This document shows positions 1 to 38,438 of a DNA stretch of 38,438 nt, piece after piece; the stretch's first letter is position 1, and the number at the start of each line of letters is the position of its first letter. The translations under genes and the position numbers were made by a program. Origin of the DNA: Verrucomicrobiota bacterium (lineage in GTDB: Bacteria; Verrucomicrobiota; Verrucomicrobiia; Limisphaerales; UBA1412). The DNA is taken from the NCBI GenBank assembly GCA_016283885.1, contig JAEENR010000223.1, positions 1 to 38,438 on the forward strand, in the 5' to 3' direction. Below the pieces are notes generated by a model. The model saw nothing but the letters and a program-made list of their open reading frames with translations. It had not been told where the DNA came from and did not search any database.

Positions 1-1
1 G

Positions 2-1549
2 TCCGTGCTGAGTTTCCTCGGCGCAGGGTTCGCGATCCTGGCGGTGATGCAGAATGATTTTATTCTGTTCTTTACATTCCTGCTGCTGCATACGATCTGC
101 TACATGCCGACTCTTCCTTTGGCCAATTCTCTTTCTTTCAAACATTTGGATAATCCGGGCGAACAGTTCCCCTACATCCGTGTGTTCGGCAGTCTGGGAT
201 GGATCGCGGCCGGTTTCATCATTTCCGCGCTGCATTATGACACATCTGCCGGAATGTTCTATGTGACAGCGGCTTTCAGCGCGGCAATGGGTCTCTACTG
301 CTTGACTCTGCCTCATACACCTCCGGTCCAGAGCGATAAGAAACCCACGGTTCACGACATTTTGGGACTGGACGCGCTGGCTCTGCTCAAAGACCGCAAT
401 GTGCTGGTATTCATGCTGGGTTCGTTCCTCACCTGTATCCCCATCACTTTCTACTTCAACGAAACAGGTTTGTATCTGGCCGAGAGCGGCATCGAGAAGA
501 TCGCCATGACGATGACCATCGGTCAGTGGATCGAGGTCGGCTTCTTCCTGATCATGCCCATCATGTTCAAGGAATTGGGCATCAAGAAGGTGCTGCTTCT
601 GGGTATGCTCTGCTGGGTGCTGCGTCTGAGCTGCTTCGGCCAGGCCGCGGGAACCACGGGCAACCTCTGGTGGATGATCATCATGGGTATCGCTCTGCAC
701 GGTATGGCTTATGACTTCTTCTTTGTCTCCGGGCAGATCTATATCGACAAGCGCGCTCCGGAAGCTATCCGCAGCAACGCTCAGGGATTCCTCTACTTCA
801 TGACACTGGGTGCCGGTTTCTATGTAGGCAGTCTGGTCGTAGCCGCTGTGAACGCTCACTACAGCTCTGTGGTGGAGAAGATCGCGGCTGACGGAACGAT
901 CCAGAGTATTACCCAGTTTGACTGGAACGGGATATGGTACTTTGCCGCGATCCTGTCCGTTGTTATTTTCCTGCTCTTCGCTTTCGCGTTCAAAGACCAG
1001 ACAGACGAGAAAGAAGTGGCTGCCCGCCGTCCGATGCGCGCCTGGGGTGTTATTGCCTGCATCGTGGTCATCATGTTCGCTTTGAGCTTTGGTCTGCAGT
1101 ACGCTTCCCAGAAGGACGCGACCTGCGCCGGTTACTGGACAGGCAGTGACAAGTCCGGAGCTAAGATCGCCCTGGATATTACTACCACTAAAGCCAATGC
1201 AGTCACTACCGGAAGCATCATCCTGACTCAGACCGAGATCAACGGAACGGTCACCTATCAGACCGGTGCGATCGAAGACATGAAGGGAACAGTCTATCCC
1301 GATGTCAATCCGGATAGACACCTGGTCGTCTTCCCTGTGACGGTGTACAGCAATGAAAAGACCACCACGAAGGATGCTGAAGGCAAGGAAGTTACTTCCG
1401 CCACGGTGCTGAAGAAGGGTACCGGCTATCTGAACTGGGTGAAGAACAATAATACACTTTCTTATCAATTCGTTCCTGAAGGAGAAGAACTCAAACCGGG
1501 GAACGAGGTCATGCTGGAACACACCGTAAGAGTGTATAAAAAGAATTAA
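2..1549 (+). CDS. MFS nucleoside-permease-like transporter with C-terminal extra domain (5' partial)
   Basis: Inner-membrane major facilitator transporter, most like the NupG-type nucleoside:H+ symporter family. The reading frame is open to the left window edge, so the N-terminus is missing; a GTG at 5 is only an internal codon. About ten hydrophobic helices are visible, with the loop PYIRVFGSLGWIAAG typical of this family between early helices. After the last helix (ends near visible residue 369) come about 145 residues of soluble, Thr/Lys-rich, beta-type sequence, probably periplasmic, which NupG-type permeases lack. The Gfo/Idh/MocA gene follows after 27 nt, so the pair probably imports and processes a sugar or nucleoside-like compound. 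Transporter class is confident; substrate is inference. Confidence 0.85.
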   Translation, partial: SVLSFLGAGFAILAVMQNDFILFFTFLLLHTICYMPTLPLANSLSFKHLDNPGEQFPYIRVFGSLGWIAAGFIISALHYDTSAGMFYVTAAFSAAMGLYCLTLPHTPPVQSDKKPTVHDILGLDALALLKDRNVLVFMLGSFLTCIPITFYFNETGLYLAESGIEKIAMTMTIGQWIEVGFFLIMPIMFKELGIKKVLLLGMLCWVLRLSCFGQAAGTTGNLWWMIIMGIALHGMAYDFFFVSGQIYIDKRAPEAIRSNAQGFLYFMTLGAGFYVGSLVVAAVNAHYSSVVEKIAADGTIQSITQFDWNGIWYFAAILSVVIFLLFAFAFKDQTDEKEVAARRPMRAWGVIACIVVIMFALSFGLQYASQKDATCAGYWTGSDKSGAKIALDITTTKANAVTTGSIILTQTEINGTVTYQTGAIEDMKGTVYPDVNPDRHLVVFPVTVYSNEKTTTKDAEGKEVTSATVLKKGTGYLNWVKNNNTLSYQFVPEGEELKPGNEVMLEHTVRVYKKN

Positions 1550-1576
1550 CGATAAATTATTTTATTCTTGTAGATT

Positions 1577-2968
1577 ATGAAAAAAATCGAATGTAAACAT
1601 GGGATTTCCAGAAGACATTTTCTGGGAGCGTCTGCGCTGGCGGCGACAGCATTTACTATCGTCCCCGGCAGTGTTATAGGTTTGAACGGAGCTTCTCCGT
1701 CCAGTGAACGTGTCAGGATCGCCGGCATTGGTATCGGCGGCCAGGGCGGACATGATATCCGCAATCTGGCATCGATCCCGGATGTGGATATCGTGGCGCT
1801 TTGCGATGTGGATTGGGACAAAGCGGCAGGGATCTTCAATCAATTCCCTAAGGCCAAGCGTTACAAAGACTACCGCAAGATGCTGGATGAAATGGAAGAT
1901 CAGATCGACGCGGTCGTGGTCGGAACACCCGATCACACTCACGCTCCGGCCAGCATTTCCGCTATCCGCCGCAAGAAACATGTTTATTGCGAAAAACCTT
2001 TGACCCACACGATGTATGAATCCATGTGGGTGATGAAGGAAGCCCGCAAGTACGGTGTCGCTACACAGATGGGCAACCAGGGACAGGCTTCGGAAGATAC
2101 CTATCGCCTTTGTGAAATGATCCAGGCCGGAGCCATTGGCAAAGTCCGTGAGCTCCATGTTTGGACAGACCGTCCTTCCAACGGCCTCTTTGGTGAATAC
2201 TGGCCGCAGGGTGTGAACCGCCCGCAGGGAACACCGGAAGTTCCGAAGAATCTGGATTGGGATCTCTGGCTGGGTACCGCTCCTGCTCGTCCGTATAATC
2301 CTGCTTATCATCCGTTTGTATGGCGCGGTTGGTGGGATTTCGGAACCGGTGCTCTGGGTGATATCGGATGTCACTTCTATGCGCCTATTTTCCGTGCCTG
2401 CGGTCTGACGGGTCACTATCCCAAGACTGTCCATGCGGTCTCCACTCGTGTGAATGAGGAAACATTCCCGTTGGGTTCCGTGGTGGAATGGCAGTTCGAC
2501 AGCTATGACGGCAAACCGCCTCTGAAGATGGTATGGTACGATGGTGGTCTGCGTCCGTTCCGTCCCGACATCGTTCCCGAAGGTGTCGCGATGGCCGAAA
2601 ACGGTCGTCTGATCATTGGCGATGAAGGTATGATCCTGGATTCGACCATCTTTGATGAGAAACGCCGTAAAGAAGTAGGGGACATTCCCAAGACATTGGA
2701 ACGTTCTCCGGGTCACTATCAGGAATTCGTCATTGCCTGTAAAGATCCGAAGACACCGGCCCGCATGAATTTCGACCAGGCCGCTCCTTTGGCGGAAGTC
2801 GTTCTGATGGGCAATGTGGCTCTGAGAATGGGCCTGCGCGAGGATCTGACCCGCATCCGTCTGCATTGGGATCAGGAACAGTTCAAGTTCACAAATTCCA
2901 AGGAAGCCACTGAGTACGTCCATAAGTCGTATCGTGACGGCTGGAAAATAGAGGGTTGTGAACTTTAA
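1577..2968 (+). CDS. Gfo/Idh/MocA family oxidoreductase with Tat signal
   Basis: NAD(P)-dependent oxidoreductase of the Gfo/Idh/MocA family, which acts on sugars, inositols or glycosides. The N-terminus carries a twin-arginine signal (SRRHFLGAS, residues 11-19, followed by a hydrophobic stretch), so it is predicted to be exported folded. A Rossmann glycine motif GIGIGG lies at 50-55 and the family motif CEKP with the catalytic lysine at 138-141. The 463-residue length is normal for the secreted subgroup common in Planctomycetes and Lentisphaerae. It lies 27 nt behind the MFS gene and is closed by a strong terminator, so the two form a likely operon end. No Shine-Dalgarno is evident before the ATG. 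Substrate cannot be told from sequence. Tat export fits the tatAC genes at 31.8 kb. Confidence 0.93.
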   Translation: MKKIECKHGISRRHFLGASALAATAFTIVPGSVIGLNGASPSSERVRIAGIGIGGQGGHDIRNLASIPDVDIVALCDVDWDKAAGIFNQFPKAKRYKDYRKMLDEMEDQIDAVVVGTPDHTHAPASISAIRRKKHVYCEKPLTHTMYESMWVMKEARKYGVATQMGNQGQASEDTYRLCEMIQAGAIGKVRELHVWTDRPSNGLFGEYWPQGVNRPQGTPEVPKNLDWDLWLGTAPARPYNPAYHPFVWRGWWDFGTGALGDIGCHFYAPIFRACGLTGHYPKTVHAVSTRVNEETFPLGSVVEWQFDSYDGKPPLKMVWYDGGLRPFRPDIVPEGVAMAENGRLIIGDEGMILDSTIFDEKRRKEVGDIPKTLERSPGHYQEFVIACKDPKTPARMNFDQAAPLAEVVLMGNVALRMGLREDLTRIRLHWDQEQFKFTNSKEATEYVHKSYRDGWKIEGCEL

Positions 2969-2990
2969 TCTTCGGATTTGATATTTTCGG

Positions 2991-3020
2991 GGGAGACCGC
3001 TCAAAGGTCTCCCTTTTTTT
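2991..3020 (+). terminator. Rho-independent terminator after Gfo/Idh/MocA gene
   Basis: Perfect 8-bp stem GGGAGACC / GGTCTCCC with a 7-nt loop, followed directly by seven T. It closes the MFS-oxidoreductase unit. Confidence 0.93.
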
Positions 3021-3034
3021 ATTGAGAAATTTTA

Positions 3035-3063
3035 TTGAGAAAAAGGCCATACATATTTAGACT
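3035..3063 (+). promoter_or_regulatory. possible sigma-70-type promoter for RND operon
   Basis: TTGAGA (3035-3040), 17-nt spacer, TAGACT (3058-3063), about 50 nt before the adaptor ATG. The -10 matches consensus at 4 of 6 positions, so this is only a candidate. Confidence 0.3.
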
Positions 3064-3115
3064 TGAGAGGCTTTATTGTTACAATAAGAGTCAAAGCCAA
3101 TTTATTGGATGATCA

Positions 3116-4336
3116 ATGAACACGAAAAGATTTGAAACTGTATTGAGCGCTCTTTGCGCTGTGAGTCTGGCCTTGTCTATAGGGGCGGGCTGCTCTAAAC
3201 AGAAAAATGAAACAACGATGGAGATAAAAGGTCCTAATGTGGAAATAATGACCTTGCATCCAACGAATTACTTGGGCTATGTAGAAGTTGTGGGAAATAT
3301 AGAGTCTCCGGCCACAGTAGAGTTTCAGGCTCAGGTTTCAGGCTATCTCAAGAGTGTTTCTCCCAAGGAAGGCTTTACGGTCAAATCGAATGAACTGCTG
3401 TTTGAGATCGATCCTTCTCTCTATGAGGCGGCCAGGAAGGCCGCGGAAGCCCAGCTGGCCATAGATGAGGCCAAATCGGCTCACGCGGACGCGGATCTGA
3501 GACGTGGAAAGGAACTTTTGGATCAGGAAGTCATTTCCCAGGCACGGTATGACGAATATGATGCCGCTGCTAAGGAATGTGCGGCCGCCGTCTTGTCATC
3601 CAAAGCCAAACTGCATTCGGCTGAACTGGATCTGAGCTACACAGAGATTCGGGCTCCGTATCAGGGGCTGCTGGGTGAGATCAAGGTGCGTCCGGGCAAT
3701 CTGGTCAATTCCGGTTCTACGACGCTGGGATCGATGAATGTAACAGATCCGATGTGGGTGAGCTTCCCGCTGAGTGAGCAGATTTATATCATGAGCACCA
3801 CCAATGGGGTTTTCAAAGTCACTACGGATGAAAACGGGCATGAGTCTTTCAAAGAAAATGATGCTGATATTGCCGATATTGAGCTGGTGATGGTGGATGG
3901 AACGACTTATTCCCACAAAGGATCGGTTTTCTTCGTGGATCGTGAATTCAGCGCGGCGACCGGAACTCTGAAAGTGAAAGCGAAATTTCCGAATCCGGAA
4001 GGACATTTGCGTCCGAATCAGTTCGCGAGAGTACGGATACCGGCGGCCACCTATACCAATGTATTCGTGATCCCCCAGGCAGCGACGATGCAGGTGCAGA
4101 GCATCACGATGGCTTACGCCTTGGGCGAGGATAACAAGGTTTCTATGAGACCTTTGAAAGTGGAACACACGGCAAACAATGAGATGATCATTTCCGATGG
4201 ATTGAAAGATGGAGAAAAGATTGTCGTGAAAGGTCTTTTGAAACTGAGAAACGGGATGACAGTAACACCGGTCACATCGGAAGAATCAGCTGAAGTGAAG
4301 TCGGGCGTGCCTCAAAAGGAAGCTTCTAACTCTTGA
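3116..4336 (+). CDS. RND efflux periplasmic adaptor subunit (AcrA/MexA-like)
   Basis: Membrane-fusion adaptor that links an RND pump to an outer-membrane channel. The N-terminus has a hydrophobic signal ending in GAGC (Cys27), an atypical lipobox, so it may be a lipoprotein. Typical order follows: lipoyl/biotinyl half-motif (VEFQAQVSGYLKSV), alpha-hairpin around residues 105-160, second lipoyl half (SYTEIRAPYQGLLGEIKVRPGNLV), beta-barrel, and a membrane-proximal domain with VIPQAA. The 406-residue length suits the AcrA/MexE group. The pump gene follows after 32 nt. A weak GGAT lies just before the ATG. No outer-membrane channel gene is adjacent; a TolC-like gene lies on the minus strand at 20.8-22.3 kb. 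Confidence 0.93.
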   Translation: MNTKRFETVLSALCAVSLALSIGAGCSKQKNETTMEIKGPNVEIMTLHPTNYLGYVEVVGNIESPATVEFQAQVSGYLKSVSPKEGFTVKSNELLFEIDPSLYEAARKAAEAQLAIDEAKSAHADADLRRGKELLDQEVISQARYDEYDAAAKECAAAVLSSKAKLHSAELDLSYTEIRAPYQGLLGEIKVRPGNLVNSGSTTLGSMNVTDPMWVSFPLSEQIYIMSTTNGVFKVTTDENGHESFKENDADIADIELVMVDGTTYSHKGSVFFVDREFSAATGTLKVKAKFPNPEGHLRPNQFARVRIPAATYTNVFVIPQAATMQVQSITMAYALGEDNKVSMRPLKVEHTANNEMIISDGLKDGEKIVVKGLLKLRNGMTVTPVTSEESAEVKSGVPQKEASNS

Positions 4337-4368
4337 TTTCTAATTTCAATTTCTAGAGAATCATCACT

Positions 4369-7300
4369 ATGGCAAAGTTTTTCATTTACCGCCCAGTTTT
4401 CGCGATGGCAATGTCCATTGTGATCCTGATCATGGGCCTGGTGAGTTTAACCAGACTGCCGGTGGCGCAGTTTCCGAATGTAGCGCCGCCTACGGTATGT
4501 GTGACGGCTAGTTATCCCGGTGCTAATGCCCGTGTGGTAGAAGATACGGTTGCCCGTCCCATTGAAGAGCAGATGAATGGTGTGGAGGGAATGATCTATA
4601 TGTATTCCTCTAACACGGACGACGGCCAGTCGTCCATCAATGTTGTTTTTGAAACGGGTTATGATCTGGATATCGCGGCTGTGGATGTTCAGAACCGTGT
4701 TTCCCAGGCTCAGGCTTCTCTGCCTTCCGAAGTGGTCAGTCAGGGTATCACCATCACCAAACAGTCCCCAAACATCCTTTTGATGGGGGCTTTGTATGCG
4801 GATGAGGACAAGGCGGACCTATATGATTCTGTCTTTCTGAATAATTATGCCTATTTGAATATCGTCACAGAACTGAAACGTGTGACAGGTGTGGGTGAAG
4901 TCAGCTTGTTCACGGCTCAGGATTATTCCATGCGCTATTGGCTCAATCCCGATAAAATGGCTCAGATGGGTGTGGATGCCAGTGATGTGTATAGTGCTGT
5001 CTCCGAGCAGAACCGTGAAGCTGCCAGTGGTCAGGTCGGTTACCCGCCGGCTGTGCCGGGAACGGCTTTTTCCAAGACGGTGAAAATGAAAGGGCGTCTG
5101 GTGGAAGAACAGGAGTTTGGGGATGTCATCATTCGTGCGGATAAGGATGGTTCTATGCTGAGAGCAAAGGATCTGGGCGATGTGGAACTGGGCAGCCGTC
5201 TTTATAAATCTTCCGGTCACTATAAGCAGAGGAATGCAGCCCTGATGGCTGTTTATCAGTTGTCAGATGCCAATGGTGTGGCTACTGCTAAGCTGGTACG
5301 CCAAAAATTGGCCGAAATCGAGAAGAATTTTCCGGATGGTCTGCATTTTGATTTTCCTTATGACAGCACCGTGTTTATCAATGCTTCTGTCCATGAAACC
5401 ATTGAAACGCTTTTTGAGGCGTTTGGACTGGTTTTCATCGTTGTTTTCGTTTTCCTGGGGAATTTCCGTGCAACGATCGTTCCCATCATTGCGGTCCCGA
5501 TCTCCATTATAGGTACCTTCGCGGTCTTTGGTCCGCTGGGATTCGGCATCAATACTATGACGATGTTTGCTATGGTGCTGGCTATTGGTATCGTGGTAGA
5601 TGACGCTATTGTCGTTGTGGAAGCGGTAGAATTGTATTTAAGCAAGGGGAAAACACCTTTGCAGGCTACACTCGCGGCGATGGAAGACGTTTCCGGTGCG
5701 GTAGTAGGTGTTGCTCTGGTGCTGGTTTCGGTGTTCATCCCTGTGGCCTTTTTGGGAGGTATCACGGGAATGCTTTACAAACAATTTGCTATCACTCTGG
5801 CGGTTTCGGTGATGCTGTCCGCTTTTGTGGCACTGAGCTTGACTCCGGCCTTGTGCGTTATGATCCTGCGTCCGCGCAAAAAGGACAGCAAGAGTCCCAT
5901 CGCGATCTTTTCCCGCTGGTTCGATAAGATATTTGAAAAGACGACCCATGGTTATCAGGCGCTGTCCGCACTTCTGATCCGCAGAGTAGTGATTTGTCTG
6001 CTGCTGTTGTGCGGGCTTTATTTTGGAGCTTTGAAGCTGGCAATGACGACTCCGACATCTTTTGTGCCTACGGAGGATCAGGGCGTTATTTTCGGTGTCG
6101 GTATGCTGCCGCCGGGTTCCAGTCTGGAAAGGACTCAGGCCTATATGGAAAAGGTGGAGAAATATCTCTATAGCTTGCCAGAGGTACAGGATGTGATCAG
6201 CATCAGCGGCCTGAATCTGTTCCAGACTGAGTACAGCACTTATTACGGTTCTGTTGTTGTGACGTTAAAGAATTGGGAGGAAAGACCTCTGCCGGAACAG
6301 AAGGTTGATTATTTGCTCCAGAAGATTTCCATGGAGCTGAACAAGTTCCCTGACGCGATATTTGCTGCGGGTGGTGCCCCGGCCATCAGCGGTTTAGGAA
6401 TGGTAGACGGTGTCCAGTTCGAGTTGCAGGACCGCAGAGGTGTAGAGCCCCAGGATCTGGAATTGGTGACAAATGATTTTCTGGAGAAACTCGCTGCCAG
6501 GGAAGATATGTTTTCCTCGGCTATTACTTTCTACAGCACACAGGTTCCTGAAGTTTATGTGGATCTGGACAGAGATAAAATGAAAAAGCTTCAAGTGCCG
6601 CTCGATCGTCTTTATACCTCGCTGCAGGTCTATCTGGGCAGTGCTTATGTGAATCAGTTCACACGGTTCGCCCGTAATTTCCAAATATACTTACAGGCCA
6701 AGCCCGAATATCGCATGAACGAAAAGGATATTGGGAACATCTATGTCAAGAGCGACAAAGGTGAAATGGTCCCGGTCAACACTTTGGCCACGATCGTCGC
6801 GACAAATGGTGCGGACAGTTTGAGACACTATAACATGTATCGTACAGCGGAGCTCCAGATCCAGACCATGCCAGGGGTCAGCTCCGGTACGGCCATGAAT
6901 ACCATTGAGCAGATGGCTCAGGAAAGTCTGCCCGAAGGTTTTGGCTATGAATGGACAGGCATCGCATATCAAGAGAAACAGACGACAACCGCGCAGCAGA
7001 TCGCTGTGTTCGTTTTGGCGCTGGTTTTCGTGTTCCTGGTTCTGTCCGCGCTGTACGAGAGCTGGGCGGTTCCGTTCTCGGTGATTTTTGGTCTGCCGAT
7101 CGGTGTTCTGGGCGCGTTCCTGGGAGTATTTATGCGCGGGATGCCCAACGATGTCTATTTCCAGATTGGTCTGGTCATGCTCCTGGGTCTGGCGGCCAAG
7201 AACGCCATTCTGATCGTGGAATATGCCAAGGTGCGCCGTGACAAGGGAATGGATATTGAAAAAGCGGCCATTGAGGCGGCCGGACTGCGTTTGCGTCCGA

Positions 7301-7509
7301 TTCTGATGACTTCATTCGCCTTTCTGTTTGGTGTGCTGCCGCTGGTGATCGCTTCCGGTGCCTGCGCGGCCAGCCGTCAGTCTCTGGGTACGACCGTCTT
7401 TTTCGGCATGACGCTGGCCAGTGCGCTGGGAATTTTCTTCATTCCGGCATTGTACGTTTATATCCAGAAACTTGCTGAAAAAATATCACCTCCCAAGAAG
7501 CGGGAATAA
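4369..7509 (+). CDS. RND multidrug efflux pump, HAE-1 family (AcrB/MexF-like)
   Basis: Proton-driven inner-membrane efflux transporter. The 1046-residue length is typical of the HAE-1 family. The N-terminus (FFIYRPVFAMAMSIVILIMG) is the family signature. The proton-relay aspartate pair lies in TM4 at D411-D412 (GIVVDDAIVVVE). Two repeats of porter loop plus helices are present, with the second-half TM cluster after about residue 865 (AQQIAVFVLALVFVFLVLSALYES) and the G-LAAKNAILIVE segment. It is the second gene after the adaptor, so the pair forms a tripartite system when combined with a TolC-like protein. Substrate is unknown. The 3' side is followed by a gene-poor region with its own promoter rather than an obvious terminator. 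Confidence 0.96.
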   Translation: MAKFFIYRPVFAMAMSIVILIMGLVSLTRLPVAQFPNVAPPTVCVTASYPGANARVVEDTVARPIEEQMNGVEGMIYMYSSNTDDGQSSINVVFETGYDLDIAAVDVQNRVSQAQASLPSEVVSQGITITKQSPNILLMGALYADEDKADLYDSVFLNNYAYLNIVTELKRVTGVGEVSLFTAQDYSMRYWLNPDKMAQMGVDASDVYSAVSEQNREAASGQVGYPPAVPGTAFSKTVKMKGRLVEEQEFGDVIIRADKDGSMLRAKDLGDVELGSRLYKSSGHYKQRNAALMAVYQLSDANGVATAKLVRQKLAEIEKNFPDGLHFDFPYDSTVFINASVHETIETLFEAFGLVFIVVFVFLGNFRATIVPIIAVPISIIGTFAVFGPLGFGINTMTMFAMVLAIGIVVDDAIVVVEAVELYLSKGKTPLQATLAAMEDVSGAVVGVALVLVSVFIPVAFLGGITGMLYKQFAITLAVSVMLSAFVALSLTPALCVMILRPRKKDSKSPIAIFSRWFDKIFEKTTHGYQALSALLIRRVVICLLLLCGLYFGALKLAMTTPTSFVPTEDQGVIFGVGMLPPGSSLERTQAYMEKVEKYLYSLPEVQDVISISGLNLFQTEYSTYYGSVVVTLKNWEERPLPEQKVDYLLQKISMELNKFPDAIFAAGGAPAISGLGMVDGVQFELQDRRGVEPQDLELVTNDFLEKLAAREDMFSSAITFYSTQVPEVYVDLDRDKMKKLQVPLDRLYTSLQVYLGSAYVNQFTRFARNFQIYLQAKPEYRMNEKDIGNIYVKSDKGEMVPVNTLATIVATNGADSLRHYNMYRTAELQIQTMPGVSSGTAMNTIEQMAQESLPEGFGYEWTGIAYQEKQTTTAQQIAVFVLALVFVFLVLSALYESWAVPFSVIFGLPIGVLGAFLGVFMRGMPNDVYFQIGLVMLLGLAAKNAILIVEYAKVRRDKGMDIEKAAIEAAGLRLRPILMTSFAFLFGVLPLVIASGACAASRQSLGTTVFFGMTLASALGIFFIPALYVYIQKLAEKISPPKKRE

Positions 7510-7543
7510 AGGATATCAAGGAAGATATTTATGAACTGGTGTG

Positions 7544-7573
7544 TTGACTTTGTTCGTGGGAATCAGTTATAAT
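7544..7573 (+). promoter_or_regulatory. near-consensus sigma-70-type promoter
   Basis: TTGACT (7544-7549), 18-nt spacer, TATAAT (7568-7573), a perfect -10. Expected transcription start is near 7580, about 320 nt before argJ and 14 nt before the hairpin. Confidence 0.7.
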
Positions 7574-7593
7574 CACACCGTTCTAACGATTTT

Positions 7594-7630
7594 AGGGCGG
7601 AACGTTTGAGTTACGAATTAGTTCCGCCCT
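7594..7630 (+). other. 10-bp perfect hairpin in argJ upstream region
   Basis: AGGGCGGAAC pairs perfectly with GTTCCGCCCT across a 17-nt loop. It is followed by TATTCC rather than a clean T tract, so it is not a classic terminator. It sits at the 5' end of the transcript predicted from the promoter at 7544-7573. Confidence 0.6.
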
Positions 7631-7902
7631 TATTCCATTCAAAAGAAGAGAATTATGTCCCCGAAAACGGCTGTGGATAAAATTTTTTATTTTTCAGCGC
7701 GGAATCGGGTTGACTTTTTGTCCGTATCATGTTGATGTATTGGGGTGTGCGGTTGTCAGAGATTGACCTGCAAGAGGTATTGTTTTTACTGCCGATGATT
7801 CTTTAGACGAACGGGGAGACCCTTCATAAAAAGATTCATTGGGAGGTGCTTTTTATTTTCCCTTTTTTCTTTTATTTTTACTGAGACGATTATTTTTTAT
7901 TC

Positions 7903-9213
7903 ATGGAACCATTGTTCAAGATATTGCCCAATGAAGGGGTGACCGCTCCGGCTGGTTTTCGTGCCGGTGGCGTTTTCTGTGATATCAAGCGTTTGGGTAC
8001 GGGAAAAGGCTCCAGCAAGGGGCAGAAACGTGATTTGGCGGTTCTGTATTCTGCGGTGGATGCCAGTGTGGCCGGGATGTTCACGACGAATCAGGTCTGC
8101 GCGGCTCCGGTGAAGGTTTCCGAGTCGCGTGTGCCCGGCGGTGTGGCGCGCGCGGTGGTGGCCAATTCCGGCAACGCGAATGCCTGCACGGGTGAACAGG
8201 GTATCCGGGACGCGCGGCGTATGACTGAGCTGACAGCGGAACTGCTGGGGATCGAGGCCGAAAAGGTGCTGGTCTGTTCTACAGGACGTATCGGCGTGCA
8301 GATGCCGATGGAGAATGTGGAACGGGGCATCCGGATGGCTTTGGAGACGGCTTCGGATACAGCGGAGTCGGCTCATTTTGCTGCGGAAGCGATCATGACC
8401 AGCGACAATGTTTCCAAGGAGACAGCGGTAGAACTGGTTCTGGGAGGCAAGACAGTCCGTGTGGCGGGCATGTGTAAAGGTGCCGGTATGATCCAGCCGG
8501 GCATGAGCGCGACCGGCAAACGTCCGGCAGCGACACCGAGACAGCTCCACGCGACGATGCTGGGCTTTATCACAACGGACGCGGCGATCGAGCCGAAGAT
8601 CCTCCAGATCGCATTGGAAGACGCTGTGGCCAATAGCTTCAACCGTATTTCTGTGGATGGTGACATGAGTACGAATGATACGGTGCTGGCACTGGCCAAC
8701 GGATTGGCCGGCAATCCCCGGATCACCAGCATAGAATCGGATGATTTTAAACATTTCAGCCAGGCTTTAGCCCATGTCTGTCTGGCTTTGGCGCATAAGA
8801 TGGTGCGTGATGGGGAGGGTGTTTCCCGCTTTATCACCATCCGCCTGGAAGGAGCCGAGACTTTTGCGGACGCTGATGCGGCGGTTCGCGCGGTGGCCAA
8901 CAGCGCTCTGGTCAAGACCAGCTGGTGCGGCGGCGATCCGAACTGGGGACGCGTGCTGGACGCGATCGGTTATTCCTCCGCACATGTGGATGAAAACAAG
9001 GTAGATCTGGCCTACAGTCTGCCTGGTGACAGCAATATCGTTTACGTTCTGAAGGCCGGTCAGCCGACGGATATCCCTCTGGCAACCGTGCAGAAAATCA
9101 CTCAGCAGAAGGAGTTCGATTTGCATATTTTCTTGAATCTGGGAAAGGTCAGTACGCTGTTCTATACGGCGGATCTGACGGAAGAATACGTGGATTTTAA
9201 CAAAGGTGAATAG
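7903..9213 (+). CDS. argJ: bifunctional glutamate N-acetyltransferase / amino-acid acetyltransferase ArgJ
   Basis: Cytoplasmic arginine-biosynthesis enzyme that transfers acetyl from N-acetylornithine to glutamate, recycling the acetyl group. The proenzyme cleaves itself before the threonine nucleophile; the ATML motif is present with Thr218. Other family marks are [12 protein letters not shown] near the start, [12 protein letters not shown] (86-97), VCSTGRIG (124-131), TTDAAIEP after the cleavage site, and NWGR near the C-terminus. The 436-residue length is slightly above usual because roughly 12-15 residues ([14 protein letters not shown] region, 201-214) sit where most ArgJ proteins run directly from MI-P into ATML. 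First gene of argJBDF, with argB starting 2 nt after the stop. No Shine-Dalgarno is visible before the ATG. Confidence 0.96.
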
Positions 9214-9215
9214 AT

Positions 9216-10097
9216 ATGACGTTGAATCAGTTGATCATACGGGCTGATTTCCTGTTGGAGGCACTGCCTTATATCCAGCGTTACCGCGGTGAGACATTCG
9301 TCATCAAATACGGCGGCAGTTTCATGGACGCGAAGGATCCTGATCAGCGGGACAGTGTTGCCCGTGACATCACGTTTCTGGAAGCGGTCGGGATCAATCC
9401 GGTGGTAGTCCACGGCGGAGGCAAGGCGATCACCCGTGCGCTGAAAGATTCCGGCATCGAGACACGCTTCATCCAGGGAATGCGCGTGACCGATCAGCAG
9501 ACCATGAACGTGGTGGAAAAAGTCCTTTCCTATGAGATCAATCCGCGCATCGTGGAAACGATCCAGCGTTTTGGCGGCAAGGCAAAGGGTTTTCCCGGCA
9601 GCAAGGTCCTGAAATGCAGAAAGAAACTGGTTCCCGGCGAGAACGGGGAGATGTTGGATGTCGGCTTTGTAGGTGAAGTCAATGGAGTGGATACGGCACA
9701 AATTTTGGACTGCATCGCTAATAATATCACTCCTGTCATCAGCCCCACGGCTCAAGACGGGGAAGGTAATTTTTATAACTGCAACGCCGATATCGCTGCG
9801 GCACAGGTTGCTATCGCGCTGAAAGCAAGAAGGTTGGTCTTTATGAGCGATGTGCCGGGACTGATGCGCGATTTGAAAGACCCCACTTCGCTGATCTCGC
9901 AGCTGCAGGTTTCCGAAGTGGACGGATTGAAAAAATGCGGTGTGATCGATGCCGGCATGATCCCGAAGATAGACAGCGCGGTGGAAGCGATCCGTGCCGG
10001 TGTGGAAAAGGTGTCTCTGGTGGATGGACGGATGCCGCACAGTGTGATGCTGGAAATTTTTACCCACTCGGGAGTGGGAACAGAATTGATTTTATAG
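9216..10097 (+). CDS. argB: acetylglutamate kinase ArgB
   Basis: Phosphorylates N-acetylglutamate, the second step of arginine synthesis. Amino-acid-kinase fold marks are FVIKYGGSFM (phosphate-binding Lys-Gly-Gly) near residue 30, VVHGGGKAI around 67-75, and the later NCNADIAAAQVA and FMSDVPGLM segments of the nucleotide site. The 293-residue length is normal. The N-terminal extension of about 25 residues before the first strand (LNQLIIRADFLLEALPYIQ) resembles the helix of arginine-feedback-regulated hexameric kinases, so feedback inhibition is plausible but inferred. It starts 2 nt after argJ; an AAAGGTG within the argJ end can act as ribosome binding site. argD follows after 7 nt. Confidence 0.96.
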   Translation: MTLNQLIIRADFLLEALPYIQRYRGETFVIKYGGSFMDAKDPDQRDSVARDITFLEAVGINPVVVHGGGKAITRALKDSGIETRFIQGMRVTDQQTMNVVEKVLSYEINPRIVETIQRFGGKAKGFPGSKVLKCRKKLVPGENGEMLDVGFVGEVNGVDTAQILDCIANNITPVISPTAQDGEGNFYNCNADIAAAQVAIALKARRLVFMSDVPGLMRDLKDPTSLISQLQVSEVDGLKKCGVIDAGMIPKIDSAVEAIRAGVEKVSLVDGRMPHSVMLEIFTHSGVGTELIL

Positions 10098-10104
10098 AGA
10101 ATTT

Positions 10105-11361
10105 ATGAGCGAAAAAGCAGAAAAAATCAAACAGTTGTTCAATGATTATGTCGTACCGAGCTACGGCCGGTTCGATTTAGTGTTGGATCACGCTCAAGGA
10201 AGTTATGTTTGGGACGCGGATGGAAAGCGTTATTTAGATATGGGATCCGGGATCGCCGTTTGTTCCCTGGGACACGCACATCCGGAATTGGCTGAAACAC
10301 TGGCTCAGCAAGCCCGTAAACTGATCCATATTTCCAACCTTTATTATCATGAGGGACAGGGGCGTTTAGCTCAGGAGATCGTCAGCCGCGTGGGAGAAGG
10401 CAAGTGCTTTTTTGCCAACAGCGGTGGCGAGGCTAATGAGGGACTTTATAAGCTGGCCCGCAAGTTTGGCAATGAGACCGGACGTTATGAGGTCATTACC
10501 GCGCTGCATTCTTTCCACGGACGCACTCTGGCCGGCATCGCTGCTACAGGTCAGGACAAGGTCAAGAAAGGCTTTGATCCGGTCGTGGAAGGGTTCAAAT
10601 ACATTCCTTATAACGATCTGAAGGCGGCGGAAGCGGCGATCGGTCCCAAGACCGCAGCTATTTTGATTGAGGGCATCCAGGGCGAAGGCGGGATCACACC
10701 GGCTGATCCGGTATATCTGGCCGGATTGCGCAAGCTTTGCACGGAACGGAATATCCTGCTTTTGATGGATGAAGTGCAGTGCGGTTACTATCGCTCCGGC
10801 AGTTTCTGCAGTTTTCAGGAGATTTTGAAAGATACCGCTGACGGCAAGAGTTTCCTGCCGGACGCGTTCAGTATGGCCAAAGGGATCGCCGGCGGTTTCC
10901 CGATGGGCGCGTTCTGGGTGAGGAAACCCTACGCGGATCTGCTGGGACCCGGTACTCATGCCACGACTTTCGGCGGAACGCCTTTGGCATGCGCCGTGGC
11001 ACGAAAAGTGCTGGAAGTTATAGAGAGGGATCACTTGGCGGAGAATGTACGCAAAGTAGGAGCTGTGATAAAGAACGCCGTTACGGAAATGGCCGTCCGG
11101 TATCCGAATGTGATCGAAAAATCCAGAGGCATGGGTTTTATGCAGGGATTTTCTCTGAATATGGAGTCATCCGTTTTTAAGAGATCCTCGGCCACACCGT
11201 CTGTTCAATTTGTGAATGCGTTGACAGAAAATGGCATGCTGGCTATTCCGGCCGGAGCGTCCGTAGTGAGACTGTTGCCGCCGTTGAATCTGAGTGCTCA
11301 GGAGACTGAGGAAGCTCTGACAATTATTGAAAAAACAGCTAAAGAATTTAATAAAGGATAA
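10105..11361 (+). CDS. argD: acetylornithine aminotransferase ArgD
   Basis: Class-III PLP aminotransferase that converts N-acetylglutamate semialdehyde to N-acetylornithine. Visible marks: NSGGEANEG (105-113) for PLP phosphate binding, SFHGRTLA (136-143), the MDEVQCGYYR segment with Asp222 near the pyridine nitrogen, and the Schiff-base lysine Lys259 in FSMAKGIAGGFPMGAF. The 418-residue length is usual. It lies 7 nt behind argB and 9 nt before argF. The same fold also serves succinyl-diaminopimelate or GABA aminotransferases, but operon position makes ArgD the clear call. Confidence 0.95.
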   Translation: MSEKAEKIKQLFNDYVVPSYGRFDLVLDHAQGSYVWDADGKRYLDMGSGIAVCSLGHAHPELAETLAQQARKLIHISNLYYHEGQGRLAQEIVSRVGEGKCFFANSGGEANEGLYKLARKFGNETGRYEVITALHSFHGRTLAGIAATGQDKVKKGFDPVVEGFKYIPYNDLKAAEAAIGPKTAAILIEGIQGEGGITPADPVYLAGLRKLCTERNILLLMDEVQCGYYRSGSFCSFQEILKDTADGKSFLPDAFSMAKGIAGGFPMGAFWVRKPYADLLGPGTHATTFGGTPLACAVARKVLEVIERDHLAENVRKVGAVIKNAVTEMAVRYPNVIEKSRGMGFMQGFSLNMESSVFKRSSATPSVQFVNALTENGMLAIPAGASVVRLLPPLNLSAQETEEALTIIEKTAKEFNKG

Positions 11362-11370
11362 AGAAAAAAT

Positions 11371-12273
11371 ATGAACCATTTACTTAGTATTGAAAAACTC
11401 CCGCTTCGCGATATGAAGCAGATACTGGAGAACACCGCCATGTTCAAACGTGAACGGGGTTCCCGGACCCTGCTCCCGCTGAAAGGACAAACCTGGGGAA
11501 TGATTTTTGCTAAATCATCCACACGAACCAGAGTTTCCTTTGAGGTGGGCATCCATGAGCTGGGAGGAAACGCACTTTTCCTGAGTGCCAATGATATCCA
11601 GCTGGGACGCGGAGAGCTGATCAAGGATACGGCGCGTGTTCTGGGACGCATGACCCACGGCTGTGTTATCCGCACTTTCAAGCAGCAGGATGTGGAAGAT
11701 TTTGCGCAGTATTCCGGTATTCCTACCGTGAACGCGCTGACAGACTGGGAGCATCCCTGCCAGATATTGACGGATATATTCACCGTGGAAGAGAAGATGC
11801 GCTCTATCCAGGGGAAAGTGGTGACCTTTGTGGGCGATGGAGCCTGCAATATCCCCATTTCCTGGGCGTTCGCGGCGGCTAAGCTGGGTTTTGAGCTTCG
11901 CATTGCCGCGCCCAAAGAGTATCAGCTCCCGGATGAAGTGCTGGAACGCGCCGGAAGCAGTGCTAAGATCTATCGCACGGGTGATCCTAAGGAGGCCGCG
12001 AAAGGCGCGGATGTGCTTTATACGGATACCTGGATCTCTATGGGCAAAGAGAGCGAAAGCGCTCAGAGGATCAGTCTGCTGAAGAACTATCAGATCAATA
12101 AAGAACTGGTTTCCCTGGCCAATAAGGATGTGATGGTGCTGCATTGCCTGCCTGCCTATCGGGGCAAGGAGATCACGGAAGAGATATTCGAGCAGTTTGC
12201 CGGGAACATCTTTGACCAGGCAGAAAACCGTCTCCATACCCAGAAAGCGATCATGGACTGGATGACGGATTAG
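11371..12273 (+). CDS. argF: ornithine carbamoyltransferase ArgF
   Basis: Cytoplasmic transferase making citrulline from ornithine and carbamoyl phosphate. Carbamoyl-phosphate motif SSTRTRVSFE has S50-T-R-T-R54. HPCQILTD marks the central loop, and the ornithine-site HCLPAYRGKEI and the C-terminal ENRLHTQKAIM are present. The 300-residue length is normal. It is the last gene of argJBDF and is followed by a strong terminator. argC, argG and argH are not in the window, so the pathway must be completed elsewhere. An AAAGGAT lies about 11 nt before the ATG. Confidence 0.95.
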   Translation: MNHLLSIEKLPLRDMKQILENTAMFKRERGSRTLLPLKGQTWGMIFAKSSTRTRVSFEVGIHELGGNALFLSANDIQLGRGELIKDTARVLGRMTHGCVIRTFKQQDVEDFAQYSGIPTVNALTDWEHPCQILTDIFTVEEKMRSIQGKVVTFVGDGACNIPISWAFAAAKLGFELRIAAPKEYQLPDEVLERAGSSAKIYRTGDPKEAAKGADVLYTDTWISMGKESESAQRISLLKNYQINKELVSLANKDVMVLHCLPAYRGKEITEEIFEQFAGNIFDQAENRLHTQKAIMDWMTD

Positions 12274-12298
12274 CCGTAAAGAAAGAAAATCAAAAAAG

Positions 12299-12327
12299 AA
12301 AAGACGCATGAACAGTGCGTCTTTTTT
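12299..12327 (+). terminator. Rho-independent terminator after argF
   Basis: AAGACGCA (12301-12308) pairs with TGCGTCTT (12316-12323), with extra A:T pairs outside and a T run. It ends the arg operon. Confidence 0.9.
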
Positions 12328-12345
12328 GTTGGGTGACAGAAACAA

Positions 12346-12375
12346 AAAAAGTGTGGAGCAAACTCCACACTTTTT
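12346..12375 (-). terminator. terminator facing the PEP-CTERM gene
   Basis: Near-perfect stem: an A run plus GTGTGGAG pairs with CTCCACAC plus a T run across a 4-nt loop. With A and T runs on both flanks it can work in both directions between the convergent argF and PEP-CTERM genes. Confidence 0.88.
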
Positions 12376-12395
12376 TGAAAATCAACTAATCAGAA

Positions 12396-13154
12396 TTAGT
12401 CGCGTTTGAAACGACGCAGACCAGCGAAACCAACCAGAGAGGCTAAGCCCATCATAGCGAGCTGGAATGTACCGGCCTCAGGAACGAGGGTAGCGGTACC
12501 GTCAACGCGCAGAGCAAACGGCTGTGTAGTCTCGGCATATTGCAGATGGAGGGTTTCTTTCCAAGTGCTCTGATCCAGATTGTTGCCGTACCACATATCT
12601 TTGTCGTAACTAGGGCTTGTACCATCCTCAAAGGAAGTAATATAGATGCTGTCAGCCTGGGAGAAGGGCAGTCTCAGACCATTCGCATTTTCGGTGGTGA
12701 CGAGATAGGTCAAACCCCCTCTGTTATAGTCATTGTATGTGATCGGTGTATCATAGTTCACAAAACCGGTCGTGGAAATTGCACTTTCCTGACCCGCTTC
12801 ATAAGTGGTAAATGTGAAAGCGGATTCATCGAAACGATAACCAGGTCCCACATAAGTGGCATCACCCACTGTATAGTAAGCGTCATTGGCATACAGAGCA
12901 AACGTCGCGACATCAGGGCTCGTTCCAGCAACAAAGCTCAAATTACCGGCACCAGTAATGGTGTATTGGGGATAGATTCCATTACGATCATTACCAAGAT
13001 CGGTCAGAATGCTGCCGCCGATTATCCGAGCAGCAGGAGAACTCTGCACTTTCGAATGTTCGAACGCACTTGTACTGTCAAACAGAACATCTGCTTGCAC
13101 GACAGAAGCTGCAGCCAGAACGGACGCAACTGTAACTGTTTTAATCATGTTCAT
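12396..13154 (-). CDS. PEP-CTERM domain secreted protein
   Basis: Exported protein of unknown function, 252 residues. It starts with a cleavable signal peptide (IKTVTVASVLAAASVVQA) and ends with a PEP-CTERM sorting signal: VPEAGTFQ, a hydrophobic helix, then the basic end RRFKRD. PEP-CTERM tails are processed by exosortases, usually in organisms making extracellular polysaccharide. Here the third motif residue is Ala instead of Pro (PEA). No exosortase is in the window. The middle is Thr/Tyr/Asp-rich, beta-strand-like and not recognised. It converges on argF with two terminators between them and diverges from parB. Confidence 0.85.
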   Translation of the reverse strand: MNMIKTVTVASVLAAASVVQADVLFDSTSAFEHSKVQSSPAARIIGGSILTDLGNDRNGIYPQYTITGAGNLSFVAGTSPDVATFALYANDAYYTVGDATYVGPGYRFDESAFTFTTYEAGQESAISTTGFVNYDTPITYNDYNRGGLTYLVTTENANGLRLPFSQADSIYITSFEDGTSPSYDKDMWYGNNLDQSTWKETLHLQYAETTQPFALRVDGTATLVPEAGTFQLAMMGLASLVGFAGLRRFKRD

Positions 13155-13489
13155 AACTCAATTTTCTCAACATCAACAAAGGCTAACTAGTCGGAGCCGA
13201 AAGCCAGCCACATTAATTATTTATCTGAAGCGCTTTTCTATCACATTAAAACGTGATCTCGAAAAGACATCTTCCCGACACCGCAGAAATTTTTGCAGAA
13301 AATAGAAGAAAGTGCAAGCTTTTTTAAAAAAATTTCGCCTAAATATTTTATTTCTTTTTCTTATTCTTATTATTTCTTATTGATATTCAATGTGTTAAAA
13401 TTATTTTAAATGATTTCTTTTATGATTTATTTTATCAGAAACGCTTACTCAGGATTGACAAAAAAACATTTTTTGATGAATCTAGTTGT
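13155..13489. other. AT-rich divergent intergenic region
   Basis: About 335 nt between the divergent PEP-CTERM and parB genes. Very AT-rich in 13310-13440, with no gene seen. It must contain both promoters; the only clear element is the TTGACA next to parB. Confidence 0.6.
13455..13481 (+). promoter_or_regulatory. candidate parB promoter, close to the start codon
   Basis: Consensus -35 TTGACA at 13455-13460; the best -10 is weak (ATGAAT, 13476-13481). If used, transcription would begin within a few nucleotides of the ATG at 13490, giving a leaderless or nearly leaderless message. No Shine-Dalgarno is present. Confidence 0.35.
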
Positions 13490-14422
13490 ATGGCGAAGTC
13501 CGCTTTAGGCAGAGGCTTTGGGGCACTGATGGGGGATAGGAAACCCAAGACGTCCTCAAATAATACAACGGTACAGAAAACGACACCCGGAAAACCGGAA
13601 GCGAAAACAGATCCCGCGTCTTCTCGTGATGCTGTTCTTAATGTGCCGATAGAACGAGTGTTTGCGTCCCGATTGCAGCCACGCAAGCATTTTATTAAAG
13701 AATCTCTGGAGGAACTCACACAGTCTATCCGTGAGCATGGGATCATGCAGCCGCTGATCGTTCGCAAAAGCTCGGATGCCCGGTATGAGCTGATTGCCGG
13801 TGAACGCCGCCTCCGGGCCGGAAAAGCGGCTGGTCTCAAAGAAGTTCCAGTCATCATTATCGAGGCTGATGACCGTAAGGCATTGGAGCTGATGATGGTG
13901 GAAAATCTTCAGCGTGAGAATCTGAATCCCATTGATGAGGCTATTGGTTTTGAACAGTTGATCCGGGAGTTCAAATTGACACAGGAAGCGGCGGCGGCTC
14001 GTGTCGGCAAAGGCCGTGTTGTGGTGGCCAACGCGCTTCGTTTGCTGAAACTGCCCCAATCTGTACAGATCATGGTGGCGGATGGTCGTTTGAGTGTGGG
14101 GCACGCGAAGGCGATCTTGTCTTTGGAATTTGTTGAGGATATGCAGGCCATGGCCGAGCGAGTGGTCAATGGCAAGTTGAGTGTACGCGAGGTGGAAACG
14201 CTGGTCGCGCGTAAACTGGACAAGACAGCACATTCACAACCGAAGACACCGCCAGCTCCGAATGTCCATCTCCGCAAGGTCGAAGAAAAGCTGCGTGAAC
14301 ATTTTGGAACTCAAGTGAAAGTAAAATCCAGTGACGGAGAAAAAGGATCACTGGAAATACAGTTTTACAGTAAGGGAGATCTGAACCGTTTGCTGGATAT
14401 TTTCTCTGTCAGCATCGAATAA
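13490..14422 (+). CDS. parB: ParB/RepB/Spo0J family partition protein
   Basis: Chromosome-partition CTPase clamp that loads at parS sites. The N-terminus (KSALGRGFGALMG) is the usual ParA-interaction box, which supports this start. The ParB/sulfiredoxin-like domain follows with GERRLRAGKAAG (104-115) and ENLQRENLNP (138-147), the CTP-binding motifs. A helix-turn-helix (LTQEAAAARVGKGRVVVANALRLL region, about 163-187) and a C-terminal dimer domain complete the 310 residues. No parA is adjacent; the upstream gene is on the opposite strand. I saw no parS-like 16-mer (TGTTTCACGTGAAACA type) in the window. Confidence 0.94.
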   Translation: MAKSALGRGFGALMGDRKPKTSSNNTTVQKTTPGKPEAKTDPASSRDAVLNVPIERVFASRLQPRKHFIKESLEELTQSIREHGIMQPLIVRKSSDARYELIAGERRLRAGKAAGLKEVPVIIIEADDRKALELMMVENLQRENLNPIDEAIGFEQLIREFKLTQEAAAARVGKGRVVVANALRLLKLPQSVQIMVADGRLSVGHAKAILSLEFVEDMQAMAERVVNGKLSVREVETLVARKLDKTAHSQPKTPPAPNVHLRKVEEKLREHFGTQVKVKSSDGEKGSLEIQFYSKGDLNRLLDIFSVSIE

Positions 14423-14646
14423 TAAAGAGACGCTGAGACGCGCGTCCACATTATTTTAAGCTCTTTGAGCTTTCGAGTTACAGCCGCGCTAGCGCGGCTC
14501 CATTTTAATGACCCGGAACGGGTCAAAGATGGTAGCCGGGGGTAAGCGCAGCGTAACCCCTGGTAATGGATCCCCCTAATTTCTCACCCTGAAGGGGTGA
14601 CAGAGCGTATCAATAAAAAAATTCAAATACATGATCCCGGAATTTT
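14423..14646. other. convergent intergenic region with hairpins and a dispersed repeat
   Basis: About 220 nt between the convergent parB and methyltransferase genes. It holds the hairpin AAGCTC-TTT-GAGCTT (14458-14472), an 18-bp perfect palindrome AGCCGCGCTAGCGCGGCT (14482-14499) that may act as a terminator, and copy 1 of a dispersed repeat. Confidence 0.75.
14510..14607 (+). repeat. dispersed palindromic repeat, copy 1
   Basis: About 98 nt made of three inverted repeats: GACCCGGAACGGGTC (14510-14524), a GGGGGTA...TAACCCC hairpin in the middle, and CACCCTGAAGGGGTG (14585-14599). A closely similar 97-nt copy lies in the same orientation at 23794-23890. Confidence 0.88.
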
Positions 14647-15621
14647 TTATTTGCTGATGGCGATTCTGGGTTTGACAGCGGTGACCAATAATGTCTGCAA
14701 ATGAGGTGGATTTTCTTCGCGGTCTGCAATGGTGATATCTATATTTTTGAACAAGGCGTGTTCCAGCAGAAGATGGATCTCACCTTCGGAAAAGCCCAGC
14801 TTGGTATCTCCGTAAAGTTTGTGCGCTTCTGAGAAGTTATGTTTCAGCAGATCCAGGATAAAAACTTTACCTCCGGGGACCAGTATCCGGTATGCACTGG
14901 AGAGTGCCTGATCCGGAGCATCCAGATGATGAAGGACCTGACTGATGATGACCACATCGACACTGGCATCCGGGATAGGCGGGTTTTGGATGTCGCCTAA
15001 ACGAAATTCGATATTTTTGATCCCTGCTTTTTTGGCTTGAGCCTGGCCGAATTTAATGATTTTAGGAGAGTTATCCACGGCGATGATCTGTTTCGCGCTT
15101 TGGGCGAAGAGTTCGCTCATCAAGCCTTCACCGGAACCAAGATCCGCGATCACCAGGGGAGGCAGCATTTTAAGCAGGAGCTGACCGAATGCCTGCCAGG
15201 ATCTGCCCGGACCGTATTTTCGATCGAAACGACCGGCTACCTGATTAAAAAAAAGACGGGTATGTTCTTCCCGCAGAGAGAGTATTCGCTTAAGATTGAC
15301 TTGATCCGTCTTATAATCGGGCAGTTCCTGCGCGCCTTGAAGAGCGGATGAGATCAGCTCCGAATGGGGGAGAGTTGCCAGATCGGAAAGTTTATAAAGG
15401 GTACTCCGTCCCTTGCGCTGAGAGGTCAAAAGACCGCTTTCCTGAAGTACAGCCAAATGGGTGGATATGCGGGACTGTCCCATTCGCGTAATAGACTGAA
15501 GTTCCTGCACGGAAAGGACTTCTTTTTCTAAAAGGGAGAGTATCCGCAGTCGGGTCGGATCTGCTAAAGTGCGCAGATATTTTAAGATTTTAGCCATAGG
15601 GGAATGGGGCAGTGCCGCCAT
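14647..15621 (-). CDS. ArsR-family regulator fused to class I SAM methyltransferase
   Basis: Two-domain protein of 324 residues. Residues 9-80 form an ArsR/SmtB winged helix (LADPTRLRILSLLEKE, then the recognition helix SRISTHLAVLQESGLL). Residues about 115-320 form a Methyltransf_11-type domain with the SAM motif DLGSGEG at 160-166, a VDNSP acidic loop and SQVLHHLDAP. ArsR-type metal-binding ELCVCDL is absent, so it is not a classical arsenic sensor. The same fusion is known in other phyla, often linked to methionine/SAM metabolism, but the methyl acceptor is unknown. A start at 15597 (MAKILKYLRTLADP) is also possible and agrees better with usual ArsR N-termini; no Shine-Dalgarno separates the two. 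Confidence 0.88.
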   Translation of the reverse strand: MAALPHSPMAKILKYLRTLADPTRLRILSLLEKEVLSVQELQSITRMGQSRISTHLAVLQESGLLTSQRKGRSTLYKLSDLATLPHSELISSALQGAQELPDYKTDQVNLKRILSLREEHTRLFFNQVAGRFDRKYGPGRSWQAFGQLLLKMLPPLVIADLGSGEGLMSELFAQSAKQIIAVDNSPKIIKFGQAQAKKAGIKNIEFRLGDIQNPPIPDASVDVVIISQVLHHLDAPDQALSSAYRILVPGGKVFILDLLKHNFSEAHKLYGDTKLGFSEGEIHLLLEHALFKNIDITIADREENPPHLQTLLVTAVKPRIAISK

Positions 15622-15675
15622 TATAAGACAAACGATTAAAACATTTTTTCCATGACAGTGTCAAAGAAATGCTAA

Positions 15676-15712
15676 ATAAAAACACCCTGTATTCGAGAGA
15701 ATAACAGGGTGT
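15676..15712 (-). terminator. terminator after the small secreted protein gene
   Basis: Long stem ACACCCTG-TATTC / GAATA-A-CAGGGTGT with a 4-nt loop and one bulge; on the minus strand it is followed by GTTTTTATTT. Confidence 0.88.
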
Positions 15713-15734
15713 GTGAATTTCTAACTAATGATAA

Positions 15735-16349
15735 TTATTTTCCAGTGTAGAACTTAACCGGGTAACGACGACCATCCGGATTGTCCGGTGTGATAGGAAC
15801 AGTACCCTGAGTCACCGGGGCAACATGATAGACGATCACGCCAGGAGCCGGATTACCAAAGGCATCTTCACCGAAGTTTACAGTCATCTGAGGAAGTATG
15901 GTCGGATCCAGCGGACCAGTAGCAGCTTCAACTTCAGCGGCATATTTCGGAGCCACAGAGGAAACTTCTGCCACGATTTCGCTTGCATAAGCTGGAGCGG
16001 CTTTGATGGCCACTTTCGCGAGCTTGACTGACAGACTCTTTTGGAGATCAGCAGCTGTCGCGGCCGCCAGAGGAGCTAATTCAGGGTTGGATTCAGAAAT
16101 GGCTTTCACCGTTTGAATGAGGGCGCCAGCCTTACTGGATTTGGTTGCGCGGATCACTTGGACAACGACATCTTCACGATCAGAAGCATTTGCCTTAGTG
16201 AGCAGTTCTGTAGCAACAGAGCTTACATTGCGGAGCTTGGCACCGCTGATGGTTTCGTCTATTGCTTTCACCTGGGCAGGTGTCAGCGCATTTGCAGAAA
16301 CTGCAGCCGCCACAAAGATCGCGGCCAGTAACAATGTTGTCTTCTTCAT
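15735..16349 (-). CDS. small secreted Ala-rich protein of unknown function
   Basis: I chose the ATG at 16349 because it begins a clear signal peptide (MKKTTLLLAAIFVAAAVSANA, cleavage expected after ANA). The frame stays open upstream to 16457, but those residues look like untranslated leader. The mature part of about 180 residues is Ala/Val/Lys-rich and helical up to about residue 155 (repeats such as LAKVAIKAAPAYASEIVAEVSS). A Pro/Gly-rich tail with NPAPGVIVYHVAPV and PDNPDGRRYPVKFYTGK follows. I do not recognise a family; similar Ala-rich helical secreted proteins occur in PVC genomes. It is monocistronic, with its own terminator. Confidence 0.75.
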   Translation of the reverse strand: MKKTTLLLAAIFVAAAVSANALTPAQVKAIDETISGAKLRNVSSVATELLTKANASDREDVVVQVIRATKSSKAGALIQTVKAISESNPELAPLAAATAADLQKSLSVKLAKVAIKAAPAYASEIVAEVSSVAPKYAAEVEAATGPLDPTILPQMTVNFGEDAFGNPAPGVIVYHVAPVTQGTVPITPDNPDGRRYPVKFYTGK

Positions 16350-16638
16350 AAACAAAATATTCAATCTCGAACTCAATACAACCGTGAGGTCAAAGTGCTT
16401 GGGTGAAATATACACCACGAGGCACTCATGCCTCAACACCGAGGTCAATTCTATCACATAGCGAGGGGATGTAAAGAGGAAAAGTAAAATTTATTTAATT
16501 TTTTTTCCAAACTGAGGAAATATCCTTCCGCTTGCGAAAACACCTTGAAAAATATGGGTGAAATGAAATCATTATTCCTTCCTTGAAGGAAATATCCAAC
16601 CTGTTTGAAAAAATAAAACATAAAAAATTGTTTTTTTA
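16350..16638. other. AT-rich intergenic region
   Basis: About 290 nt between the secreted-protein start and the rfbC stop. It contains the short inverted repeat TTCCTTGAAGGAA region near 16577-16592 and A/T runs. No gene is seen. Confidence 0.5.
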
Positions 16639-17184
16639 TCAATCGAACAGCTTGGATGCCGGCAGGTCTTTCAGCGGGATGCCTGCTTTATCCTTGTCGG
16701 AAAGGAGCGGTGATCCTACTTTCCAGGAAATTGCCAGCGCGGGATCGTTCCATTGAAGGGTCACTTCGCCCTCCGGGTGGTAGAGTTCCGTGCATTTATA
16801 GTGGAAGAGAGCTGTTTCGCTCAATACGGCGAATCCATGGGCAAAGCCGGCCGGAACAAAAAGTTGGCGTTTGCTTTGGCCGTCCAGTTCTACGGAAAAC
16901 CATTTGCCGAACATTTTGGAGCTGCGGCGCAGATCCACTACGACATCTTGCACACAGCCTTCGATCACGGAAACCAATTTCCCCTGGGGCGGGATCTGAT
17001 AATGCAGACCGCGTAAGATATCTTTGCGGCTGAAAGAGATATTGTCTTGAACAAATTCTGCGTCAATGCCTGTTTCGTGGTATCGCTGCTGGTTCCAGGT
17101 TTCCAGAAAGTAGCCGCGGGCATCGCCGAATACTTTGGGTTCAATGACAAAGAGACCTTCAAAATCTGTAGGGATAACGTTCAT
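16639..17184 (-). CDS. rfbC: dTDP-4-dehydrorhamnose 3,5-epimerase
   Basis: Epimerase of the dTDP-L-rhamnose pathway, used for envelope polysaccharides. Cupin-type RmlC marks: DARGYFLETW (21-30), ILRGLHYQ with catalytic His61, KLVSVIEGCVQDVVVDLR (69-86), FVPAGFAHGFAVLS (109-122), and FHYKCTELY with the conserved Tyr129. The 181 residues suit the family. The ATG at 17184 overlaps the upstream stop as ATGA, which decides this start over a second one 18 nt upstream. rfbA, rfbB and rfbD are not in the window. The gene is last in a three-gene overlapping minus-strand operon. Confidence 0.95.
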   Translation of the reverse strand: MNVIPTDFEGLFVIEPKVFGDARGYFLETWNQQRYHETGIDAEFVQDNISFSRKDILRGLHYQIPPQGKLVSVIEGCVQDVVVDLRRSSKMFGKWFSVELDGQSKRQLFVPAGFAHGFAVLSETALFHYKCTELYHPEGEVTLQWNDPALAISWKVGSPLLSDKDKAGIPLKDLPASKLFD

Positions 17185-18053
17185 TTTTTTGTTTTTTGGC
17201 AAATCAGAACCAGTGCTTCGCCGGATAGAGGTGCTTCTTTCAGACGTTTTTGAGCGGTTTTTTCCATATCACTTTGGGAATGAAATGGTTCAACGGGAAA
17301 AGCCTGGGGAAGCTGTCCGGAAGATGTGCTGAAAAGGGTTAATTTTTCACGGATGCCCGCGTTGGCCACACAGCGGTGCAGAGAACCCATCGAGAATATT
17401 TGACGGTATTGGGGAACGTGCAGAGGCAGCCATTTGCTTCCGTAGAGTTCATGTCCCAGGGAATTCTCATTCCAGGCGATCAGCACCAGCCGTCCGCCTT
17501 GTTTGAGTTTCTTCCAAGCCTGGTTCAGGTAAAAAACAGGGTTTTCGATCTCTTCCAGTGCCCAGCGGATGACAATAGCGTCAAAAGATTCATCTATGTA
17601 GTTCTCCCATTCCGGGATGCCTTGCTGCACTCTGATCCCTTTGGCCTCGTATTCTTTAGCGGAGGCCGGGTTAGGATGGATGGATTCTGTGGTCCAGCCG
17701 CGCTGATAGGCCTGCAGCACCCAGGAGAGATCTCCATAACCGATCTCCAGGAGGGTGCCGGGAGTTTCGGGCAGAAAGAGTTCTTCCCAGAATTTTCTGA
17801 TTTTGGATTCTTCCGTATCATTCCAGAGGGAGTCTTTGATTTTCTCCCAGAAAGAGACGGAGTTTTGGCGGTAGTCCGGAAAGTCGGAAAATAATTCCCT
17901 GTTTCTGTCCTGTTCTTGCTGCTTCAGAAGGACATGGCCGCAGATTTTCCGGGAACAATGGAAACAACCCTTGCACTCCTCTGAGTGGAGAGGCTGCAGC
18001 GCGTACCCGCAGAGGGGGCATTTTGAGAAGAATGTGCTATTTCTTTTGACCAC
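17181..18053 (-). CDS. class I SAM methyltransferase with N-terminal zinc-ribbon-like region
   Basis: 290 residues. The N-terminus has six cysteines (C12, C15, C27, C30, C33, C38) arranged like a zinc ribbon. Residues about 95-200 hold a methyltransferase fold: LLEIGYGDLSWVL (SAM motif I), a W-E-S acidic loop and FDAIVIRWALEEIENP followed by KLKQGGRLVLIAW. This layout is common for methyltransferases in polysaccharide clusters, which agrees with the overlapping rfbC. The 5' end overlaps the glcF-like gene by 17 nt and the 3' end overlaps rfbC by 4 nt, so translation is probably coupled. The substrate is unknown; a glycan or nucleotide sugar is a guess from context. Confidence 0.82.
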   Translation of the reverse strand: MVKRNSTFFSKCPLCGYALQPLHSEECKGCFHCSRKICGHVLLKQQEQDRNRELFSDFPDYRQNSVSFWEKIKDSLWNDTEESKIRKFWEELFLPETPGTLLEIGYGDLSWVLQAYQRGWTTESIHPNPASAKEYEAKGIRVQQGIPEWENYIDESFDAIVIRWALEEIENPVFYLNQAWKKLKQGGRLVLIAWNENSLGHELYGSKWLPLHVPQYRQIFSMGSLHRCVANAGIREKLTLFSTSSGQLPQAFPVEPFHSQSDMEKTAQKRLKEAPLSGEALVLICQKTKK

Positions 18054-19362
18054 GTTTGTAAGCCTCGGCTAAAAGTGTCATGGGATGAACGACTCTGATA
18101 TTCAGATGTCTCTGTTTCATTCCATTGATAAGCTGGAGCATACAGCCGGAATTACCGTTGGCTACCACATCGGCACCGGTTTTCAAAATGTTGGCTATCT
18201 TCCTTTCCAGCAGCTTGTTTGCCATTTCCGGCTGGACGATGTTATAGATGCCGGCGCTGCCGCAGCACCAGTTGCTTTCCGGCAGTTCGATCAGTTCTAC
18301 ATCGGGGATCTTCTTCAGGATGGCCCGCGGCTGGAGGATGACTTTTTGTCCATGGGAAAGGTGGCAGCTTTCATGGTAAGTGACTTTTATCTTAGGACTT
18401 CCCGGAACAGACGGCGGTGCCTCGATGCCGATTTGATCCAGCCATTCGTGGATGTCTTTGACTTTGGAATCCCAGAGTTTGGCTCGTTCGCTCCAGGTGG
18501 GATCGTCTTTCAGAAAGGCGTAGTAATGTTTCATGTGCGAGCCGCAGCCGCCCGCGTTGCTGATGATGGCATCGAATTTTTCCGGCGGGAATTGCTGTAT
18601 CTGCTTTTTGGCCAATTCTCTGGCCAGTTCCGTTTCACCATTGTGTGCATGCAGTGAGCCGCAGCAGTACTGCCGTTTGGGTGAATAGACTTCGCAGCCG
18701 TTCCAGGCCAGTACTTCCACACAGTCCCGATTGATCTCGCTGAAGATCAAGTCCTGAGCGCAGCCGGTCAGGAAGGCGACCCGGTAGCGGCGTTTGCCGT
18801 TCCGAGCCGGAGTCGTTTCGCGGATCATTCCGGAGGAAAACTTGCGCGGGATGTCGGGCGTCATGGCTTCCAGTTCCTGTAACCGTTTGGGCATGAGCTT
18901 CATCACACCGCTGTGGCGGACAAGCCATTGGATGCCCAGCCGCTCGTACAGGCGCATCAGCCAGCCCAAAGCCAGCAGTTTGCGCAGATCCATGAAAAGC
19001 CAGTAGATCGTGCTGTAACGGATGACTTTGCGGACAGGATTGTCCAGCAGTTTGGAGCGTTCAGCTTCTGCGCGAAGATGTTCAAAGATCGTGGCGTAAT
19101 CCACTCCGGCGGGACAGGCACTGGTACAGGCCAGACAGCCCAGGCAGAAATACACCTCTTTGGCGAATTCCCGTGTCATGGGGATCTTGCCGTCAGCGAT
19201 GGCTCGCGCGGTGGCAATACGACCGCGCGGACTGTGCCGTTCACGTTTTGTTTCAACATAAGTTGGACAAACAGAAAGACATAAACCACAATGCATACAT
19301 TGCTGTAATGTAGCGTATTCCAGCCCGGCCCATACGGGCTTCTTGATTGTTAATTCCGACAT
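18037..19362 (-). CDS. glcF: glycolate oxidase iron-sulfur subunit-like (GlcF) protein
   Basis: Electron-transfer Fe-S protein of the GlcF/LutA-related type. Two 4Fe-4S clusters are given by CMHCGLCLSVC (C22, C25, C28, C32) and CLGCLACTSAC (C73, C76, C79, C83). Two CCG domains follow, with CCGSLHAHNGE and ESNWCCGSAGIYN. The ATG at 19362 is preferred over a TTG nine nucleotides upstream. The 441-residue length matches GlcF. The FAD subunits GlcD and GlcE are not nearby, so the redox partner is unknown; glycolate or another 2-hydroxyacid is inferred from the family. First gene of the overlapping operon with the methyltransferase and rfbC, an unusual pairing. Confidence 0.88.
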   Translation of the reverse strand: MSELTIKKPVWAGLEYATLQQCMHCGLCLSVCPTYVETKRERHSPRGRIATARAIADGKIPMTREFAKEVYFCLGCLACTSACPAGVDYATIFEHLRAEAERSKLLDNPVRKVIRYSTIYWLFMDLRKLLALGWLMRLYERLGIQWLVRHSGVMKLMPKRLQELEAMTPDIPRKFSSGMIRETTPARNGKRRYRVAFLTGCAQDLIFSEINRDCVEVLAWNGCEVYSPKRQYCCGSLHAHNGETELARELAKKQIQQFPPEKFDAIISNAGGCGSHMKHYYAFLKDDPTWSERAKLWDSKVKDIHEWLDQIGIEAPPSVPGSPKIKVTYHESCHLSHGQKVILQPRAILKKIPDVELIELPESNWCCGSAGIYNIVQPEMANKLLERKIANILKTGADVVANGNSGCMLQLINGMKQRHLNIRVVHPMTLLAEAYKRGQKK

Positions 19363-19444
19363 ACCAGACAAAGTCTATCGCACTCGTTAAAATACCATAA
19401 GGCAGTGAAGATTAGAAGGAAATTTTCGGAAAGGGGCTGCATAA

Positions 19445-19470
19445 AACAAAAAACCGGAGCGAGGCTCCGG
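19445..19470 (-). terminator. terminator after RRM gene
   Basis: CCGGAGC-GAG-GCTCCGG stem; on the minus strand it is followed by TTTTTTGTTTTAT. Confidence 0.85.
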
Positions 19471-19543
19471 CTTCTGTGGTCTTGCAGACCAAAAATAACG
19501 CGTTTAGTAGTTTCTACTTATCGGCGGGATGATTATCTCGGTC

Positions 19544-19828
19544 TTAGCCGCGATTTTCACGGCGAGGCGGACGAGGAGGTCTTTCTTCGCGGGGGCGGGA
19601 TTCGCTCACCACGATGCGCCGGCCGCCCAATTCAGTTTCATTCAGGGCAGTGATGGCAGCTTGAGCTTCCTCATTGTTGGGCATCTCTACAAAACCGAAT
19701 CCCTTGGAACGGGCGGTACGGCGATCAACGACAACTTCGGCCAGGGTGACAGCACCGAACGGCTCAAAAGCTTTCCGCAAATCGTCATCAGTAGAGCTGA
19801 AGGCAATATTGCCTACGTATATTTTCAT
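19544..19828 (-). CDS. RRM-domain RNA-binding protein
   Basis: A single RNA-recognition-motif protein of 94 residues. RNP2 is KIYVGNIA (2-9) and RNP1 is KGFGFVEM (42-49), both with the aromatic residues that stack on RNA. The tail is Arg/Pro/Glu-rich (RPREERPPRPPRRENRG). Such small RRM proteins in cyanobacteria and PVC bacteria are often cold-induced RNA chaperones. The ATG at 19828 starts the first strand; an in-frame upstream extension to 19882 has no counterpart in the family. The roughly 150-nt upstream leader has two hairpins, which may mean post-transcriptional control. Confidence 0.92.
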   Translation of the reverse strand: MKIYVGNIAFSSTDDDLRKAFEPFGAVTLAEVVVDRRTARSKGFGFVEMPNNEEAQAAITALNETELGGRRIVVSESRPREERPPRPPRRENRG

Positions 19829-19911
19829 TATAATATTGTCTCGCAAATGGAATTTTATACTAATCGAAAGCAGACCTTCCACTGCGAATTCTAAAGAATG
19901 CCCCGATAAAA

Positions 19912-19937
19912 TTGAAGGTGAAGAACTTCACCTTCAA
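19912..19937 (-). terminator. 12-bp hairpin between tetR and RRM genes
   Basis: TTGAAGGTGAAG-AA-CTTCACCTTCAA, perfect 12-bp arms; on the minus strand it is followed by TTTTATC. It could terminate tolC-tetR or form a leader structure of the RRM gene. A second hairpin GCCTGA-AAC-TCAGGC lies at 19953-19967. Confidence 0.65.
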
Positions 19938-20014
19938 ACGCCGATTATTGATGCCTGAAACTCAGGCAATGTCAAGTATTCTTGTAAAAGAATGGACTGA
20001 AAATCAATAAGATG

Positions 20015-20659
20015 TTATTTAACTACGCCGGAAAGGAACATATCCACGATCATTTCCGCTTGTTTCTGGGTCAGGACAGGCGCTTTGTTGACGATCTGTC
20101 CGATCGTGAAACTGTTGGAATAGCCCATGAAGGCTTTTGCCAGATCAACGGAATCATAGTCAGACTTGAGAGCCCCCTCTTTCTTCTTTTCATCAAAGAA
20201 TTTCCCTAAAACTTCATAGAGTTTGCAGGCTTCCTCAAAGCATTTTTGGCGATAGGGGATCTCTTTTTCTGCCGCGAAGAATGAATAGTGGATCAGTCGG
20301 GACAGGGAGACCTTGTCATGGATCCTCTGGGAGGTAGTCAGAAGGATTCTTGTCAAAACTTCCTTGAACGTACCGCCTTTTTCCATTTGTTTTTTAAGGA
20401 ACTCATGCGATTCTTTCAGAGCAGAGTCAATGAGCGCGGCGAACAGGTCGGCTTTACTGTTGAAGTAGTAGTAAAGCGTCGGCTTGGTGAAGTCCGCGGC
20501 ATCTACGACATCCTGAATGGAGGTCGCGGAGTAGCCCATGCTGGTGAAGCATTTCAGAGCGGCACTCAATATCTGAGCTCTCGTTTTTTCGCTTTTTTTG
20601 CTTTTTCTTCCTCTTTCTGCAGGAGGAAGCTTCTTTGTCGGTTTTCTATTCCATCTCAT
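20015..20659 (-). CDS. TetR/AcrR family transcriptional regulator
   Basis: One-component repressor of 214 residues. The HTH lies at about 25-72 (RAQILSAALKCFTSMGYSAT, then the recognition helix FTKPTLYYYFNSKADLF). The rest is an all-helical ligand-binding domain typical of TetR_C. The N-terminus has about 25 basic residues before the HTH. It lies 106 nt behind the TolC-like gene on the same strand, so it probably controls that channel and perhaps the RND pump at 3.1-7.5 kb. Inverted repeats upstream of tolC (22395-22471) are candidate operators. The inducer is unknown. Confidence 0.93.
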   Translation of the reverse strand: MRWNRKPTKKLPPAERGRKSKKSEKTRAQILSAALKCFTSMGYSATSIQDVVDAADFTKPTLYYYFNSKADLFAALIDSALKESHEFLKKQMEKGGTFKEVLTRILLTTSQRIHDKVSLSRLIHYSFFAAEKEIPYRQKCFEEACKLYEVLGKFFDEKKKEGALKSDYDSVDLAKAFMGYSNSFTIGQIVNKAPVLTQKQAEMIVDMFLSGVVK

Positions 20660-20765
20660 ATACTTATTCTTTTTTAATGGGTCCGCAACAGGTAATGAGC
20701 AGGTTTTATTTCGTTCACTGATTCCACTTTATTACACTGTTTTATTTATTGCACCCAAAATTGTT

Positions 20766-22310
20766 TTATTCGTAGATCACTTCGATATTGTAGTTCTCCA
20801 GTGTGATCCCTTCTGTATAACGGAGATTGGCCAGGTTGATGTTGTAATTGACCAGGGCCTTGATCTCTGCCAGTTTGTTTTGAAAGAGTGTTGTCTGCAG
20901 CTGCAGCACTTCAAAGGATGTCGCCTTGCCGTGTTCCAGACGAACCTTGCCGGCTTCATAAGCCTGTTCGGCATATTGTCTGGCTTCGCGGGTGGAGGTG
21001 ATCGCCTCCAGACTGCTGTTGACGCTGTTGATGGCATTGTCGATCTCCACCATCACATTCTGCTCTTTCTGCTTCAACAGCAAGATGCTTTGTTCCCGTT
21101 CCGCTTTTCTTCTCTTGTAGGTATTACGGGCAGCGATCGTGCCGATGGGGACTGAAAGCTGACCGCCGATGCTATAATTCGGATAGGTGCCCTGAGCGAC
21201 CTGCGTCAGAGGACTTTCTCCATCCGCCCAGCCCGCGCCGGCGTGGCCGTAAGAACCGATCACGTCCAGCTGCGGAAAGAGTTGATTGAAAGAGTATTTG
21301 ATATTGATATCCTTGTTTTCCAGATCCACTTTCATCTGGAGCAGATCCGGACGGAGTGTCAAGCCTTTGTACCAGCTGTCCGCGCGGCTGGGAAGTGAGG
21401 CGATGGTGGTCAGCTCGTCGGTCAGGTTGAAATCGACATCCTGCCATTGCGAGAAATCATCGCTCAGTACCCGGCGGAGGTTGTTGGCCGCGGTCTTATA
21501 GGCTTGTTTCATACCGATGAGGGCGGATTTGGAGGAGGCGACCTGGGATTCCGCGTCTTTAGAGTCCAACTCGATCAGGGAACCCAGCTCTACTTTTTTA
21601 AGAGTTTCCTTCAGAAATTCCTCGGATTGATTCAGATTCTGTTCAGCTGCAACGACATCTTCCCGGGCTCCGATCAGGTTAAAGTAAGCAAGCTCGATCT
21701 GGTTGATAGTGGTCATCAGGTTGTACTGATAGGTCAACTCAGAGGAGTGCATCGTATTGCGTGCCACTCTGATGTTCATACGGCTGGAGTCAATCCACAT
21801 ATTTTTCAAGAGCGGCTGAGTGATAGTAATCCTGCCGCTGCCGTTGAACTGAGATTCATCACGGTTATAAACACCAGGAGAGTAACCACTTCTGGAGTAA
21901 GTGCCTTGAACTCCTACAGTGCTGCCCAGCGGAGTCAGAAAATTGAGCCCGGCAGTAGCATTGTCATTGTAGATTTCACTGTTGGTTGTGATGTAAGTTG
22001 TTCCTGTTTCGGTAGAACTGGGGTTCTTAGAATCGCTGTGCGTATAGCCCACTGTCAGGGTCGGATCGTATGCTCCATAGGCCATGGAGTAATCGTACTT
22101 GGACAGCATGGGCTGAAAGCGGTTGATTTTGATGTCCAGATTATGTTCCAAACCGATTTGGACGCAGTCGGTCAGGCTGAGAGACCGGATGTTCTCTGTC
22201 GTTGCCGTTGTTGTCCCTTGCTGGGTAGGATCAGTTTTACCATTCTCTTGAGCCGAGGCCATCGCCAGAGCACAGAGCAAAGCAGTTACCGAAAGCAGAT
22301 TTTTATTCAT
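20766..22310 (-). CDS. TolC-family outer-membrane efflux protein
   Basis: Outer-membrane channel of tripartite efflux or type I secretion systems. A signal peptide is present (MNKNLLSVTALLCALAMASA), which decides the start at 22310; the frame remains open 11 codons further. Two OEP repeats are visible: the first begins LSLTDCVQIGLEHNLDIKINR and the second covers about residues 305-500 with long coiled-coil helices (KAEREQSILLLKQKEQNVMV; ARQYAEQAYEAGKVRLEHGK). The 514 residues are normal. Next on the same strand is a TetR gene. It may supply the missing outer-membrane component of the RND operon; this is inferred. Confidence 0.92.
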   Translation of the reverse strand: MNKNLLSVTALLCALAMASAQENGKTDPTQQGTTTATTENIRSLSLTDCVQIGLEHNLDIKINRFQPMLSKYDYSMAYGAYDPTLTVGYTHSDSKNPSSTETGTTYITTNSEIYNDNATAGLNFLTPLGSTVGVQGTYSRSGYSPGVYNRDESQFNGSGRITITQPLLKNMWIDSSRMNIRVARNTMHSSELTYQYNLMTTINQIELAYFNLIGAREDVVAAEQNLNQSEEFLKETLKKVELGSLIELDSKDAESQVASSKSALIGMKQAYKTAANNLRRVLSDDFSQWQDVDFNLTDELTTIASLPSRADSWYKGLTLRPDLLQMKVDLENKDINIKYSFNQLFPQLDVIGSYGHAGAGWADGESPLTQVAQGTYPNYSIGGQLSVPIGTIAARNTYKRRKAEREQSILLLKQKEQNVMVEIDNAINSVNSSLEAITSTREARQYAEQAYEAGKVRLEHGKATSFEVLQLQTTLFQNKLAEIKALVNYNINLANLRYTEGITLENYNIEVIYE

Positions 22311-22532
22311 CGCGCGGATATATAAATCACTAACTATGTGCATTCAATAGTTTGACTTTCACACGGGAGTATCTAAATGCGGAATACGCCCGCCGTTCAC
22401 CGGGAACAGGTTAAGAACAAAAAATCCAACCTGGTGAACACCAAAAGGCAACACAGATTACAACGAATCTGTACACTTGTAAACACCATCCATGAAGTAA
22501 AGTTTTGAAAAAATTTTTATTTTTTTTGTTTT
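22311..22532. other. tolC upstream region with inverted repeats
   Basis: About 220 nt. GTTCAC (22395-22400) pairs with GTGAAC (22434-22439) around an inner stem CAGGTT / AACCTG (22407-22412 / 22428-22433). CAGATT-ACAACG-AATCTG lies at 22454-22471. A T-rich run at 22507-22537 follows the ABC gene end. The palindromes are candidate TetR operators. Confidence 0.6.
22319..22347 (-). promoter_or_regulatory. candidate tolC promoter
   Basis: On the minus strand TTGAAT, 17-nt spacer, TATATA; the -10 ends 8 nt before the tolC ATG, so the predicted leader is at most a few nucleotides. Confidence 0.4.
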
Positions 22533-23600
22533 TTACTTGTTCACGGGGAAGATAAAAATATCTCTGGAGGATATATAAAGATTATAACTGTTTTGTAAGG
22601 AAAGAGATGTATTCGGATTGAGGTCCAGCGATTTTAAAATTTTATCCGGAAAGATTTTTGAGCGGAACAGTGTCTCCCGCATGGCTCCCAGATAAAGGGT
22701 ATCCACGACGGACGCTTCCAGCCGGTTCGCGTCCTCCAGGGGTGTCAGCGAGACGGCTTCGGGACGGAACCCGATCTGGACCGGGGTGCCCGGCGGATAA
22801 GATCCGGTTGTCCGGACTTTCCAGAGGAAATCATTCACACGCACCAGGATAAGACCGTCATTCACGCTTTCCACATTTCCCTCGAACCAGTTGATCTCGC
22901 CCATAAAGTTGGCGCTGAAAGCACTGCCGGGCCGGCGATAGAGTTCCAGGGGTGTTCCTTTCTGTTCCAGATGACCGTCATGCAGCACCGCGATATGAGT
23001 GGCCAGGCTGAGCGCTTCGGATTGATCATGCGTCACATAGATCGTAGTGATCTTGGTTTCCGCGTGGATCCGCCGTATCTCATCCCGCATGGTCAGACGC
23101 AGCCGCGCGTCCAGATTGGACAGCGGTTCATCCAGCAGAAGCAGGTCGGGCCGGATGATGATAGCGCGCGCCAGTGCCACCCGCTGCTGCTGTCCGCCGG
23201 AAAGCTGATTGGGATGACGCTGGGCAAAGTCGCCCATGCGGACGGTCTCCAGTGCTTCCCGGACACGCGCTTTTTTCTCGGCGGCAGGGACTTTGCGCAC
23301 GTCCAGACCGTAGGCCACGTTTTGCTCCACGGTCAGATGCGGCCACAAGGCGTAATTCTGGAAAACCATCCCCGTGTTCCGCCGCTCTGCCGGAACTGTA
23401 TCCATCAGTTTGTCCCCGAAATAGATATGACCGCTGTCGGGCTGATAGAATCCGGCCAGCAGACGCAGCAGAGTCGTCTTGCCGCAGCCGCTGGGACCCA
23501 GCAGGAAAAAGAGTTCTCCGTCTTCTATCCTCAGCGATACCCGGTTGACCGCCACGGTATCGTTGAATTTTTTGGTCACTTCATCCAGTCGAACAAACAT
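22533..23600 (-). CDS. ABC transporter ATP-binding protein (PotA/UgpC/FbpC-like)
   Basis: Cytoplasmic ATPase of a solute importer. Walker A GPSGCGKTT (35-43), Q-loop FQNYALWPHL, signature LSGGQQQR (133-140), Walker B LLLLDEP (153-159), the H-switch VTHDQSEAL, and a C-terminal TOBE-like region with IGFRPEAVSL. The ATG at 23600 begins the family-typical MFVRLDEVTKKF. The frame continues 47 codons upstream, but that part is translated repeat sequence (see 23675-23710). 355 residues is normal for this class. It is an orphan: no permease or binding-protein gene is adjacent. Substrate (polyamine, sugar, iron) cannot be assigned. Confidence 0.93.
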   Translation of the reverse strand: MFVRLDEVTKKFNDTVAVNRVSLRIEDGELFFLLGPSGCGKTTLLRLLAGFYQPDSGHIYFGDKLMDTVPAERRNTGMVFQNYALWPHLTVEQNVAYGLDVRKVPAAEKKARVREALETVRMGDFAQRHPNQLSGGQQQRVALARAIIIRPDLLLLDEPLSNLDARLRLTMRDEIRRIHAETKITTIYVTHDQSEALSLATHIAVLHDGHLEQKGTPLELYRRPGSAFSANFMGEINWFEGNVESVNDGLILVRVNDFLWKVRTTGSYPPGTPVQIGFRPEAVSLTPLEDANRLEASVVDTLYLGAMRETLFRSKIFPDKILKSLDLNPNTSLSLQNSYNLYISSRDIFIFPVNK

Positions 23601-23674
23601 AACAGATATTTTTATCCAACGCGCCGAATCATACGCCTTCTTGCGTAAAACCTCCAGAGGAATATGAAATAAAA

Positions 23675-23710
23675 AGAACCACAGATACACACGGATAAAC
23701 ACAGATAAGT
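23675..23710 (+). repeat. ACCACAGAT-type dispersed repeat, copy 1
   Basis: AGAACCACAGATACACACGG is followed by ATAAACACAGATAAGTT. It resembles the second copy at 23899-23930. When translated on the minus strand it yields the FIRVYLWFF peptide seen in the false N-terminal extension of the ABC gene. Confidence 0.75.
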
Positions 23711-23793
23711 TATTTAATAAAAATATATTATGTAGATACATGAGACCCGCGCGTCTCTTTCGTTATCCGATCCTGCCAGGGATTCATTCTATT

Positions 23794-23890
23794 GACCCGG
23801 AACGGGTCACAGATGGTAGCCGGAGGTGAGCGAAGCGTAACCCCCGGTAGCGCAAACACTAACATTCCACCCTGAAAGGGTGGCAGAACG
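23794..23890 (+). repeat. dispersed palindromic repeat, copy 2
   Basis: About 97 nt with GACCCGGAACGGGTC (23794-23808), a central GAGGTGAGCGAAGCGTAACCCCC hairpin, and CCACCCTGAAAGGGTGG (23867-23883). Same orientation as copy 1 at 14510-14607; the most variable part lies between the second and third palindromes. Confidence 0.88.
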
Positions 23891-23898
23891 AATTCAAA

Positions 23899-23930
23899 AG
23901 AACCACGGATGGACACAGATACGCACAGAT
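23899..23930 (+). repeat. ACCACAGAT-type dispersed repeat, copy 2
   Basis: AGAACCACGGATGGACACAG followed by ATACGCACAGAT, same orientation as the copy at 23675-23710 and flanking the palindromic repeat on the other side. Confidence 0.75.
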
Positions 23931-23948
23931 GATTTTTATCTTACGTCC

Positions 23949-23977
23949 TTGCGGTTTGGCAAAATACGTGCTATTTT
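23949..23977 (+). promoter_or_regulatory. candidate promoter of the SUMF1-kinase operon
   Basis: TTGCGG (23949-23954), 17-nt spacer, TATTTT (23972-23977). A small hairpin CCCAT-TAA-ATGGG (23989-24001) sits between it and the ATG at 24012. Confidence 0.35.
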
Positions 23978-24011
23978 TCTGGTGATGACCCATTAAATGG
24001 GATTTTGATCT

Positions 24012-25766
24012 ATGCATAATTTGAAATTAACATCTGGCCTGCTGGGGTTGGCACTGGCCGGAATGACCGTTCACGCCGCGGCACCCAGTCTCAGTTATGA
24101 GGTGAGCGGTAACGATCTGATAATAACCTACACCGGCACGCTCCTCCGGAGCAGTGACGCGGTGAACTGGACTGAGGTCGCGTCGGCCTCCAGTCCGTAT
24201 AAGGTCGCGTTGAGCGACAAAAAACTCTTTTTCTGCACAAAAGGTGCCACGAGCAAAGACATCACCATTCCGTTGTCGGATATGGTCGATCTGGACCTGA
24301 TCTGGATCGAGCCGGGCACGTTCCTGATGGGCAGTCCGGAAGACGAACTGGGCAGATTGAATAACGAAACCCAGCATAAAGTGACCCTGACACAGGGCTA
24401 CTGGCTGGGCAAGTATGAGATCACTCAGGCTCAGTACGAAGCGGTGACGGGAACGAATCCTTCTTCTTTTAAAGGAGGCGATCTGCCGGTGGATTCGGTC
24501 AGTTGGAATGACGCAAAGGAGTTCTGCGCCAAGCTGAACGCCCAGGAAAAGGCGGCGGGCCGACTGCCGGAAGGGTATAAATACACTCTGCCGACCGAAG
24601 CCCAGTGGGAATATGCCTGCCGTGCCGGAACGACTACGGCATTTAATAATGGAACCAATATCCCGACGATAGAACAAGCCGAAGATGAATTTTGTCCCAA
24701 TCTGGATGAAGTGGGATGGTATATTTTCAATAGTGAAAAAAGCACCCATCCGGCAGGACAAAAGATGCCAAACGCCTGGGGCTTGTATGACATGCACGGA
24801 AATGTATTTGAATGGTGCCTGGATCGGTTTGGAGATTATCCGATCAAAGCCGTGACGGATCCGACAGGTCCCGGTACAGGCTCGGAGCGTATCGCCCGCG
24901 GAGGCGGCTATCCTTTTCTGGCATGGGGCTGCCGTTCGGCATTCCGCGCCTACAGCTATCCTGACACAAGTGGCAACTTCCTCGGTTTCCGCGTGGCCTT
25001 GACATCTACCAAAGACATCACCATCCCGTTGTCGAACAATGTCAATTTAGACCTGATCTGGATCGAGCCGGGTACGTTCACGATGGGCAGTCCGGAGGAT
25101 GAACCGGGCAGGAATAAGGATGAAACTCAGCATAAAGTAACACTGAGCAAAGGCTACTGGCTGGGCCAGTATGAGATCACACAGGCGCAGTACAGAGCCA
25201 TCATGCCATCCAATCCTTCCGAGTTCATGGGAGCCGATCTGCCGGTGGAATCGGTCAGCTGGGAGGACGCGATGGAGTTTTGCAAAAAATTGACGGCGAA
25301 AGAACAAACCGCGGGCCGCCTGCCTGCCGGTTACGAATACACACTGCCGACCGAAGCCCAGTGGGAATATGCCTGCCGCGCCGGTACGACCACAGCCTTG
25401 TACAGCGGAAAGGATCTGACTTCTACAGGTAATTGTCCTAATGTGAATGAGTTGGCGTGGTATAAATACAACAGCGGCGGCAAGACCCATGAGGTTGGAC
25501 AGAAGCTGCCGAATGCCTGGGGACTTTATGACATGTGCGGGAACGTATTTGAATGGTGTCTGGACTGGTACGGAGATTATCCCGAAGATCCTGTGACGGA
25601 TCCCGTAGGAAAGACCTCCGGTTCCGGTCGTGTGGATCGCGGTGGCAGTTGGGGACACTATGCCGGACTTTGCCGTTCCGGCGACAGAAATGATGCTGGT
25701 CCAGGTATGAAGGCCGGACATGTTGGCTTCCGTTTAGCTCTCGCACCTGCACAGTCCGCAGAATAA
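24012..25766 (+). CDS. secreted protein with two tandem SUMF1 (FGE-sulfatase-like) domains
   Basis: Exported protein of 584 residues. Signal peptide at 1-23 (LGLALAGMTVHAA). A short N-terminal beta region is followed by two SUMF1/formylglycine-generating-enzyme-like domains, about 80-332 and 335-580. Each begins KDITIPLS, D-LIWIEPGTF-MGSPEDE, and continues YWLG-YEITQAQY, LPTEAQWEYACRAGTTTA, NAWGLYDM-GNVFEWCLD and a final R-GG...CRS...GFR-AL. Each carries one cysteine in the final segment rather than the catalytic Cys pair of true FGE, so sulfatase activation is unlikely. The two halves are so alike that they arose by internal duplication. A histidine kinase gene starts 14 nt downstream, which suggests an extracytoplasmic partner or co-regulated envelope protein; that role is inference. 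Confidence 0.92.
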   Translation: MHNLKLTSGLLGLALAGMTVHAAAPSLSYEVSGNDLIITYTGTLLRSSDAVNWTEVASASSPYKVALSDKKLFFCTKGATSKDITIPLSDMVDLDLIWIEPGTFLMGSPEDELGRLNNETQHKVTLTQGYWLGKYEITQAQYEAVTGTNPSSFKGGDLPVDSVSWNDAKEFCAKLNAQEKAAGRLPEGYKYTLPTEAQWEYACRAGTTTAFNNGTNIPTIEQAEDEFCPNLDEVGWYIFNSEKSTHPAGQKMPNAWGLYDMHGNVFEWCLDRFGDYPIKAVTDPTGPGTGSERIARGGGYPFLAWGCRSAFRAYSYPDTSGNFLGFRVALTSTKDITIPLSNNVNLDLIWIEPGTFTMGSPEDEPGRNKDETQHKVTLSKGYWLGQYEITQAQYRAIMPSNPSEFMGADLPVESVSWEDAMEFCKKLTAKEQTAGRLPAGYEYTLPTEAQWEYACRAGTTTALYSGKDLTSTGNCPNVNELAWYKYNSGGKTHEVGQKLPNAWGLYDMCGNVFEWCLDWYGDYPEDPVTDPVGKTSGSGRVDRGGSWGHYAGLCRSGDRNDAGPGMKAGHVGFRLALAPAQSAE

Positions 25767-25780
25767 GAGTCTATTGGCAA

Positions 25781-27151
25781 GTGGCTTCGCTTGCCTTGGA
25801 AATAGAAGTGCAAAAGTTCAAAGAGTTGTTTGAACGTGTTCAGTCACTGACGCTGGATTTTGAGGAAATGCGTCAGCGGGTTCGTGTTGTCGAACGTCAT
25901 ATTCTTTTGCCGATCAAACTGTTGGCCGCTCCATTCGTGATGTGGGCCGCTCTGTCCCACCTGTGGAAAGCGGAGGTGGTTTCCCACTGGGATGCCACCA
26001 TGCACGCGATCTATCTGTTCTTTCTGGCCTATTTCATGATCTCAGTGGCCTGGGCGATATTGATCTGGGGCATGAATGACCTGAAACAGTGGCAGCTGAC
26101 CACAGTGGTTTTCGCGGGGATTGTGACGGATATTTTCTTTCTGTCCGGATTGATGGTCGCGTCCAAAGGATTCGACAGTCCGATCTTCTGGCTGTTTGCC
26201 TTGTGGATCGTCCACAGCGTGGCCTGTTTGCCCAGCTTTGCTCATCAGCTGAGTGCAAACACGATCATTTTCATCGTGTATGTGGCGGCAGGTATATTGG
26301 AGAACTGGGCGGTTTCAGCAGATGGTTTTGAACGGGAAGATTTTGTGGAATCTGTAGTACTGCGTATCTTTTTCCTGATCATGCTTTCTGCCTGCAGTAT
26401 GGGGATGCATCTGGTGCTTGTGCGCCAGAAACAGGTCAGGGAAGAGGCTCAAGAGTTCCTGCTGCGCCAGGAACAGATCCGCGCCAATGGCCGGCTGGCG
26501 GCGGAGATCGCCCACCAGCTCAAGAATCCACTGGGCATCATCAATAACGTTGTTTATATCATCCAGAGAAAAGTGGAACGAGGCAAGACGGATATACAGG
26601 GACAAATCCAGATCATCCGTGAGGAGATAGACCGTTCTGACCGTATTATCACCGATTTGATGGGATATGCCAAACTGGCCGAAGGCAACCTGGAGCGGCT
26701 GGACATTAATAATGAGCTGGACTGGGCGGCCTCACAGGTCTTTCCCAAAGGTTCGCAATTCGGCATCCAGATCATTCGCGAGTATGCGCAGGGCCTGCCT
26801 AACATCCTGATGCAAAGGAGTCATCTGTCCGAGGTGCTGATGAATCTGCTCTCGAATGCGCGGGATATCCTGGTGGACCGGGGGCAGATCGCTTTACGGA
26901 CCCGATTTGGTCAGAATTATGCCGTGATCGTGGAAGTGGCGGATAACGGTCCCGGTATGGAACCGGATATCCTGCCGCAGATATGGACACCCTATTTCAC
27001 GACCAAGAAAAAAGGGACAGGTCTGGGACTGGCTATCGTCAAGCATAATGTGGAGATGTACGGCGGCCATATCGAGGTTTATTCAGAGCCGGGGAAGGGA
27101 ACTTGTTTCACCATTGAACTTCCGGCTCGTTCATTTTTGAAATTAAGTTAA
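25781..27151 (+). CDS. membrane sensor histidine kinase with six N-terminal TM helices
   Basis: Two-component sensor kinase. Residues 1-40 are a charged coiled-coil-like stretch, followed by six predicted TM helices (about 43-62, 72-97, 105-127, 133-152, 158-176, 190-214) with short loops and no large external domain. The DHp helix has the phospho-acceptor His245 in AAEIAHQLKNPLG. The catalytic domain shows the N box LMNLLSNARDIL, G1 DNGPGM, F box YFTTKKKGTGLGLA and the G2 segment. A GTG is the best start at hand; TTG at 25796 or GTG at 25808 are also possible. It lies 14 nt behind the SUMF1 gene and 22 nt before its probable partner. The membrane-embedded input recalls sensors of membrane state or redox, but the stimulus is unknown. 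Confidence 0.9.
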   Translation: MASLALEIEVQKFKELFERVQSLTLDFEEMRQRVRVVERHILLPIKLLAAPFVMWAALSHLWKAEVVSHWDATMHAIYLFFLAYFMISVAWAILIWGMNDLKQWQLTTVVFAGIVTDIFFLSGLMVASKGFDSPIFWLFALWIVHSVACLPSFAHQLSANTIIFIVYVAAGILENWAVSADGFEREDFVESVVLRIFFLIMLSACSMGMHLVLVRQKQVREEAQEFLLRQEQIRANGRLAAEIAHQLKNPLGIINNVVYIIQRKVERGKTDIQGQIQIIREEIDRSDRIITDLMGYAKLAEGNLERLDINNELDWAASQVFPKGSQFGIQIIREYAQGLPNILMQRSHLSEVLMNLLSNARDILVDRGQIALRTRFGQNYAVIVEVADNGPGMEPDILPQIWTPYFTTKKKGTGLGLAIVKHNVEMYGGHIEVYSEPGKGTCFTIELPARSFLKLS

Positions 27152-27173
27152 AATAGCGCGGGGAGTGTGTACG

Positions 27174-28574
27174 ATGAAAAAGACATTGCCACCTTTAATG
27201 ATCGTTGATGATGAGAGAAACATGCGGCTTTCTCTGCAGACGGTATTATCTGATGAGGGATACGAAGTCATCGCGGAGGATTCTGCTGAGAATGCTTATA
27301 AGACTTTGGAATCGAAAGAGGTCTTTATCATCATCACGGATGCCCGGCTGGGCGGGATGAGTGGATATGAGTTCCTGAAGAAGGTCAAAGAGCGCTGGAA
27401 GGATATCCCGGTGGTAATGATCACGGGTTATGCTACACCGAAGCTGGCTGTGGATGCGATCAAGTCCGGTGCGATCGACTATCTGGCCAAGCCCTTCGCA
27501 CCGGAGGAGTTGATCCACTGCGTGAAGCGCTGTGCCGATCTCTATCAGTTGGTGGAGGAGAACCGTACTCTGAAAGTGGCGGCTACCGAGCAGTTCTCGT
27601 TGGACGGCATTATCGGCAATGATCCTTCCATGCAGTCGCTCAAGGAGCTGATCCAGACTGTGGCACCTACGGATGCTACAGTCCTGATCCTGGGTGAAAG
27701 CGGTACAGGTAAGGAGCTGATTGCCGGGGCGATTCATCATCTGAGCCGCCGTCAGACATCCAATTATGTGCGCATCAACTGCGCCGCAATTCCGGAGGCG
27801 TTGCTGGAAAGCGAGTTGTTCGGCCACGAAAAGGGATCCTTTACCGGAGCGCTCAAGCGCAAGATAGGTCGTGTGGAGGAAGCCGATGGCGGTACGATCT
27901 TTCTGGATGAAATTGGCGATATGAGCCGGCCTCTTCAGGCTAAACTGCTTCGTTTTCTGGAGGATGGAAGTTTTACACGAGTGGGTGGTAATGAGGAATT
28001 GAAAGTGGATGTGCGTCTGGTGGCTGCTACAAACCGTGATGTGATCGAGTTGATACATCAGGGCAGTTTCCGCGAGGATCTGTTCCACCGTCTGAATGTG
28101 GTACAGTTCCGTCCGCCGCCGCTGAGAGAGCGTGGAGGTGATGTTATCTTATTGGCTGAGTTCTTCTTGAAACAGTTTTCATCCAATCTGGGCAAGTCCA
28201 TCAAGGGGTTTACCAAAGCCGCTGAAGAGAAGCTGACCCGTCACCATTGGCCTGGGAATGTGCGTGAACTGCGCAACGCGGTGGAACGCGCGGTCATTTT
28301 GGAACGAGGTGACCAGATCAGCCCGGAGAATTTGCCCAGTTTCCAGATCGAAAGCCGTCTGCGCAAGGATTCCAATGCTTACGAATCCTTCAATTCGTAT
28401 GAAGAAATACTTGAAGATTGCGAACGGAATATGCTATTAACTACCCTCGAGCTGTGTGATTACAGTCTTGCGCGCGCTGCAGAGCGTTTGAAGATCACAG
28501 AGGCACTTCTCAAGAAGAAAGCCCAAAAGCTCAATTTAATTATAGGTTCCGTTCCCGGCAGGGCAGGACGCTAG
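27174..28574 (+). CDS. NtrC-family sigma-54-dependent response regulator
   Basis: Transcription activator of 466 residues. Receiver domain at 6-122 with acidic pocket D12-D13, phospho-acceptor Asp56 ([10 protein letters not shown]) and Lys in LAKPF. AAA+ domain with Walker A GESGTGKE, the sigma-54 contact loop as GSFTGA (Ser replaces the usual Ala of GAFTGA), Walker [13 protein letters not shown] and the R-finger segment. A Fis-type HTH lies at the C-terminus ([22 protein letters not shown]). The ATG at 27174 is chosen because GGGGAG lies 8 nt upstream, one of the few good Shine-Dalgarno sites in the window; a GTG at 27165 is less likely. Partner of the upstream kinase. Targets would carry -24/-12 promoters. 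Confidence 0.95.
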
Positions 28575-28602
28575 TTTTTCGACTGCAGGGATTAATTAAA
28601 AA

Positions 28603-29109
28603 ATGTTTGCTTTTATTGTTTCTGTTTTAGCCCAATTTGATGGGATAACGTCTGTTGAATCGGATGCGGTCAGCACCTCGTATAAATTCAATGTGGAGAC
28701 GCTGTGCGGTGTGCTGATTTTGCTGATACTGGGTATTGGACTTGGTATATGGATCGCTTTCAAGAATATCCAGCATAAGAAGAAGCGCCATCATCACCAC
28801 CATCATCACCATCATTCCTCCTCTTCTGAAAAGAAGGAGTCTGAAAAGAAGGAGGACTCTTCCGATTCTTCTGATTCCTCCGAAAAGGAGGAAAGCGATG
28901 ATTCCGACTCCAAATCAGAATCTTCTGATGATGAGGAAGACGATGAGGAAAAAGAGAAGCACCACAGCGGACATCACCGCAAACGCCGCCGCCGCAGGGA
29001 ACATCGTCCGCGTGGCAAGACCTTAGCTGAAAGTGGTGGACTGCCTCCGGTGCGTCCGCCGGGAGTCCCACCGCCGGCAGTCATCAAACGTGATGACGAG
29101 TATAGGTAA
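28603..29109 (+). CDS. His-rich, Ser/Asp/Glu-rich single-pass membrane protein, function unknown
   Basis: 168 residues. A short N-terminal part is followed by one TM helix at about 33-52 (VETLCGVLILLILGIGLGIWIAF), then a run of nine histidines at 63-71. Next come Ser/Glu/Lys/Asp low-complexity blocks (about 72-125), a second His cluster with five arginines (HHSGHHRKRRRRREHR), and a Pro-rich end (PPVRPPGVPPP). The topology suggests an acidic, metal-binding tail on one side of the membrane; the His run may bind Zn, Ni or Cu, but this is inference. Codon use does not look foreign. It lies between the sigma-54 regulator and the hpnD-like gene with 28 and 5 nt gaps, so it belongs to the same operon. 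No family recognised. Confidence 0.75.
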   Translation: MFAFIVSVLAQFDGITSVESDAVSTSYKFNVETLCGVLILLILGIGLGIWIAFKNIQHKKKRHHHHHHHHHSSSSEKKESEKKEDSSDSSDSSEKEESDDSDSKSESSDDEEDDEEKEKHHSGHHRKRRRRREHRPRGKTLAESGGLPPVRPPGVPPPAVIKRDDEYR

Positions 29110-29114
29110 AAACG

Positions 29115-29990
29115 GTGCAGATCCAGTCATCCAGTCAAGAGATCACTAAAAAGAGCGCCTCCAATCTCGCTCTGGCTTTCATATTGCTGCCCAAGGAGAA
29201 ACGGAACGCGATGGTTTCACTTTACGCGTTCTGCCGCATGGTGGATGACATTGCCGATGAAGAGACTTCTCCCGTGGAAACACGTCGTGCGGAGCTGAGC
29301 CGTTGGAGGGAAGGTCTGCGGAAGATCTGCGATGGAGGATCTTCGGATATCCCTGTGCTGGAAGAATTCGCACCGGTCATCCGTCAGTACGGCATTCCTT
29401 ATGAGCTGATGAACGAACTGATCCTGGGCGTGGAAATGGATCTGGACAAGGCTGAGTACCGCACTTGGGAGGAGCTGGATCTTTACTGTTACCGGGTGGC
29501 TTCTGTTGTCGGATTGATGAGTCTGAAGATCTTTGGCTATACCCGGTCGGAAACAGAGGAATACGCCCTGGCCTTGGGGCGTGCTTTGCAGTACACCAAT
29601 ATCCTGCGTGATGTGAAGACGGATCGCGAAAAGGGTCGCATCTATCTGCCCTCTGAGGAATTTCAAAAGTTCGGAGTTACCCGTCAGAATATTCTGGACT
29701 GTCGCTACACGGAGAATTACCGCCAATTTGCCGAACACTACAAAGAACGCACGGTCGGCTATTACCAGAAGGCTTTGCAAGTCCTGCCGCCGGAGGATCG
29801 TCCTAATATGATCGCGGCTGAATTGATGGGAGCCGTTTACTGGCAGCTGCTGCGCAAGCTGATCCATTCTGATTATAACGTTTTTGCCCACAAACCGGTG
29901 CGTCTGAGCAAAGGGGAGAAGATCTGCCGCATCCTGCTCACCTGGATCAAGTTCAAACTAGGCAGCAAATCCCCCAATTACGGAGTCTGA
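29115..29990 (+). CDS. hpnD: HpnD-like squalene/phytoene synthase family protein
   Basis: Isoprenoid head-to-head synthase of 291 residues, best matched to HpnD, which makes presqualene diphosphate and then hydroxysqualene in the HpnC-HpnD-HpnE route to squalene. The two Mg-binding motifs are DDIAD (D44, D45, D48) and the second D166-x3-D170 in ILRDVKTDREKGRIYLP. Start is a GTG at 29115, 5 nt after the previous stop. HpnC and phytoene synthase share the fold, so HpnD rather than HpnC or CrtB is inferred from the motif context and the HpnK-like neighbour. hpnC, hpnE and shc are not in the window. Confidence 0.85.
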   Translation: MQIQSSSQEITKKSASNLALAFILLPKEKRNAMVSLYAFCRMVDDIADEETSPVETRRAELSRWREGLRKICDGGSSDIPVLEEFAPVIRQYGIPYELMNELILGVEMDLDKAEYRTWEELDLYCYRVASVVGLMSLKIFGYTRSETEEYALALGRALQYTNILRDVKTDREKGRIYLPSEEFQKFGVTRQNILDCRYTENYRQFAEHYKERTVGYYQKALQVLPPEDRPNMIAAELMGAVYWQLLRKLIHSDYNVFAHKPVRLSKGEKICRILLTWIKFKLGSKSPNYGV

Positions 29991-30006
29991 CCTCTTCGTC
30001 TGTCTT

Positions 30007-30822
30007 ATGCGATTGATCATTAACGCTGATGATTTTGGCAGGGATCCCGGTGCCAACGAAGCTATTGCCGACGCGCATGACCGTGGCATCCTGACCACGA
30101 CCAGCCTGATGGTCAATGAACCTTCCGCGGCCGCTGCTGTGGAACTGGCTCGCCAGCGTCCCCGTCTGGGAGTGGGAATCCATCTGACACTTGTTTTTGG
30201 TCATGGTGGTTTGTCTCATGCACAAGTTCCACATCTGGTGGATGAACAGGGAAAACTTTCTTACAACGCACCTGCGGCAGGGATGCGCTATTTCTTTCAC
30301 CGTGCGGCTCGCGAAGAACTGCGGGTTGAGATTGCCGAGCAATTCCGCCGTTTTCGCGAGACTGGTCTGCCTCTGGATCATGTGAACGGTCATCTGCATC
30401 TGCATCTGCATCCCGTGGTAGCGGATATCCTGTTGGAGCATGCGAGGGAGTGGGGGATCCACGGATTCCGCTGGAGCCGGGATCTTTTCTGGTTTAGCTG
30501 GAAGCTGGGACGGGGACCACTGTTCTACAGGGTCAGCCATGCTGTTATCTTCAACTTGCTGAGTCTGAGAGTCAAAAAACGTCTGGAACGTCTGGGAATC
30601 AGGCATACGCGGCGGGTTTTCGGTCTGATGCAGACTTCCCATGTGGAGGAACCCTACCTGCTGAAACTGCTGGATCATCTGCCGTCGGGTGACTCTGAAG
30701 TCTATTCCCATCCTTCCACGGAACCGAAATATCAGGCTGAATACCAGGCATTGATCGCACCCGAAGTTATCCGCAAGCTCAAAAATAGTTCCATCACACC
30801 CATCCGCTACAGTGATCTATAG
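30007..30822 (+). CDS. hpnK: YdjC/ChbG-like carbohydrate deacetylase, HpnK type
   Basis: 271 residues of the YdjC/ChbG metal-dependent deacetylase family. Metal ligands: Asp pair in INADDFG (residues 5-11), His59 in GVGIHLTL and the HVNGHLHLH cluster. The fold is a deformed TIM barrel. In hopanoid gene clusters this family is named HpnK, and it follows an HpnD-like gene here by 16 nt, so the pair probably acts in a hopanoid or glycolipid pathway; plain ChbG-type deacetylation of an acetylated sugar remains possible. Last gene of the six-gene operon. No clear terminator follows, and no Shine-Dalgarno precedes the ATG. Confidence 0.88.
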   Translation: MRLIINADDFGRDPGANEAIADAHDRGILTTTSLMVNEPSAAAAVELARQRPRLGVGIHLTLVFGHGGLSHAQVPHLVDEQGKLSYNAPAAGMRYFFHRAAREELRVEIAEQFRRFRETGLPLDHVNGHLHLHLHPVVADILLEHAREWGIHGFRWSRDLFWFSWKLGRGPLFYRVSHAVIFNLLSLRVKKRLERLGIRHTRRVFGLMQTSHVEEPYLLKLLDHLPSGDSEVYSHPSTEPKYQAEYQALIAPEVIRKLKNSSITPIRYSDL

Positions 30823-30894
30823 GCTGTTCCGCGGCCTGAACATTGCGAGAAACAAAGAATTTTGCGGAGAAAACCGATTTTTCTTCCTTATTAC

Positions 30895-30923
30895 TTGACT
30901 TGAAATCCCCGGATATGAGATGA
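30895..30923 (+). promoter_or_regulatory. candidate tRNA-Ser promoter
   Basis: TTGACT (30895-30900), 17-nt spacer, weak AGATGA -10 (30918-30923), then a GC-rich stretch, 47 nt before the tRNA. Confidence 0.35.
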
Positions 30924-30969
30924 TGCGCGTCACGGGTGCGGCTCCCTGACTTAGAGCCGAAGCTCTGGT

Positions 30970-31061
30970 GGAGAGGTGGCCGAGTGGCTGAAGGCGGCGG
31001 TTTGCTAAACCGTTGTACGGGTAACACCGTACCGGGGGTTCGAATCCCCCCTTCTCCGCCA
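30970..31061 (+). tRNA. tRNA-Ser (anticodon GCU), CCA encoded
   Basis: 92-nt class II tRNA. The acceptor stem GGAGAGG pairs with CTTCTCC (one G:T), followed by G and encoded CCA. The anticodon arm has TTTGCTAAA with GCT at 31004-31006, reading AGC and AGU. A long variable arm (TTGTACGGGTAACACCGTACCG) and the T arm GGGGGTTCGAATCCCCC are clear. Confidence 0.97.
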
Positions 31062-31128
31062 TTTCTTTTTCTTTTTCCATTTACTGATTAGACAGAATTT
31101 GCCCAGAGGTGAGAAATTGTATCTTGTT

Positions 31129-31638
31129 ATGGAGTTAATTGTTAGTTACGAAAAAATATTGTTTTTTATTACCATATTGATACTTCTTTTCTTGCTACCC
31201 ATCGGAGTTCTCATACGGGGCATTATCTGTAAGGGCAGTCGTTGTATTATTATTGGATCCGTATGGCTTTTTGTTTCTCTGGCTCTTGTTGCAGTTTTTG
31301 TGGATTTGTGTAGCACAAGCAGAGAAAAGATTCTCGATGCGGGAATGGTACCTGATGGCCGGGAATATGTACTGATGCAGCTATGGAATGGCGAACCGTA
31401 TAGAATCAATCTGTATGTAAGGAACTTGGAGGAAAAATGGGTTTTCTACTATGTAGAGCATGAATCTTGGCCTTGGCTGAGTGGCGGACATATAGAGTTT
31501 ACGAACAATATGGCCAGGGTCTTTAAAGGTTCCGAATTGTATCTAGATGTTGAACTTGATTTTTCATCAGATGGAGACAAATGCTATTCATCATCTTTTA
31601 CCGCAGATGATTTGTTTCAACATCTTCGCAAAGAATGA
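31129..31638 (+). CDS. orphan membrane protein of unknown function
   Basis: About 169 residues from the ATG at 31129; TTG starts at 31117 (near a GAGGT) and 31099 are possible in the same frame. Two TM helices: about 7-28 (ILFFITILILLFLLPIGVLI) and 38-58 (CIIIGSVWLFVSLALVAVFV). The rest is a soluble, probably extracytoplasmic domain with many Tyr and Trp residues (WVFYYVEHESWPWLSGG). No family recognised. The AT-rich codon use differs from the neighbours, and the gene sits 68 nt behind a tRNA gene, a common place for acquired DNA. No integrase or duplicated tRNA end was seen, so acquisition is only a suggestion. Confidence 0.7.
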   Translation: MELIVSYEKILFFITILILLFLLPIGVLIRGIICKGSRCIIIGSVWLFVSLALVAVFVDLCSTSREKILDAGMVPDGREYVLMQLWNGEPYRINLYVRNLEEKWVFYYVEHESWPWLSGGHIEFTNNMARVFKGSELYLDVELDFSSDGDKCYSSSFTADDLFQHLRKE

Positions 31639-31693
31639 GCTTGTAAATCAGATATTTTTGGAAATAACTGATCATCTTTTGAAAATAACCTTC

Positions 31694-31721
31694 TGGACAA
31701 TACGTTTATTTTGTGTACAAT
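31694..31721 (+). promoter_or_regulatory. candidate tatA promoter
   Basis: TGGACA (31694-31699), 16-nt spacer, TACAAT (31716-31721). Predicted start near 31728 gives a leader of about 118 nt with a small CGCTA...TAGCG hairpin. Confidence 0.55.
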
Positions 31722-31845
31722 CGGTTTCGCTATGGCGGCTTAGCGATTGAATTCGCTCTGGTACATGCTGTTTAAGTGGTGGTAGGTAGGAAACGGGTGC
31801 ATTGGTTTCGTCTTGGCAATCATTAACTTAATAAAGAAAGTATAG

Positions 31846-32127
31846 ATGAATATGAACGGTTTATTAGCGTTTGTTGTGCCGGGTGGATGGGAACTCGTCC
31901 TGATCGTGATCGTGGTTTTACTGCTCTTCGGAGCAAAGAAGATCCCCGAACTGGCTAAAGGTTTGGGCACGGGTATCAAAGAGTTCAAGAAGGCCACCAA
32001 TGAGATCAACAGTGAAGTGCAGCGTGCGATGGAAGATGAACCTGCCAAAAGCACTCCTTCACAATCAAATCAGCAGTCGGCTTCTTCCACGAAGAATTCC
32101 CAGTCGGATCAGGCACCCAAGGCCTAG
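31846..32127 (+). CDS. tatA: Sec-independent translocase TatA/TatB-type subunit
   Basis: 93-residue TatA/B/E protein. A single N-terminal TM helix ([14 protein letters not shown]) is followed by the hinge [20 protein letters not shown] and an amphipathic helix, then a Ser/Gln-rich tail. The FG hinge pair and the Pro of KIPEL are typical of TatA. TatC is 30 nt downstream. Only one A/B-type gene is present here, so it may serve both roles, as in other minimal TatAC systems. Its clients probably include the exported oxidoreductase at 1577 and the lipoprotein at 35034. Confidence 0.93.
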
Positions 32128-32157
32128 TATTCCTGGAGTTTTTATCCATAGAACACT

Positions 32158-33711
32158 ATGGCTGACGAGCCTGAAGATCCCATTCTGGATTCAGAAGAAG
32201 AGGAAGGCGGGCCGATAAAAGGTTTTCTGGAACACCTGGAGGATCTCCGCTGGGTGTTCCTCAAGAGTTTTACGGCTCTTTTCATCGCGCTGCTGGTCTG
32301 TCTGTTTGGCGCGCCGACGATCATTAGTATTCTGAAAAAACCTCTTGAGGAATCGGGCAGACTGGAAAGTCTCTACGGTTCCAAGGGGGCTTCTATCGCG
32401 GTACGGGTCGGCACGAATACGGTCGGCACTTTCAGACCGGGCACCGCGTATATGCAAGGGCTGGCGGCTCTCAATGTCCCTTCTAATCAAAATGTCACGC
32501 TGGATCTCTATCCCGTGACGCACGGGACGAATCACTATCTGGCCTTTGCCATCAATACCAATGAGGCCGAATTTCCACAGAAAGCGCCTGTCCAGCTGTT
32601 GAACCTGACACCGGCTTCAGGTTTTCTGGTAGCGCTGCAGGTGGCGTTTTACGGTGGTCTGGTATTCGCTTCGCCCTTTATTTTATTCTTTATCGCGCAA
32701 TTTGTTCTGCCGGCTTTGAAGGTGAATGAGCTGCGCTATGTCCGCAAAGCTTTCCTGTTGGGTGTAGGTCTCTTCCTGATGGGGCTTGCTCTTTGTTACT
32801 ATCTGATGCTGCCGATCGCCTTGAGAGCGGCAGTCTGGTTCTCAAATCAGATGGGCTTTGGCGCGTTTCAGTGGACAGCCGATACTTATATCGGTTTTGT
32901 GACGAAATTCATGCTGGCCATGGGCATCGGCTTTGAACTGCCGATCTTCCTGCTGCTGTTCGTCAAGATCGGTCTGATCAACTACAGCACGCTGGCCAAG
33001 AACCGCAAGCTGGTCTTTATCATCATTTTGGTAATAGCAGCTATCCTGACGCCGCCGGATGTGGTTACCCAGATCGCGATGGCTGTTCCCCTCTATATCC
33101 TCTTTGAGATCACGGCGATGATCGCCTGGTTCTGGGAGCGGAAAGAGAAGAAGCTGAAAGAGGCGGAAGAGGCTGCCGAAGCCGCTGAGCTGGAGGCCCG
33201 CCGACAGGAGCGCAACCGCCGTGTGGCGGAAGCTGCCCGCGCGAAGCAGGAAGAGAAATTTGCCCTGGAATCGAATCAAACTCAGACGACCGAAACCGCT
33301 TCGGGTGAAACCTCGGAAACAGATCCGGAAGCGACTTCGGAAACAGAAGAGACTTCGGATGAAGATGCCGATGAATCGGAGAATGAGGCTGAGGACGAAG
33401 AGGAAAAGACCGGGGAAGAGGCTGAGGCAAAGATAGATCCGGCTTTAGCGGAGATGGTGGCTAAAGAACCCTTCCAGCCGGAAGGAGAGCCGAATCCGCC
33501 TTATGTTCCGCCGCTGGAAGAGGATCCCGGTTATCAGCCTTACGCAGAGGCACTGGCACAGTCCTCCGGTTCGGAACCGGAACCGGCAGAGACCGGAACG
33601 GAGACTTCGGATGCCGTTGAAAATGAGATGGTAGAAACGGAGACTCCGGCGGAAGAGGAAGAAAAGTCCCGGTGGACTGATGATGACAGGAACCCCGATA
33701 TCCCTTTATAG
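32158..33711 (+). CDS. tatC: Sec-independent translocase TatC, enlarged
   Basis: TatC signal-peptide receptor of the twin-arginine translocase, 517 residues against about 250 usual. The core is intact: FLEHLEDLRWVFLKS (N-terminal HLEELR-type motif), the conserved Glu equivalent to E. coli E103 at E191 (PALKVNELRYV), TPPDVVTQ (298-305) and six TM helices. Two parts are extra. The loop between TM1 and TM2 (about 61-150) is some 60-70 residues longer than normal. After TM6 (ends near 326) there is a tail of about 190 residues, first Glu/Ala/Arg coiled coil, then Glu/Asp/Ser/Thr-rich and Pro-rich. hisD starts 3 nt downstream. Confidence 0.93.
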   Translation: MADEPEDPILDSEEEEGGPIKGFLEHLEDLRWVFLKSFTALFIALLVCLFGAPTIISILKKPLEESGRLESLYGSKGASIAVRVGTNTVGTFRPGTAYMQGLAALNVPSNQNVTLDLYPVTHGTNHYLAFAINTNEAEFPQKAPVQLLNLTPASGFLVALQVAFYGGLVFASPFILFFIAQFVLPALKVNELRYVRKAFLLGVGLFLMGLALCYYLMLPIALRAAVWFSNQMGFGAFQWTADTYIGFVTKFMLAMGIGFELPIFLLLFVKIGLINYSTLAKNRKLVFIIILVIAAILTPPDVVTQIAMAVPLYILFEITAMIAWFWERKEKKLKEAEEAAEAAELEARRQERNRRVAEAARAKQEEKFALESNQTQTTETASGETSETDPEATSETEETSDEDADESENEAEDEEEKTGEEAEAKIDPALAEMVAKEPFQPEGEPNPPYVPPLEEDPGYQPYAEALAQSSGSEPEPAETGTETSDAVENEMVETETPAEEEEKSRWTDDDRNPDIPL

Positions 33712-33714
33712 ACA

Positions 33715-35016
33715 ATGAAGATCCTGAAATATAACGATGCCGCTTTTGAGGCGGAATTTGAAGCCGTGCTGGCTACCTCCAGTTTGTTCGATGCGGAGGT
33801 GGAAGCCAGTGTCCGCAAGATACTGGAAGCCGTGCGCACAAAAGGCGACAAAGCTCTGGTTGATTTTGCCGCGAAATTCGACAAAGTCACCCTTCGTCCC
33901 GACGGACTCAAGGTCACCGTGGAAGAACAGGTGGCCGCTGCGCTCAAGACGGTTTGTCAGCCGGGTGTGGAAAAGGCGATGAAGGAGGCTCATAAGAACA
34001 TTGCTTCCTTTGCTAAGAAATCTTTGCGCAAGAACTGGCAGAGCACTAATTCCCATGGAGCCAAAGTGGGCGAGAAATTCGATCCTTTCTACCGGGTGGG
34101 CATCTATGTTCCTGCGGGGAAAGCGCCTTTGGCCAGTACCGCGCTGATGACCATCACGCTGGCGGCCGCGGCGGGCTGCAAGGAGATCGTTGTCTGCACG
34201 CCATGCGGCAAAGACGGCACTATCCAGCCGGAACTGCTTTATGCGGCGATGCTGGCCGGTGCGACCGAGATCTATCGTGTGGGAGGAGCTCAGGCCATCG
34301 CGGCGATGGCTTACGGTACCCGGACGATCGGCAAGGTCCAAAAGATCTTTGGGCCAGGCAACGCTTATGTCGTGGCGGCCAAACGGCTGCTGTTCGGTCA
34401 TGTGGCGCTGGATCTGCTGCCGGGGCCCAGTGAAGTGCTGGTGATCGCGGACGCGGATGCGAACCCGGCGTTCATCGCGGCGGATATTCTGGCACAGGCT
34501 GAACACGGTTCCGGCAAGGAACGGGTCTGGATGGTGACTCCGTCCGGACGAATCCTGACCGCGGTGCGCAAGGAGATCGAGAAACAGTTGAAGACCTCCG
34601 ACCGCAAGGAGCTGTTAAGTCGTGTCCTGGAGAACGGAACGGCCCTGATCCAGGTCAAGGATATGAAACAGGCGGTCACTCTGGCAAACCGGCTGGCACC
34701 GGAACACTGCGAGGTGATGACAAAGGATCCGCGCGCGGTGGCGGATCAGATCCACACGGCGGGCGCTTTGATGCTGGGCAGCTATTCTCCGGCAGTGCTG
34801 GGGGATTATGTGGCCGGCCCCAGTCATACTCTGCCGACAGGCGGTGCGGGAGTTTCTTTCGCGGGTCTGACGGTGGATCAATTCCAGCGCAGGACGAGCG
34901 TGGTGGAATACAGCAAGACCAGTCTGAAAAAAGCTTTGCCGACGGTGCAGAAGTTCGCAGCGATGGAGGGTCTGACCGCGCATGGACGTTCTGCCGAGAT
35001 GAGATTGAAAAAATAA
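33715..35016 (+). CDS. hisD: histidinol dehydrogenase
   Basis: Zinc enzyme that performs the last two oxidations of histidine synthesis (histidinol to histidine). All key residues are visible: VPAGKAPLASTALM (133-145), GGAQAIAAMAYGT (190-202), FGPGNAYV, Zn ligands Gln261 and His264 (LAQAEHGSG), catalytic Glu330-His331 (LAPEHCEV), Asp364 (LGDYVAGPSH) and the terminal AHGRS. 433 residues is the normal length. It sits between tatC (3 nt) and the Tat lipoprotein gene (17 nt) without other his genes. Confidence 0.96.
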   Translation: MKILKYNDAAFEAEFEAVLATSSLFDAEVEASVRKILEAVRTKGDKALVDFAAKFDKVTLRPDGLKVTVEEQVAAALKTVCQPGVEKAMKEAHKNIASFAKKSLRKNWQSTNSHGAKVGEKFDPFYRVGIYVPAGKAPLASTALMTITLAAAAGCKEIVVCTPCGKDGTIQPELLYAAMLAGATEIYRVGGAQAIAAMAYGTRTIGKVQKIFGPGNAYVVAAKRLLFGHVALDLLPGPSEVLVIADADANPAFIAADILAQAEHGSGKERVWMVTPSGRILTAVRKEIEKQLKTSDRKELLSRVLENGTALIQVKDMKQAVTLANRLAPEHCEVMTKDPRAVADQIHTAGALMLGSYSPAVLGDYVAGPSHTLPTGGAGVSFAGLTVDQFQRRTSVVEYSKTSLKKALPTVQKFAAMEGLTAHGRSAEMRLKK

Positions 35017-35033
35017 ATTCCTGAGATTTTAAA

Positions 35034-36023
35034 ATGAATAGAAGATCTTTTTTAAGAAATTTAGCTCTGGGAGCGGCCGGCGGTTACAGCGCGCTGCTCG
35101 CCGGTTGTGTCAGTACCGAGCCTCAGCCCGAACCGGGTGTGGTGAAGTACTCTAATACGCCGGATCAGGCGGAACTGATCTCGGATCCGCATTTTTTGAA
35201 AGGCTTTCAGCTGGTGGATCCTGAGGCTCGCACTTCCAATTACGGGATCTGGTGTCCTTTCTTTGAGACGACACCGGTCTGGAAACTGGCTCAGTGGCAC
35301 ACGATCCAGAAACTTTCCCCTAACGGGATGCAGCGGACGGCCAGCCGTGATTCGGCGCAGATCGCCAATGACTGCAAGGCTGTCACCGTGACCACACCGG
35401 AACATTCCAGATCGGATCTGATCCTGGAAGTCCTTGGCAATACGGAATATCAGGGAACGCCCCGCGCCGGCGATGAACCCTGGGTGCATCTGCTGGTGGA
35501 GCAGGCGATCGAGACCAAGCCGCGTTTGGTGGATCTGACCGCGCTGAACTTCCATCTGGAGGCTCGTCTGCTGTTTGCCAAGCTGTACAAACCCAAACAA
35601 TTCGATGAGACCAAACACGCGGCTCAATATCAGGTTTTCTTCTACCTGCAGGATACCAACCGCAAGTCGGAAGGCTACGGAGAGATGATCTGGTTTGGTG
35701 TTCCGGTCTATGACAACCGCGAATGGATGACCGACCGCTATGAGGCGGCGGATTTTGCCGGTTCGGGGATGTTTATCTGTACTTTAGCGCATGAGGATGT
35801 CTGCCCGGATTCCGCTCACGGCGGCAAGTGGATCACGCTGGAGGCGGATCTGCTGCCCCAGATGAAGGAAGCCTTCTCGATCGCCCAAAAGAAGGGCTTT
35901 ATGCAAAAGACCAAAAGCCTGGAGGATATCCGTCTGACCGGGATGAATATGGGCTGGGAAGTGCCGGGACTGCTGGATGTCAGCTTGCAGACACGCAATC
36001 TGAGTCTGCGCTGCGAGTCATAA
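35034..36023 (+). CDS. Tat-type lipoprotein of unknown function
   Basis: 329 residues. The signal has twin arginine (NRRSFLRNLAL) and a lipobox LLAGC (Cys25), so it is predicted to be exported folded by Tat and then lipidated. The mature part (Pro-rich spacer, then about 290 residues) has alternating beta-type segments (HFLKGFQLVDPE, YQVFFYLQDTNR, GGKWITLEADLLPQM) that recall a beta-sandwich or lectin-like domain. I do not recognise a family and no catalytic motif is certain. It lies 17 nt after hisD and ends the tatA-tatC-hisD operon at a strong terminator. Confidence 0.82.
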   Translation: MNRRSFLRNLALGAAGGYSALLAGCVSTEPQPEPGVVKYSNTPDQAELISDPHFLKGFQLVDPEARTSNYGIWCPFFETTPVWKLAQWHTIQKLSPNGMQRTASRDSAQIANDCKAVTVTTPEHSRSDLILEVLGNTEYQGTPRAGDEPWVHLLVEQAIETKPRLVDLTALNFHLEARLLFAKLYKPKQFDETKHAAQYQVFFYLQDTNRKSEGYGEMIWFGVPVYDNREWMTDRYEAADFAGSGMFICTLAHEDVCPDSAHGGKWITLEADLLPQMKEAFSIAQKKGFMQKTKSLEDIRLTGMNMGWEVPGLLDVSLQTRNLSLRCES

Positions 36024-36048
36024 CAGGCACACTCCCTATAAGCAAAAG

Positions 36049-36073
36049 AGCCGCAGAACGCGGCTTTTTTTAT
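36049..36073 (+). terminator. bidirectional terminator between Tat lipoprotein and prepilin array
   Basis: AGCCGC-AGAAC-GCGGCT stem followed by seven T and ATTTT on the plus strand; on the minus strand the same stem is followed by CTTTTGC, so it can also end the prepilin operon. Confidence 0.88.
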
Positions 36074-36107
36074 TTTCGGATTTTCCGGCTTTTTTGTAAA
36101 AACGGCG

Positions 36108-36947
36108 CTAAGGTCTCTTGCCAAAGGGGAGTACGATGCGGTTAAAAGAGTTGCTGGATTGAGCCAGATAACTTTGGAGATTGGTATTTAAGATTGTTTT
36201 TTGCACGGAACCATCCGCGAAAGTGACATTTCCTCTGTCAGTATGAAGTTCCGGGGTCCATTGGATATCTGAAAGGCTTTCCGGATCGGGTTCAGTGCCT
36301 CTCTGGAAAAGAATAGGATTGACGCTGTTTGTCATTACGGGCAAACGGGAACAGAACAGATTGCGGTCACCAAAGAGAAAGACTTTGGGAGTCTGGCCAT
36401 CATTGACTATTTCCAAATTGATGAAATAGGAAATGTTATACCTTCCACCATTTGGATCTTTAAGCATATCTTGAGAGTTTTTGATTTTTTTATTTATTGA
36501 TAAATCTGAGGGACAGTTTAGCAAACGAAAGTCTACTATTTCATTGCTGCAAACAATGAAATGGTATGAAAAAGCTAAATCTTTTGAGAAATTGTTTGTC
36601 CGATACCAGCCAGTGAGATCCGGGATTTGATTTAAGTTTATTTCCTTTGCGGAGATTGAAGGAGTAAGATCATCTGAAAGAAAAGGTTCAGCCAGTTCTT
36701 TTGTTCCTCCTTCGGAAACAGGGACACCCCAAGGGAAGCGCTCCTCATTGTCAAGGGCATACTCTCTTGCAGCTAATCCCAGTTGTTTTAAATTCCCCAT
36801 ACAAGCAACGTTATTAGCACGAATAGGGGTGATGGGAACTAAAGCAGGAAGTATTACAAGCAATAGTGCAACAATACAGACAATACAAATGATCAGTTCA
36901 ACGAGTGTAAATGCTGTAATTCTTTTGGAATGGGTAACTGTTTTCAT
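36108..36947 (-). CDS. prepilin-like H-X9-DG protein, paralogue A
   Basis: 279 residues. Type IV pilin-like N-terminus ITAFTLVELIICIVCIVALL, cleaved before the Phe by a prepilin peptidase, then a soluble C-terminal domain. The processing-associated H-X9-DG signature is exact: His, nine residues (TDRGNVTFA), then Asp-Gly in the ELHTDRGNVTFADGS segment. Such proteins are abundant in Lentisphaerota and Planctomycetes. It is the third and last gene of a minus-strand tandem array; the start is 3 nt after the stop of paralogue B. It shares long stretches with B and C (SEGGTKELAEPFLS, GGRYNISYFINLE, NSFNRIVLPFGKRP). Function unknown; extracellular, pseudopilin-like assembly is inferred from the signal. 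Confidence 0.88.
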   Translation of the reverse strand: MKTVTHSKRITAFTLVELIICIVCIVALLLVILPALVPITPIRANNVACMGNLKQLGLAAREYALDNEERFPWGVPVSEGGTKELAEPFLSDDLTPSISAKEINLNQIPDLTGWYRTNNFSKDLAFSYHFIVCSNEIVDFRLLNCPSDLSINKKIKNSQDMLKDPNGGRYNISYFINLEIVNDGQTPKVFLFGDRNLFCSRLPVMTNSVNPILFQRGTEPDPESLSDIQWTPELHTDRGNVTFADGSVQKTILNTNLQSYLAQSSNSFNRIVLPFGKRP

Positions 36948-36950
36948 AAA

Positions 36951-37790
36951 CTAAGGTCTCTTGCCAAAGGGGAGCACGATGCGGTTGAAAGAGTTAGAGG
37001 ATTGTATGTAATTATGAAACTTATATCTGTTACTGCCATGTAGTTGCTCTACATGAGCATCCGCAAAAACGGCTTTTATACCATCGCCATGAATATAACC
37101 ATGGACATCTGAGAAGTTTTCCGGATCGGGATCAGTACCTCGTTGGAAAAGAATTGGATTGGTATTGTTTGTCATCACGGGAAAGCGAGAGCAATATAAG
37201 CCTCGGTCTCCAAAGAGAAAGGCATTAGGGTTATTGGGATCAGAGTCATTGACTGTTTCCAAATTGATAAAGTAAGAGATGTTATATCTCCCGCCATCTG
37301 GGCTTTGGAGCATATCTTGAGCGTTTATATTTTTTTTCTTTATTGATAAATCTGAGGGACAAATCAGCAGACGAAAGTTAATTATTTCATTGCTCATAAC
37401 TATGAAGTGGTATGAAAATGCTGATTTTTGCGAGAGATTGTTTGTTCGATACCAACCAGTTGGATCCGGAATCTGATTCAAATCTATTTCTTTTGCGGAG
37501 AGTGAAGGAGTAAGATCATCTGAAAGAAAAGGTTCTGCCAGTTCTTTTGTTCCACCTTCTGAAACGGGGATGGTCCAGGGAAAACGCTCCTCATTATCAA
37601 TAGCATACATTCTTACAGATAATCCCAGTTGTTTTAGATTTCCAGAACAAACAACAGTTTTATCATAAGAGTGAGGGTGAGAGATTAGAGGGAGTATTAC
37701 AAGCAACAGTCCAACAATACAACCTATACAGATAATCAATTCAACGAGTGTAAACGCTGTGGTTCTTTTGGAATGTGCGGTTGTTTTCAT
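36951..37790 (-). CDS. prepilin-like protein, paralogue B with altered H-X9-DG motif
   Basis: 279 residues, same layout as paralogue A: prepilin signal TTAFTLVELIICIGCIVGLL, a body shared with A and the identical C-terminal end NSFNRIVLPFGKRP. In the signature region it reads HGDGIKAVFADAH, so the final Asp-Gly is Asp-Ala (H-X9-DA). The 3-nt gaps to both neighbours indicate co-transcription. The segment after HSYDK and the region before the C-terminal end differ most from A. Likely a recent tandem duplicate. Confidence 0.88.
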   Translation of the reverse strand: MKTTAHSKRTTAFTLVELIICIGCIVGLLLVILPLISHPHSYDKTVVCSGNLKQLGLSVRMYAIDNEERFPWTIPVSEGGTKELAEPFLSDDLTPSLSAKEIDLNQIPDPTGWYRTNNLSQKSAFSYHFIVMSNEIINFRLLICPSDLSIKKKNINAQDMLQSPDGGRYNISYFINLETVNDSDPNNPNAFLFGDRGLYCSRFPVMTNNTNPILFQRGTDPDPENFSDVHGYIHGDGIKAVFADAHVEQLHGSNRYKFHNYIQSSNSFNRIVLPFGKRP

Positions 37791-37793
37791 AAG

Positions 37794-38438
37794 CTAAGGT
37801 CTCTTACCAAAGGGGAGCACGATGCGGTTGAAAGAGTTAGTGGATTGAGTCAGATAACTTTGGAGTTTGGTATTTGTGAATTGCCGTACAGAATAATCTA
37901 TAAAAGCGACGTTTCCACCAATATCATGTTGAAGATGAAGTTTCGCAGGCCACCATTGGACATCTGAAAAGTTTTCAGGATCGGGTTCAGAGCCTCGCTG
38001 AAAAAGGATAGGGTTGACGCTGTTTGTCATCACAGGAAAACGGGAACAGAGTAAACTACGGTCTCCAAAGATAATTGTATTGGAATGAGCAGTATCATTG
38101 ACTGTCTCTAAATTGATGAAGTAAGAAATGTTATATCTCCCGCCGTTTGGATCTTGGAGCATATCTTGAGTGCTTTTGATTTTTTTATTTATGGATAAAT
38201 CTGCGGGACAGCTGACAAGACGGAAGTCTCCTAATTGATTGCTGCAAGTGATGAAATTATATGAAATGGCTAAATTTTTTGAGAAATTGTTTGTCCGATA
38301 CCAGTCAGATGGATCAGGGATCTGATTTAAATCTATTTCCTTTGCGGAGAGTGAAGTGGTGGCATCCACTGAAAGAAAAGGTTCAGCCAGTTCTTTGGTT
38401 CCACCCTCAGAAACTGGAATACCCCAGGGAAAACGATA
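37794..38438 (-). CDS. prepilin-like protein, paralogue C (5' truncated by window edge)
   Basis: Frame open to the right window edge, so the signal is missing; an internal GTG near 38369 is not the start. The 215 visible residues match A and B, including FPWGIPVSEGGTKELAEPFLS and GGRYNISYFINLETVND, with the same C-terminal NSFNRIVLPFGKRP. The signature region reads HDIGGNVAFIDYS, so the final Gly is Tyr (H-X9-DY). Between NGG and the C-terminus it resembles A more than B in places (TNTKLQSYL). It is upstream of B by 3 nt; further copies may lie beyond the edge. Confidence 0.85.
   Translation of the reverse strand, partial: YRFPWGIPVSEGGTKELAEPFLSVDATTSLSAKEIDLNQIPDPSDWYRTNNFSKNLAISYNFITCSNQLGDFRLVSCPADLSINKKIKSTQDMLQDPNGGRYNISYFINLETVNDTAHSNTIIFGDRSLLCSRFPVMTNSVNPILFQRGSEPDPENFSDVQWWPAKLHLQHDIGGNVAFIDYSVRQFTNTKLQSYLTQSTNSFNRIVLPFGKRP

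Follow-up and report, generated by a model that had tools for sequence, protein, structure and literature searches.

The question raised by the right-hand end of this contig is how a tandem array of closely similar prepilin-like genes has come about, and whether its copies have exchanged sequence. The window, that is, the whole stretch of DNA analysed (38,438 nucleotides), is an entire contig (G000:C206, G000 being this genome). Planctomycetes and Verrucomicrobiota stand out by prepilin-like families of very large size, a trait for which there is as yet no good explanation. The available extracts of published reports give 68 DUF1559 paralogues in Planctopirus limnophila, two of them essential (PMC10632474), 74 DUF1559 genes in Rhodopirellula baltica (PMC2754498) and 67 pulG-like pseudopilin homologues in Verruconatronum alginivorum, a member of the Verrucomicrobiota, for which the authors invoke six gene-transfer events together with duplication (PMC13274419). 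Neither the gene family nor its tendency to expand is therefore new, and the array described here is a modest further example.

Results

Organization of the array and of its site

It was found that the three genes A, B and C lie head to tail on the minus strand with intergenic gaps of 3 nt (Table 1), as an earlier note made from the sequence had described, and they probably form one transcription unit. Pairwise protein identity is 71% for A-B, 74% for A-C and 67% for B-C, which is far above chance, and the duplication that the note had proposed is supported. The longest exact match among the three copies is only 34 nt. The convergent lipoprotein-like gene serves as a marker of the insertion site; behind it lie two genes that we take to be hisD-like and tatC-like. 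The terminator-like repeat between this gene and the array is present in the sister species UBA1263 too. Elsewhere in the window there is an AT-rich stretch (31000-31999, GC about 0.40) with a 179-aa membrane-like open reading frame at 31099-31638, and a 168-aa open reading frame at 28603-29109 has a membrane-like segment followed by runs of His, Ser, Glu and Asp.

Table 1. Features of the array and its left-hand neighbourhood, in positions of the window
Feature	Position	Strand	Description
tatC-like (presumed)	32158-33711		behind the hisD-like gene
hisD-like (presumed)	33715-35016		behind the 329-aa flanking gene
Flanking gene	35034..36023	+	329 aa, twin-arginine/lipoprotein-like start, convergent to array
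Inverted repeat with T tails	36044..36070	.	terminator-like, both strands, consensus matches only
Copy A	36108..36947	-	279 aa, prepilin-like, last of array, H-X9-DG intact
Copy B	36951..37790	-	279 aa, motif is H-X9-DA
Copy C	37794..38438	-	214 codons, 5' end lost at contig end, motif is H-X9-DY

The opposite flank is found on another contig of the same genome (G000:C165), which stops exactly before the first ATG of the array and bears a large gene, presumably nifJ-like, and a small cysteine-rich gene. In a third genome the contig (G005:C97) breaks off a few codons inside the array. These contigs break at the array though the longest exact match among its copies is so short, which suggests that more copies of this kind exist or that strains were mixed. 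When the 2.1-Mb assembly of this genome (75% complete) was searched in the manner of tblastn, no additional array-type copy was found. The copy number is thus at least three, three being the minimum in this genome. In UBA1263 (G002) two copies, D1 as the first and D2 as the last, occupy the same site on contig L054 (G002:C110); the small cysteine-rich gene lies on one side of them and the lipoprotein-like gene on the other, so that both flanks are in one contig. Three other genomes, G003, G001 and G004, have the tatC-hisD-lipoprotein group (tatC truncated by the contig start in G004) with no array after it.

The order, represented by 293 genomes, was searched with a profile of the five copies (E-value limit 1e-25, eight candidates scored in each genome listed), and matches were obtained in six genomes, which are all six of the genus. 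Array-type matches were confined to 2 of the 293 (G000 and G002), the other matches being a single-copy relative; the array of G005 is known from its contig end alone. The three genomes with the array are draft assemblies of 63-75% completeness.

A convergent 427-aa gene stands beside the lipoprotein-like gene in two genomes without the array (L074:3654-4937 in G003:C85 and L075:3581-4864 in G004:C108). The small cysteine-rich gene lies directly upstream of the array (L054:5974-6219, plus strand, 81 aa; L082, on G000:C165, 48-293, minus strand). Its product has three CxxCGSxxxGSCPxSPxxxH repeats in G000 and G002 and is found as a variant in G005; a family search of this protein returned nothing over the cut-off.

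Family membership and the single-copy relative

The genes of the array are paralogues, and their prepilin-like products are of the DUF1559 (PF07596, SBP_bac_10) kind. Against the cut-off of 23.3 bits for this family, A scored 24.2, B 27.2, D1 23.4 and D2 24.8; truncated copy C matched no family above cut-off, PF07596 included. The prepilin core motif A-FTLVEL can be recognised by eye. Nevertheless, the N_methyl profile (PF07963, cut-off 21.2) was not reached by A (14.9), B (11.4), D1 (16.2) or D2 (13.3). Since A and B fall below this cut-off and the single-copy relative, with 30.1, is above it, processing of the array proteins might be weakened or lost. For the H-X9-DG-CTERM model (TIGR04294, cut-off 19) A scored 17.7, D1 17.6 and D2 19.0 and no match was seen in B or C, so that the array as a set falls short of this family. 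A six-frame search of this genome with the same model gave 0 matches, as did the controls. A plasmid search with copy B as query gave no match.

The single-copy prepilin-like relative is present in all six genomes of the genus, with 32-39% identity to the array proteins over nearly the full length, and in this genome it lies among genes that, named by reading, appear to be fts-like. In a tree of 26 proteins, from which the G002 single-copy gene was left out, the clade of array and single-copy proteins and the monophyly of the array each have support of 100; the single-copy clade of the genus has only 66. The stem of the array is 0.93 substitutions per site long. GC3 is 0.34-0.37 in A-C as against 0.59-0.74 in five other genes; it is 0.59 in the single-copy gene, 0.60-0.68 in three flanking genes and 0.51 in the small upstream gene. 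The simple account by which the array arose as a recent local duplicate of the single-copy relative was rejected, because the long array stem lies outside the single-copy clade and the GC3 of the array is much lower. The AT-rich composition and the long stem suggest that the array probably derives from an old duplicate or from one of foreign origin.

Constraint on the C-terminal tail and the motif region

A, B and C end in the same 14 residues, NSFNRIVLPFGKRP, and the motif, if the second H of LHLQHD is taken as its first residue, ends in DG in A, DA in B and DY in C, in agreement with the earlier reading. Decay of the motif holds for two of the five copies (B and C), but A, D1 and D2 have kept it. 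The description of shared ends with a varying middle is roughly right, yet there are inner conserved blocks too (columns 81-100, where pS is 0.12, and columns 221-240), and variability peaks in columns 241-280, around the motif; columns 34-60 and 121-160 are variable as well. The single-copy relative keeps both H-X9-DG and a similar tail, NEYNRIVIPFVKK (in this genome N-E-Y-N-R-I-V-I-P-F-V-K-K). As a relative so diverged retains nearly the same tail, purifying constraint accounts for the shared C-terminus, and conversion is not needed as the origin of the identical C-termini. After B, C and D1 the sequence reads AAGAGACCTTAG, three bases, then ATG; the conserved tail bases may thus double as the ribosome-binding context of the next gene.

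Compared over their whole length, the copies have dN/dS values of 0.23-0.46. In the stretch that surrounds the motif (columns 241-280) pN is 0.30-0.34 and pS 0.34-0.45, with pN/pS near 0.8. The codon-level comparison did not bear out diversification, pN exceeding pS in none of the 15 usable windows. On this evidence the motif region would be under relaxed constraint rather than positive selection, and diversification of a surface structure, as the note had put it, is plausible.

Recombination between copies

Between G000 and G002 the dS of A and D1 is 0.069, as against 0.175-0.845 in 15 other genes; these were kept from 36 comparison rows after 18 overlapping reading-frame shadows (several with dS < 0.069) were dropped and 3 array copies set apart. 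In columns 21-196 the two genes have one silent change in 108.5 sites, with an identical run of 350 nt, and in all they differ at 26 positions. However low, this dS can be read in two ways: the ancestor of A and D1 is younger than the species split, or the assemblies are mixed. The first 20 codons of D1 are nearer B (91%) than A (81%). The two ends of D2 resemble those of A, while its middle has diverged, pS being 0.373 in columns 21-196 and 0.138 in columns 197-301 (Fisher p = 0.0008, for a boundary picked post hoc from the window table with six pairs tested). The D1-D2 comparison gives the same pattern as A-D2 and is not independent of it.

Permutation of run lengths over all polymorphic sites of the four-copy set gave tracts in A-D2 and D1-D2 (global p 0.0005) and weaker signals in A-D1 (0.0165) and A-B (0.0465); in the three-copy set the values were 0.0175 for A-B and 0.0115 for A-C. 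This all-site signal among A, B and C is weak and is confounded by protein constraint. When silent sites only were used, no pair in any set reached a global p < 0.1. The gene conversion suggested earlier is therefore supported as recombination across species, in the A/D1 exchange and the mosaic D2, but is unproven among A, B and C, since the silent-site runs there are non-significant. In the assemblies as they stand, the copies are mosaic across species.

Filament machinery

The T2SSE family and the secretin were found in all six genomes of the genus, with three and two matches respectively in G000. A cluster on its contig C143 appears, from gene names given by reading, to hold two PilB/GspE-like genes and one each of PilT-like, GspF-like and pilin-like kind. 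The assembly machinery by which membership in type IV pilus/type II secretion was judged is thus present in this genome. The prepilin peptidase (PF01478) was found in three of the six genomes, and not in G000, G002 and G005, whose assemblies are 63-75% complete. AlphaFold2 on the five array sequences gave a pLDDT of 31, with some confidence only at the N-terminal helix 15-36. Among solved structures, pilins and GspG are among the chains nearest in sequence, matched in the N-terminal part only, at E 0.02-1. From family membership, the array products are likely to be pseudopilin-type filament subunits whose bodies would be drifting under relaxed constraint.

Discussion

Our data favour, with moderate confidence, a paralogous array of prepilin-like filament subunits whose copies recombine with one another and with those of related strains. 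In such an array the N-terminal FTLVEL segment would insert into the inner membrane, a prepilin peptidase would cut the proteins, and the products could join a type IV pilus/type II secretion-like filament by means of the PilB/PilT/GspE/GspF-like machinery of the genome. The conserved ends may serve processing and packing. The body, including the H-X9-DG stretch, would drift or diversify, and homologous recombination would reshuffle it between copies and related strains.

It could also be that the genes were simply duplicated in tandem and then drifted under relaxed constraint; the blocks would be kept because membrane insertion and folding require them, and recombination would have played no notable part. 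The non-significant silent-site tests, the dN/dS of whole genes with the higher ratio at the motif, and the tail shared with the single-copy relative are all consistent with this. So are the tandem pairs of other prepilin-like genes, with 51-65% identity, in four of six other stretches (G001, G012, G016 and G017; the remaining two, L093 and L097, yielded no gene despite matches there). What such an account leaves unexplained is a silent divergence of A and D1 far below that of the 15 other genes, and the mosaic D2, and we regard it as possible but rather unlikely. We also consider it unlikely that the locus is an array of recombining cassettes for a filament subunit of this Verrucomicrobiota lineage, in which bodies would be swapped between positions and species while position-specific ends stay fixed, so that variants of one surface structure would form a common pool.

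If pieces of related strains had been joined during assembly of mixed samples, apparent chimeras and the A/D1 identity would result. The contigs of G000 (on both sides) and G005 end at the array, all the assemblies are drafts of 63-75% completeness, and the A/D1 identity could reflect chimeric assembly, should a single sample have been the source of both genomes. On the other hand, all copies are open reading frames, the array shares one contig in G000 with the neighbour genes of one side and in G002 with those of both, and A still differs from D1, so that we hold an artefact to be improbable. A system devoted to variation, in which a single copy is expressed and the others are silent donors, comparable to pilin antigenic variation, would produce mosaic copies that vary in the body and not at the ends. 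But each copy with a readable 5' end begins with a start of its own and a complete N-terminus, the 3-nt gaps suit an expressed operon and the search of G000 showed no truncated donors, which makes such a system the least credible of these accounts. A small array of few copies with a clear site, with relatives that lack it and with traces of interspecies exchange would be a suitable case in which to study the growth of such families and the question of selection on their variation.

In the pilE/pilS arrays of Neisseria, which serve antigenic variation, constant ends flank a variable body that is changed by recombination. The present array resembles them in these three respects and differs in that neither silent truncated donors nor a single expression site was seen. 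With H-X9-DG-CTERM proteins (TIGR04294) it shares the motif in A, D1 and D2, unlike them in that A and D1 score below the cut-off and B and C are unmatched. In the open PMC literature searched, no description of cross-species mosaicism in such prepilin-like arrays was found. The pulG-like expansion of Verruconatronum alginivorum is alike in belonging to the Verrucomicrobiota, and the available extract of that report makes no mention of tandem arrangement or within-gene mosaicism (PMC13274419). The likeness to the DUF1559 / SBP_bac_10 proteins of Planctomycetes lies in the domain match above cut-off (A, B, D1 and D2) and in the paralogous family; the difference is that here a compact tandem array with copies mosaic across species is found in a small genome with only 11 prepilin-like matches.
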